Source: a virus
Reading direction: 5' to 3' (one strand)
Length of the DNA: 42,395 nucleotides
Virus record (IMG/VR): IMGVR_UViG_3300044951_000691
Span: 1 to 42,395 of that record
Part shown: one piece after another, positions 1-42,395 of the stretch
Position numbering within the stretch: position 1 is the first letter of the stretch
Layout: each line of letters opens with the position of its first letter
Notes under the pieces: generated by a model
What the model saw: only the letters and a program-made list of their open reading frames with translations
What the model was told of the DNA's origin: nothing
Database searches by the model: none
Position numbers and translations under genes: made by a program

Positions 1-591
1 CGGATTAACCTTCTCCATTATCTTATCTTTTAAGGCTTCCGAGTAATCGTTAACCTTCATGGCTCCGATGTATTTTATCTTCACTCTCACGTGATCGTTA
101 GCCCACCGGTAAAAGTTTACATACTCCTTGAACGGGTTGTTAGGATGCACGTACAACTGATGGTACATCTGACTATGCGACTCAGGTGTTGGTGTGCCCG
201 ACAAAAATATAACTTTAGACTTATACTTCTTGACTAAGTCTTTGACTTGCTTGGCACGCTTGCTAGGCTTAGGGAATGCTCCTAAGGTGTGAGCTTCATC
301 GCAAATAATCACATCAAAATTTAAACCTTCAAGTTTATGTAATGACTCATAATTTAAACATGTAAGTTTAAACTTACATCCCAAATCCTTGTGGTCTTTC
401 TGTATGCCTGGCACAACCTTAAGCTTCGTGATAAACAGAACATCATCACATTTTAACTTATCGCAGATAGCTAATGAGGTCATGGTCTTACCAACACGTA
501 CTTGTAAAGCAAGATAAAGTAATCCATATTTATTTATGATATCAACGCCATCGTCAGCTATTTTTTTTTGGTAATCTCGGAGCTTAACCAT
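1..591 (-). CDS. DEAH-type superfamily II helicase, N-terminal part (cut by window edge)
   Basis: An open frame runs from ATG at 591 through the window edge with no stop, so only the first 197 residues are present. The translation starts MVKLRDYQKKIADDG, a Q-motif-like helicase start. It continues with a Walker A variant, QVRVGKTMTS (about residues 33-42, with R-V-G-K-T in place of GxGKT), then a DEAH box in VIICDEAH and an SGTPTP motif III. This is the order of phage SNF2/RAD3-like SF2 helicases, which unwind or remodel DNA in replication or recombination. The ATG overlaps the stop of the upstream HNH gene by 8 bases. The C-terminal RecA-like half lies outside the window, so the subfamily is not certain. 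Confidence 0.85.
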   Translation of the reverse strand, partial: MVKLRDYQKKIADDGVDIINKYGLLYLALQVRVGKTMTSLAICDKLKCDDVLFITKLKVVPGIQKDHKDLGCKFKLTCLNYESLHKLEGLNFDVIICDEAHTLGAFPKPSKRAKQVKDLVKKYKSKVIFLSGTPTPESHSQMYHQLYVHPNNPFKEYVNFYRWANDHVRVKIKYIGAMKVNDYSEALKDKIMEKVNP

Positions 592-1144
592 AATATTTAC
601 CTTTCAAAACGTTTAGTATTGTACTTCTATTAACATTGTATTTAGATGCATACTCATCTATATTGCCCTTATTAGACTGATTAACACCTTTTTTTGCATT
701 GTGTTTTATATCATCAACATCGCTAATAGTAAGTTTTCGGATTGGATTAATCTTACCTAACTCATCATAAGAATGTTTTTCATTTTCACTATAGGTACAC
801 CATTCAAGGTTAAGTATTACATTATCAGTCTTGTCTCCATTCTTATGATTAACACAAGGCTTTTTATTAGGATTAGGTATAAAATGCATAGCCACTAATC
901 TGTGAACTTGAAATCTTTTTACTTCACCATTAATAGATAATGATACTCTATTATACCCTCTTGCTAATTCTTGGGAAATAAATTTACCTAATCGAACAGA
1001 CCATATTTCTCCATCAGCATATAGTCTATACAATCTATCATAACCATGAACATACGTATATCTCATATCCATATGGTCTAACATTTTTCTTGTATGTGCA
1101 TTAATAATGCCAAGTTCTTCTTTTGTTTTTTCTTTTGTTGTCAT
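584..1144 (-). CDS. HNH homing endonuclease with NUMOD4-like N-terminus and C-terminal helix-turn-helix
   Basis: Start chosen at MTTKEK (1144), which gives 186 residues; a longer frame to 1195 only runs back through the upstream gene. Residues about 30-60 (YVHGYDRLYRLYADGEIWSV) resemble the NUMOD4 DNA-binding motif. Residues 78-120 hold the HNH_3 signature: VHRLVAMHF, then CVNHKNGDKTDN, then LEWCTYSEN. The tail (about 138-182) looks like a helix-turn-helix (NVNRSTILNVLKG). Such proteins cleave DNA and spread themselves between phages. It overlaps the 3' end of the preceding small gene by 44 bases in another frame and touches the helicase start, as expected of a freestanding homing gene lodged between two older genes. 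Confidence 0.9.
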   Translation of the reverse strand: MTTKEKTKEELGIINAHTRKMLDHMDMRYTYVHGYDRLYRLYADGEIWSVRLGKFISQELARGYNRVSLSINGEVKRFQVHRLVAMHFIPNPNKKPCVNHKNGDKTDNVILNLEWCTYSENEKHSYDELGKINPIRKLTISDVDDIKHNAKKGVNQSNKGNIDEYASKYNVNRSTILNVLKGKYYG

Positions 1145-1298
1145 CTTCGTTTGGCCAATAATATTCACAAGTATTGTCTTCTTTAATCGGAGCATTCATA
1201 AAATATGATTGCATGAACTCGCTCGGTTCTGAAGTAAACCTATAACAGGTTTCTTTCATTGGGCAACCTTCGCCCGAACATTTTGAGATATCAGGCAT
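1101..1298 (-). CDS. Small conserved phage protein with cysteine pairs
   Basis: 65 residues beginning MPDISKCSGEGCPMKETC, with Cys7, Cys12 and Cys18 and a further Cys near residue 44, a spacing suggestive of metal binding. I recognise this type of small Cys-containing protein from Bacteroidota phages but know no function. The ATG overlaps the stop of the preceding gene by 8 bases (ATGCCTGA). The last 15 residues are extremely basic (KRKNKRR) and overlap the HNH gene, so the tail may have been rewritten when the homing gene arrived. Confidence 0.75.
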   Translation of the reverse strand: MPDISKCSGEGCPMKETCYRFTSEPSEFMQSYFMNAPIKEDNTCEYYWPNEDDNKRKNKRRTWHY

Positions 1299-1551
1299 CT
1301 AAGTATCGGTTTATAGCGTTAGTTAATTGCTGATAGTCAATAGCATAGGCGGTCTTAATATTAAAGTGTCTACGTTGGTACATCCATTTCTCAGGCATCT
1401 CAAAAAACTGGATGACTAAGTAGTGGTACTCACCCGATGCCTTTAGCACCATAAGGTTGTGCGAATCATTAACATTAATGAAAGACAGGTTTTTCTCCTT
1501 GAGATATTTCTTTGTCTTATTGATTAAACTTTTTGTCGTGTTATTTGCCAT
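1291..1551 (-). CDS. Hypothetical protein, 86 aa
   Basis: A compact mixed alpha/beta protein: a Lys-rich first helix (INKTKKYLKEKNLS), a central beta-like stretch (YHYLVIQFFEMP) and a C-terminal helix. I considered a VRR-NUC nuclease because those sit beside phage helicases, but no RGxPDL or ExK motif is visible. It overlaps both neighbours by 8-11 bases, so it is part of the same translationally coupled minus-strand operon. Function unknown. Confidence 0.7.
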   Translation of the reverse strand: MANNTTKSLINKTKKYLKEKNLSFINVNDSHNLMVLKASGEYHYLVIQFFEMPEKWMYQRRHFNIKTAYAIDYQQLTNAINRYLDA

Positions 1552-1768
1552 AGTTTTCTTCGTAGTATTCTTCGCCTTTTATAAATGGTGCGTTAAATGG
1601 TATAGTGTAAGCCATGAGAGACCCATCATTGTGCGCTTTAACTATCTGATCTTTCTCCATTTGCAATAATTTCTCAGCTTTTTTTATTACCGTATCTACA
1701 TCCTCATCCATCCATCCGCTTTTTAGCCATTGGATTAATTCTTGCATTGCTGTTTGTTTAGTTTCCAT
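1541..1768 (-). CDS. Small conserved phage protein, METKQTAMQEL family
   Basis: 75 residues, mostly helical: METKQTAMQELIQWLKSG followed by a charged helix (KKAEKLLQMEKDQIVKAHND) and a Tyr/Glu-rich end (EEYYEENYGK). Short proteins with this METKQTA...EL...LLxMEKxQI pattern are common in phages of Bacteroidota and have no known role. It starts one base after the stop of the upstream primase gene and overlaps the next gene by 11 bases. Confidence 0.8.
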   Translation of the reverse strand: METKQTAMQELIQWLKSGWMDEDVDTVIKKAEKLLQMEKDQIVKAHNDGSLMAYTIPFNAPFIKGEEYYEENYGK

Positions 1769-1769
1769 G

Positions 1770-4142
1770 TTATAAAAGTTCTAGTTGTTCTTTATACTCA
1801 ATTGTCATCCACTTTCCAGCAGCATCACGACCCTCCTCAGGATTGCGACCTGTCTTATGCAATGCATATGTCCGTAGCCAAGAATTAAATCTCTGCTTGG
1901 ACAGCATTCTGAACATGCCATTGTTGTCAATGATGAACTTATCAAACGCCTTGTCAGGTCTGAACTTCTCATTGAACGGCACGACCGTTGAACCAAACTC
2001 AGCTATCCACTCAACAAACTCAGCGTTAGTCTCAGCCCGGAACTTACGCTCCTTAAGGTTGACAAACTCGCACTTAACTAGCCCAGTGTGCAAGTAGCTT
2101 TTTAGCACCTTGACCATGTAGTTGTCAAATGCACACCAATCGTCTACGTTCCAATCATTAAACAGCAACCTACCGAACTCGTCCTGTGGCGTGAAGTCTT
2201 TGCTGTAGAACTGCTTGAACTCCATCTCCCACTTACGCCTCTCAAATGAGTTACCCTTACCTTGGATAGCGTAGTTAGTTGTTATCACCACCTTAGGTGA
2301 CTTATGGAATGGAATCTTAATTGCATCCTTGTTCTTGCGCTCAATAGTTATACCCTCAGTGATGACAGAGAATAATCGCTCGAAGTCAAAGTTCTTCTTC
2401 ACGTCATCGAACACTAGCACCTGCGTGTCTGTTGTCACCAACTGATAAGAAAATGATTTGTCGAAAGAGAATGACTTACCATCAATGGTCACCAACTTCT
2501 TCATGCGACTAATGCCGTTCATGAACAAGCCCTTGCCTGTGCCACCCTCAGGGTTCTCAGATATCACCTCGTCATTAATAATCACCGCAGGGCAATACCC
2601 ACCGTTCTTGAACGCATGCAGGACATAGCCAATGGTCGACTCGATGGATGAGACCCGCTTGTCATTATGACCACCAATGTTGCGTATGAATGTTTTGTAG
2701 TCACACTCATCTGAGGGACAGAATATAAAGTCTCGCTGTATCACCTGGTCCGACCAAATGTACCCGCCAAGATCCTCGTAGTTAAGTAGTATCACCTCAT
2801 TCTTTGTGACCTTTACTACACCATTGCGGTAGTATAGGTACGCCTCATCCTTTGTGTCCTCAACAAAATAGATTGAGATGGAATCTAGCATCGACAGAAA
2901 GTCTTCCCGAAAGAATCGAGTCTTGTCTGCAAAGAAATTGTACACGCTTAAGTCTTGGAAATTAGTTAGTATATGGTTGAGCACAAAGTCTTTTATGTCA
3001 TCCTCACTGCACATCTCTATCAGGTTCTGATTGATACGTACAAAGATAAATCCTTTGTTACCCTCAGGCACATACTTACGATACCCATTCTCTTCCAAGA
3101 AACGCTTAAGGTCGTAGTGTATCAAAGTCACCACACCCTTATCGCTCTTAGTCCAAAATATATTCTTGCTTTCCTCCTCTTCAATCTTAGTTAAGACTGA
3201 ATCAATAGTTCCGTCCTCCACCCCGGAGGCTTTCAATTGAGAACGGACATCCTTTTTTGGCACACCACGATTAAGCTGCACCTTCACCTCGTTGACCTTA
3301 TGTGTGTCCTCAAAGTATTTAGTTGCATGCTGGTCCTTCAGCTTGTATGCCGACTCGATGACAGACTGAATCTCCTTGGAATTAAAGTCTTCTGATGCGA
3401 ACGCCATCAATCTGTACATGGCCTCAGACTTAGTCACCCCGTACTGATTGAACGCTGATGCTAAGATGAATAGGTTATTGTTTCTTGACCCATTAACAAA
3501 GCCATACTTGCCCTCCCACCATTTAGCTAGGCGTGAGATAATCTCATCCTCGTCATCAATGGGTATGGTCGGGCGTTGCTCCTTAGTCACGTGGTCAATC
3601 TCGCCCTCGTCAATTTGATTCCACTCGTGTGAGTTTAAGTTCACATAGATGGTAGGGTCATACGACTCATAGCATACACGTGAGATGTTCTTGGACGTAG
3701 TGTCAAACTCAGAGCAGTTGTAATACTTTTCTAAAGCATTGAAGTATGCCTTATGCTTCTCAGGGTTAGTAGGTATCTTAACCAATACCTTCAATCCATT
3801 TCCTGATGGAGATACGAATACGGAGAACGTATAGTTGTCAGCAGACAACTCCTCCTTCTTAGCCAACATCTCTGCGTGCGAGGAGAAATTATCCATGTCT
3901 ATACATATCAGCCCGCTGTGCTTAAGCAATGATGCATCATCACGCTTAGAGAATGTACCGGAGAAACATATAGCAGGTAAGTCCTGCTTAAGTTTATTAC
4001 GCTCCTCCTTATTCTTCTCTAATCTGATCTTGCGAACAAGCTCCTTAGTCTTTCCTTCCTTGATGCGAACAAGTATATCTAACACATCTTTGTGGAAAGG
4101 TACAGCGGTCTCTTTTATGTTGCGAAAGATTGTTACTTCCAT
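1770..4142 (-). CDS. Primase-helicase: BT4734/VirE-N-type primase domain, PriCT-like region and SF3-type helicase
   Basis: 790 residues, the central replication protein. Residues about 50-165 match the VirE N-terminal / BT4734-like domain of the PrimPol group: CIDMDN at 80-85 gives the acidic metal ligands and SPSGNGLKVLVKI at 111-123 is the conserved SxSGxGxK motif. Residues about 200-270 look like a PriCT linker (NGSRNNNLFILASAFNQYGV). Residues about 500-650 form an SF3/D5-like helicase with Walker A PEGGTGKGLF (531-540), Walker B QVLVFDDVKK (574-583) and sensor KVVITTNYA (617-625). Such fusions prime and unwind DNA at phage origins. The AT-rich element upstream (4143-4374) is a candidate origin or control site. 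Confidence 0.9.
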   Translation of the reverse strand: MEVTIFRNIKETAVPFHKDVLDILVRIKEGKTKELVRKIRLEKNKEERNKLKQDLPAICFSGTFSKRDDASLLKHSGLICIDMDNFSSHAEMLAKKEELSADNYTFSVFVSPSGNGLKVLVKIPTNPEKHKAYFNALEKYYNCSEFDTTSKNISRVCYESYDPTIYVNLNSHEWNQIDEGEIDHVTKEQRPTIPIDDEDEIISRLAKWWEGKYGFVNGSRNNNLFILASAFNQYGVTKSEAMYRLMAFASEDFNSKEIQSVIESAYKLKDQHATKYFEDTHKVNEVKVQLNRGVPKKDVRSQLKASGVEDGTIDSVLTKIEEEESKNIFWTKSDKGVVTLIHYDLKRFLEENGYRKYVPEGNKGFIFVRINQNLIEMCSEDDIKDFVLNHILTNFQDLSVYNFFADKTRFFREDFLSMLDSISIYFVEDTKDEAYLYYRNGVVKVTKNEVILLNYEDLGGYIWSDQVIQRDFIFCPSDECDYKTFIRNIGGHNDKRVSSIESTIGYVLHAFKNGGYCPAVIINDEVISENPEGGTGKGLFMNGISRMKKLVTIDGKSFSFDKSFSYQLVTTDTQVLVFDDVKKNFDFERLFSVITEGITIERKNKDAIKIPFHKSPKVVITTNYAIQGKGNSFERRKWEMEFKQFYSKDFTPQDEFGRLLFNDWNVDDWCAFDNYMVKVLKSYLHTGLVKCEFVNLKERKFRAETNAEFVEWIAEFGSTVVPFNEKFRPDKAFDKFIIDNNGMFRMLSKQRFNSWLRTYALHKTGRNPEEGRDAAGKWMTIEYKEQLELL

Positions 4143-4201
4143 TGTACTTTTCTTAGATAAATTGGATTATTTATAAAGTTGTACATTTTTATGTATAAAA
4201 A

Positions 4202-4374
4202 GTGTACAAAATATTTTAAAGTTTACATGGATAACTAATTGATTATTAGTTATTTATATTCTTTAGTGTACAAAATGTAGAAAATAAAAGGGGAAAATGA
4301 AAAAAATAAAAAAAGAACTAGGAATGTTTTTATTTATATACGTAGACCCCCTCTATTTTATACATTTGTACATG
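4202..4374. repeat. AT-rich intergenic element, copy 1 (second copy near 13377-13600)
   Basis: The 232-base gap between ssb and the primase gene is AT-rich and carries several TGTACA palindromes (near 4179, 4203, 4267 and 4367). A block at 4231-4310 reappears at 13417-13507. Both contain ATAACTAATTGAT, then about 20-35 bases later an identical 20-base string at 4267-4286 and 13464-13483, then a purine-rich run and a C-run (ACCCCC). The order of motifs is kept, so the two elements are diverged copies. They could be operators for a phage repressor or replication-initiation sites. Confidence 0.7.
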
Positions 4375-4686
4375 CTAGAACGGCAAGTCATCACCCTCTT
4401 CTACCTTAGGAGCAGAAGCAGGTGCTGTCTTAGCAGGTGCAGGCTTGGCTGTTGAGCCACCATCAGATGTCCAAGCAATCTTGCCATTACCTAGGTAGTT
4501 CTTCTTGTCCTTAGCATCACGCTCGTCCTTAGACTGTGACTCGTAGATTCCTACTTGGTTGCCGTACTGGTCCACCTCATCATTGATAGAGATAGTAATG
4601 TTAAGGTAGTTACCTTTTGCTCCTTTGATTAACTTGTCCTTGGAGATTTTTGATACATCAATAGATGCTGAAATTAATTGTGCCAT
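4375..4686 (-). CDS. ssb: Single-stranded DNA-binding protein
   Basis: 103 residues. The N-terminal about 70 residues are beta-rich with the pattern of a reduced OB fold (SASIDVSKI, GNYLNITISINDEV, GKIAWTSDG). A Pro/Ala-rich linker follows (KPAPAKTAPASAPK), then an acidic tail ending EEGDDLPF, the classic SSB tip that recruits replication and repair proteins. It sits just downstream of the exonuclease and annealing-protein genes, forming a recombination/replication cassette. It is shorter than cellular SSB, as phage forms often are. Confidence 0.88.
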   Translation of the reverse strand: MAQLISASIDVSKISKDKLIKGAKGNYLNITISINDEVDQYGNQVGIYESQSKDERDAKDKKNYLGNGKIAWTSDGGSTAKPAPAKTAPASAPKVEEGDDLPF

Positions 4687-4691
4687 TGTAA

Positions 4692-5420
4692 TTATAAAGT
4701 TTGGGTTAAAAAATACTGAGTAATGTCATCGGTAGCATTTGCTCCGAAGAACTTTTGGTACACCTCGATAGCCTTGTATACCTTCTCTCGTCCCTTGTCT
4801 AGGAACTCATCACTGCATTCAAATAGACCTGTCCGACAGGTTTCTTTTTCAACAGCGATGAATACCATAGGCTTACCGAACAATTGATTATATATATATG
4901 CTTGACTATCGTAATTATACTTGCGTGCAGAGAACCGAAAATCATCTAGGTTTCCAGTTGTCTTCAGGTCAATGAGTAACTCACTGCCCACAATATCTGA
5001 CTTGCCCTTCCATTGCACACCACCAATCTCACCGACAGCTGGCACCTCATACTCGTTGCCTGCATCACGGATCATGTCGTAGAATGTAAAGTTGGCAAGC
5101 AAAGCCTTGACCATGCGGTCAACGTCATCCCCTTCCTTCTGAAGTAATAACATGTCCACACCATGTGATGATATAGCCTCCTTGTAGATGTTAGTCGTAC
5201 GTGTCGATGCCTCCACCTTAGGAAAGTTCACCACCTTCTCAGGCTCAAGGATAGATGCGTGGAAGTAAGACCCTGCAAGCATAGCAGGAGTCTTATCTTT
5301 GTCCTTACCAAACTGCATCGGATTGTATAGTAACGCACCGATATCTGAGTTAGATAAGTAGTTCTTGCCGATACCCGAGTAATACTCGGTGTCGTTCTTT
5401 AGTGTTTCTAGTATGCTCAT
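4692..5420 (-). CDS. PD-(D/E)XK exonuclease, RecE/exonuclease VIII-like
   Basis: 242 residues with the motif order of the RecE/lambda-exonuclease-like PD-(D/E)XK group: AGSYFHASIL (49-58, helix with His), WKGKSDIV (137-144, first Asp), LLIDLKTT (148-155, the D-x-K catalytic pair) and YDSQAYIYN (170-178, the Q-x-x-x-Y motif). It would resect double-stranded DNA to give 3' single strands for the annealing protein. It is coupled to that gene by a TAATG overlap at 5418-5422. Confidence 0.88.
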   Translation of the reverse strand: MSILETLKNDTEYYSGIGKNYLSNSDIGALLYNPMQFGKDKDKTPAMLAGSYFHASILEPEKVVNFPKVEASTRTTNIYKEAISSHGVDMLLLQKEGDDVDRMVKALLANFTFYDMIRDAGNEYEVPAVGEIGGVQWKGKSDIVGSELLIDLKTTGNLDDFRFSARKYNYDSQAYIYNQLFGKPMVFIAVEKETCRTGLFECSDEFLDKGREKVYKAIEVYQKFFGANATDDITQYFLTQTL

Positions 5421-6019
5421 TACTTGCGTAGTTTGTCGATTGCTTTCTTAACTGAATCCGAAATCTCATACTTGACCGACAACTTCTTAATGATGTCAGC
5501 AGTGGAGGTGCCCATGTTGTCAATAACAAATGTTGACACCTTCTCCCAATTAGCATCGCCCTCTACTAACGCCACCTTAGACGTAGCTTTAGGCTGTGCC
5601 TTCACGGCCTGAATGTTAGCGTCTGACTCCGATGGAAAGTCCTCCTTAGCGTAGATGTTTAACGCCAAGCCATGCAACGCCAATGCCTTAACGGTCGAAC
5701 GCTGAATAGTCTTGTTCACCTGCATCGATGTGATGTTAGCTAGTGGCACTGACTGATTACGCATGTCCATGACAGGCAAGTAGTCAATGTGCTCCTGACC
5801 TTGGATGGTCACCCCAACCTTAACCCACGCAGTTGAACCATCCGTGAAATAGTTCATGCCTGTTTCACTCTCATACACCGTGCGTGTCATGTCGGGGAAT
5901 AACTTCTTGCATTCAGCCCAGGCATGAGCCCAGGATAAGTAAGTTAGATTACCTCTCTTCTCTGTTTTAGACGAAAGGTTAAGCGAGCTGAGTTGCTCGA
6001 ATACTGATTTGTTTGACAT
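5420..6019 (-). CDS. Single-strand annealing protein, DUF1071 (Sak3-like) family
   Basis: 199 residues. The signature YLSWAHAWAECKKLFP (27-42) followed by conserved beta segments (VKVGVTIQG, LPVMDMRNQSV) and NKTIQRSTVKALALHGLAL (about 102-120) is typical of DUF1071/SSAP proteins, which anneal complementary single strands in phage recombination. It is paired with the exonuclease downstream and SSB after that, a RecET-like set. A strong promoter lies 26 bases upstream (6045-6074). The Lys/Ser-rich C-terminal third is less conserved. Confidence 0.88.
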   Translation of the reverse strand: MSNKSVFEQLSSLNLSSKTEKRGNLTYLSWAHAWAECKKLFPDMTRTVYESETGMNYFTDGSTAWVKVGVTIQGQEHIDYLPVMDMRNQSVPLANITSMQVNKTIQRSTVKALALHGLALNIYAKEDFPSESDANIQAVKAQPKATSKVALVEGDANWEKVSTFVIDNMGTSTADIIKKLSVKYEISDSVKKAIDKLRK

Positions 6020-6044
6020 ATTTGATTTGATTAAATGTGTGCGA

Positions 6045-6074
6045 CAAAGATAAAATTAAATTTAATATATACAA
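6045..6074 (-). promoter_or_regulatory. Bacteroidota-type promoter for the recombination cassette
   Basis: On the minus strand, TTG (6072-6074) is followed by 19 bases and then TATCTTTG (6052-6045), fitting the TTG-N(17-23)-TAnnTTTG pattern. It lies in one of the few real gaps of this block (6020-6078). The expected transcript start is about 20 bases before the ATG at 6019, so it would drive the annealing protein, exonuclease, SSB and perhaps the primase. Confidence 0.75.
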
Positions 6075-6078
6075 AAAG

Positions 6079-6399
6079 TTATTTATTTTGTTCATCACTT
6101 TCTTTATAAAGTGCAAAACCTAGCAATAAATAGTTGTACAGATCAGCCCATCTGCTGTCCAAAGGCTCGGCCTGAACTAGGTTAGGGTTTTTGATATGTG
6201 ACTGAATACTAGTCAGTTGCTTATCAAAAAATATTGACCACACTTGCATAGGCGATACGCCTGCACGCTTGGCTGATTGCTTAAAATTATTTAGCACATC
6301 TACATTTTCAAGTGTGTACTCTGGCTGCTTAGTCAATCTAATTTCTTCAGCATCCTGAAATAAACCAATAATGGTATAATTGAATTCTTCTTGTGTCAT
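6079..6399 (-). CDS. Small helical protein resembling DUF1599/MazG-like phage proteins
   Basis: 106 residues, all helical by eye. The pattern KQPEYTLENVDVLNNFK followed by ...SPMQVWSIFFDKQLTSI and ...DLYNYLLLGFALYKE resembles a common phage family (K-x-x-Y-x(8-12)-NFK...KH-x-x-SI...D-x-x-NYL) associated with nucleotide metabolism or with DUF1599. The His usually in KHxxSI is Gln here. The function is an inference from pattern only. It overlaps the previous gene by ATGA. Confidence 0.6.
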   Translation of the reverse strand: MTQEEFNYTIIGLFQDAEEIRLTKQPEYTLENVDVLNNFKQSAKRAGVSPMQVWSIFFDKQLTSIQSHIKNPNLVQAEPLDSRWADLYNYLLLGFALYKESDEQNK

Positions 6400-6623
6400 A
6401 ACTTTTCTATTTCTTGTTTAACTTCATTATAAAATACAATTGCATTATAAGAGTATGTGTCATAATCTATTTCATTCAATAGCCATAATATTTCATCTAC
6501 TGCAATTATTGCACAACGCTTTGCCTCTAAATCATTAACATAGTATTCAATGCCCTCAGCATCAGTACCAAGATAAAGAGTAAACTTGTTAAATAATTCT
6601 TCTGCCTTTTCTTTAGGTGTCAT
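6396..6623 (-). CDS. Small conserved phage protein, MTPKEKAEEL family
   Basis: The start is taken at 6623 (MTPKEKAEELFNKFTLYL), giving 75 residues; the longer frame upstream runs inside the zinc-ribbon gene. The pattern MTPKEKAxEL...NDLEAKRCAIIAVDEIL...YNEVKQEIEKL is very common in Bacteroidota phages, with no known function. It overlaps the upstream gene by 11 bases and the downstream one by 4 (ATGA). Confidence 0.85.
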   Translation of the reverse strand: MTPKEKAEELFNKFTLYLGTDAEGIEYYVNDLEAKRCAIIAVDEILWLLNEIDYDTYSYNAIVFYNEVKQEIEKL

Positions 6624-7101
6624 TCTCTTTTTGTTTAGGAAAGCGTACTTGTACCCATCCCGATTTGATTTTACGTTGTTTCTTGTAGTCTGTGTATGGA
6701 TATAAATTATAAAACCCAGACTTACTTCTATTGACAAGCACCTTCTGCCTGCAATGCTCACATGTCAAGTTCATCGCTGTCTTGTTCCCTGACTTGATAA
6801 AGAACTTATCTATCAGTGCCACATCATTAGCCTGCTGGCAGTGTGGACAATTAGGGCGGTGCTTTAAATAGCCACCCCTATCTCTGTCCATGTCATCTCC
6901 AACATCCAAATACCCATTATGCAATGGATAAATCTTAGTTGCTCCACTCGTGTTGATCCGGATCGTCACACGCTTACTGCATCCCTTGCAGTAGCCTGAC
7001 ACAATGCGTAAGCTTGATGTCGTATCAAATCTCTCAGCAACGTATTCCTTCGTGAACACGTACTCACAATGTGGGCATCCAAGTTCATCAACTCTTATCA
7101 T
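6613..7101 (-). CDS. Protein with two zinc-ribbon-like domains
   Basis: 162 residues with four CxxC knuckles: CPHC (9-12), CKGC (38-41), CPHC (near 85-88) and CEHC (near 114-117), arranged as two similar halves, each with two knuckles. This looks like a tandem zinc ribbon that would bind nucleic acid or protein. The linker has a run of Asp/Arg (DVGDDMDRDRGG). No enzyme motif is seen. Its start overlaps the stop of a 31-residue membrane peptide gene by 4 bases. Confidence 0.78.
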   Translation of the reverse strand: MIRVDELGCPHCEYVFTKEYVAERFDTTSSLRIVSGYCKGCSKRVTIRINTSGATKIYPLHNGYLDVGDDMDRDRGGYLKHRPNCPHCQQANDVALIDKFFIKSGNKTAMNLTCEHCRQKVLVNRSKSGFYNLYPYTDYKKQRKIKSGWVQVRFPKQKENDT

Positions 7102-7193
7102 CTTGGCTTAGTTAAAAATCTTAAAATAATTGCTAATGGCAATATGAATACTAATCCAATCGTACCAAAAAATAGAAAACTAATTATCTTCAT
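7098..7193 (-). CDS. Membrane peptide, 31 aa
   Basis: ATG at 7193, TGA at 7098-7100. The peptide begins MKIISFLFFGTIG and is one hydrophobic span (about residues 3-26) with a basic tail (RFLTKPR). It is joined by TAATG to the gene upstream and by ATGA to the gene downstream; this coupling on both sides is the main support that it is real. Function unknown. Confidence 0.6.
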   Translation of the reverse strand: MKIISFLFFGTIGLVFILPLAIILRFLTKPR

Positions 7194-7339
7194 TACCATG
7201 GTGTATATGGTTTATAGTTATACTCTCTACCCAACTTGTTAATCATTTTTGTTCTCCCCTTGGGGATGCCAGGCTTGCATGCATCACGCACGCAAGAATA
7301 GGCCAATGCGACCACAATAATAAATACTAGTTTCTTCAT
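7193..7339 (-). CDS. Small lipoprotein-like secreted peptide, 48 aa
   Basis: ATG at 7339, TAA at 7193-7195. The start MKKLVFIIVVALAYSC is a short signal peptide ending in a Cys at residue 16, a plausible though imperfect lipobox. It is followed by a Cys-containing polar part and a Tyr-rich end (EYNYKPYTPW). Coupled by ATGA upstream and TAATG downstream. Role unknown; phage-encoded lipoproteins are sometimes superinfection-exclusion factors, but nothing here proves that. Confidence 0.6.
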   Translation of the reverse strand: MKKLVFIIVVALAYSCVRDACKPGIPKGRTKMINKLGREYNYKPYTPW

Positions 7340-7515
7340 GACAGGAATAAGTTTAAAATGAAATGACCTATAATATAAGCAAACAAAACAAAACCTATTG
7401 TCAATGCCCCTTGTATAATATTTAAAAAAACCTTATCCGTATTTTTTCTCTCAACATATACCATCAATGACATCAAGAAAATTGAGCCAATGGCTACTTC
7501 TAATACAACCCCCAT
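7336..7515 (-). CDS. Two-span membrane protein, 59 aa
   Basis: ATG at 7515, TGA at 7336-7338. Hydrophobic segments at about residues 3-21 (VVLEVAIGSIFLMSLMVYV) and 35-57, separated by a charged loop (ERKNTDK). The start overlaps the previous gene by 16 bases and the stop overlaps the next start as ATGA. Function unknown. Confidence 0.6.
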   Translation of the reverse strand: MGVVLEVAIGSIFLMSLMVYVERKNTDKVFLNIIQGALTIGFVLFAYIIGHFILNLFLS

Positions 7516-7718
7516 TTCTTTAGTTCTTTAATGTAAGTAATTTTTTTCATGCAATAAATGCGTGTACCTAATCGGTCAACGTAAGAGCTGTCAAATTTAT
7601 CACTCCAATTGTGGTTCACAATCACGATTCTTGGTTCGCTTTTTGTCGGAGCGGTCCTCAAGCCACTCACGATCAATAATCCCACCAAGCCTATTATAAT
7701 TAGCGATATTGTTTTCAT
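7500..7718 (-). CDS. Small exported or membrane-anchored protein, 72 aa
   Basis: Start chosen at 7718 (MKTISLIIIGLVGLLIVSG), a clear signal anchor of about 19 residues, followed by a polar domain ending YIKELKKWGLY. Its first 119 bases lie inside the 3' end of the DnaA-like gene in another frame, which is unusual even in this compact region. The long hydrophobic start argues that it is real, but one of the two reading frames could be over-extended. Confidence 0.6.
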   Translation of the reverse strand: MKTISLIIIGLVGLLIVSGLRTAPTKSEPRIVIVNHNWSDKFDSSYVDRLGTRIYCMKKITYIKELKKWGLY

Positions 7719-7962
7719 TTGATTTAAATTTTTTAATTCCATATAATACTGATGCGTGGTCAATGGGATACCCATACCTCTCGCAATACCTTTGAATCTC
7801 GCACACCTTTACGCCTGCACCCTTGCATAGGTAATAAAAATGGTGGCGTGCGTTGACAACTGGAAACACCTTAGTGTTTCTGAACATATCTAACTTCTTG
7901 ATACGGTGACGATAAATAATCTTCTTAGCTATCTCGTCAATTAAATCTACATCTGTTATCAT
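7600..7962 (-). CDS. DnaA domain IV-like DNA-binding protein
   Basis: Start chosen at 7962 (MITDVDLIDEIA), which overlaps the upstream stop as ATGA; length 120 residues. The middle carries a Trp-repressor-like helix-turn-helix as in the C-terminal domain of DnaA: NARHHFYYLCKGAG, then a helix, then PIDHASVLYGIKKF, which parallels the DnaA signature DHTTVLHACRKI. The AAA+ part of DnaA is absent, so it would bind DnaA-box-like sites without ATPase action, perhaps in origin recognition or transcription control. The C-terminal 40 residues are charged and overlap another gene. Confidence 0.75.
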   Translation of the reverse strand: MITDVDLIDEIAKKIIYRHRIKKLDMFRNTKVFPVVNARHHFYYLCKGAGVKVCEIQRYCERYGYPIDHASVLYGIKKFKSNENNIANYNRLGGIIDREWLEDRSDKKRTKNRDCEPQLE

Positions 7963-8039
7963 CTGCAAAAAATTATTACTAGTAAAACAAATAATGCCCA
8001 TGTGAATAGGGTGAATACCCCTGCTTGTCTCTTGTCCAT
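7959..8039 (-). CDS. Membrane micro-protein, 26 aa
   Basis: ATG at 8039 and TGA at 7959-7961. It begins MDKRQAGVF; residues about 8-24 are a single hydrophobic span ending FCR. It is exactly coupled to both neighbours (TAATG upstream, ATGA downstream). The length is at the limit of what can be believed; the coupling and hydrophobicity are the only support. Confidence 0.45.
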   Translation of the reverse strand: MDKRQAGVFTLFTWALFVLLVIIFCR

Positions 8040-8134
8040 TACACTTTATAAATAAAATGTGCTAAATAAAAAATTACTGCACTACAAATAATCCATATAA
8101 CTATGGCCTTATAAATCGTTTTTTGATCGTCCAT
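8039..8134 (-). CDS. Membrane micro-protein, 31 aa
   Basis: ATG at 8134 and TAA at 8039-8041. It starts MDDQKTIYKAIVIW and has one hydrophobic span (about 9-27) flanked by charged ends (MDDQK, YKV). Coupled by TAATG to the next micro-protein, and inside a 26-base overlap with the preceding one. Confidence 0.5.
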   Translation of the reverse strand: MDDQKTIYKAIVIWIICSAVIFYLAHFIYKV

Positions 8135-8261
8135 TTTTAATTAATATATACACTGAATAAATACACATTGACAACATTTTGGCCTGCCAACTATAGCCTA
8201 GCACCGCACAGATTACTACTGCCAATGCCAACACATACTGAATAACTACTAATCCCAACAT
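8109..8261 (-). CDS. Membrane protein, 50 aa
   Basis: ATG at 8261 and TAA at 8109-8111. It begins MLGLVVIQYVLALAVV; one strong span at 2-24 and a weaker one around 29-41, with a basic tail (KNGRSKNDL). Its start lies 13 bases inside the preceding gene. No family recognised. Confidence 0.5.
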   Translation of the reverse strand: MLGLVVIQYVLALAVVICAVLGYSWQAKMLSMCIYSVYILIKNGRSKNDL

Positions 8262-8455
8262 ACGTATTCGTTTATTAAATTGTCAAACTCTTGTGCCACT
8301 CTATCTAAGCTATACTCATGCAATGTGAATAGCCATGTCGCATTCTCAAATGCCTGCAGGATATACCTGCCCGTAATAGGGTCTTTATCAAAGCTCACTT
8401 GCAACTGACTCCAATTGCTCAATGGCAGTATAAGCCTTCCTTTCTTTTTGCCCAT
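8249..8455 (-). CDS. Hypothetical protein, 68 aa
   Basis: Start taken at 8455 (MGKKKGRLILPL); a longer start at 8494 exists but would increase the overlap with the preceding gene from 68 to 107 bases. It has a beta-rich pattern (GRLILPLSNW, SQLQVSFDKDP, GRYILQAFENATWLFTL) followed by a helix. No family recognised. Confidence 0.6.
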   Translation of the reverse strand: MGKKKGRLILPLSNWSQLQVSFDKDPITGRYILQAFENATWLFTLHEYSLDRVAQEFDNLINEYVCWD

Positions 8456-8597
8456 AAGGATTAATTCTCGAAAATGATTTAAGTTTTGTCTCATCTAATT
8501 TTTGTTTTGCGATTGCTAATTGAAAATCTAAATTCTCTAGCCACTCAACCGGTGCGTAGGCTATGTTAAAGCTTGCGGGTTTGTCATCTATTCTCAT
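8388..8597 (-). CDS. Hypothetical protein, 69 aa
   Basis: Start taken at 8597 (MRIDDKPASF), which overlaps the methyltransferase stop as ATGA. Residues 15-40 form a helix (PVEWLENLDFQLAIAKQKLDE). Its last 68 bases overlap the next gene. Function unknown. Confidence 0.6.
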   Translation of the reverse strand: MRIDDKPASFNIAYAPVEWLENLDFQLAIAKQKLDETKLKSFSRINPYGQKERKAYTAIEQLESVASEL

Positions 8598-9271
8598 AAT
8601 ACTTTGCTCCATTGATTTGCTATGGCCTTAGCCATACCTTGAAATGTTTTACTTCTTAATGTCCTACGTTCAGCAGGAGTTTTAGCTTGACTCAAAGCTT
8701 TGTAATACCACATTGGTTGTCTCTTTAATTTACCATTTTTATCTGTAAATTCAAAGAATTCCCCCTTCCCAACTATATCTGTAGGAGTCAACAAAGGAAG
8801 GTTTTTTAGCCATAAGCATGTCCCTTTATTTGCCTCATCGCCAAACATCCATGGCTGTACAATTTGATTTGGCTTACGCCAGGCTGTCGACAAACTACCA
8901 ATAGGATTCTCGATTGCAATGCGTGGTACACTCGACTCGTAAAGTTTAATCACAAACTCAATTGCGTTCTGCCTATCACTCTCACGATTTGGATATCTAG
9001 GGTGTGGCCTTCGCTGATCGATAGGCAAATGTTTATCCTCAGGGTGGTAGTACCATTGCGTGCCACTCTGACTCAAGTACGTACATGGTGGGTGGGCTAT
9101 CATTAAATCCCACCCTTGGTCAATCACCTCAAACACATCCCCTTGTATGTGCCATTCAGGATGACCACCCGAACATGGCAGTAGGTCACAGCTGAATGCC
9201 TCGTATCCCAATGACCTAAACTCTTTTGTTATTGCTTGACTTTCCTCACAAGCTATTAATATCTTCTTCAT
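8594..9271 (-). CDS. Orphan DNA cytosine methyltransferase-like protein
   Basis: 225 residues. IACEESQAITKEFRSLGY (6-23) is the AdoMet-binding start seen in short phage cytosine methyltransferase-like proteins; GDVFEV (44-49), HPPCTYLSQSG (60-70) with the catalytic-type Pro-Cys, and RIAIENPIG (117-125) correspond to motifs III-VI. No restriction enzyme is beside it, so it probably modifies phage DNA against host restriction. It is shorter than typical 5-methylcytosine methyltransferases, and the target-recognition region is reduced, so activity is not assured. Confidence 0.82.
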   Translation of the reverse strand: MKKILIACEESQAITKEFRSLGYEAFSCDLLPCSGGHPEWHIQGDVFEVIDQGWDLMIAHPPCTYLSQSGTQWYYHPEDKHLPIDQRRPHPRYPNRESDRQNAIEFVIKLYESSVPRIAIENPIGSLSTAWRKPNQIVQPWMFGDEANKGTCLWLKNLPLLTPTDIVGKGEFFEFTDKNGKLKRQPMWYYKALSQAKTPAERRTLRSKTFQGMAKAIANQWSKVL

Positions 9272-9528
9272 CTTTGTTGGTTGATATGACGGCCAATTGA
9301 TATAACTCGCAAAGCCTTTATTAAATCTATTTCGTAATAGTCGGCAAAAGCCTCAGCACTTAGAAAGTTATTAAACCAATCCAAATACATGGCCTCAATT
9401 CTAATCCTCATCCCATTGGATGAGTTACAACTTTCACAAATATCAAACTCAAACCATAGGTCGTGTCGACCATGTAATTGACCACATTCTGAACATGCCC
9501 AAATATCTTCTTGTCTCGTAAGTCCCAT
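9268..9528 (-). CDS. Zinc-ribbon protein, 86 aa
   Basis: Two CxxC pairs, CSEC (12-15) and CESC (31-34), make one four-cysteine zinc ribbon in the first 40 residues. The rest is helical (YLDWFNNFLSAEAFADYYE) and ends in a helix-turn-helix-like stretch (EIDLIKALRVISIGRHIN). It may bind DNA. It overlaps the methyltransferase start by 4 bases (ATGA). Confidence 0.7.
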   Translation of the reverse strand: MGLTRQEDIWACSECGQLHGRHDLWFEFDICESCNSSNGMRIRIEAMYLDWFNNFLSAEAFADYYEIDLIKALRVISIGRHINQQR

Positions 9529-9529
9529 G

Positions 9530-9997
9530 TTATTCTGCGTTTTCGTGATACAATTCAGTTAACTCCTTAATCTCATCCTCGGTGCAAAAGTAAAATTGAC
9601 CTATGAAATCCTCGAACGTCTCATCTTCGTCTAGTCTATGGATTACATCCATTTCAATAAACTCAAACCAATCCATAAAATTATATTTGCCCTCGAGATA
9701 TGGAAAATCTATGTCCATAATCTTCTCGCCATTTTTATAGCTCAATTTGCCTGCAATATCTGAACCACCCTCTGAATATTCGCATTCAAAAATCACGCCA
9801 AATTCCTTACTATTCTCCTCTAGCCAATCAGCAGGAGGAGCCCATCTAGATTCACAACTAAATGTGATTTCACCACCATTGGTGTGGATGTGTTCCAAGG
9901 AATACATATCCTCATCCATCATTAATTCCTTTTCTATTTTCTCAATTACCTTCGCATCCCCGAAAGCTTGAATCCAATTGTAACATACATTTGCCAT
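9530..9997 (-). CDS. Api92/YubB-like ferredoxin-fold protein
   Basis: 155 residues. The start MANVCYNWIQAFGD and the block CESRWAPPADWLEENS followed by ...CEYSEGGSDIAGK match the pattern of the Api92/YubB-like proteins found on phages and plasmids (start MxNxCxN, W-x-PP-x-x-W, YxExG-x-D). No enzymatic role is established for this family. The C-terminal half is acidic (LDEDETFEDF). Confidence 0.75.
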   Translation of the reverse strand: MANVCYNWIQAFGDAKVIEKIEKELMMDEDMYSLEHIHTNGGEITFSCESRWAPPADWLEENSKEFGVIFECEYSEGGSDIAGKLSYKNGEKIMDIDFPYLEGKYNFMDWFEFIEMDVIHRLDEDETFEDFIGQFYFCTEDEIKELTELYHENAE

Positions 9998-10001
9998 TTT
10001 G

Positions 10002-10208
10002 CTATTGATTTAAAAAGTTTAAAATTGATTTAGTTTTAGTGGTGAACTTCGCCACGTAATCAGTAAAATTCTCATCTATATCTGTAAAGATTGAACACTC
10101 GATTAGGTCTTTACTTTCCCGTTCAAATACCCGAACGATAATCACGCCACCTAATGAACTCACCACGTGCAACGTGTAATCTCCCGAATTAATTATTTTC
10201 TTGCTCAT
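10002..10208 (-). CDS. Hypothetical protein, 68 aa
   Basis: A small beta-rich protein (YTLHVVSSLGGVIIVRVFE) with a C-terminal helix. It starts MSKKIINSGD. No family recognised. Its start lies 20 bases inside the preceding membrane-protein gene. Confidence 0.6.
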   Translation of the reverse strand: MSKKIINSGDYTLHVVSSLGGVIIVRVFERESKDLIECSIFTDIDENFTDYVAKFTTKTKSILNFLNQ

Positions 10209-10344
10209 AATATACTTTCTTTAAAAAATCTAAAACACTTATTAAAATTATTCCTCCGCCAATCCAGGTTAAAGGTCCTCCTGGATTTCCAGCCTCTGTC
10301 ATCATTAGACAGACAGCTATTATATTTACGATTATCTTTTTCAT
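10189..10344 (-). CDS. Small membrane protein, 51 aa
   Basis: ATG at 10344 and TAA at 10189-10191. MKKIIVNIIAVCLMMTEAG is a signal-like start, followed by a Gly/Pro-rich link (GNPGGP) and a second hydrophobic span (TWIGGGIILISVLDFL). The ATG overlaps the upstream stop as ATGA. Function unknown. Confidence 0.6.
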   Translation of the reverse strand: MKKIIVNIIAVCLMMTEAGNPGGPLTWIGGGIILISVLDFLKKVYYEQENN

Positions 10345-10625
10345 TTCCTTACGATGTAGCCGTGATAAAATTTTAAATAATCTTCTAAACTTATTGACGT
10401 TACAAATGGGCTGTGACCTATAAAATCTATGAGCATGTCACAATCACTAACTTGGATTGTTTCCAAGGGGTACGGCGTTTTATCTTCGCCAATTATTACC
10501 CAATAAAGGGATACATTTTTTCGTGTCCACTTGTGGACCAATTGAACGTCTACCAAATCTTTCTCCCACGTGGTGCCATCGTAATAGTACCCAATTAATT
10601 TGTGGTCTAATATCATCGTATTCAT
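10341..10625 (-). CDS. Hypothetical protein, 94 aa
   Basis: Beta-rich, with aromatic strands (LIGYYYDGTTWEKDL, VSLYWVIIGED). Coupled to the gene upstream by TAATG at 10625. No family recognised. Confidence 0.62.
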   Translation of the reverse strand: MNTMILDHKLIGYYYDGTTWEKDLVDVQLVHKWTRKNVSLYWVIIGEDKTPYPLETIQVSDCDMLIDFIGHSPFVTSISLEDYLKFYHGYIVRK

Positions 10626-11125
10626 TATGCTAATTTGTTAAGGTTAGTATTTAAAATTTTGTACCCTAGATTCTCTAAGTCTCTTAAGCTTTTGCGTAGG
10701 TGCGTACGTCCTACAATATCCTCAAGCATATCATTTAACAAAACGGTTTTACCACCTCTTTTAAAACTCATAATTCTGTACCCTTGCGCCTCGTTTTTTG
10801 TGTAACAAAGCCCTTTATTAAATTCCTTTTGTAGCCTAGCTTTGTCTTTATTTTCTAGCCACGCCTCAAAAAGTAAATCGATCACGGTGAAAGTTTCGTA
10901 GTACTCCTCTTTATTTGCATCCGAAATACTTTGGCAATGGTCCCGTAATTTTCGCCACTGCTCAAAATTGCTGTCGATTGGGTCCACGTCTGTCGGTCCT
11001 CCGTGGCCATGGTTGTAGGCTATGCCTGACTTGATGCCGTCCAAATAAACGACCGCCTGAAAATTGTTCGTCTCCTCTGAATTCCATTCAGAAAACTTTA
11101 CATTTTTTAATTCTAACTTTTGCAT
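10625..11125 (-). CDS. Hypothetical protein, 166 aa
   Basis: The start MQKLELKNVKFSEWNSEET, the following strand FQAVVYLDGIKSG and a Gly/His loop (NHGHGGPTD) suggest a beta-sheet N-terminal half; the second half is helical. It recalls phage proteins of unknown role. A hairpin lies just upstream (11135-11158) and could influence translation. Confidence 0.65.
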   Translation of the reverse strand: MQKLELKNVKFSEWNSEETNNFQAVVYLDGIKSGIAYNHGHGGPTDVDPIDSNFEQWRKLRDHCQSISDANKEEYYETFTVIDLLFEAWLENKDKARLQKEFNKGLCYTKNEAQGYRIMSFKRGGKTVLLNDMLEDIVGRTHLRKSLRDLENLGYKILNTNLNKLA

Positions 11126-11134
11126 AATATATTT

Positions 11135-11158
11135 GACCCGTTATTTTTGCCACGGGTC
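11135..11158. promoter_or_regulatory. Hairpin upstream of the 166-aa gene
   Basis: GACCCGT at 11135-11141 pairs with ACGGGTC at 11152-11158 across a 10-base loop (7 bp). It lies between the stop of the gp88-like gene (11185) and the ATG at 11125, 9 bases before that ATG in transcript order. There is no T-run, so it is not a standard terminator; a translation-control or processing hairpin is possible. Confidence 0.45.
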
Positions 11159-11184
11159 CCGGGCTGTTGGTTGATTAAATATTT

Positions 11185-11883
11185 TTATTTTACTACAAAT
11201 CCTAATACATCTTTTTTTGCTCGGCCTTTGGCCTTAAGTCCCAAAATTATCGAGCCACTTTCGAGCATCAAATCGTCGGCCTCGTCTCCATCAATTACGG
11301 CCGTGCCCAAATAATTAGTCGGTAAATCTTTTTTGTGGTCAAATACCACGGCCACGGGTGCGCCGTTTTGTAATGCGGTCAGGCAGTCGGCCTCGTTCTC
11401 CTCCGTACGGCTAAAGGTCAATTTATAATTTGTCCCTTTGTATTTTAATACTTTGCCTAGGATTTTAGTATAGTCGTAAAAAACTAAATTTGACAAATCA
11501 TTAAGGATATCCAAGCCCGTTCTATTTTTAACGATTGCAATCAAATCTAGGTCACTAGTCCCGTTCAAACGGACCGCAATTTTTTTGCCGTTTTTCTCGG
11601 CCTTCTTATTTAATAGGATTAATTCCTTTGCGATTTGCTCGCAAAATTGTTGACGATTATTTAAATAGAATTCAGTCCTATTTTTGCGGGCCTCCTGAAT
11701 GCTATTGAATGCGCCACGGCCTGCCGTGAACAAACATGCTAAAATGCAAGATTGCGTAGCATTCGGGCAAAGATTAATTCCTTTGCTGTTTTGTGTGTAC
11801 GGAGACAGATATAAAATATGCGTCTCTAAAAAATTCTTTGATGTTTTTGCGTTGGTAGTTCCTTTGCTAATTAACTTTTTCAT
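11185..11883 (-). CDS. Gp88-like protein with conserved cysteines
   Basis: 232 residues. The block LSPYTQNSKGINLCPNATQ and SCILACLFTAGRGAF, then EARKNRTEFYL and VRLNGTSDLD, matches the mycobacteriophage gene product 88-like family, spread across unrelated phages. The clustered cysteines (CPNATQSCILAC) hint at metal or Fe-S binding, but the function is unknown. The local sequence is richer in GC at wobble positions than its neighbours downstream. Confidence 0.78.
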   Translation of the reverse strand: MKKLISKGTTNAKTSKNFLETHILYLSPYTQNSKGINLCPNATQSCILACLFTAGRGAFNSIQEARKNRTEFYLNNRQQFCEQIAKELILLNKKAEKNGKKIAVRLNGTSDLDLIAIVKNRTGLDILNDLSNLVFYDYTKILGKVLKYKGTNYKLTFSRTEENEADCLTALQNGAPVAVVFDHKKDLPTNYLGTAVIDGDEADDLMLESGSIILGLKAKGRAKKDVLGFVVK

Positions 11884-11914
11884 TTGCGTAAAATTTATAA
11901 GGTTTTTAAATTAT

Positions 11915-12229
11915 TTATTTTGATTGAAAACATAAGCCAAGCCAAGCAAAATCGTAGTAAATTTTTTCCTCAATTTCAATAGGTTCTAAAATATCTACAA
12001 TTGTTTCTAGGTCGTCTGAATATCCTATTTCTATTTTATCTCCATCCAATTTAAGTTGGTAATAATCGCCATTTAATTCAGAAATTAAATCGTTTATAGA
12101 CTCAATAGAAATTAAGGGCATTTCCCATCCGTTCCAAGTTCTTTGTGGATTATGCAATCCAATAAAAGTCTTATTAAATTCAGACTCGTCAAAGTAAAAT
12201 TTTGCAGGTACTAAATTTTCACTGTTCAT
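11915..12229 (-). CDS. Hypothetical protein, 104 aa
   Basis: Acidic, with strands (YYQLKLDGDKIEIGYSDD) and a C-terminal hydrophobic end (YYDFAWLGLCFQ). Separated from its neighbours by about 30 bases on each side. No family recognised. Confidence 0.6.
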   Translation of the reverse strand: MNSENLVPAKFYFDESEFNKTFIGLHNPQRTWNGWEMPLISIESINDLISELNGDYYQLKLDGDKIEIGYSDDLETIVDILEPIEIEEKIYYDFAWLGLCFQSK

Positions 12230-12256
12230 AATTAGTTTTTTTTAAAAGGTTTGAAA

Positions 12257-12487
12257 TTATTTTATGTTTCTATCTGAATAAATAAATGAATATTCGCATG
12301 CGTTGATTTCCTCGTATTCCTTTGCAAGTAAATTGATTACGTTTTGAACTTTGTCGAAATCAAATCGGTTCAAAGGATATCCAATAAACGGGGTAAGGTC
12401 GTAACCGCATGCGTTTTTTAATAGGATTAAATCAGTCAATAGATTACGTTTTTCTGTAGGGGTTAAATTTTTCATAATTGCGTACAT
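12257..12487 (-). CDS. Hypothetical protein, 76 aa; first gene of the minus-strand block
   Basis: Helical protein with NLTPTEKRNLLTDLILLKNA and FDKVQNVINLLAKEYEE. A second possible start, MKNLTP at 12475, cannot be excluded. It is the most upstream gene of the minus-strand block; no clear TAnnTTTG promoter was found in front of it. Confidence 0.58.
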   Translation of the reverse strand: MYAIMKNLTPTEKRNLLTDLILLKNACGYDLTPFIGYPLNRFDFDKVQNVINLLAKEYEEINACEYSFIYSDRNIK

Positions 12488-12588
12488 GTTTTGTTTGATT
12501 GCGTTTGCAAGTAATGTAGAATATTTTAAACCGCAAAAAAAAATGTTAAAAAAATGTTGAAAACTCTAAGGATCAGCGAAAGTGATAT

Positions 12589-12607
12589 AACCTGGGCCAC
12601 CCAGGTT
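12589..12607 (+). other. GC-rich hairpin, possible terminator
   Basis: AACCTGGG (12589-12596), loop CCA, then CCCAGGTT (12600-12607) is a perfect 8-bp stem ending in a short T-run (12606-12609) on the plus strand. The T-run is short, so termination would be weak. Confidence 0.45.
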
Positions 12608-12795
12608 TTGTCCTATAAAAAATTGCGATTCAAGCACGCCAGGGCTGTTTTGGTTTGAAAATTATTGGAATAATACAAGGAAAAAACCGTTGAAAACTTT
12701 GTGTAAGTAATGCAAAATAAATTTGTAAAACTTAAAAACCTAGGGATTTTCGGGCTATGGTAAGCCGTAAAGTACGGGCAATTGCCCCGCAAATT

Positions 12796-12830
12796 TTGGG
12801 CAAAAAATAGGGTAATTTTTGGGCAAAAAA
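12796..12830. repeat. Direct repeat TTGGGCAAAAAA (third copy at 13542-13553)
   Basis: The 12-mer TTGGGCAAAAAA occurs at 12796-12807 and 12819-12830 (spacing 23 bases; both copies continue TAGG) and again at 13542-13553 just ahead of the 13571 promoter. Spacing near two helical turns suits a protein-binding site. Confidence 0.55.
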
Positions 12831-12976
12831 TAGGTCGGCAATATAATGCCGATTGGTAATTAGCTACATTGCTAATTGTATTGTTCGAATTGGGTCGGGG
12901 AATAGTAGCAATTTAGCAGGCCAACTAGATAGATAATTAGGCAAACGTCTAATTGTGCCGTGCGGTCTGTAGTCAA

Positions 12977-12992
12977 TTAGATAATTATCTAA
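12977..12992. promoter_or_regulatory. Perfect 16-base palindrome, candidate operator
   Basis: TTAGATAATTATCTAA at 12977-12992 is its own reverse complement. Related half-sites (AATTAG or CTAATT) occur at 12858-12877 and 12935-12954. A dimeric DNA-binding protein, perhaps the DnaA-like or winged-helix protein of this phage, is a possible ligand; this is inference. Confidence 0.45.
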
Positions 12993-13154
12993 CTACCTAA
13001 CCGTGCCGACGCCGACCCTACAAAAAGCCAAAAATCCTACAGAAAAAGTTTGAAATCCGACCCCCCCTAGGTCGATTAGGATCGTTTTGGTTTGGCCATC
13101 GCTGGCGTAAAATATGGTGGATACCCAACACCCCTATTTTTCTAACAAAATTTT

Positions 13155-13162
13155 TACCTTTG
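13155..13162 (+). promoter_or_regulatory. Promoter -7 element TACCTTTG
   Basis: TACCTTTG fits TAnnTTTG and ends 11 bases before the ATG at 13174. No TTG is seen about 20 bases upstream. Its position decides the start of the next gene, because a start at 13114 would lie upstream of the transcript. Confidence 0.5.
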
Positions 13163-13173
13163 CAAAAAAAACA

Positions 13174-13302
13174 ATGGCAAAGTCTAACACATCAGGTGGT
13201 ACTAGGAAGATTTCTTTTGGAAAGAAGAGTACTGGTAAGCCTAAAAAGAGCTACGGTCCTAAAGACCAAAAGCCTAAAAAGTATCGTGGTCAGGGTAGAT
13301 AG
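13174..13302 (+). CDS. Very basic small protein, 42 aa
   Basis: Start chosen at MAKSNTSGGTRK (13174). The protein is almost only Lys, Gly, Ser, Arg and Pro (KKSTGKPKKSYGPKDQKPKK) and ends KYRGQGR, so it is probably disordered and binds nucleic acid or the capsid interior. It resembles the lysine-rich small proteins encoded at 17037-19728. It is the first plus-strand gene after the divergence region. Confidence 0.7.
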   Translation: MAKSNTSGGTRKISFGKKSTGKPKKSYGPKDQKPKKYRGQGR

Positions 13303-13376
13303 TATTTCTATTTACCCCTTGTTTTATGTAGTATTATTGTACGTTTCGACAAAGCGTACACTTTTGTGTAGACTTT

Positions 13377-13507
13377 GTGTACAAAAAATGCTTGCTTTGT
13401 ATTTTTATACAACCTTATAACTAATTGATATATAGTTAGTTAACTGTATATTTATTTCTTTAATGTACAAAATGTAGAAAATATAAAGGAAAAATAGAAA
13501 AAATTCT
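13377..13507. repeat. AT-rich intergenic element, copy 2 (partner of 4202-4374)
   Basis: GTGTACAAA at 13377, ATAACTAATTGAT at 13417-13429, a 20-base identity at 13464-13483 with 4267-4286, and a following purine-rich run then ACCCCC repeat the order of motifs found upstream of the primase gene. Upstream lies an imperfect inverted repeat with GTAC ends (13339-13360) and TACAC-TTTT-GTGTA (13357-13370). No gene is seen in 13303-13623. Confidence 0.7.
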
Positions 13508-13570
13508 TTCACCCCCAATAGTATTTTATATATAGTAGTAATTGGGCAAAAAAGTTTGCAAGTTTACATG

Positions 13571-13601
13571 TTGTACATTTTAATTGTTTTTAGTATATTT
13601 G
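13571..13601 (+). promoter_or_regulatory. Strong Bacteroidota-type promoter
   Basis: TTG (13571-13573), 20 bases, TATATTTG (13594-13601); the ATG of the next gene is 22 bases downstream. The 18 bases before the variable pair (TTTTAATTGTTTTTAGTA, 13578-13595) are repeated exactly in the promoter at 29197-29214. A TGTACA overlaps the -33 end, and TTTGTACAAA spans the -7 end. Confidence 0.8.
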
Positions 13602-13623
13602 TACAAACAATAAAAAATATAAC

Positions 13624-13899
13624 ATGAAACTTTACAAAAAGAAACCTGATAAAATAATTCGGGTAAACATCATCCGTGCTGGTAGTGTCACTAAGCATAT
13701 AGCATTTCACGAATGCGAGTTAGTTGAATGCTTCAATGAGTTAATGGCATTTGTGCATACTCATATTGATGGGGACAAGAAGACTATGTTGCAATGTCGT
13801 GAATGGATTAACTCTAAGAATGGGGCATCGATGAGCTTTAGCTTTATGGGTGGCAACTTGGATTCGATTGAGGACTTAATTAATAAACATTTTAATTGA
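13624..13899 (+). CDS. Conserved hypothetical protein, 91 aa
   Basis: Starts MKLYKKKPDKIIRVNIIRAG, continues with HIAFHECELVECFNEL and ends in REWINSKNGASMSFSF. It looks like a small alpha/beta protein whose pattern I associate with other Bacteroidota phages, without a function. It has its own strong promoter (13571-13601), and its 3' end overlaps the -33 part of the groEL promoter. Confidence 0.72.
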   Translation: MKLYKKKPDKIIRVNIIRAGSVTKHIAFHECELVECFNELMAFVHTHIDGDKKTMLQCREWINSKNGASMSFSFMGGNLDSIEDLINKHFN

Positions 13900-13926
13900 T
13901 TGGCATAGTAATTGTATATAGATTTG
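13896..13926 (+). promoter_or_regulatory. Promoter of the phage groEL gene
   Basis: TTG (13896-13898), 20 bases, TAGATTTG (13919-13926), then 19 bases to the ATG at 13946. This is one of the best matches in the window and gives the chaperonin its own transcription start. Confidence 0.78.
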
Positions 13927-13945
13927 TAACAAATTAAAATAGAAT

Positions 13946-15496
13946 ATGATAGTTAAAAATGTAGAGTCTGGTAAGATAGCCAGAGAAAAATTAATCAAAG
14001 GGGTTGACACAATAGCTAACGCTGTTGGATCGACACTTGGTGCAAGGGGGCGCACTGTGTTGATGGAATCAGAACAACACATTGGTGGTATCACAGTTAC
14101 AAAAGACGGAGTCAGTGTAAGTAAAGGAATTAACCTTATGGATCCCACTGAGAACCTAGCGGTGATGATCATGCGTGAGGCATCTGAGAAGACTGCCAAC
14201 TCGGCAGGCGATGGGACGACGACGAGCATGGTGCTGGCACAGGCCATCATCCATGAGGCGATGGATCAGATAGAGCCGAGCGATAACTTAACGCAGGTGC
14301 TAAGAGATATTCAGGATGCTAGTACGGAAGTATTAGCAAAGCTTGACGAGATGTCAGTGGAGATTACAGACGAGAAGCTTGAGTCAGTTGCTACAATATC
14401 TGCTAACGGGGATGAGGACACGGGGCGTATCATAGCGGATGCGTACAGTAAGGTGGGGCTGAGTGGCGTGGTGACAGTAGAGCCGTCAAAGGATGCGCTG
14501 ACATACTCAGAAATTATTAGTGGGATGAAGATAGACAGGGGCTTCACAAGTAAGTACTTTGTCACTGACCACAAGAAGCAAGAGTGCGTGCTAGAGGACC
14601 CATACATTTTGGTGACCGACCAGCCAATTAGTCATATCAATGACATATACCCAATACTTGAGTTTATTCTTGAGGGGAACAGATCGCTATTAATTGTGGG
14701 AGAGATTGAGGAGAATGCGCTGAACACATTAAATGCCAACAAGATTAAGGCTAAGTTAAAAGTGTGCTCTATCATCCCACCACAGTTTGGCTACAAGAAG
14801 CATCAGTTGATGCAGGACATAGCGATGGCGACGGGTGCTAAGTACTTTAGCGAGCAGACAGGCGACAACCTAGCACTTGTCTCAATTGACGACCTAGGGC
14901 GTGCAAAGAAGGTGATCAGTGGCAGGTTCAATACGCTGCTACGGGATCCGGGTCAACCAGGTGATGTGGAGGCGAGAGTAGAGGAGCTGCAAGAGCAGTT
15001 AAAGGTGGAGGAGAGTGCGATCGAGAAAGACTTTTTAAAAGAGCGCATCGCTAACCTTGGTGGTGGCGTGGCTGTCATTTATGTGGGGGCTCAGTCAGAC
15101 ATTGAGCAGAAGGAGAAGAAGGACCGGGTGGACGATGCGGTGTGTGCTGTGAGAGCTGCACTAGAAGAGGGCATACTGCCAGGTGGTGGCGTGGCACTAA
15201 AAGATGTGGCCAGAGAGATGAACACAAAGAATAAGGGGGACATTATTTTACTTCATGCTATGCTTGCTCCAATGAAAAAGATATTATCTAACGCTGGTGT
15301 TGACCCAAATGATGTTATGTTGGATTTGGTGAAAAATGGCGTTGGCATGAACGTGGTGACCATGGCTAAAGCTAACATGATGGAGGCAGGTATAATCGAC
15401 CCGACAAAGGTGACCAAGGAGGCGGTGCGAAACGCGGTGTCAGTAGCTACAACTTTACTTTCTACCGATACAGTTATAACTAATATTAGGGCATAA
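13946..15496 (+). CDS. groEL: Phage-encoded chaperonin GroEL (HSP60)
   Basis: 516 residues, collinear with bacterial GroEL. VTKDGVSVS (51-59) and AGDGTTTSMVLAQAI (87-101) hold the nucleotide-binding and catalytic Asp residues; the second equatorial segment keeps DRVDDAV near 395, LEEGILPGGGVAL and GIIDPTKVTK. The apical part is diverged: the usual PGFGDRRK is PPQFGYKKHQ. The Gly-Gly-Met tail is absent (end NIRA), making it shorter than about 545 residues. It should fold phage proteins such as the capsid protein, with the GroES at 15794. The coding sequence is visibly richer in G and C than its neighbours, suggesting separate acquisition. Confidence 0.95.
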   Translation: MIVKNVESGKIAREKLIKGVDTIANAVGSTLGARGRTVLMESEQHIGGITVTKDGVSVSKGINLMDPTENLAVMIMREASEKTANSAGDGTTTSMVLAQAIIHEAMDQIEPSDNLTQVLRDIQDASTEVLAKLDEMSVEITDEKLESVATISANGDEDTGRIIADAYSKVGLSGVVTVEPSKDALTYSEIISGMKIDRGFTSKYFVTDHKKQECVLEDPYILVTDQPISHINDIYPILEFILEGNRSLLIVGEIEENALNTLNANKIKAKLKVCSIIPPQFGYKKHQLMQDIAMATGAKYFSEQTGDNLALVSIDDLGRAKKVISGRFNTLLRDPGQPGDVEARVEELQEQLKVEESAIEKDFLKERIANLGGGVAVIYVGAQSDIEQKEKKDRVDDAVCAVRAALEEGILPGGGVALKDVAREMNTKNKGDIILLHAMLAPMKKILSNAGVDPNDVMLDLVKNGVGMNVVTMAKANMMEAGIIDPTKVTKEAVRNAVSVATTLLSTDTVITNIRA

Positions 15497-15502
15497 TAAG
15501 TG

Positions 15503-15510
15503 TATCTTTG
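15503..15510 (+). promoter_or_regulatory. Promoter -7 element TATCTTTG between groEL and the next gene
   Basis: TATCTTTG lies just after the groEL stop and 43 bases before the ATG at 15554. No clear TTG sits at the matching distance upstream. It would give the co-chaperonin transcript some independence from groEL. Confidence 0.5.
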
Positions 15511-15553
15511 CAAAAAAAAATAACACGGGGACAGGTGACTGAACAGTATTAAT

Positions 15554-15751
15554 ATGGGTAACTTTGTAAAATTAACAACAAGAAACGAAGAAGGTGCTTA
15601 CGTAAGAACTTGGGTAGATCAAGCTTCAATCAAACAATTGTCTCAGAATGGTATAACACAAGCTGGAGAGAATGAGGGTACATGTGTATTTGTAGACGGA
15701 ACAGTTATTGAGTTAAAAGCATTTAACGAAACTCTTGATACGTTAAAGTAA
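15554..15751 (+). CDS. Hypothetical protein between groEL and groES, 65 aa
   Basis: MGNFVKLTTRNEEGAYVRTW, then strands (GTCVFVDGTVIELKAF) suggest a small beta-sheet domain. It lies in the chaperonin operon. No family recognised, so a role in chaperonin action is only a neighbourhood guess. Confidence 0.65.
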   Translation: MGNFVKLTTRNEEGAYVRTWVDQASIKQLSQNGITQAGENEGTCVFVDGTVIELKAFNETLDTLK

Positions 15752-15793
15752 TTACAAGCACAATCTTTATTATTATCTAATTTAAATAAAATA

Positions 15794-16051
15794 ATGCGAG
15801 TAATTGGACCAAACATATTAATCGTACCTCAAGAAGAGGAGACGAAGACAAAAGGAGGGCTATTGATGTCAGCATCTGACACAAAGGAGCTAAGATATAA
15901 GAAGGCGACGGTGGTGTCTGTCGGCACAACGGTGGAGGGTGTGATTCCTGGTAACTTTATTTATTTTGATAAGGCTGCAGGTCACACAATCCGGGTCAAC
16001 GAGGACCTATATACCGTCATAACAATTCGGGACGTTGTCGTCGTGCTTTAA
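15794..16051 (+). CDS. groES: Phage-encoded co-chaperonin GroES (HSP10)
   Basis: 85 residues against about 97 in bacteria. The N-terminal strand MRVIGPNILIVPQEEE, the mobile loop KTKGGLLMSASD (18-29, LLM in the place of the IVL tripeptide that docks on GroEL), and YKKATVVSVG then GNFIYFDKAAG follow the GroES barrel. The segment between VSVG and GVIPG is short, so the roof hairpin is missing. It is expected to cap the phage GroEL. Its last 35 bases overlap the end of the convergent minus-strand gene. Confidence 0.9.
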   Translation: MRVIGPNILIVPQEEETKTKGGLLMSASDTKELRYKKATVVSVGTTVEGVIPGNFIYFDKAAGHTIRVNEDLYTVITIRDVVVVL

Positions 16052-16508
16052 AATCCTCATTTGCCCGCTTGGCTACTCTATTGAACTGACGTTCGGAGTA
16101 CCGAGTGGGCATTTTAATTTCAGTGATAGGCTTCTCGCCTAAAAGTCGTGCGTAAACATCACGCATAATGGCTCTGCCCTTGGCAGATAGCTCATACATG
16201 GGTACCGTATGGTACGATCCCTTCCTAAATACGGAGATAAGGCCCATATCAATCATATCTTTACGCTTCTTTGGGGCAAAACCTAGTATCTGGTTGTACT
16301 TCTCTATTGACTTGACGTTAAATATACCCTCCGAGTGCAAAAAACAGAGCATTTGGAAGTAAGGAGCCGACAGTCCGTAGTGCCTAAGGACATATTTCTG
16401 CACAAGCCCTATGTATTTTAGGAAATCATGCTCAATTTCCATGCGTGTAACGGGTGGATACTTCTTAGGTCGGTAGACCTTAGGCATCATATAGGTGCGA
16501 ATGGCCAT
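16017..16508 (-). CDS. Winged-helix DNA-binding protein, MarR-like
   Basis: Start chosen at 16508 (MAIRTYMMPKVYRP), coupled by TAATG to the membrane-protein gene upstream. 163 residues: an N-terminal helical part, a helix-turn-helix (APYFQMLCFLHSEG, then NQILGFAPKKRKDMIDMGL), and a wing (ISVFRKGSYHTVPMYELSAKG cut by a turn), followed by helices and a basic tail. The topology fits MarR-type regulators. It is a candidate switch protein of the phage, on the opposite strand to its surroundings. Confidence 0.75.
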   Translation of the reverse strand: MAIRTYMMPKVYRPKKYPPVTRMEIEHDFLKYIGLVQKYVLRHYGLSAPYFQMLCFLHSEGIFNVKSIEKYNQILGFAPKKRKDMIDMGLISVFRKGSYHTVPMYELSAKGRAIMRDVYARLLGEKPITEIKMPTRYSERQFNRVAKRANEDFKARRQRPELL

Positions 16509-16975
16509 TATCGTACGATTAAACCGGTGATGATGGCTAAAAAAGCTACAATTTCTACCCAAAAGATGCCATTTTTGGTCTTATTTAAGGCGCAAATGGC
16601 AGAGAATATAACAATAATAACTGATGGCTGCCATAATCCTGACTCAAAGTATAGCCCCATGGATGCACATCCTATGCCTAAAAGGGCACCAAGGTAGTGA
16701 ACGATGTGGGTATTGGCCCCTGTCCATTTAAACTCAGAGGCTGCACCAACAAATGCGAGCCCTGCTCCTGAGAAAAAGTATAGTGGTGTGGACTCGTCAG
16801 ATTGGAAGACCATGGTGGTGGCTAGTGCCCAGCAGAAGATAGTAAAGAAATATCCTTGCCTAACTGTGTTAAGTTTGTAGTGGGAGTCGGAGATAGATGG
16901 GAGCACGCCAAACCGGTAAGTAATAAATCCTACGTAGCTGACGAATATTAAAAACTGTGCAAGTGTTAGAATCAT
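16508..16975 (-). CDS. Six-span integral membrane protein
   Basis: 155 residues with hydrophobic segments at about 2-20, 41-58, 65-82, 91-109, 116-131 and 136-154 and short loops. The first gene of a two-gene minus-strand island with the winged-helix protein. No enzymatic motif is seen. It may act at the host membrane during infection, for example in exclusion of other phages or in sensing; this is a guess from context. Confidence 0.75.
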   Translation of the reverse strand: MILTLAQFLIFVSYVGFITYRFGVLPSISDSHYKLNTVRQGYFFTIFCWALATTMVFQSDESTPLYFFSGAGLAFVGAASEFKWTGANTHIVHYLGALLGIGCASMGLYFESGLWQPSVIIVIFSAICALNKTKNGIFWVEIVAFLAIITGLIVR

Positions 16976-16977
16976 AA

Positions 16978-17012
16978 TTGTATATTTTATTTTAACAAAT
17001 TTACTATCTTTG
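16978..17012 (+). promoter_or_regulatory. Divergent promoter region
   Basis: On the plus strand TATCTTTG (17005-17012), with TTG at 16978-16980 (spacing 24, slightly long), precedes the ATG at 17037. On the minus strand TAAATTTG (17003-16996) precedes the ATG at 16975 but has no well-placed TTG. The two overlap, so use of one may reduce the other. Confidence 0.55.
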
Positions 17013-17036
17013 TTTGAATTTTAAAATAACAAAAAA

Positions 17037-17273
17037 ATGTTACAGCAATCTCAACTTAAAGGACCAAAGAAAAAATCATATCCACTTGTTGGTGAAGCCG
17101 AGATGGCGGATGAGTTAAATAAGATTGAGCGTTCTCGTCCAACAGGCTACAGAACAGCAGGTCAGGCACCAGTGTCTGCACCTAAAAAGAAGCCTGCTAA
17201 AGGCCGTGACATGCCACTTCCTTCTTCAGATGGGATAATGGGTACATTCACTAATTTTTTCAAAAAGAAATAA
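17037..17273 (+). CDS. Lysine-rich small protein with GRDMPLP tail motif
   Basis: 78 residues, mostly polar and probably disordered (GPKKKSYPLV, APKKKPAKGRDMPLP), ending in a short hydrophobic-aromatic piece (MGTFTNFFKKK). GRDMPLPSSD near the end recurs as GRDVPLPDSS in the next protein. First gene of a chain of basic small proteins that leads into the virion genes, and coupled by TAATG to the next. Confidence 0.7.
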   Translation: MLQQSQLKGPKKKSYPLVGEAEMADELNKIERSRPTGYRTAGQAPVSAPKKKPAKGRDMPLPSSDGIMGTFTNFFKKK

Positions 17274-17644
17274 TGGCAATTAAGAAATCAGAAACTCCTG
17301 CTAAAACTGCAGGCAAGTTAGTTAAGGGTGCAGTTAAAGGCTGGATAAACAAAGGCATGGCAGATACATTAACCGAAGTAAAGGTTATGCCAAAGACTAA
17401 TCGTCTTAAGACATTTGCACAAGACGTTAAGTCTGGATTAAAAGGCGTAAATGCTGCCGCAGGTGGTGGTTTATTAGGAAAGGTAGCAGCAGTTGCACAA
17501 GCTCCTAATATCGTTGGCGTTTCTGCTATGGCTCAATCAGGCTATAAGAGTAGAAAAGCAAGTGGTGCTACTCCTGGTGGCAAGAAGCCATTATTTGGTC
17601 GTGATGTACCTCTTCCTGATTCATCATCTTTATTTAATAAATAA
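17273..17644 (+). CDS. Basic Ala/Gly/Lys-rich protein, 123 aa
   Basis: Lys-rich N-terminus (ETPAKTAGKLVKGAVKGWI), a Gly/Ala-rich centre (NAAAGGGLLGKVAAVAQAP) and an end with FGRDVPLPDSSSLF that parallels the preceding protein. It may be a minor virion or DNA-associated protein. No family recognised. Confidence 0.7.
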   Translation: MAIKKSETPAKTAGKLVKGAVKGWINKGMADTLTEVKVMPKTNRLKTFAQDVKSGLKGVNAAAGGGLLGKVAAVAQAPNIVGVSAMAQSGYKSRKASGATPGGKKPLFGRDVPLPDSSSLFNK

Positions 17645-17645
17645 T

Positions 17646-18017
17646 ATGGCAAAGCAAAAAATGGTTGCCCCTAAAACGGTTGCTAATAAGGACAATACGA
17701 ATGTTGCTCGTAAACGAGTTAATGTATTAGTTGCTGATAAACCAAGTTATTCGTGGTTATATAATGTTCCAGGATTTGGAGGTAAACAAAGAAAAACAAC
17801 CAAAGAAGATTCTACTAGATACGAACAAGGATTTAGGGAGCAAGTAACTAGAGATCAAATAGCTGGAAAATCAACAGTTCCATATACAGCATTTAGTAGT
17901 AGTCGTAATCAAGGAAGATGGGAAGCCGAAGATAGAAGAAAAAGTAATGACTTAAAGAAAGGATCTATGGTACGTGATTCGTCTATCCCATTAGCACCAA
18001 CAGAATTTCCAGACTAA
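17646..18017 (+). CDS. Basic hypothetical protein, 123 aa
   Basis: Start chosen at MAKQKMVAPKTV (17646); the longer frame begins inside the previous gene. It has a Lys/Arg/Asn-rich body, an aromatic patch (SYSWLYNVPGFGG), and an end VRDSSIPLAPTEFPD that resembles the RD-x-PLP tails of the two preceding proteins. Coupled by TAATG to the next small gene. Confidence 0.7.
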   Translation: MAKQKMVAPKTVANKDNTNVARKRVNVLVADKPSYSWLYNVPGFGGKQRKTTKEDSTRYEQGFREQVTRDQIAGKSTVPYTAFSSSRNQGRWEAEDRRKSNDLKKGSMVRDSSIPLAPTEFPD

Positions 18018-18118
18018 TGAAAAAGATCATTAAGAAAGCTGCAAAGTTTGAGTCTGAGAAATCTTTGGATGGAGCGATGAAGTTCTTAAAAGGGAATGTA
18101 AAGAAAATTAAAAAATAA
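18017..18118 (+). CDS. Lysine-rich micro-protein, 33 aa
   Basis: ATG at 18017 overlaps the previous stop (TAATG); TAA at 18116-18118. It begins MKKIIKKAAKFESEK and ends KKIKK; it would form an amphipathic basic helix. Support is position and composition like its neighbours. Confidence 0.55.
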   Translation: MKKIIKKAAKFESEKSLDGAMKFLKGNVKKIKK

Positions 18119-18122
18119 TAAA

Positions 18123-18257
18123 ATGGCTAAGAAAATACAAGAAAAATCGTCAATCAATAAACCAATGCCTACACAAACAATGGGCATTACGGATATTGTA
18201 AGAGCAGCTAAATTAATGAAAGTTGCTAAGAAAATGGCTATTAAAAAAATGTTCTAA
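18123..18257 (+). CDS. Basic micro-protein, 44 aa
   Basis: ATG at 18123, TAA at 18255-18257. A Lys/Met-rich helix at the end (RAAKLMKVAKKMAIKKMF). It lies 4 bases after one gene and 1 base before the next. Unknown role. Confidence 0.55.
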   Translation: MAKKIQEKSSINKPMPTQTMGITDIVRAAKLMKVAKKMAIKKMF

Positions 18258-18258
18258 C

Positions 18259-18450
18259 ATGGAAGGCTTAGGAGATTTGGTTGCTAAGGTAACCGAGGTT
18301 ACCGGCATCAAGGCAGTAGTTGAGGCAGTTGCAGGTAAAGACTGTGGTTGCGCCCAACGTCAGCAAAAGTTGAACGACATGTTCCCTTTTGCAACATCAA
18401 AGGATCAGTATTACGCTGACAAAGTTAACAACCAAGAGATTGGTCTATAA
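18259..18450 (+). CDS. Conserved small protein with a CGC motif, 63 aa
   Basis: Start chosen at MEGLGDLVAKVTEV (18259). The motif KDCGCAQRQQKLNDMFPF is a recurrent pattern (C-x-C...RQ-x-x-LN-x-x-FPF) in small phage proteins of Bacteroidota. The first 30 residues are an amphipathic, mildly hydrophobic helix. Function unknown. Coupled to the next gene by TAATG. Confidence 0.7.
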   Translation: MEGLGDLVAKVTEVTGIKAVVEAVAGKDCGCAQRQQKLNDMFPFATSKDQYYADKVNNQEIGL

Positions 18451-18893
18451 TGAAAGTATTAGTTAAAAATATTAGGCATTTTGACATGGGTGACTATATA
18501 TTAGTCATTGGCAATAATGCAACTGATATATTTAAGTTTTACAATGTGTCCCAGATGCATGGGCTTAATCTTTTAGATGCCCAAGCAGAAGAGGTTGACA
18601 AGACAAAAGGGAATGGTGTTTATATGTATGGTCTTACAAATTATGACCCAGCAGATAAAAAGCTAACAGCCAAAGCCCCTTACAAGCCTTTTTTATTTTT
18701 AAATATGGGGACATTTAAAAAATACTCCCTTACCGAGCAAGCAACAGCTATTATGCATGAGACCATGCACATGAATATCTTGTTGAACAACTGGAACATA
18801 AAAGATAAGGAGGAAGAGGTGATAGGTAAAGCTGAAGAAGAAGCTAATAAAATAATTGCAAAATTAAAGGGACTTAATCTGTTAAAGAAGTAA
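18450..18893 (+). CDS. Putative zinc metallopeptidase-like protein (HExxH)
   Basis: 147 residues. IMHETMHMNILL (101-112) contains the zinc-peptidase motif H103-E-x-x-H107, followed at 115-133 by a Glu-rich helix (KDKEEEVIGKAEEEAN) that can supply a third ligand. The N-terminal half is beta-rich (KVLVKNIRHF, GDYILVIGNN). It could be a virion-maturation protease or act on the host surface, but no protease family was recognised. It may also be a structural protein with a chance motif. Confidence 0.6.
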   Translation: MKVLVKNIRHFDMGDYILVIGNNATDIFKFYNVSQMHGLNLLDAQAEEVDKTKGNGVYMYGLTNYDPADKKLTAKAPYKPFLFLNMGTFKKYSLTEQATAIMHETMHMNILLNNWNIKDKEEEVIGKAEEEANKIIAKLKGLNLLKK

Positions 18894-19162
18894 TGGCAAC
18901 ACCAGCTTGGACACGAAAAGAGGGCAAAGACCCAAAAGGAGGGCTTAACGCTAAAGGCGTAGCCTCGTATAGACGTGCAAACCCTGGAAGTAAATTACAA
19001 ACAGCGGTGACCACTCCTCCATCAAAGTTAAAAGCAGGCAGCAAAGATGCAAACAGACGTAAGTCTTTTTGTGCAAGGATGTCAGGCATGGAGGGACCAA
19101 TGAAGAAGCCAAATGGCGAACCAACAAGAAAAGCACTAGCACTAAGAAAATGGAACTGTTAA
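18893..19162 (+). CDS. DUF6321-like basic protein, 89 aa
   Basis: GGLNAKGVASYRRANPG near residues 16-32 and RRKSFCARMSGMEG near 55-68 are the hallmark of a family of small phage proteins (DUF6321-like: GGLNAKGRASY...RRKSFCARM-x-GM). It ends in ALALRKWNC. It is basic throughout and probably virion- or DNA-associated; function is not known. TAATG couples it to the HExxH gene. Confidence 0.8.
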   Translation: MATPAWTRKEGKDPKGGLNAKGVASYRRANPGSKLQTAVTTPPSKLKAGSKDANRRKSFCARMSGMEGPMKKPNGEPTRKALALRKWNC

Positions 19163-19290
19163 AAAGAAAAGACGGATCAACATCTAAGCGTGGACTGTGG
19201 GATAATATCCGTGCCAATAAAGGAAGCGGAAAGAAGCCAACTAAGGAAATGCTAAAGCAAGAGAAGAAGATTCTTGCAAAGAAGAAATAA
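19150..19290 (+). CDS. Basic small protein, 46 aa
   Basis: Start chosen at MELLKRKDGSTSKRG (19150), 13 bases inside the previous gene. LWDNIRANKGSGKKPTKEM is a pattern often seen beside DUF6321-like proteins in phages. Lys-rich end (KQEKKILAKKK). TAATG to the next gene. Confidence 0.72.
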   Translation: MELLKRKDGSTSKRGLWDNIRANKGSGKKPTKEMLKQEKKILAKKK

Positions 19291-19568
19291 TGAAAGGCAA
19301 AACAGCGCAGTATTATGCTACTCATCCTGAGGCTCGCAAGAAAAGACTTGAGTATCAAGCCGACTATAACAAGCGACCTGATCAGTTAAAAAAACGCATC
19401 GAGTTAAATAAGATTAACAGAGACCGTGGGCAGTATGCTGATAAAGATGGTAAAGATATGAGTCATCAAAAGAATGGCCGTGTCATTGAAGAGTCAGCTA
19501 GTAAAAATCGTGGTTCAAAGTCAAATTCTGCTGGTGATGTACGTGCCAGAGGAAAGAAAAAAAAGTAA
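19290..19568 (+). CDS. Basic conserved phage protein, 92 aa
   Basis: Starts MKGKTAQYYATHPEARKKRL and has a repetitive helical pattern of Lys/Arg (KRPDQLKKRIELNKINRDRG), then DGKDMSHQKNGRVIEE and NRGSKSNSAGDVRARGKKKK. Members of this family occur in many aquatic phages next to virion genes, without known function. Confidence 0.75.
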   Translation: MKGKTAQYYATHPEARKKRLEYQADYNKRPDQLKKRIELNKINRDRGQYADKDGKDMSHQKNGRVIEESASKNRGSKSNSAGDVRARGKKKK

Positions 19569-19576
19569 TATCTTTG
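19569..19576 (+). promoter_or_regulatory. Promoter -7 element TATCTTTG
   Basis: TATCTTTG overlaps the end of the preceding stop codon region and lies 17 bases before the ATG at 19594. No TTG at the expected distance upstream. It would start a transcript into the spike-base and lysis genes. Confidence 0.5.
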
Positions 19577-19593
19577 TAACATAAATAATAAAT

Positions 19594-19728
19594 ATGAAGA
19601 AGGTAACTAAAAAGACAGCGTTTGATATCAAAGAGGCAAGCAACCAAAAGCTTAAGCCTGCTGCTCGTAAGCACTATGCAGAAAATGCACAAGCTGCTAT
19701 GAAAAACCAAATGAAGAAAAAGAAATAA
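19594..19728 (+). CDS. Lysine-rich micro-protein, 44 aa
   Basis: ATG at 19594, TAA at 19726-19728. It begins MKKVTKKTAFDIKEASN and ends MKNQMKKKK. A proper promoter element sits just upstream, and the next gene starts 1 base after the stop, which supports it being real. Same character as the other basic proteins in this chain. Confidence 0.62.
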   Translation: MKKVTKKTAFDIKEASNQKLKPAARKHYAENAQAAMKNQMKKKK

Positions 19729-19729
19729 C

Positions 19730-19993
19730 ATGGGAGTTTTAAACTACACACAAGCAGGGCGTGCCGCTGCCGTCACCCCGTCTAACACGGTTAATATTCC
19801 TAGCGTATCAGGAGGAGAGAATACACAAGGATGTACTCTTTACACTGGATCAGGAGGGATTATTAAAGCAATGACAATCGGTGGCGACATTGTTACGTTT
19901 AACTCTGTTCCTGCTGGACAAATTTTACAGGTAAAAGTTTTGCGTGTTTACGCAGAAGTAACAACTGCAACAGGGATTGTCGCTCTTTGGTAA
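19730..19993 (+). CDS. Spike-base-like virion protein, 87 aa
   Basis: The pattern GCTLYTGSGGIIKAMTIGGD, VTFNSVPAGQILQVKVLRV and an end TATGIVALW fits the small spike-base/decoration proteins of phages and gene-transfer agents: a compact beta-barrel ending in T-x-I-V-A-L-W. It would sit on the virion surface or the tail. It lies between the basic-protein chain and the lysis genes. Confidence 0.7.
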   Translation: MGVLNYTQAGRAAAVTPSNTVNIPSVSGGENTQGCTLYTGSGGIIKAMTIGGDIVTFNSVPAGQILQVKVLRVYAEVTTATGIVALW

Positions 19994-20158
19994 ATGAACG
20001 AATCAGATTTGAAACTGGGAATATTGAATACTATAGTATTGGCTATTTCTTTTAGCAATATAGAAACGTCTCTTCGTCTATTTTTACTTCTTGTATCAAT
20101 CGGATACACATGCCTTAAAATTTATAAGTTATTAAAAAATAAGCGCAATGAGGTTTAA
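19994..20158 (+). CDS. Small membrane protein, 54 aa, possible holin component
   Basis: ATG at 19994 directly after the previous stop; TAA at 20156-20158. Two hydrophobic segments (about 9-20 and 29-45) and a basic tail (KLLKNKRNEV). Its size, topology and place ahead of the endolysin fit a holin or holin-like protein. It overlaps the next gene by 11 bases. Confidence 0.6.
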   Translation: MNESDLKLGILNTIVLAISFSNIETSLRLFLLLVSIGYTCLKIYKLLKNKRNEV

Positions 20159-20390
20159 GGATATTTTCAAAGATTCAAACGACCTTAATGAGCAATCAAT
20201 TGCTGCTTTTATTTCTCTTACATTAGTTATAATTATCACTATTTGTGATTTAATAACCGGATTGTTAGGGATGGAACTTATTATCAAAGAATTTATTTTT
20301 GTTTCGCTTTTGGCTTTTACTGCGGCAGCTTTAGGGATTGCTGGATATAAAACATTGAACAATAAAGAAGATGGCGAAACGAGAGAGTAA
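20148..20390 (+). CDS. Two-span membrane protein, holin candidate, 80 aa
   Basis: A polar start (MRFKDIFKDSNDLNEQS), spans at about 19-41 and 49-67, and a charged tail (NNKEDGETRE): the layout of a class II holin. It is one of three consecutive small membrane proteins before the M15 endolysin. Which of them forms the lethal pore cannot be told. Confidence 0.65.
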   Translation: MRFKDIFKDSNDLNEQSIAAFISLTLVIIITICDLITGLLGMELIIKEFIFVSLLAFTAAALGIAGYKTLNNKEDGETRE

Positions 20391-20688
20391 TTTAACACAA
20401 AAGGTTACAGATAAAGCAATTGATTCAATCAAAATGCCTGTAACATTTAAGGAGTTTAGTAAAGAACCTGTTAAAGCAATGTTGTTCATTGTCACGTTAG
20501 CCATTGGTTATTTATACGTTGACATGAAAATGATGTATGCAAAAAACATTGATGGTCAATCGGCTAAATTAGACAAGGTTGAAATGAAAATTGATGCATT
20601 AACAAATCAATTACGCAAGTCTGATTCCTTATTATCTGCAAGCTCAACAAAATTAATGGTTTTATCTGAATTAGGTCATATTAAATGA
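20371..20688 (+). CDS. Single-span membrane protein with coiled coil, 105 aa
   Basis: One span at about 35-52 (KAMLFIVTLAIGYLYVDM), then a heptad-rich stretch (KLDKVEMKIDALTNQLRKSD) facing the periplasm if the N-terminus is inside. It could be a holin regulator or an inner-membrane spanin part. Overlaps both neighbours (20 bases and 4 bases). Confidence 0.62.
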   Translation: MAKRESNLTQKVTDKAIDSIKMPVTFKEFSKEPVKAMLFIVTLAIGYLYVDMKMMYAKNIDGQSAKLDKVEMKIDALTNQLRKSDSLLSASSTKLMVLSELGHIK

Positions 20689-21056
20689 TTTATTGGGTTT
20701 ACGCATTTATTATTTTGTCAATGGGTGGATGCGTTTCTGCTGTAGCAGAAAAAGATACCGAAATAAAAGATAAAAAAGTATTGGTAAAAGTAGACGACTT
20801 TACTTCAATAATAGAACGTGCAAAAAAAAACCAGGCAATGGCATTTAATGTTGGAGCAAAGGCTGACAATGCAATGGTTAACAAGGTTGAAGCAGTAGCA
20901 CAAAAAATCAATACATTAGAATCAACGATTGAGAAGTTAGAGGAAAAAAATGAAAAACTGCAAGAACAAGTTAAGTCTAATCCTAGTTTTGATATTCCTT
21001 TTTTCATGGAATCTATCATTGACAGCACAAACATATCCAAAGAAAAAAATAATTAA
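20685..21056 (+). CDS. Membrane-anchored or lipoprotein coiled-coil protein, 123 aa
   Basis: MIYWVYAFIILSMGGCVSA is a signal or anchor segment with a Cys at residue 16 in a lipobox-like context (SMGGC). A periplasmic coiled coil follows (EAVAQKINTLESTIEKLEE). It resembles one half of a two-part spanin. The last 107 bases also encode the start of the next protein in another frame. Confidence 0.62.
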   Translation: MIYWVYAFIILSMGGCVSAVAEKDTEIKDKKVLVKVDDFTSIIERAKKNQAMAFNVGAKADNAMVNKVEAVAQKINTLESTIEKLEEKNEKLQEQVKSNPSFDIPFFMESIIDSTNISKEKNN

Positions 21057-21378
21057 TGGTGATACGGTAATCGTAATGACCGAAAGTCAAGCAAATAATA
21101 TCAATGCATTGTTTCGAAATTTAAAAAAAGATAACAAGAAACAATTAGCTATTTCGGATTCATTAAAATCAATTGTAAAAGTATTTGACCAAGATAAGAT
21201 TATTTATGTGCAGTCATTAGACAAGGCACAGAAGTCATATATGTTAAGTGAAGAGGAGAACAAAATATTGCTTCAAACACAACAATCATTAAAAATAGGT
21301 AGATTTGCGCAAGATATTAGTGTTCTTACACTTATGTTTACAGTTGTAGTATTATTAAAAATATCATTTATTAAATAA
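20950..21378 (+). CDS. Exported coiled-coil protein with C-terminal membrane span, 142 aa
   Basis: The N-terminus (KLSLILVLIFLFSWNLSLTAQ, residues about 7-27, broken by few polar residues) is a clear signal peptide; a helical periplasmic part follows, and a hydrophobic end (SVLTLMFTVVVLLKISF) anchors it. It begins inside the preceding gene (107-base overlap). Embedded genes of this type are typical of spanin pairs, though a second spanin is encoded at 21845. Confidence 0.65.
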   Translation: MKNCKNKLSLILVLIFLFSWNLSLTAQTYPKKKIINGDTVIVMTESQANNINALFRNLKKDNKKQLAISDSLKSIVKVFDQDKIIYVQSLDKAQKSYMLSEEENKILLQTQQSLKIGRFAQDISVLTLMFTVVVLLKISFIK

Positions 21379-21380
21379 CA

Positions 21381-21848
21381 ATGAAGCTATCAGAACATTT
21401 AGATTTATCCGAGGTTACTCGATCAGACTCAGCTAAAAGAAATGGCATAAGTAATATGCCAACACCTGAGCACACAGACAACTTAGTATTATTGGCTAAT
21501 AAAGTATTTGAGCCAATACGTAATCACTTTAAAGTACCTATTCTTATCTCAAGTGGGTATCGTTCAAAAGAATTAAATTCTAAAATTGGAGGATCATTAA
21601 CAAGCCAACATTGCTCAGGTGAAGCATTGGATATTGACATGGATGGTTCGTCTAGTGGCGTAACTAACAAAATGATATTTGATTACATTAAAGATAACTT
21701 AAACTTTGATCAATTAATTTTTGAGTTTGGCACTCAAACAAATCCTGATTGGGTCCATGTATCATATGAATCATCTGGAAAACAACGCAAGCAAGTATTA
21801 AGGGCAAGTAAATCAGGAGGAAAAACTTCATATGCCCCATATAAATGA
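21381..21848 (+). CDS. Endolysin, peptidase M15 family
   Basis: 155 residues matching the M15 (D-Ala-D-Ala / L-Ala-D-Glu peptidase) fold: ILISSGYRSKELN (54-66), SQHCSGEALDID (75-86) with zinc ligands His77 and Asp84, and a third ligand in NPDWVHVSYE (121-130, His126). It cuts peptide cross-links of peptidoglycan at lysis, or locally at entry. No signal peptide, so release depends on a holin. It overlaps the spanin gene by 4 bases. Confidence 0.92.
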   Translation: MKLSEHLDLSEVTRSDSAKRNGISNMPTPEHTDNLVLLANKVFEPIRNHFKVPILISSGYRSKELNSKIGGSLTSQHCSGEALDIDMDGSSSGVTNKMIFDYIKDNLNFDQLIFEFGTQTNPDWVHVSYESSGKQRKQVLRASKSGGKTSYAPYK

Positions 21849-22306
21849 AAAATTTAAAATACTTACTCGGCATTCTGTCGATTTCATTAATGTTTTCTTG
21901 CAAACCGTTACATTCTGTAACGACTACGAAAGAAATTGTACGTATAGATACCGTACGTGATTACAAAGTAATTACAAAATTCCAAGCTGTTCATGACACT
22001 TTGACCATAGATAATCCATGCGACTCTTCTGGCATCTTAGCGAACTTTTATACTAAGATTAAGGTACCACAAGGCAAGATAATAATTCGTTCCGTACAGG
22101 GCAAGATTCAAGCCACAGTGGATATTGATTCTATTGAGTCTGTATACCAAGATAAGTATAAATCTAAATCAACAACTAGTACGCACAAGAGTGAAAAAGT
22201 TATACGTACAAATGAGATTCCTAAATGGGTAATTTGGTTTATGGCTATAAGTGGAGTTTTGTCATTTTTATATATTAGAGAGAAAGTTAGTATTTTTGTA
22301 AAATAA
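21845..22306 (+). CDS. Unimolecular spanin (u-spanin) candidate
   Basis: 153 residues with both features of a one-protein spanin: a lipoprotein signal ending in LSISLMFSC (Cys19) and a C-terminal inner-membrane span (about 127-144, WVIWFMAISGVLSFLY) with a basic end. The part between is periplasmic and beta-rich. Such proteins link the outer and inner membranes and fuse them in the last step of lysis of Gram-negative hosts. Its place directly after the endolysin supports this. Confidence 0.78.
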   Translation: MKNLKYLLGILSISLMFSCKPLHSVTTTKEIVRIDTVRDYKVITKFQAVHDTLTIDNPCDSSGILANFYTKIKVPQGKIIIRSVQGKIQATVDIDSIESVYQDKYKSKSTTSTHKSEKVIRTNEIPKWVIWFMAISGVLSFLYIREKVSIFVK

Positions 22307-22323
22307 CTACCAAAGAATAATAA

Positions 22324-25300
22324 ATGGCAAGGATAAGTACGTACCCTAATGATACAAACGTAACAGGTCTCGATAAGTGGATAGGCAGCGACGCCGATAA
22401 TTCAAACATTACCAAGAACTTTACAGCCGATGCAGTAGCATCTTATTACAATAGGGTATCAAAGATTGATACAGGGTATTTCTCATGGGAGTTTGTCCCT
22501 GATTTGGCTCCTGCTGTTCAGTCATCAATGACATTTGAGAAAGTAGGTTGGACTAACAATACCATTAACTTAACAGGACTTGGTGGCGTGATTAGAGTAT
22601 CTAATCTAACGCTTGCTAACACTGTACCGGGGACATTTATTGAGAACGAATGGGTTAATAAAATTTTATTAGTTCATATCCCACAAAGCCCTAGTTTATA
22701 CGCATTCTACAGAGTAGATGCGGTAGTTCAAGATGGGTGGTTCTATTTATTGACATTAACATTTTTAGATGGGAACAATAGTGTCATTCAAAGAAATGAC
22801 CCTGTTGCTTTTGGTATTTTCTCTGCTATTGCAGGGACAAGTGGTACCTCAGGCACATCGGGAACAAGTGGTACAACAGGTACTAGCGGTACGTCGGGAA
22901 CGAGTGGCACATCAGGCACTACGGGCACGAGTGGCACGTCAGGAACGAGTGGCACATCAGCAACTAGTGGAACAACAGGTACTTCAGGTACAAGTGGTAG
23001 CTCAGGTACATCTGCAACCTCAGGAACATCGGGTACAAATGGTACAGGAGGAACATCGGGTACGTCAGGTACGTCTGCGACCTCAGGTACAACAGGTACG
23101 TCAGGAACATCCGCAACTTCAGGAACATCAGGCTCATCAGGTAATACCGGTGATAGATATGCGACCACATCAACAACGACATTTACCTTAGGTAATGCAG
23201 GTACGATAACTGTAGGATTGGGATTAGCTTATACAGCAGCTCAATCTATTATCGTTGTTTATGATGCGAGTAACTTTCAAGAATGCGAGGTTATTGCTTA
23301 TAATCCAGCAACGGGTGCTTTACAATTTGCCGCACCAACAAGAACTGCTGGAGGTGGCACATATAGTTTATGGACAGTCAACCTTGACGGTGCTAGTGGT
23401 GGCGATGGTTCATCGGGTACAAGTGGTACAAGTGGCTCATCAGCAACATCAGGCACGTCGGGTACAAGTGGTACAACAGGAACGAGCGGTAGCTCAGGCA
23501 CGAGTGCGACTAGTGGTACTTCAGGTACAACAGGAGTTGATGGAACGAGTGGAACGAGTGGTACATCAGGAACTACAGGTACTAGTGGTACGTCGGGCAC
23601 GTCAGGAACGACAGGAACGTCAGGAACTTCAGCTACATCAGGCACATCGGGTACGACAGGTACCTCAGGTTCTAGCGGTACGAGTGGTACGACAGGAAGC
23701 AGTGGCACGAGTGGCACGAGTGGTGTTGATGGAACAAGTGGAAGTAGTGGTGTAGATGGAACGAGTGGTACGAGTGGAACAAGTGGCACATCAGGTACAG
23801 CAGGTACATCAGGGCGTAATGGTATTGACGGGTCATCAGGAGCAGCAATTGTTAACTGGTATGGTGCTTTTACAAGCACAGTTACACAAACAGTTTCAGG
23901 CGCAAATACAGCCACAGCTATTACATATACTAATGTTGAGTTATCAAATGGTATTGTATTTAGTGGTTCCCAAATTACCGTTCAACATACAGGTATATAT
24001 GAGATTGGTTATTCTCTTCAATTAGAAAAAACATCTGGTGGTTCAGCTGTTGATGTTGATATTTGGTTAAAGAAAAATGGTACTAATATTATTAGAACCG
24101 ATTCTGTTATAGGGCTAGTTTCTAACTCAGCGAAACAATTACCATTTGTATCTATTATAGATAGTGCAAGTGCTAATGACTACTATGAGGTTTACTTCTC
24201 ATCAACAAGTCCTAACGTACAAATAACTGCTATTTCAGCAACTGGTATCCACCCGGCAGCACCTTCTATCATCACCAACATTAAACAAATTGGTGTGTCG
24301 GTTGGATCAACCTCAGGAACCTCAGGAACCTCAGGTGCACAAGGAACTAGCGGTGCTAGTGGTACATCAGGCACATCGGGTACGTCAGGTGCTCAGGGTA
24401 CAAGTGGAGCGAGCGGTTCATCAGGTACCTCAGGTACAAGTGGACTAGCAGGCACATCAACTCGTGTTGAGCAGAACTTTACAGCTACAGCAGGTCAGAC
24501 TACATTCACCATTACAGGTGGGTATACCATTGGTCTTATTGACGTGTACATTAACGGTGCTCGCCTTTTGCCAACTGACTATACAGCGACTAACGGCACG
24601 ACAGTAGTATTAGGCACACCTGCATTGCTAAACGATGCGGTGACCGTGCTAAACTATACTTCTAGCATTGCAGCACTACCTACATCTAGAGATGTGTTTG
24701 ACTACACAGCAACAGCTGCTCAGACAACTTTCACAGTTAGCGGAGGCTACACAGTAGGCTTGCTAGATGTGTATGTCAACGGTTCTAAGCTTACGCCTGC
24801 TGAGGTGACAGCGACCAATGGCACAACCTTTGTGTTGACAGTTGCTTCGGTAGTTGGGGATCAAGTTCAAGCTATCCGATACAACTCATCAATTAATGGT
24901 GTGTCAGGAAGCGGTACGGCAAACTATGTATCTAAGTTTACTGCGAGTGGTACGATTGGGAATAGTAGTATTCAAGATAGTGGTTCTGCTTTGTCATTTG
25001 GTGTCGCATCTACTTTTTTAGATATTGTAAACATAGGAACTGCTGGTACTGAAAGACTAAATATATTTGGAGCAGGTTCTCAATATATAAATATTAAAAA
25101 TACTACAACAAATGCAGATATGTTTGTTGGTATGTCATCAGGACTTGCTGCTGCTTATATTGGTACTGGTAGTTCAAATCCTTTTGTATTTGTAACTGCT
25201 GGAACCGAACGTATGCGGATAAATGCTGATGGCAACATTAGTATGACTGGAACTTTAAATGTTCAAGGAAATTTAATGGGGCAACTTACAGCTGATAATG

Positions 25301-25983
25301 CTCCATTATTTAAAGTTGTATCTGGGGCTTCTACAAGTACAAGAAGTGGTATTGCAATTAAAGATTCTTGGAATGGCAGTACTAATACTGGCAGTTTTAT
25401 GTACTTTTTTGTTGGTACTGGCTCAGGAGAAAGAGAGGCATTGCGGATTACGAATGCAGGAGATGTTTTAATGGGTAAAAGTGCTGAAAATGCAGGTGTA
25501 GCTGGATTCCAATATCGTGGGGCAGCTCCTGGACTTGTTCAAATTACAAGGGATGGTGGCGAGTCTTTACAATTGTGGAGATACACATCAAACGGGAAAA
25601 TGTTAGTATTTTATTATAATGGTGCGGAAGTGGGTTCAATTTCGTCAAATACAAATTCTTTACCATCTGACTTAAACTTCAAAAAAGATATAAGTAATAT
25701 TTCAATAGGTTTAAATCTTGTTAATAAATTAAGACCAGTTCATTATAGACACAAATTAGATGAAGATAATGAGGCTTTATCAAATGGTATTATTGCTCAA
25801 GAATTAGAGCAATCATTATTAGATTGTGGTATTGAAAAAAATACTCTTTTAATGTTGCAACATAAGCCAAATGAAAAGGAAAACGAATCTCAATATTGGG
25901 TAGATTATACTAAAATGATTCCTATTTTGATTAAGTCCATCCAAGAACTTTCTGCCAAAATAACCATCTTAGAAAATAAATAG
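22324..25983 (+). CDS. Giant tail fibre with Gly-Ser-Thr tracts, jelly-roll-like domain and S74 chaperone domain
   Basis: 1219 residues. Residues 1-170 are a probable virion-attachment part. GTSGTSG-type tracts lie at about 171-272, 357-506 and 661-713, separated by a small beta domain (273-356) and a C1q/BclA-like jelly-roll domain (about 510-650, ending in an SIITNIKQIG-like strand). Two similar beta modules follow (about 717-785 and 795-865, each with TTFT-x-x-GGYT-x-GL-x-DVY-x-NG). The C-terminus is an S74 intramolecular chaperone (SDLNFKKDI, IIAQELEQS, then a coiled coil), which trimerises the fibre and cuts itself off. It should bind the host. Confidence 0.9.
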   Translation: MARISTYPNDTNVTGLDKWIGSDADNSNITKNFTADAVASYYNRVSKIDTGYFSWEFVPDLAPAVQSSMTFEKVGWTNNTINLTGLGGVIRVSNLTLANTVPGTFIENEWVNKILLVHIPQSPSLYAFYRVDAVVQDGWFYLLTLTFLDGNNSVIQRNDPVAFGIFSAIAGTSGTSGTSGTSGTTGTSGTSGTSGTSGTTGTSGTSGTSGTSATSGTTGTSGTSGSSGTSATSGTSGTNGTGGTSGTSGTSATSGTTGTSGTSATSGTSGSSGNTGDRYATTSTTTFTLGNAGTITVGLGLAYTAAQSIIVVYDASNFQECEVIAYNPATGALQFAAPTRTAGGGTYSLWTVNLDGASGGDGSSGTSGTSGSSATSGTSGTSGTTGTSGSSGTSATSGTSGTTGVDGTSGTSGTSGTTGTSGTSGTSGTTGTSGTSATSGTSGTTGTSGSSGTSGTTGSSGTSGTSGVDGTSGSSGVDGTSGTSGTSGTSGTAGTSGRNGIDGSSGAAIVNWYGAFTSTVTQTVSGANTATAITYTNVELSNGIVFSGSQITVQHTGIYEIGYSLQLEKTSGGSAVDVDIWLKKNGTNIIRTDSVIGLVSNSAKQLPFVSIIDSASANDYYEVYFSSTSPNVQITAISATGIHPAAPSIITNIKQIGVSVGSTSGTSGTSGAQGTSGASGTSGTSGTSGAQGTSGASGSSGTSGTSGLAGTSTRVEQNFTATAGQTTFTITGGYTIGLIDVYINGARLLPTDYTATNGTTVVLGTPALLNDAVTVLNYTSSIAALPTSRDVFDYTATAAQTTFTVSGGYTVGLLDVYVNGSKLTPAEVTATNGTTFVLTVASVVGDQVQAIRYNSSINGVSGSGTANYVSKFTASGTIGNSSIQDSGSALSFGVASTFLDIVNIGTAGTERLNIFGAGSQYINIKNTTTNADMFVGMSSGLAAAYIGTGSSNPFVFVTAGTERMRINADGNISMTGTLNVQGNLMGQLTADNAPLFKVVSGASTSTRSGIAIKDSWNGSTNTGSFMYFFVGTGSGEREALRITNAGDVLMGKSAENAGVAGFQYRGAAPGLVQITRDGGESLQLWRYTSNGKMLVFYYNGAEVGSISSNTNSLPSDLNFKKDISNISIGLNLVNKLRPVHYRHKLDEDNEALSNGIIAQELEQSLLDCGIEKNTLLMLQHKPNEKENESQYWVDYTKMIPILIKSIQELSAKITILENK
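22834..23139 (+). repeat. GTSG-coding tract 1
   Basis: Degenerate 9-base units coding Gly-Thr-Ser, with occasional Ala, Asn and Gly. Codons vary, so the tract is under protein-level selection rather than only DNA slippage. Confidence 0.85.
23392..23840 (+). repeat. GTSG-coding tract 2
   Basis: About 150 residues of Gly-Thr-Ser or Gly-Ser-Ser units with inserted G-V-D-G turns and an R-N-G-I-D-G end. The longest of the three tracts in the fibre gene. Confidence 0.85.
24306..24462 (+). repeat. GTSG-coding tract 3
   Basis: About 50 residues of Gly-Thr-Ser units with A-Q-G and L-A-G breaks, between the jelly-roll-like domain and the twin beta modules. Confidence 0.8.
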
Positions 25984-25985
25984 TT

Positions 25986-27002
25986 ATGACAAAAATATCG
26001 AATCAATATAGTTTAACCAATGTCCTCACCGCTGATGTAGTTAATGGCAGGGTGGGGGTAAATAATGGCAGCCCAACCGTAGCTTTGGATGTGACAGGGG
26101 CGGGGAAGTTTTCGAATGTTGTAACGGCAACAAGAGGAAGTTTTGCTCCATCATTTATTGCAATAGGTAGTAGTGCGGGAAATGGACAGATTCAAATAAG
26201 TAATAGTGCCAATTATGTAATCGGAGCAGGTACTGATTATGGTGGAATGAGTTTTACTGTAGGAGGAGGCGAAAGATTAAATATACTTAACAATGGAAGC
26301 GTAGGTATTGGAACGAGTTCTCCTCCACATAATTTATCAGTAAAAGGAAGTAGTGCTACGGATATGATATCTTGGACAGACAATGTAAATAATACTGGTT
26401 ATTTGGGTATTCGTGGAGGTGGCGTAGTTTGGATGAATGCTGATAATAATTTAGTATTTGCAACTGCGGCTACCGAACGTATGCGGATTACGAGTGGGGG
26501 GGATTTATATTTTGGAAGTTCTAGTATTACTACCGCAACAACATCAATATATCTTGAAAAAGCAGGTGGAGATATAATTCAAGTTTTTCCATATAGTAGC
26601 GGTTCAAGTGTTTTACAATATTATTATAGACAAAATGGTGCATTAGTTGGTTCAATTAGTTATAACGGAGCAACAGTTTTATTTAATGGTACTTCTGATT
26701 ATAGACTTAAAGAAGATTTAAAAGATTATAATGGATTAGAAATTATAAATAAATTAAAAACTTATAACTTTATTTGGAAAGATACTAATGTAAGAGATTA
26801 TGGAGTAATGGCTCATGAACTACAACAGGTGTTGCCAAATTATGTAACAGGAGAAAAAGATGCTTTAAATAAAGATGGAAGTATTAGTCCACAAGCGGTT
26901 GACTATTCTAAAGTAGTTCCCGTTTTAATCAAGTCCATCCAAGAACTCTCTGCCGACTTAACATCCGCTAAACAAGAAATAGAATTATTAAAAGCAAAGT
27001 AA
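25986..27002 (+). CDS. Second S74 fibre protein, 338 aa
   Basis: Begins MTKISNQYSLTNVLTADVV and carries beta-helix-like repeats of the kind N-x-SVGIGTSSP and TERMRITSGGD. A C-terminal S74 domain has SDYRLKEDL, the VMAHELQQVLP motif, VDYSKVVPVLIKSIQEL and a terminal coiled coil. It lacks Gly-Thr-Ser tracts. Paralogous to the fibre proteins on either side; separated from the first by 2 bases and from the third by 1 base. Confidence 0.9.
   Translation: MTKISNQYSLTNVLTADVVNGRVGVNNGSPTVALDVTGAGKFSNVVTATRGSFAPSFIAIGSSAGNGQIQISNSANYVIGAGTDYGGMSFTVGGGERLNILNNGSVGIGTSSPPHNLSVKGSSATDMISWTDNVNNTGYLGIRGGGVVWMNADNNLVFATAATERMRITSGGDLYFGSSSITTATTSIYLEKAGGDIIQVFPYSSGSSVLQYYYRQNGALVGSISYNGATVLFNGTSDYRLKEDLKDYNGLEIINKLKTYNFIWKDTNVRDYGVMAHELQQVLPNYVTGEKDALNKDGSISPQAVDYSKVVPVLIKSIQELSADLTSAKQEIELLKAK
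26471..26497 (+). repeat. 27-base identity shared with 27486-27512
   Basis: Codes for TERMRITSG in both the second and third fibre genes and is identical over 27 bases, including synonymous positions. A shorter match (ACCGAACGTATGCGGAT) occurs at 25204-25220 in the first fibre gene. Confidence 0.85.
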
Positions 27003-27003
27003 T

Positions 27004-28149
27004 ATGTCAAAGAATACTCAATTAGGAAATTTAGTTAATGGGATATTTGTCGATTCAACAGGACGAGTTGGGGTGGGGACGCAGAGTCCGAATCATCCAT
27101 TAACCGTTAAAGCAGATTCATCAGCAAATGGCATAAATATTATAGCAGAAACAGGCGGTTTTGCACAATTATCATTAAGTAATGCTGGAAATACATTAAT
27201 TGGGAATGCTATTACTCAAGTACCAAATTCTACAAGTTTTGATATGTATTTTAGTACATATAATGGAACTTCTAGAACCACTAAAATGGTAATTAATGGA
27301 GCAGGCAACGTAGGTATTGGAACGACTTCGCCATCGGCACCATTACACGTTTTTTCAACTGCGGCAGTAACGGCTGTTTTTACAAGAGACTTGACTACTG
27401 ATGTATCTTTAAGAATATTATCAGATAATAGCGGAGCTATTTTAGACACGCAAGGTGTTCATAGTTTAAGATTTCAAACAAGCGATACCGAACGTATGCG
27501 GATTACGAGTGGTGGGAATATGTTAATGTCAAAAAATTCAGTTATTGGTATTAATACTGATGATGGTGCTGATGATGGGTATTTAGCTTTATCTGGTGCA
27601 AGTGCTGATGGTCCAACAAGAGGGGGATATATATATTTATCAGGCAATGAAAGGGCATCAGACCCTGGTCACGTAACTATAGGTGCAGGTAATGTTATTG
27701 GAATTGGTTCAGTTATTACATTTAGAACTGCTGGAACTGAAAGAATGCGACTTATTGGTAATGGAAGACTTCTTATTGGAACAAGTACAGACCAAGGTTA
27801 TTTGCTTTTTGTAAATGGAAATGCTGCTGGTACATCTGGTTTTGCAAACGTATCAGATGGAAGACTTAAGAAAGATATTGTACCTATTGAAAATGCATTA
27901 AATAAAGTAAATAAATTAAATGGAGTATCTTTTAATTGGGATAAAGATTCAAGAACTGACTTAACTTTAGATGATAATAATCATTTAGGATTAATTGCTC
28001 AAGATGTAGAAAAAATATTGCCACAGGTAGTATCAACAGGTGATGATGAACTTCAAACTAAAACTATTACCTATTCTGACATTGTGCCCGTATTGATTGA
28101 AGCAATAAAAGAATTATCTAAAGAAATAGAAATTTTAAAACAAAAATAA
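27004..28149 (+). CDS. Third S74 fibre protein, 381 aa
   Basis: MSKNTQLGNLVNGIFVDSTG, then beta-repeat segments (GNVGIGTTSPSAPLHVF, TERMRITSGGN), then a C-terminal S74 domain with SDGRLKKDIVPIENAL (catalytic-type Ser and Lys), LIAQDVEKILPQVV, ITYSDIVPVLIEAIKEL and a coiled coil. It has shared DNA stretches with the second fibre gene and probably provides an alternative or auxiliary receptor-binding tip. Confidence 0.9.
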   Translation: MSKNTQLGNLVNGIFVDSTGRVGVGTQSPNHPLTVKADSSANGINIIAETGGFAQLSLSNAGNTLIGNAITQVPNSTSFDMYFSTYNGTSRTTKMVINGAGNVGIGTTSPSAPLHVFSTAAVTAVFTRDLTTDVSLRILSDNSGAILDTQGVHSLRFQTSDTERMRITSGGNMLMSKNSVIGINTDDGADDGYLALSGASADGPTRGGYIYLSGNERASDPGHVTIGAGNVIGIGSVITFRTAGTERMRLIGNGRLLIGTSTDQGYLLFVNGNAAGTSGFANVSDGRLKKDIVPIENALNKVNKLNGVSFNWDKDSRTDLTLDDNNHLGLIAQDVEKILPQVVSTGDDELQTKTITYSDIVPVLIEAIKELSKEIEILKQK

Positions 28150-28151
28150 AT

Positions 28152-28472
28152 ATGACAAATTTTGCATGGAGCGTATACCAGCTCGATACAGTACCTCAAG
28201 AAGGAAATTTAATGGACGTGGTTATTGTAGTTCACTACGGCCGTACAGCAGTAGACGGAGAATACTCAGCATACTCATACGGAACAATGGCTTGCCAAAC
28301 TCCATCTGAGACAGACTTTACAGCCTACCCAGATTTAACATTCGACCAAGTATGTTCTTGGCTTGATGCAGGATTACCGGTAGCTGATATCGATGCAGGA
28401 TTACAGCAGGATATTGATAATCAAATCAATCCGCCGATTATTGTGCTCCCAATCCCTTGGTTAGTTGAATAA
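28152..28472 (+). CDS. DUF7936-like phage protein, 106 aa
   Basis: MTNFAWSVYQLDTVPQEGN, VVIVVHYGRTAVDGEYSAYS and LTFDQVCSWLDAGLP follow the pattern of small proteins placed after fibre genes in many aquatic phages (DUF7936-like). It may be a fibre-associated or virion protein. Its stop codon is part of a TAATTTTG element that may be the promoter of the homing gene. Confidence 0.72.
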   Translation: MTNFAWSVYQLDTVPQEGNLMDVVIVVHYGRTAVDGEYSAYSYGTMACQTPSETDFTAYPDLTFDQVCSWLDAGLPVADIDAGLQQDIDNQINPPIIVLPIPWLVE

Positions 28473-28477
28473 TTTTG
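28470..28477 (+). promoter_or_regulatory. Promoter -7 element TAATTTTG
   Basis: TAATTTTG includes the TAA stop of the preceding gene and lies 13 bases before the ATG of the GIY-YIG gene. No TTG at a proper distance upstream. Low-to-moderate support. Confidence 0.4.
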
Positions 28478-28490
28478 TTTATTTTTATGT

Positions 28491-29189
28491 ATGGCATACG
28501 TATATAGACATATCAGATTAGATAAACATGAGCCTTTTTATATTGGGATAGCAACTCATTTAAAAAGGGCTTATGATAAAAAATCAAGAAAAAATAAAAT
28601 ATGGCAAGTTATAGTTGCTAAATCTGACTATAGAATAGAAATATTGTTTGATGATTTAACAAGAGAAGAGGCTTTAGAAAAAGAAAAGGAACTGATTTTA
28701 TTATATGGTAGAATAGATAAAAAGACAGGCACACTATGTAATTTAACTGATGGTGGTGAAGATTTTCCAGGGCATTGGAATATAGGAAGAAAAGCATCTG
28801 AAGAAACAAAAGCTAAACTAAGAGAAGCAGCAAAGCATAAACCACCTAGAAGTGAAGAAGGTAATAAAAGAATATCACTTGCTTTAACAGGTAGACCTAA
28901 ATCAGAAGAACATAGAAGAAAGTTATCTGAACATTTTAAAGGTAAGTCTCAAGGTCCTTGGAAAGAGGAACAAAGAAAAAAGAATCTTGATTTTTGGATT
29001 AAAAAATATATCCCAATTGCTCAATATGATTTAGAAGATAATCTTATAAAAATTTGGGATAATAGAATACTTGCTAGTATTGAATTGGGATTAAAAAAAG
29101 ACATTATTAGGGAGTGTTTAAGAGGAAGAAAAAAGGAATATGGAGGTTATAAGTGGAAGAATTATACAACAACCGAAGCTCCTATTTAA
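28491..29189 (+). CDS. GIY-YIG homing endonuclease with NUMOD3 and NUMOD1 motifs
   Basis: 232 residues. YVYRHIRL (3-10) and EPFYIGIATHLKRAY (14-28) form the GIY-YIG core with Arg25, and EALEKEKELILLYGR (60-74) holds the catalytic Glu helix. GRKASEETKAKLREA (99-113) and GRPKSEEHRRKLSEH (134-148) are two NUMOD3 DNA-binding helices. PIAQYDLEDNLIKIW (175-189) to GGYKWKN is a NUMOD1 unit. The gene is very AT-rich and is enclosed by its own promoter element and terminator, so it is a mobile intruder after the fibre operon. Confidence 0.93.
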   Translation: MAYVYRHIRLDKHEPFYIGIATHLKRAYDKKSRKNKIWQVIVAKSDYRIEILFDDLTREEALEKEKELILLYGRIDKKTGTLCNLTDGGEDFPGHWNIGRKASEETKAKLREAAKHKPPRSEEGNKRISLALTGRPKSEEHRRKLSEHFKGKSQGPWKEEQRKKNLDFWIKKYIPIAQYDLEDNLIKIWDNRILASIELGLKKDIIRECLRGRKKEYGGYKWKNYTTTEAPI

Positions 29190-29200
29190 TTAGGAGTTTT
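29177..29200 (+). terminator. Hairpin terminator after the GIY-YIG gene
   Basis: CTCCTA (29179-29184), loop TTTAAT, TAGGAG (29191-29196), then TTTT. The stem includes the last codons and stop of the homing gene, and the T-run is the first part of the following promoter. Confidence 0.65.
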
Positions 29201-29220
29201 AATTGTTTTTAGTAATTTTG
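29197..29220 (+). promoter_or_regulatory. Promoter with an 18-base match to the one at 13578-13601
   Basis: TTTTAATTGTTTTTAGTA (29197-29214) runs into -7 element TAATTTTG (29213-29220), 27 bases before the ATG at 29248. The same 18 bases precede TATATTTG at 13594. A TTG about 20 bases upstream is lacking here, so the shared block itself may be recognised. Confidence 0.7.
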
Positions 29221-29247
29221 TAATGTAAAATTTAATAAACTATACAC

Positions 29248-29643
29248 ATGAAAAAGTATCGTGATCTGTTAGGCTTGGTTCACTACCTTAACCAATCTAT
29301 CGAACAAGGCAAAACTATTGGCCAAAAGAAGTTAACAAAAATTGGTGACCTACTTAAGCCGCACATTGACTCGTACAACGACAAGAGAGAATGGATATTG
29401 TTATCTAACGCAAGTGTAGATGAGAATAAGAATCTTATCGTTGATGAGAACAATGCTTATAAGTATACTGCTGAAGGAGCACACAAGCGTGATAAGGAAC
29501 TAATGGAATTGTTCTTATCTGACTTCGACTATACACCAATACAAATTAACTCACCATCTGAGCTTGACCAATATACATTCTTATATGGTTGGGTAAACGG
29601 AGTAGAGTTTACTATTGAGCCTGAGGAAGAGGTAGAAATCTAG
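29248..29643 (+). CDS. Hypothetical phage protein, 131 aa
   Basis: Mostly helical and acidic: MKKYRDLLGLVHYLNQSIEQ, then GQKKLTKIGDLLKPHIDSYN, ending EPEEEVEI. No family recognised. Driven by its own promoter and convergent with the glycosyltransferase gene, with a 4-base overlap of stops and no terminator between. Confidence 0.68.
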   Translation: MKKYRDLLGLVHYLNQSIEQGKTIGQKKLTKIGDLLKPHIDSYNDKREWILLSNASVDENKNLIVDENNAYKYTAEGAHKRDKELMELFLSDFDYTPIQINSPSELDQYTFLYGWVNGVEFTIEPEEEVEI

Positions 29644-32501
29644 AAGTAATATTTAATAGCTGATATTACATCAACAGCAGTGATACTCCTTTGACATTCA
29701 AATTGTCGAGGAGTATTTTTATTTACGGGGCACCAATCAAAGTCTCCACGGTCGAATTTATGCTCAGGGTTGTTCCAACAGCCATGGCACACGCTCTTGT
29801 TAGTTATGCGTATGCAGTCAAACTCGTGGTCATCTTTGGTGAAGTTACTTATCATCACGACTTGTTTGTCTAATGCCCACGCAAGCCAGCTCAAGCCTGA
29901 GCTAAGTCCGAGAAAAAACTCGCTGTTATATATAACGCTCATTGTGTTCTCAATGCTCACGTTATCTATCTTCTCGCAATTGTCAAATGGGTTGTCTTCT
30001 TTAGACACATTAATCACCCTGTACCCACGTGCGTGCAAATAGTTAATTGTCTCTTGCCACCCTTCTCGTGTCCAAAACTTACAGCCTGCCGTTGAGTTAG
30101 TAGCAATCGTCACATACTTACCATAGGTATTCTTGCGTTTCTTAAACTTTATTCGAGGCTTAAGTTCTTCAAACTCTAGTCCCAATATATTTGCTGCCGC
30201 TTGTTGGAGTGGTATCGTGTTAGGCATGACCGGTTCTTTGTTCTCGTCGTAGAACCATCCAAGATTATACTGCCCTGATATACCGTTCACTTCGGTGCCT
30301 GGGCTTACAAACTCTAGCTCAGGGTAATTAAATAAATGGTTCCAGAATGTTGACACCACCACATGGCAGTCGTGCTTTTCTTTGAACGCTAACACGTATG
30401 GCATCCAAGCAAGAGTGTCGCCAAGTGACGACGAGTCAAATGATATTAATACTTTCTTGTTTTTATATGACAGCGTGCTCTCGTACACGAGCTCATCATT
30501 CTCAAATACCTTAGTTGTCCATTCGGTAAAATATTTCCGATTAAGTTTTACCCACGAGTTAGACTTAATTGTATTCTCGTAATGGCACGTTCCATGCTCA
30601 TCAAAGAACTGAACTTTAAAGTTAAACTCTACAGGCGACTTAAGTTCTAAGTATGGGCCATCAATAAAGTTTTGTATTAATGTCACATCTTGGTCCTCCT
30701 TCTTATTATTCAAGGTATGCTTATAGAAGCCTAAGTATTCAATGCCAAATATTTCTGTTGTCTCATATATTGGCTTCTCATAGTTTGCTTTAATTGTTCT
30801 AAGGTCCGTGTCAATGGGCTGTATATACTTATCGTATATACCACAGTATTGTGGCAAGTTATGAGCAATGATTGGCAAGCCATAACTAATCGCTTCTCTA
30901 AGCACAAGTGGGTTGCATTCCCACGTAGAGTTGAACATAAAGATGTTAGCACCAAACATAAAGTCTGACACATCCTCTCGCTCTCCATGAACAATTACAT
31001 TCTTTGGCAAGTCTTTCATTAATGGCTCCCAATAGTCTTTGAAGTTCCCTGCTTGGTTGCCAACAAAGTGGAATGTAAAATCAGGATACTTTCTTGCTAT
31101 CTCGATTCCTTCTGCTTGGTTCTTGCCTGGTGTCCATAGCCCAACATTTAACACGTCTTTACCCGTTGGTAGAATAGTTCTTTGTTTGTTGTCAATTGGA
31201 TAATTAATAACTTGCTTGTACGATGGCAAACTCTCAAATGTTTTGTAATGATATGGCGTACAGAATGCATATGAGTCAGGGTGGAACAAAGTCTCTTTGA
31301 TAGGATCAAATGCAATGTCATGACAAGTCTCTACTATTCTGTAGTCTCGGTTATTACTATACAACTTAGCCATGATGCTGTGGTCAAACCGTTCAGCAGG
31401 CTCGTGTAGATGGATGATGTCAGGCTTAAAATCACTTATCGCTTTAAATAGCAACGTCTTATCCTCATACAGCGTGGTAAAGTTCTCGCCTACAATATCT
31501 TTTATCTTGTTGCGTTGCACCACATAGTCTAAACTGTAGCAAGTATACTCAACCACGTATGGTGTAATCTTGCCATCTAAAGCTTCGAGTGTCTTAAGCA
31601 CAAATGCAGGCATGCCACCTGTCGATAGGTGTGGCACTAGATACATTACTTTAATCGGACTAATCATCTGAACCATCTTCTCATAGCTTTTCTCTCCATG
31701 GTAGAATAGTAGCCTTTCTTTGCTTGCCGGTATTCTAACCCAACTGCCCATCATGTAATCTTCACCGGTAAATATGTCCATGCTATTTACCCTGTCGACC
31801 ATATCCTGCTTACCGTTCACGTAGATATATGGCAGTCCATCATGGAAATTGTACTTCCATAATAATACGTTTAATATTGTCTCCTCATTGTAGGGAGCAT
31901 AGAAGTCGTTCATGGCAAGCACCACTGGATGCATACACATGTTATACCATTCTTTTAGGAATATGATGCAGTTTCTATTTGCAACAAAGTACCCCGTCTG
32001 TCTGTAGCGTTGTCTGACATATTGGTCTACACCGAACAGCTCGCATGCAGGATGCTCAAGTGTTGTGCTCAGGTCATCTCTACTCTCAGCCCCTCCCCTG
32101 TCGCCAACATGCAAGTAGTCATAGATACCCTCCACAAAGTAGGGGATAGGGGATGACTCATCGAACATGTCGAAAATAGTTGATGCGTATTTAGTTGCTA
32201 CTGAGTCGGAGTCTATGTAGGCTACGGTCTCTGCGTACTTTAATGCATCAGCCACAATGAGTGGGCGTTGGATAAGAAGTTTGTAGATGTCAAGACTTGA
32301 CCTATCGATGTACTCAGTCTGATCCGGGTTAATGGCATCGCAATCCCACCTGATGGTAAAGGTTGCGTTCTTAATCTGCCTATCCGAGTTGAGCATGTAT
32401 ACTAGCGTTGGAATGCTAGTATAGTAGTTTAATGACTGTACGCATGCCTCTACTGTTTCTGCGTATGATTCAGTTGCGTATAATACGTATGCTTGCTTCA
32501 T
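29640..32501 (-). CDS. Three-module glycosyltransferase: GT-A, GT4-like GT-B and TibC/Aah-like O-heptosyltransferase
   Basis: 953 residues. Residues 1-275 resemble a GT-A enzyme with a D-x-D motif in TVAYIDSDSVA (92-102). Residues 283-565 are a GT4-type GT-B: YLVPHLSTGGMPAFV (287-301), HLHEPAE, and the donor motif STWECNPLVLREAISYG (525-541, E-x7-E). Residues about 605-953 match autotransporter strand-loop-strand O-heptosyltransferases (GT9-like): SFDSSSLGDTLAWMPYV (687-703), TNSTAGCKFWTREGW (801-815), GLSSGLSWLAWAL (865-877), and an iron-type four-Cys set C905, C908, C924, C936. On the minus strand inside virion genes, so probably an added gene. Likely target: phage fibre or host surface glycan. 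Confidence 0.9.
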   Translation of the reverse strand: MKQAYVLYATESYAETVEACVQSLNYYTSIPTLVYMLNSDRQIKNATFTIRWDCDAINPDQTEYIDRSSLDIYKLLIQRPLIVADALKYAETVAYIDSDSVATKYASTIFDMFDESSPIPYFVEGIYDYLHVGDRGGAESRDDLSTTLEHPACELFGVDQYVRQRYRQTGYFVANRNCIIFLKEWYNMCMHPVVLAMNDFYAPYNEETILNVLLWKYNFHDGLPYIYVNGKQDMVDRVNSMDIFTGEDYMMGSWVRIPASKERLLFYHGEKSYEKMVQMISPIKVMYLVPHLSTGGMPAFVLKTLEALDGKITPYVVEYTCYSLDYVVQRNKIKDIVGENFTTLYEDKTLLFKAISDFKPDIIHLHEPAERFDHSIMAKLYSNNRDYRIVETCHDIAFDPIKETLFHPDSYAFCTPYHYKTFESLPSYKQVINYPIDNKQRTILPTGKDVLNVGLWTPGKNQAEGIEIARKYPDFTFHFVGNQAGNFKDYWEPLMKDLPKNVIVHGEREDVSDFMFGANIFMFNSTWECNPLVLREAISYGLPIIAHNLPQYCGIYDKYIQPIDTDLRTIKANYEKPIYETTEIFGIEYLGFYKHTLNNKKEDQDVTLIQNFIDGPYLELKSPVEFNFKVQFFDEHGTCHYENTIKSNSWVKLNRKYFTEWTTKVFENDELVYESTLSYKNKKVLISFDSSSLGDTLAWMPYVLAFKEKHDCHVVVSTFWNHLFNYPELEFVSPGTEVNGISGQYNLGWFYDENKEPVMPNTIPLQQAAANILGLEFEELKPRIKFKKRKNTYGKYVTIATNSTAGCKFWTREGWQETINYLHARGYRVINVSKEDNPFDNCEKIDNVSIENTMSVIYNSEFFLGLSSGLSWLAWALDKQVVMISNFTKDDHEFDCIRITNKSVCHGCWNNPEHKFDRGDFDWCPVNKNTPRQFECQRSITAVDVISAIKYYF

Positions 32502-32505
32502 AATC

Positions 32506-32536
32506 CAAATTTAATTAATATTGTATCAAAACCCAA
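32506..32536 (-). promoter_or_regulatory. Promoter of the glycosyltransferase gene
   Basis: On the minus strand TTG (32536-32534), 20 bases, TAAATTTG (32513-32506). The ATG (32501) follows after only 4 bases, so transcription would start at or next to the A of the ATG, giving a leaderless or nearly leaderless mRNA. Confidence 0.7.
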
Positions 32537-32541
32537 TTTAA

Positions 32542-32910
32542 ATGAACATAGAAGTTAGCATCGGAGAGGCTGTAGACAAACTGTCGATACTTAGTATTAA
32601 GATGGAGAAGATTAAAGATGAGTCAAAGTTAGAGAATGTATCTAAGGAATACTATATGTTACTTGACTTGCTTGAAGAAGAAATGTTTACCAACCCTTTG
32701 TATTATAAACTTAAAGATGTAAATAAAAGACTATGGGAGATTGAGGATGAGATTAGAGTTTGCGAGAAACATGGAGACTTTAACTTAAATTTTATTAGAC
32801 TAGCACGTGCTGTGTACCATCGTAACGACGAGCGTGCGGATATTAAAAGACAGATTAATTTAAAATATAACTCCAATCTAATCGAAGAAAAACACTACCA
32901 AGCATATTAG
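32542..32910 (+). CDS. DUF6165-like protein
   Basis: 122 residues: MNIEVSIGEAVDKLSILSIK, then KIKDESKLENVSKEYYML and a helical remainder ending in ADIKRQINLKYNS. This start (V-S-x-GE-x-x-DKL-x-IL-x-IK) is the DUF6165 pattern; members are often encoded in glycan-synthesis clusters. It is divergent from, and 40 bases away from, the triple glycosyltransferase, which supports a joint role. Its biochemical function is unknown. Confidence 0.8.
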   Translation: MNIEVSIGEAVDKLSILSIKMEKIKDESKLENVSKEYYMLLDLLEEEMFTNPLYYKLKDVNKRLWEIEDEIRVCEKHGDFNLNFIRLARAVYHRNDERADIKRQINLKYNSNLIEEKHYQAY

Positions 32911-32955
32911 TAAAAGAAAATTGTTAATTTTACGGAATAGTTAAATAAAATAAAA

Positions 32956-33213
32956 ATGAAAAAATTAGAAGAACAAGAACTAGAGCGTTTAAACAACGCA
33001 ACCAAATCACTTCGTGAGGCACGCAATACAATTGCCGATATTGAAATCTCAGCACACCGTTTAGAGTCAAGAAAGAAAGCTGTTCTATTTAATGCAGAAC
33101 AAGCTGCCGAAGAGTTAAATAACATCCAAGGTGAGCTTCAAGAAAAATACGGAAATGTTCTCATAGATGTTACCACTGGGGAAATTAAAGAAGATAACCA
33201 TGATAATTCGTAA
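32956..33213 (+). CDS. Coiled-coil protein, 85 aa
   Basis: Nearly all one helix with heptads (LEEQELERLNNATKSLREA, HRLESRKKAVLFNAEQAAEE), ending with a short acidic tail. The first gene of the head/packaging operon. A weak -7 element TAATTTTA lies upstream near 32934. Overlaps the next gene by 14 bases. Confidence 0.7.
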   Translation: MKKLEEQELERLNNATKSLREARNTIADIEISAHRLESRKKAVLFNAEQAAEELNNIQGELQEKYGNVLIDVTTGEIKEDNHDNS

Positions 33214-33418
33214 ATTATCTGTTGGCGTTGACTATAAGTCATCGATGAATTATATTACCGGTCAGTCAGTACTGAACGGCAATTATGTTATTCACTTAAT
33301 TAAGATAACGGATGCTGGCTCCTATCAGATTTTCATTGAACAAAATAAAGAAGTTGTTCTATGGAAAGAGATAGGTAGCACAGTTCCAGTATCGGTAGAG
33401 TACAACATAGAATTCTAA
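33200..33418 (+). CDS. Hypothetical protein, 72 aa
   Basis: Start chosen at MIIRKLSVGVDYKSSMNY (33200). A small beta protein (YVIHLIKITDAGSYQIFIE, VVLWKEIGSTVPVSVEYNI). The conserved start and position ahead of the packaging genes suggest a virion or packaging accessory. No function recognised. Confidence 0.7.
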   Translation: MIIRKLSVGVDYKSSMNYITGQSVLNGNYVIHLIKITDAGSYQIFIEQNKEVVLWKEIGSTVPVSVEYNIEF

Positions 33419-33422
33419 TATA

Positions 33423-34007
33423 ATGAAGTCTCCTTTTTATTTTGTCATCAGCTCGAAAGATGGCAAACGCTACGACAATGAGCGTAACGGAATTATCATT
33501 TCTACTTCTAAAGAGGACCACCTAGCAACAATGCGTGAGGCTGTTGTCATCTCTACTCCTATTGGCTATGAAGGTCCGATAGAAGAGGGCGACATGGTGC
33601 TTGTTCATCATAACACTTTCCGTATTTACTACGACATGCGTGGTAGAGAGAAGTCATCGTGGAATTACTTTATGGATGACTTGTTTTTTATTGATGACCC
33701 ATATGCCTACAAAAAGACAGGTGGCAGATGGAAAGGAATCGGCAGGTATGTATTTGTTTCTCCGGTTGAGAACGACTACACTGGCATCACTACTGTAGAT
33801 GCAGAAAAGCCCCTTGTGGGCACGATAAAGTTTGCAAACGAAGAAGTACTTAGCCTCGGTATAAACGAGGGCGACACGGTCATATTTGAGCCTGAATCAG
33901 AGTATCCTTTTTATGTGGATGGAGAGAAAGTTTATCGAATGTACACCAAGAATATAACAATCAAATTAAATGAACAAGATAACGGACTTAAAGAAACGCA
34001 TAATTGA
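33423..34007 (+). CDS. Conserved phage protein, possibly two GroES-like barrels
   Basis: 194 residues: MKSPFYFVISSKDGKRYDN, then EAVVISTPIGYEGPIEEGD, MVLVHHNTFRIYYDMRG, and a second half with KPLVGTIKFANEEVLSLG and INEGDTVIFEPESEYPFYVD. Each half has a GD-x-V-x-x-x-x turn like the central part of GroES/chaperonin-10 barrels (as in T4 gp31-type co-chaperonins), but no mobile loop is evident. Proteins of this kind are common just before terminase genes. The GroES relation is tentative. Confidence 0.6.
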   Translation: MKSPFYFVISSKDGKRYDNERNGIIISTSKEDHLATMREAVVISTPIGYEGPIEEGDMVLVHHNTFRIYYDMRGREKSSWNYFMDDLFFIDDPYAYKKTGGRWKGIGRYVFVSPVENDYTGITTVDAEKPLVGTIKFANEEVLSLGINEGDTVIFEPESEYPFYVDGEKVYRMYTKNITIKLNEQDNGLKETHN

Positions 34008-34251
34008 TTCTGGGTATAAAGCCGTTGAAGAATTAATTAAGGTTGCAGAAGAAAGGATTGTCACGCATGCTGAGGATGACCTTAGTGCTGACAAGTTAAA
34101 GAATGCCGCTCAAGCAAAGAAGCTCGCCATTATGGATGCGTTCGAGATTCTTAAGCGTGTCGAAGAGGAGAATAATATCATCGAAGGTGTAGTTAATAAT
34201 CAAGTCAATACGAACAGAGGGTTTGCCGAGTCTAGAGCTAAGAACAAATGA
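33970..34251 (+). CDS. Putative small terminase subunit
   Basis: 93 residues, all helical: LKKRIIDSGYKAVEELIKVA, then DDLSADKLKNAAQAKKLAIM and a coiled stretch with FEILKRVEEENN. The gene directly precedes TerL with a 4-base overlap (ATGA), the usual place of TerS. No helix-turn-helix is obvious, so the call is positional. Confidence 0.55.
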   Translation: MNKITDLKKRIIDSGYKAVEELIKVAEERIVTHAEDDLSADKLKNAAQAKKLAIMDAFEILKRVEEENNIIEGVVNNQVNTNRGFAESRAKNK

Positions 34252-36461
34252 GTTTACACAAACTTCTTATTGATGTCATACCACAGAAAGTTCTTGACAA
34301 AAAGAACGCTAAGAATCAGTGGGAGTATGGATGGGATCCGGAGTATGATATGGTTGTCATATCTAAAGATGGGACCGTCGGAGATATATACGACATCCAA
34401 GGATTAAGAGTTGCTCTTCCGCATACCCCTAATAAAGTTAATTACAAAGCCAACAAATGGGAGCCTATTGAATTACCAAAAGAACTGTCTCGTATCAAGA
34501 CAATCTTTGATTGGAACAGACGTGATAACTCGTTTAAGAATCAATGGGTCGACTTTATCGAGAAAGAGTTTGATCGACGTGAGCTTGGATATTGGTTCAT
34601 AAACAATGGCGTAAAGACTTACATCACAGGTCACCACTACATGTACCTACAGTGGACTAAGACTGACGTAGGCCATCCTGACTTTCGTGAGTCAAACAGG
34701 ATATTCTTTTTATTTTGGGAAGCGTGTCGTGCTGATACACGATGCTTTGGGATGTGTTACTTAAAGAACCGTCGTTCGGGATTCTCGTTCATGGCCTCCT
34801 CGGTATCTGTTGATATTGCAACACTTGCAAAAGATGCACGTATTGGTATGGTGTCAAAGACCGGACCCGATGCTAAGAAAATGTTTACCGATAAGGTTGT
34901 TCCAATTGCGAACAACTATCCGTTCTTCTTTCAGCCCGTGCGTGATGGTATGACCACACCAAAGACTGAGCTTGCCTTCCGTGTACCTGCTTCTAAGATT
35001 ACACGTAAGAATATGGATCAAGAGCAAGATGAAGCGATGGACGGACTAGATACATCTATTGACTGGCGTAATACATCAGACAACTCATATGATGGAGAGA
35101 AGCTTCGATTCTTAATTGAGGACGAGGCTGCCAAGCTAGAGAAGCCAATGAACATAGAGAATGGGTGGCGTATTCGTAAGACTTGCCTCCGCTTAGGTGC
35201 AAGAATTATTGGTAAGTGTATGATGGGCTCAACATCCAACGCACTAGATAAAGGTGGAGAGAATTATAAAAGACTATATGAAGATTCAGATGTTAGGAAA
35301 CGCAACAAGAACGGGCAGACTCTTTCGGGTCTGTATGCTTTATTTATACCGATGGAGTATAATTTTGAAGGATATATTGATGAGTACGGCCACGCTGTAT
35401 TAGAGACTCCCGAGAAGCCAGTTCGTTCAGCTGAGGGAACTTGGATTACTCAAGGGGTTATCGAGTATTGGAACAATGAAGTTTCATCTTTAAAGTCAAA
35501 CCCTGATGCACTTAATGAATTCTATAGACAGTTCCCTAGAACAGAGTCTCACGCTTTCCGTGATGAGACTAAGTCATCTATTTATAACTTAACTAAATTA
35601 TATCAGCAGATAGATTACAACGATGGCATGATAGCTGATCGTGTACTAACGAAAGGGTTCTTTCATTGGAAAAATGGTGAGAAGGACACAGAGGTTATTT
35701 GGACACCCGACAAGGCAGGTCGGTTTATCGTGTCCTGGATTCCAGATATTGCAATGCGTAATAACTATATAACTAAAAATGGAATCAAATACCCTCTTAA
35801 CGAACACGTTGGTGCGTTTGGATGTGACCCTTATGATATTTCGGGTGCTACATTTGGTGGTTCAAACGGTGCTCTTCATGGCCTTACTAAGTTTAATATG
35901 GCGAATGCTCCGTCAAATGCGTTCTTCCTAGAGTACGTTGCTCGTCCACAGACAGCAGAGATATTCTTTGAAGAGGTCCTAATGGCTTGCGTATTCTACG
36001 GCATGCCCATACTTGCAGAGAATAACAAAGCTCGTCTACTATATCACTTTAAGAATAGAGGCTATCGTGGATTCTCAATGAATAGACCTGATAAGCATAA
36101 AGCAAAACTGTCCTTTACAGAAATTGAGATTGGCGGTATACCGTCTTCAAGTGAAGACATGAAGCAAGCACACGCAGCAGGTATCGGTACTTACATTGAG
36201 AAATATGTAGGGTATGATTTAGAAGGCACTTACCGAAATCCAGATGAGGTAGGTAACATGCCATTCAATAGAACTCTTTTAGACTGGTCTAAATTTAACG
36301 TGAACGACAGAACAAAGTTTGACGCTTCGATTAGTTCGGGTTTAGCGATTATGGCAAACCAAAAGCATATTTATATGCCGGAGAAAAAAGAGTCAAAAAT
36401 AAGCATTAAATTTGCAAAATACGATAACAGCGGTTCAGCGAGTAGACTGAAAATAATATGA
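34248..36461 (+). CDS. terL: Terminase large subunit
   Basis: 737 residues. An ATPase with a variant Walker A, CYLKNRRSGFSF (170-181), Walker B FLIEDEAAKL (288-297) and coupling motif GSTSNALDKGG (327-337). The nuclease part includes GAFGCDPYDISG (about 525-536) and later LAENNKARLLYHF and KLSFTEIEIGG. It is longer than most TerL because of an N-terminal extension of about 90 residues. It packages the genome into proheads and cuts the concatemer. Overlaps both neighbours by 4 bases. Confidence 0.92.
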   Translation: MSLHKLLIDVIPQKVLDKKNAKNQWEYGWDPEYDMVVISKDGTVGDIYDIQGLRVALPHTPNKVNYKANKWEPIELPKELSRIKTIFDWNRRDNSFKNQWVDFIEKEFDRRELGYWFINNGVKTYITGHHYMYLQWTKTDVGHPDFRESNRIFFLFWEACRADTRCFGMCYLKNRRSGFSFMASSVSVDIATLAKDARIGMVSKTGPDAKKMFTDKVVPIANNYPFFFQPVRDGMTTPKTELAFRVPASKITRKNMDQEQDEAMDGLDTSIDWRNTSDNSYDGEKLRFLIEDEAAKLEKPMNIENGWRIRKTCLRLGARIIGKCMMGSTSNALDKGGENYKRLYEDSDVRKRNKNGQTLSGLYALFIPMEYNFEGYIDEYGHAVLETPEKPVRSAEGTWITQGVIEYWNNEVSSLKSNPDALNEFYRQFPRTESHAFRDETKSSIYNLTKLYQQIDYNDGMIADRVLTKGFFHWKNGEKDTEVIWTPDKAGRFIVSWIPDIAMRNNYITKNGIKYPLNEHVGAFGCDPYDISGATFGGSNGALHGLTKFNMANAPSNAFFLEYVARPQTAEIFFEEVLMACVFYGMPILAENNKARLLYHFKNRGYRGFSMNRPDKHKAKLSFTEIEIGGIPSSSEDMKQAHAAGIGTYIEKYVGYDLEGTYRNPDEVGNMPFNRTLLDWSKFNVNDRTKFDASISSGLAIMANQKHIYMPEKKESKISIKFAKYDNSGSASRLKII

Positions 36462-38887
36462 ACGACCCTTTAATAATGATTAACCCCTCCAACTTTCCAA
36501 CGCAGCTGGCAACAGATGCAGAGAAAGCGTCTAAGGAGTTCGGATTAAAAGTAGGCCAAAGTATCATGTGGGAATGGTTTGCAAAGACAGGAAATAACTG
36601 TCGTTACTATTCTCAATGGATTGACTTTCACCGTATTAGATTATATGCTCGTGGAGAGCAACCAATAAATAAATACAAAGAGCAATTCCAAGTAGATGGG
36701 GATATGTCACATATCAACCTTGATTGGACTCCCGTTCCTATTATCCCTAAGTTTGTTGATATCGTTGTTAACGGGATGAATGACCGTCTTTTTGAGGTTA
36801 AGGCACACGCGCAAGATGCAATGTCTATCGAGAAGAAAAGCAAGCACCAAGAAATGGTTGAGGCAAATATGCTATCAAAAGATATTTTGATGCAAATTAA
36901 AGAACAGTTTGGTGTAGATACATTTGATGTAAATCCAGATGAGCTACCAGCTAGCGAGGAAGAGTTGAGCTTATATATGCAACTTAAATATAAGCCTGCT
37001 ATTGAGATTGCTGAAGAACAAGCAATTAATACAATATTAGATTTAAATCATTACAATGATGTTAGAAAGAGAGTTGATTACGATATCACAACAATTGGTA
37101 TCGGTATGGTCAAGCACTCATTTGTACCTGGAACTGGCGTAAGAGTAGAATATGTGGACCCTGCAAATATGGTATATAGTTACACGGAGTCACCAACTTT
37201 TGACGACTGTTTCTATTTTGGCGAAGTTAAGCAAGTACCTATTACTGAACTTATTAAGATTAAACCTAACATTACTAATGAAGAGCTTGCGGAAATTCAG
37301 CAGCTTGGTACAGCTTGGTATAATTACTATGGTGTACTTCGCCCTTATCGTAGTGACTTGTTTAACAGAGATGTTGTTACTTTATTGTATTTCAATTATA
37401 AGACTGATAAAACGTATGTCTACAAAAAGAAATACACGGAAAACGGAGGATCAAGAGTAATTGAGAAAGACGAAAGTTTCCAAGTTCCTGAAGGAATGGA
37501 GGAGCGTTTTGAGCGTATTGAAAAGCGTATTGATGTTTGGTATGAGGGCGTAATGGTGATGGGATCCCCTTATCTATTGAAGTGGGAGCTTGCTAAGAAC
37601 ATGGTTCGCCCTAAGTCTGCATCTCAGTATGCATTGCCTCAGTATATTGCTGTTGCCCCACGTATGTACAAAGGAGTTATCGAGTCATTGACTCGTCGCA
37701 TGATTCCTTTTGCTGACTTGATTCAATTAACTCACTTAAAGTTGCAACAAGTATTACAACGAGTTGTGCCGGATGGTGTGTACATTGATGCCGATGGTAT
37801 TAATGAAGTTGACTTGGGAACAGGGGCAGCATACAATCCAGAGGATGCATTAAGATTGTATTTCCAAACGGGTAGTGTTATTGGTCGAAGTTCTACTGTA
37901 GACGGTGAGTTTAATAATGGTAGAATACCAATCCAAGAACTTAATACAAATAGTGGACAAGGTAAGATTACTGCATTGATTAATGCATACAATCAATACT
38001 TGTCGATGATTAGAGATGTAACAGGTTTGAACGAAGCACGTGATGCTTCTTCTCCAAATCCTGATGCGTTAGTAGGCGTACAAAAGCTTGCTGCATTAAA
38101 CTCTAACACAGCGACTCGTCATATCTTAGAAGGTGGATTATTTATTACACGTAGATTATCTGAGGCTTTATCGTGTCGTGTTGCTGATATTTTAGAATAC
38201 TCTGATTTCAAAGAGCAATTTACTATGCAAATTGGAAAACATGCAGTTGGTATTTTAGATGAAATCAAAGATTTATACATGTATGACTTTGGTGTATTCA
38301 TTGAGGTATCTCCAGATGAGGATCAGAAAGCACAACTTGAGGCTAACATTCAGATGGCTTTACAGCGTGATCAGATTAGCTTAGAAGATGCAATTGATAT
38401 TCGTCAAATGAAGAATCTTAAACTTGCTAACGAATTGCTTAAGTTTAAGCGTAAGCAGAAGCAGAAGCAAGATATGGAGCAGGAGCAACAAAAGATTCAA
38501 ATGCAGACTCAAGGCAATATCCAATCATCTCAAGCATCTGCTCAAGCAGCATTACAAAAAGTTCAAGCAGAATCACAAGCTAAAGCTCAACTTGCTCAAG
38601 CACAAATGCAGTTTGATATTCAGCGCATGCAAGCGGAGGCTCAGATTAAAGAACAGTTGATGCAAAAAGAGTTTGAGTTCAACATGCAACTTAAGGGCAT
38701 GGAGATTGAGCAGATTAAAAATCTTGATATGGATAAGGAAAAGGCTAAGGATAATAGAACAAAACTGCAAGCCACACAGCAATCTAAATTAATTGAACAA
38801 CGTCAAAAAGACTTACCTGCTATGAGTTTTGAGTCTGATGAAGATTCGCTTGACGGGTTCAGTCTAGAGGAGTTTAATCCAAGATAA
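36458..38887 (+). CDS. Portal protein
   Basis: 809 residues following TerL. A mixed N-terminal half (YYSQWIDFHRIRLYARGEQP, VPIIPKFVDIVVNGMNDR), a central clip/stem region (VDYDITTIGIGMVKHSFVP, AVAPRMYKGVIESLTRRM) and a long Gln-rich coiled coil (about 660-770, many QAQ and KQKQ units) and acidic end. The arrangement of size, order and C-terminal barrel-like coiled coil fits the portal of Bacteroidota phages. It forms the dodecameric DNA gate at the capsid vertex. Confidence 0.87.
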   Translation: MNDPLIMINPSNFPTQLATDAEKASKEFGLKVGQSIMWEWFAKTGNNCRYYSQWIDFHRIRLYARGEQPINKYKEQFQVDGDMSHINLDWTPVPIIPKFVDIVVNGMNDRLFEVKAHAQDAMSIEKKSKHQEMVEANMLSKDILMQIKEQFGVDTFDVNPDELPASEEELSLYMQLKYKPAIEIAEEQAINTILDLNHYNDVRKRVDYDITTIGIGMVKHSFVPGTGVRVEYVDPANMVYSYTESPTFDDCFYFGEVKQVPITELIKIKPNITNEELAEIQQLGTAWYNYYGVLRPYRSDLFNRDVVTLLYFNYKTDKTYVYKKKYTENGGSRVIEKDESFQVPEGMEERFERIEKRIDVWYEGVMVMGSPYLLKWELAKNMVRPKSASQYALPQYIAVAPRMYKGVIESLTRRMIPFADLIQLTHLKLQQVLQRVVPDGVYIDADGINEVDLGTGAAYNPEDALRLYFQTGSVIGRSSTVDGEFNNGRIPIQELNTNSGQGKITALINAYNQYLSMIRDVTGLNEARDASSPNPDALVGVQKLAALNSNTATRHILEGGLFITRRLSEALSCRVADILEYSDFKEQFTMQIGKHAVGILDEIKDLYMYDFGVFIEVSPDEDQKAQLEANIQMALQRDQISLEDAIDIRQMKNLKLANELLKFKRKQKQKQDMEQEQQKIQMQTQGNIQSSQASAQAALQKVQAESQAKAQLAQAQMQFDIQRMQAEAQIKEQLMQKEFEFNMQLKGMEIEQIKNLDMDKEKAKDNRTKLQATQQSKLIEQRQKDLPAMSFESDEDSLDGFSLEEFNPR

Positions 38888-38897
38888 AAATATTTAC

Positions 38898-38905
38898 TAC
38901 TTTTG
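38898..38905 (+). promoter_or_regulatory. Promoter -7 element TACTTTTG before the scaffold gene
   Basis: TACTTTTG lies 21 bases before the ATG at 38927 in a 39-base gap after the portal gene. No TTG at the matching distance. It would give extra transcription of scaffold and capsid. Confidence 0.5.
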
Positions 38906-38926
38906 TGCAACTAAAATTTAATTTAA

Positions 38927-40060
38927 ATGGAAAATTTTCAAGTAAAACTGGTAGACTTTGAGGAAAAGTCTGTCCAAGAAGTAGAGCAAACTCTACTTAA
39001 AGTACACGAAGAAAAAACAGGTATTACTCAAATTGAGGAGCCTGAGACTTTAAAAATAGAAATCCCTTCTGAACCCGACACAGCAGAAGATTTCAAAGGA
39101 GAAGAGCAATCAACTCCTCAATCGCCATCATTTGATGACGAGGACGTTCTTTCATATATTAGAAGCAAGTATAATAAAGAAGTCAATTCTATTGACGACT
39201 TATTTAAGCCTGTTGAGGCACCTCAGGAATTATTACCTGAAGATGTATCAGCATTCTTAAAGTTTAAGAAAGAAACAGGTCGTGGGTTAGAAGACTTCTA
39301 TCGTGTTAACCAAGATTTCTCAAATGAAAAGCCGGAGCGTTTATTAGCTACGTATTTAAAAGAATTGAATCCTGAGTTAGACGACGAAGACATCCAATAT
39401 GAAATGTCCGATAGATTTGGATATGATGAGGAAATGGATGACGAGCGGGATGTTAAAAAGAAAAAACTTGCATTTAAAAAAGAGCTAACTAAGGCATCGA
39501 AGTATTTTGATGAACAGAAAGAGAAGTATAGAACGCCACTCGAGTCGATTGGCACATCGTCTATCTCTCAAGAAGATCAGCAAGCTTTGGAGTCTTATAA
39601 GCAATATGTAAACCAGGCTACTGCACAACAGCAGGAGCAGGTTAAGAAATCTGAATACTTTGTTCAGAAGACTAATGAATTGTTCAGCAATGAATTTGAA
39701 GGTTTCAAGTTCGGAATTGGTGACAAAGATTTATCTTGGAAACCTAGTAATCCAGAAGACTTAAAAAATAAGCAGATGGACATATCTAAATTCTTCAATA
39801 ATTTTATTGATGATAAAGGATATATTAAAGATGCTAAGTCGTATCATAAGACAATGGCGGTTGCAATGAACCCTGACTCTTTTGCGAAGTTCTTTTACGA
39901 ACAAGGCAAATCTGATGCAATAGATGAATCTGCAAAGCAGAGCAAAAATATTGACATGGGTAGCGTTCGTACAACAGGACAACCTATAGATAAAGGAGGA
40001 TTTAAAGTAACATCATTAGATAGTGATCACGGCAACAGGTTAAAAATTAGAAAACTTTAA
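38927..40060 (+). CDS. Scaffold/prohead assembly protein
   Basis: 377 residues, strongly acidic with coiled-coil stretches (EEKSVQEVEQTLLKVHEEK, DDERDVKKKKLAFKKELTK) and a short conserved tail near the end (GNRLKIRKL) that is basic. Charge pattern, length and position between portal and capsid genes fit a scaffold, the basic tail docking onto the capsid protein. No maturation-protease motif is seen. Confidence 0.78.
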   Translation: MENFQVKLVDFEEKSVQEVEQTLLKVHEEKTGITQIEEPETLKIEIPSEPDTAEDFKGEEQSTPQSPSFDDEDVLSYIRSKYNKEVNSIDDLFKPVEAPQELLPEDVSAFLKFKKETGRGLEDFYRVNQDFSNEKPERLLATYLKELNPELDDEDIQYEMSDRFGYDEEMDDERDVKKKKLAFKKELTKASKYFDEQKEKYRTPLESIGTSSISQEDQQALESYKQYVNQATAQQQEQVKKSEYFVQKTNELFSNEFEGFKFGIGDKDLSWKPSNPEDLKNKQMDISKFFNNFIDDKGYIKDAKSYHKTMAVAMNPDSFAKFFYEQGKSDAIDESAKQSKNIDMGSVRTTGQPIDKGGFKVTSLDSDHGNRLKIRKL

Positions 40061-40080
40061 AAACAAAAACAAATTAAAAA

Positions 40081-41496
40081 ATGGCTGGATCAGTTCAAGG
40101 TACCCCAGGCTTTGCTTTACAACCGTCAGCGGTAAAAGCTACATTGCCTACAAACTACATTACTAACTTCGATTTCATGAATCAGTATCTTCCAGATACT
40201 TACGAAAAAGAATTCGAGCGTTATGGTAATCGCTCTATTGCATCTTTCTTACGTTTAGTAGGAGCTGAGATGCCGTCTAACTCTGACTTAATTAAGTGGG
40301 CAGAGCAAGGACGTTTACATACAAAATATGTTAACGTAACAACTACAGCAGTTGTAGGAGATGACACTGCTACATGGACTGTAAATGATGCTAACGTATC
40401 AGTTAACTTCCGTGTTAACCAAACTGTATTCTTATCAGCTAACGCTGGTTCTGCTTCTGACAAAGCTGTTATTACTGCAGTTAACTCTGCTAATGATACT
40501 TTCACTGTAGCTTACTACGCAGCAGGTGGACAAACTATCGCAGCTTCTGCAGTTTCTACTGCATTCGTTTACGGTTCTGAATTCACAAAAGGATCTACAG
40601 GTATGATTGGTTCTTTGGAATCTGAAGATGTATTCTTCGAGAACAAGCCTATCATCATCAAGGACAAGTACACTGTATCAGGTTCTGACATGGCTCAAAT
40701 TGGTTGGGTTGAAGTAACTTCTGAGAATGGTGCTACTGGATACTTATGGTACATAAAATCTGAGCACGAGACTCGTTTACGTTTCGAAGATTACTTAGAG
40801 ATGTCAATGGTTGAAGGTGTTCCTGCTGAAACTGGTTCAGGTGCTTTAACTTACTTAACTGTTGCTGCTTCTCAAGTACAACCTGGTGCTGCTGGTACTG
40901 AAGGTTTATTTGATGCTGTAGCTTCTCGCGGTAACGTATGGGCAGGTGGTAACCCATCTACTTTGTCAGACTTCGATTCAATCATCCAACGTCTTGACAA
41001 GCAAGGATCTATCCAAGAGAACGTAATTTTCTTGAACCGTAACTTCTCATTCGATATCGATGATATGTTAGCGTCTCAAAACTCTTACGGTACTAACGGT
41101 ACTTCTTATGGTTTGTTTGACAACGATGAGAACATGGCTTTGAACTTAGGTTTCAAAGGCTTCAAGCGTGGTTATGACTTCTACAAGACTGACTGGAAAT
41201 ACTTGAACGATGCAACTCTTCGTGGTGGAATCGTAGGTGGAGCTATCAACGGTATCTTGGTACCTGCAGGTTCTACTACAGTTTACGATCAAATCTTAGG
41301 TAAAAACGCTAAACGTCCGTTCTTACACGTTCGTTACCGTGCTTCTGAGACTGAAGATCGTCGTTACAAGACTTGGATCACAGGTTCTGCTGGTGGTGCT
41401 CAAACTAGCGACCTAGATGCAATGGAGGTTAACTTCTTATCTGAGCGTGCTTTATGTACACTTGGTGCGAATAACTTCTTCTTGTTCGAAGCATAG
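40081..41496 (+). CDS. Major capsid protein
   Basis: 471 residues. MAGSVQGTPGFALQPSAVKA, TYEKEFERYGNRSIASFLRL, an inserted beta domain (about 85-165, TTTAVVGDDTATWTVND), and a C-terminal part with EDVFFENKPIIIKDKYTVS and FLHVRYRASETEDRRYKTW. Overall pattern and position fit an HK97-fold capsid protein of Bacteroidota phages. Codon choice is unusually uniform (GCT, GGT, TCT, AAC, CGT), as expected for the most abundant phage protein. A strong terminator follows. Confidence 0.87.
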   Translation: MAGSVQGTPGFALQPSAVKATLPTNYITNFDFMNQYLPDTYEKEFERYGNRSIASFLRLVGAEMPSNSDLIKWAEQGRLHTKYVNVTTTAVVGDDTATWTVNDANVSVNFRVNQTVFLSANAGSASDKAVITAVNSANDTFTVAYYAAGGQTIAASAVSTAFVYGSEFTKGSTGMIGSLESEDVFFENKPIIIKDKYTVSGSDMAQIGWVEVTSENGATGYLWYIKSEHETRLRFEDYLEMSMVEGVPAETGSGALTYLTVAASQVQPGAAGTEGLFDAVASRGNVWAGGNPSTLSDFDSIIQRLDKQGSIQENVIFLNRNFSFDIDDMLASQNSYGTNGTSYGLFDNDENMALNLGFKGFKRGYDFYKTDWKYLNDATLRGGIVGGAINGILVPAGSTTVYDQILGKNAKRPFLHVRYRASETEDRRYKTWITGSAGGAQTSDLDAMEVNFLSERALCTLGANNFFLFEA

Positions 41497-41505
41497 TAAA
41501 ATATT

Positions 41506-41538
41506 GGGGAGGAGCAATCCTCCCCTTATTTATTTTTT
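41506..41538 (+). terminator. Strong hairpin terminator after the capsid gene
   Basis: GGGGAGGA (41506-41513), tetraloop GCAA, TCCTCCCC (41518-41525), then a T-rich run to 41538. A perfect 8-bp stem with a GNRA loop; it would stop part of the capsid transcript. Confidence 0.9.
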
Positions 41539-41558
41539 AAAACTTAAATTATAATCAA

Positions 41559-42302
41559 ATGTCAAAAATAACTATCGAGGACAAGATGTATGTCCTTAAA
41601 AGAAAAACATTCCCTATGTCCTTAATGTTGGCTTCGAGAAATACTTCTCGTAAACCACTATTATATTTCGATGAACAAACAGGACAGAATCGTCCTTTGC
41701 GTTACGCAACAAATCAGAAGTCCCCATTCCAAGATGAGCAAGATGGCAACGCTATCTTAGAGCCAATTATCTTTGAAGATGGGTTACTTACTGTACCAAG
41801 AAATAATCAAGTATTACAAAAGTTCTTAGCACTTCACCCAGAAAATGGCGTATTGTACGAAGAAGTAGATACTAAGAAAGATGCATCTGAGCAAATCGAT
41901 TGGATTTACGTTCAAATGGATGCATTGAATGCAGCTCGTAACTTAGACTTAGCTACTAAAGAAGCTATTGGTCGTATTCTACTTGGTGCTCGTGTAGATA
42001 AATTATCTAGCGAAGAATTAAATAGAGACATTCTATTATACGCTCGTAACAATGCAAAAGAATTCTTAGACATCCTAGATGATCCTGAATTGCGTTTACG
42101 TAATATTGCTGCTAAAGCTTTACAAGAAGGATTGTTTTTAATTAAAAATAATAACAGAGACATATACTTTAACTTTACAGAGAATAAGAAAAAATTAATG
42201 GGTATCCCATTTGGTGAGGATCCGGTTAAATTACTTATGTCATATCTACAAAGTGATGATGGACTCGAGTTGTATAAAATGATCGAGAAAAAATTGAAGT
42301 AA
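41559..42302 (+). CDS. Conserved protein downstream of the capsid gene, 247 aa
   Basis: MSKITIEDKMYVLKRKTFPM, then LHPENGVLYEEVDTKKDAS, a helical region (ALNAARNLDLATKEAIGRIL) and a C-terminal part (FLIKNNNRDIYFNF, LMSYLQSDDGLELYKM). I recognise it as typical next to the capsid gene in Bacteroidota phages but know no function; perhaps head-associated. Enclosed by two terminators, so it is its own transcription unit or depends on read-through. Confidence 0.75.
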   Translation: MSKITIEDKMYVLKRKTFPMSLMLASRNTSRKPLLYFDEQTGQNRPLRYATNQKSPFQDEQDGNAILEPIIFEDGLLTVPRNNQVLQKFLALHPENGVLYEEVDTKKDASEQIDWIYVQMDALNAARNLDLATKEAIGRILLGARVDKLSSEELNRDILLYARNNAKEFLDILDDPELRLRNIAAKALQEGLFLIKNNNRDIYFNFTENKKKLMGIPFGEDPVKLLMSYLQSDDGLELYKMIEKKLK

Positions 42303-42307
42303 TATTA

Positions 42308-42334
42308 AGGGAGGACAAAAGTCCTCCTTTTTTT
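42308..42334 (+). terminator. Hairpin terminator
   Basis: GGAGGAC (42310-42316), AAAA loop, GTCCTCC (42321-42327), then TTTTTTT (42328-42334). The stem extends by an A-T and a G-T pair at the base. A standard intrinsic terminator. Confidence 0.9.
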
Positions 42335-42335
42335 A

Positions 42336-42343
42336 TATCTTTG
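42336..42343 (+). promoter_or_regulatory. Promoter -7 element TATCTTTG
   Basis: TATCTTTG directly follows the terminator and lies 5 bases before the ATG at 42349, so any transcript from it would have almost no leader. The upstream -33 position falls within the terminator hairpin. Confidence 0.5.
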
Positions 42344-42348
42344 TCATC

Positions 42349-42395
42349 ATGATAAATTCTGTTCGCAACACCGTGATGTCCATTCTTAACAAGGA
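42349..42395 (+). CDS. Start of a virion-associated protein (cut by window edge)
   Basis: ATG at 42349 gives MINSVRNTVMSILNK before the window ends. This start is typical of a conserved protein that follows the capsid genes in many Bacteroidota phages (MINSVRNTVLxxLNK...), probably a head-tail connector or structural protein. Only 15 residues are visible. Confidence 0.6.
   Translation, partial: MINSVRNTVMSILNK

Follow-up and report, generated by a model that had tools for sequence, protein, structure and literature searches.

Glycosylation of virion proteins is, to our knowledge, known from few phages. In Gram-positive bacteria, the serine-rich repeat glycoproteins of the accessory-Sec systems are decorated by sequential, partly fused glycosyltransferases, which build glycans on the Ser-rich repeat after initiation with GlcNAc by GtfA/GtfB. 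The locus described here resembles these systems in having sequential or fused enzymes next to such a repeat, but those systems are not known to include a TibC module. TibC/Aah enzymes (BAHT, TIGR04414), whose known members glycosylate Ser of proteins, have four iron-binding cysteines (Cys339/342/358/370), an Arg286 that contacts the donor adenine and is needed for activity, and a beta-hairpin thumb through which TibC assembles into a dodecamer ring (PMC4358343). Collagen-like proteins are also modified: SgtA from C. difficile, whose gene neighbours bclA3, attaches O-glycans to Thr or Ser in collagen-like repeats (PMC7157674), and BclA-type spore glycoproteins carry O-glycans on Thr/Ser of their Gly-X-Y repeats (PMC7157674, PMC8968730). 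Regarding viruses, mycobacteriophage-encoded glycosyltransferases modify virion proteins (Freeman et al. 2023, as cited in PMC12619734), and Mimivirus adds sugar to a collagen-like protein of its own (as cited in PMC8968730).

The window, that is, the whole stretch of 42,395 nucleotides of IMG/VR record IMGVR_UViG_3300044951_000691, encodes a triple-module glycosyltransferase and, convergent with it, a tail fibre with collagen-like tracts (Table 1). The ORFs lie where the initial annotation had placed them, and its distance of about 3.7 kb between both genes corresponds to 3,657 bp from stop to stop, an interval with two other fibre genes. On its other side, the glycosyltransferase gene forms a divergent pair with a DUF6165 gene, 40 bp away.

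Table 1. Features of the fibre and glycosyltransferase locus, in window positions
Feature	Position	Strand	Basis
Tail-fibre protein, 1219 aa	22324..25983	+	PF01391, PF13884, tail-fibre PHROGs
Fibre N-terminal 41 residues, probable virion attachment	22324..22446	+	46-54% identity over 41 aa to MW202828 and Flavobacterium elemo phage fibres
Gly-Thr-Ser tract 1, residues 171-280	22834..23163	+	61% S+T
Gly-Thr-Ser tract 2, residues 361-517	23404..23874	+	55% S+T
Gly-Thr-Ser tract 3, residues 661-716	24304..24471	+	50% S+T
Two more S74-chaperone fibre proteins, tract-free	25986-27002 and 27004-28149	+	PF13884, E 3.5e-12 and 1.3e-18
Triple-module glycosyltransferase, 953 aa	29640..32501	-	ORF check of the window
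Module 3, TibC/Aah-type protein O-glycosyltransferase, residues 605-953	29643..30689	-	TIGR04414, PDB 4rap, residue table
Module 2, GT4 (GT-B), residues 283-565	30807..31655	-	PF00534, E 6.5e-11
Module 1, GT-A fold, residues 1-282; D97-x-D99 (DxD) invariant among the relatives aligned	31656..32501	-	AlphaFold2, Foldseek
DUF6165 (PF19662) protein, accessory	32542..32910	+	Divergent neighbour of the glycosyltransferase gene

A GT-A-like, a GT4-like and a TibC/Aah-like module had been proposed within this single minus-strand protein, with profile searches and structure prediction as the way to check them, and both bear the proposal out. The third module scores 268.9 bits against TIGR04414 (E 6e-80; curated cut-off 200) and matches PDB 4rap with an E of 2e-50. 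Its residues D695, T804, K808 and W872 correspond to the catalytic base D110 and the sugar-binding T226, K230 and W305 of TibC. The four-Cys iron-type set previously noticed in the sequence (C905/908/924/936) repeats the 3/16/12 spacing of the TibC cysteines and, together with the TibC-numbered D110, K230 and W305, is invariant in all 75 rows of the comparison (26 from phages and 49 from bacteria).

The window enzyme thus has in common with TibC/Aah the catalytic Asp, Lys and Trp, the iron finger, the predicted fold and a gene adjoining that of a Ser-rich repetitive surface protein. However, it sits in a separate branch. The position of TibC R286 is occupied by T853 in the window; Arg is found there in 26 of 26 classical rows but in 6 of 26 phage rows, the other 20 being substituted. 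The beta-hairpin thumb segment spans 34 residues where each of the 26 classical rows has 44; the F265/V266 region is missing. With its shortened thumb and substituted Arg286, the window enzyme is rejected as a classical dodecameric BAHT and, because a Thr replaces this Arg, its sugar need not be ADP-heptose. Contrary to TibC/Aah, the module is also fused to two more glycosyltransferases, and its partner is a collagen-like Gly-Thr-Ser fibre instead of an autotransporter.

The first module has no match in Pfam. Its AlphaFold2 model (pLDDT 92.3) has a GT-A fold and matches in Foldseek the retaining alpha-1,3-Gal/GalNAc transferases of GT6 (4frl and 1k4v, E about 4e-8) as well as glycogenin; as modelled, it is a retaining GT6/GT8-like GT-A fold. 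The second module keeps K460 and an E528-x7-E536 motif, in columns invariant or nearly so among its relatives, and matches BshA and other GT4 enzymes in Foldseek. Throughout about 45 IMG/VR loci, the relatives of this glycosyltransferase are encoded as one ORF or split in two, many with an N-terminal methyltransferase, and module fusion and gene layout vary from lineage to lineage.

The tracts of the fibre are a collagen-like Gly-X-Y repeat (PF01391, E 8e-34). Among 77 strict triplets, X is Thr in 59 and Y is Ser in 58, and Pro is absent. Some 300 residues, two thirds of them Ser or Thr, had been described here: the length stands, as the three tracts sum up to 323 residues, but Ser and Thr make up 50-61% of them (181 residues), not two thirds. 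The protein ends in an S74 intramolecular chaperone (PF13884), whereas its N-terminus, judging by the phage fibres that resemble it, is probably the part attached to the virion.

The association between enzyme and tract, for which a survey of related phages had been suggested, is found well beyond the window. Among 33 IMG/VR records that contain a TibC-module relative and extend at least 6 kb beyond it, 29 encode a (Gly-[ST]-[ST])n fibre, defined as (G[ST][ST])5, and the tract gene is convergent with the enzyme gene, 466-3933 bp away, in all 27 loci measured. The case regarded as refuting, an enzyme with no Ser/Thr-rich fibre, was mostly not found; it is represented by L027, L038, L050 and L053, all of them fragments and the last two distant split forms. 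LR756504 also has the enzyme, with no tract within 20 kb. From the opposite side, TibC relatives occur in 24 of 50 tract records and in 1 of 50 GPX-collagen controls (Fisher p = 5e-8), where records inside one phage clade are not independent of each other and some control contigs may owe their selection to GC richness and not to collagen, because the control pattern reads alike on both strands. This set replaced a random-contig control chosen by a 16-base pattern (7 contigs), and its sole TibC-positive record is also the sole tract-bearing one among the 50.

Within the terminase clade, the tract is present in three of the four enzyme-positive records, the fourth being a 12-kb fragment, and in none of the 29 enzyme-negative ones (p = 7e-4). 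Sister phages lack both the enzyme and the tract at the corresponding site of the genome; in MW202828, a fibre homologue occupies that site, with neither of them. In the isolate Microcystis phage Mel-JY01, the TibC module lies between two tract regions, and all 43 tract matches fall at 0.1-9.7 kb of its 190-kb genome. The tract does not require the enzyme, since 26 of the 50 tract-bearing records yield no TibC relative, even to a profile search, and most of those are also devoid of GT4. Ser content is no marker of the enzyme-linked tracts; those without the enzyme are slightly richer in it.

The same pair occurs independently in bacterial chromosomes. The genes of the nearest bacterial relatives, from Methylobacter, Methylomicrobium, Acidiferrobacterales and others, mostly have a gene for a small exported (GTS)n/(GSS)n protein no more than about 2 kb away. 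Of 122 tract matches in 13 such genomes, 108 are located inside the enzyme locus of roughly 21 kb. These partners are no fibres but proteins of quite another kind, with only the repeat in common. The enzyme tree places the autotransporter-type enzymes in a single clade with full support (26 rows, none with a tract), and all phage and tract-linked bacterial enzymes, including the branch of the window, fall outside it; the window enzyme has no autotransporter passenger as a partner, its partner being the collagen-like fibre. This is best read as a TibC-like subfamily common to phages and bacteria which, as far as gene neighbourhoods tell, goes with Gly-[Thr/Ser]-Ser repeats and not with autotransporters. 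The bacterial loci also bear on the idea that fibre and glycosyltransferase simply move as one tail cassette, without the fibre being the substrate of the enzyme, as convergent linkage within 0.5-3.9 kb and the many tracts without an enzyme could suggest. We find such hitch-hiking very unlikely: the different bacterial proteins share the repeat alone, layout and module fusion differ among lineages, and the enzyme is lacking from GPX-collagen records apart from the tract-bearing one.

Phage glycosyltransferases often modify O-antigen, and the modules could instead alter LPS or another surface glycan of the host during infection, leading to superinfection exclusion or receptor change, with the linkage to fibre genes reflecting a host-interaction cassette. 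LPS core synthesis typically involves GT4 and GT9-like domains, the enzyme gene does lie in the fibre region, and the glycosyltransferase has weak matches to PF01075 (GT9-like) and RfaG. Nevertheless, it misses the cut-offs of the LPS heptosyltransferases (GT9: WaaC, WaaF, RfaQ) by far, with 24.1 bits against 185.3 for TIGR02193 (heptosyltransferase I) and 15.5-16.6 against 437-467 for the RfaC and RfaQ models, in contrast to its score with the TibC model. Moreover, the partner is specifically the Ser/Thr Gly-X-Y tract, rather than collagen or fibres in general, and superinfection logic does not apply to a pair residing in bacterial chromosomes. A role in host-surface modification is thus unlikely.

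The DUF6165 assignment of the divergent neighbour is clear (PF19662, 57.9 bits; cut-off 27), but the role of partner given to it needs qualification. Its gene adjoins about 60% of the related glycosyltransferase loci, which makes it a frequent, not a constant, neighbour. It was absent from the bacterial loci searched, and one relative (L235) belongs to an enzyme-negative record, so DUF6165 can be discarded as an obligate partner.

The SgtA-BclA3 system offers the precedent for a glycosylated collagen-like tract. There and in Bacillus BclA, as here, a glycosyltransferase gene adjoins a collagen-like gene with a hydroxyl-bearing Gly-X-Y repeat, and the O-methylated sugar of the BclA glycan (anthrose) recalls the phage relatives that bear a methyltransferase. 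However, SgtA belongs to the GT-A enzymes, takes its sugar from UDP-GlcNAc and is unrelated to TibC, the repeats are GPT instead of GTS, and the proteins belong to spores. The mycobacteriophages differ in the modified sites, namely the C-termini of capsid and tail-tube subunits (Freeman et al. 2023, as cited in PMC12619734). That precedent, plus the two fibre genes between the tract fibre and the enzyme, would also fit a virion glycosylation whose main target is the capsid or another fibre, the tract being only one correlate; we hold this to be highly improbable, as it is the tract that accompanies the enzyme in phages and bacteria alike. Mimivirus, an amoebal virus, differs in glucosylating hydroxylysine with a bifunctional lysyl hydroxylase-glycosyltransferase (as cited in PMC8968730).

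The action on the fibre tracts, initially a conjecture, is supported by the controlled co-occurrence, the convergent layout, the joint absence in sister phages and the bacterial pairing; because the pair of enzyme and repeat recurs in many unrelated phages and bacteria, the enzyme very probably attaches sugars to the fibre. We consider the protein likely to be a phage-encoded O-glycan assembly line for the collagen-like tracts of the tail fibre. Beyond the family, fold, catalytic residues, linkage and co-occurrence obtained here, we infer the acceptor, sugar, order and benefit as follows. By homology, the TibC-type module would act on a fibre that is still cytoplasmic, transferring the first sugar, most likely a heptose, from a nucleotide-activated donor to the Ser at the Y position of the Gly-Thr-Ser triplets. 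Elongation of the glycan would fall to the fused GT4 module and, after it, to the GT-A module; the N-terminal methyltransferase of many relatives would cap it. The outcome would be a glycan coat on the fibre shaft, which may stabilise the Pro-free triple helix and protect it against proteases or, alternatively, alter adsorption.

Searches of the open-access literature gave nothing relevant on DUF6165, on TibC in phages or on Gly-Thr-Ser repeats. We see about an even chance that these enzymes constitute an undescribed TibC-like subfamily of phages and bacterial chromosomes, dedicated to Gly-[Thr/Ser]-Ser repeats, with a changed donor and oligomer, and combined in phages, as fusions of three or four modules (methyltransferase, GT-A, GT4 and TibC), to make complex capped glycans for the fibre shaft. 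Under its NCBIfam name, autotransporter heptosyltransferase, TIGR04414 also labels a second branch whose substrate seems to be a different one. Collagen-like Gly-Thr-Ser fibres are common in environmental phages, and they raise the question of how a Pro-free triple helix stays together and why hardly any residues but Thr and Ser stand at X and Y. For a large part of these fibres, the linked enzyme family would provide a testable answer, which predicts the modified residue and for which Microcystis phage Mel-JY01 and Methylobacter luteus are cultured test cases.

The initial annotation named a fibre, a glycosyltransferase and a DUF6165 gene, and all three were found as described. Profile search and structure comparison recovered the modules proposed for the 953-residue minus-strand protein, GT-A, GT4 and TibC/Aah, the last two corresponding to residues 283-565 and 605-953, respectively. 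Residues 1-282 have no Pfam match and are predicted with high confidence to adopt a GT-A fold with an invariant DxD motif, whose nearest structures are retaining GT6 and glycogenin-type enzymes. The Ser/Thr-rich part of the fibre is a collagen-like Gly-X-Y repeat split over three tracts, and in its 77 strict triplets X is Thr in 59 and Y is Ser in 58, with no Pro.

Features of the window and of compared loci (L handles)
Feature	Record	Position	Strand	Remark
Coding direction and GC skew switch	Window	11884-13113		Near 12-13 kb; replication arm (minus) on one side, structural arm (plus) on the other
GroEL-type chaperonin (PF00118)	Window	13946-15496	+	
Fibre with three tracts	Window	22324-25983	+	1219 residues
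DUF7936 (PF25590, 90.9 bits)	Window	28152-28472	+	Between S74 fibres and endonuclease gene
GIY-YIG/NUMOD3 homing-endonuclease-like gene	Window	28491-29189	+	Between fibre genes and glycosyltransferase
Triple-module glycosyltransferase	Window	29640-32501	-	
DUF6165 gene	Window	32542-32910	+	Divergent from glycosyltransferase gene
GroES-like protein	Window	33423-34007	+	
Methyltransferase domains with glycosyltransferase modules	L080	3907-8268		
Methyltransferase domains with glycosyltransferase modules	L028	5864-9409		
Methyltransferase domains with glycosyltransferase modules	L050	518-2707		
Methyltransferase domains with glycosyltransferase modules	L054	851-2809		
TibC-like enzyme	L441	10001-11086		
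(GTS)n/(GSS)n-type protein	L441	11202-11912		Adjoins enzyme

TibC itself uses ADP-heptose as donor and attaches the heptose to Ser of its protein substrate, D110 acting together with T226, K230, R286 and W305; its thumb and iron finger build a dodecamer (PMC4358343). The window module keeps the D, T, K and W together with the iron Cys; however, it has Thr at R286, and its thumb segment is 10 residues shorter. All 26 autotransporter-type sequences compared have this arginine, versus 6 of 26 from phages. Judged from these residues, protein O-glycosylation is a well-supported activity, heptose from an ADP donor a less certain one, and a TibC-like ring unlikely. Since fibres are made in the cytoplasm, they would be within reach of such an enzyme; the expected sugar site is the Ser in Y of Gly-Thr-Ser, and the glycan would then be extended, in a presumed order, by the other two modules of the fusion.

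Relatives of the enzyme are encoded at 60 IMG/VR loci, about 45 of which keep all three modules, as one open reading frame or split over two, the rest holding part of the protein only or more distant module sets. Every one of 23 diverse phage TibC modules has the catalytic Asp and Lys as well as all four Cys. The modules occur in other fusions too, and many larger relatives carry an N-terminal extension, in those scanned a methyltransferase (PF13489 or FkbM PF05050), giving the order methyltransferase, GT-A, GT4, TibC. At four loci, methyltransferase domains (FkbM, Methyltransf_23/24) are fused to or lie beside glycosyltransferase modules, which suggests that the glycans may be methylated.

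The initial annotation staked its proposal on related phages not having the enzyme without a Ser/Thr-rich virion protein, and this largely held: of the 33 records that continue for 6 kb or more beyond the gene of a TibC-module relative, 29 contain a tract. The four exceptions are L027 and L038, with no tract in 6.4 and 8.3 kb past the enzyme gene, respectively, and L050 and L053, both tract-less distant split forms on 19-kb fragments. Among all 48 records with a TibC-module relative, a (G[ST][ST])5 tract is present in 34 and absent in 14. Ten of these 14 leave less than 5 kb of sequence beyond the enzyme gene; in one of the ten, L032, the part read includes some short Gly-Thr-Ser stretches. 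At all 27 loci measured, the tract gene and the enzyme gene converge, 466-3933 bp apart. In these phage records, mostly fragments and, where related, not independent, a TibC relative was found in 24 of 50 long tract-bearing records picked by DNA pattern alone versus 1 of 50 controls, consisting of records with a GPX-type collagen pattern plus three unselected ones (Fisher p = 5e-8); that single control is also the only one with a Gly-Ser/Thr-Ser tract. Among 33 terminase relatives, four have the enzyme, three of them with a tract and the fourth a 12-kb fragment, and none of the 29 enzyme-negative ones has a tract (p = 7e-4 for association).

In about half of the phage records with long tracts (L062-L181), not even a profile search finds a TibC relative, and most such records also lack a GT4 enzyme. 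A tract can therefore exist without a TibC-type enzyme, or the enzyme may come from the host; many Gly-Thr/Ser-Ser fibres thus either stay unmodified or are the substrate of a different enzyme. In the cultured Microcystis phage Mel-JY01, the only tract regions lie on either side of the TibC module, which is annotated as methyltransferase FkbM. In the huge phage LR756501, 5-7 kb separate a tract from the TibC module; LR756504 has no tract within 20 kb.

The window comprises 42.4 kb of viral DNA recorded in IMG/VR. Its terminase and portal match podovirus-type PHROGs, and the terminase is 67% identical to that of MW202828 and about 45% to those of Flavobacterium elemo phages, so that a Bacteroidota host is likely. 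MW202828 keeps the gene order M15 peptidase, fibre, GroES-like, terminase, and its fibre is homologous to that of the window in the N-terminus and one inner domain. This fibre has no tract, and the enzyme and DUF6165 block is absent. GroEL-type and GroES-like genes are found in the window, MW202828 and the elemo phages; those of the window are possibly needed for folding very large fibre or tail proteins.

A search with the alignment of phage TibC modules across 84,980 species genomes placed the nearest bacterial relatives in Methylococcaceae, Acidiferrobacterales, Arenicellales and other Proteobacteria. Their genes adjoin those of small proteins whose N-termini are signal- or lipoprotein-like and whose repeats are pure (GTS)n or (GSS)n, as in L441, L433, L465, L428 and L440. 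In Methylococcaceae and other Proteobacteria, such pairs with a small exported protein, also seen in L426, L427, L429, L435 and L442, are apparently undescribed so far. In L429 and L433 the enzyme is preceded by DUF6502. A strict pattern scan of 13 such genomes (about 52 Mb) placed 108 of 122 tract matches inside the roughly 21-kb enzyme locus. More distant bacterial relatives adjoin long Ser/Thr-rich, autotransporter-like proteins instead. In an unrooted tree of 75 TibC modules, the 26 autotransporter-type sequences, all of them tract-less, group in a single clade with full support, and all phage sequences and all 15 tract-linked bacterial ones fall outside it. The branch outside this clade is therefore best described as a second subfamily of TibC-type enzymes, with a putative single origin.

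The proposed action of the enzyme on the fibre tracts is thus supported, at the sequence level, by co-occurrence with controls, the convergent layout, the sister phage MW202828 and the bacterial pairs. These comparisons support a TibC-type protein glycosylation that would have moved to the collagen-like Gly-Thr-Ser repeats of phage fibres and bacterial exported proteins.
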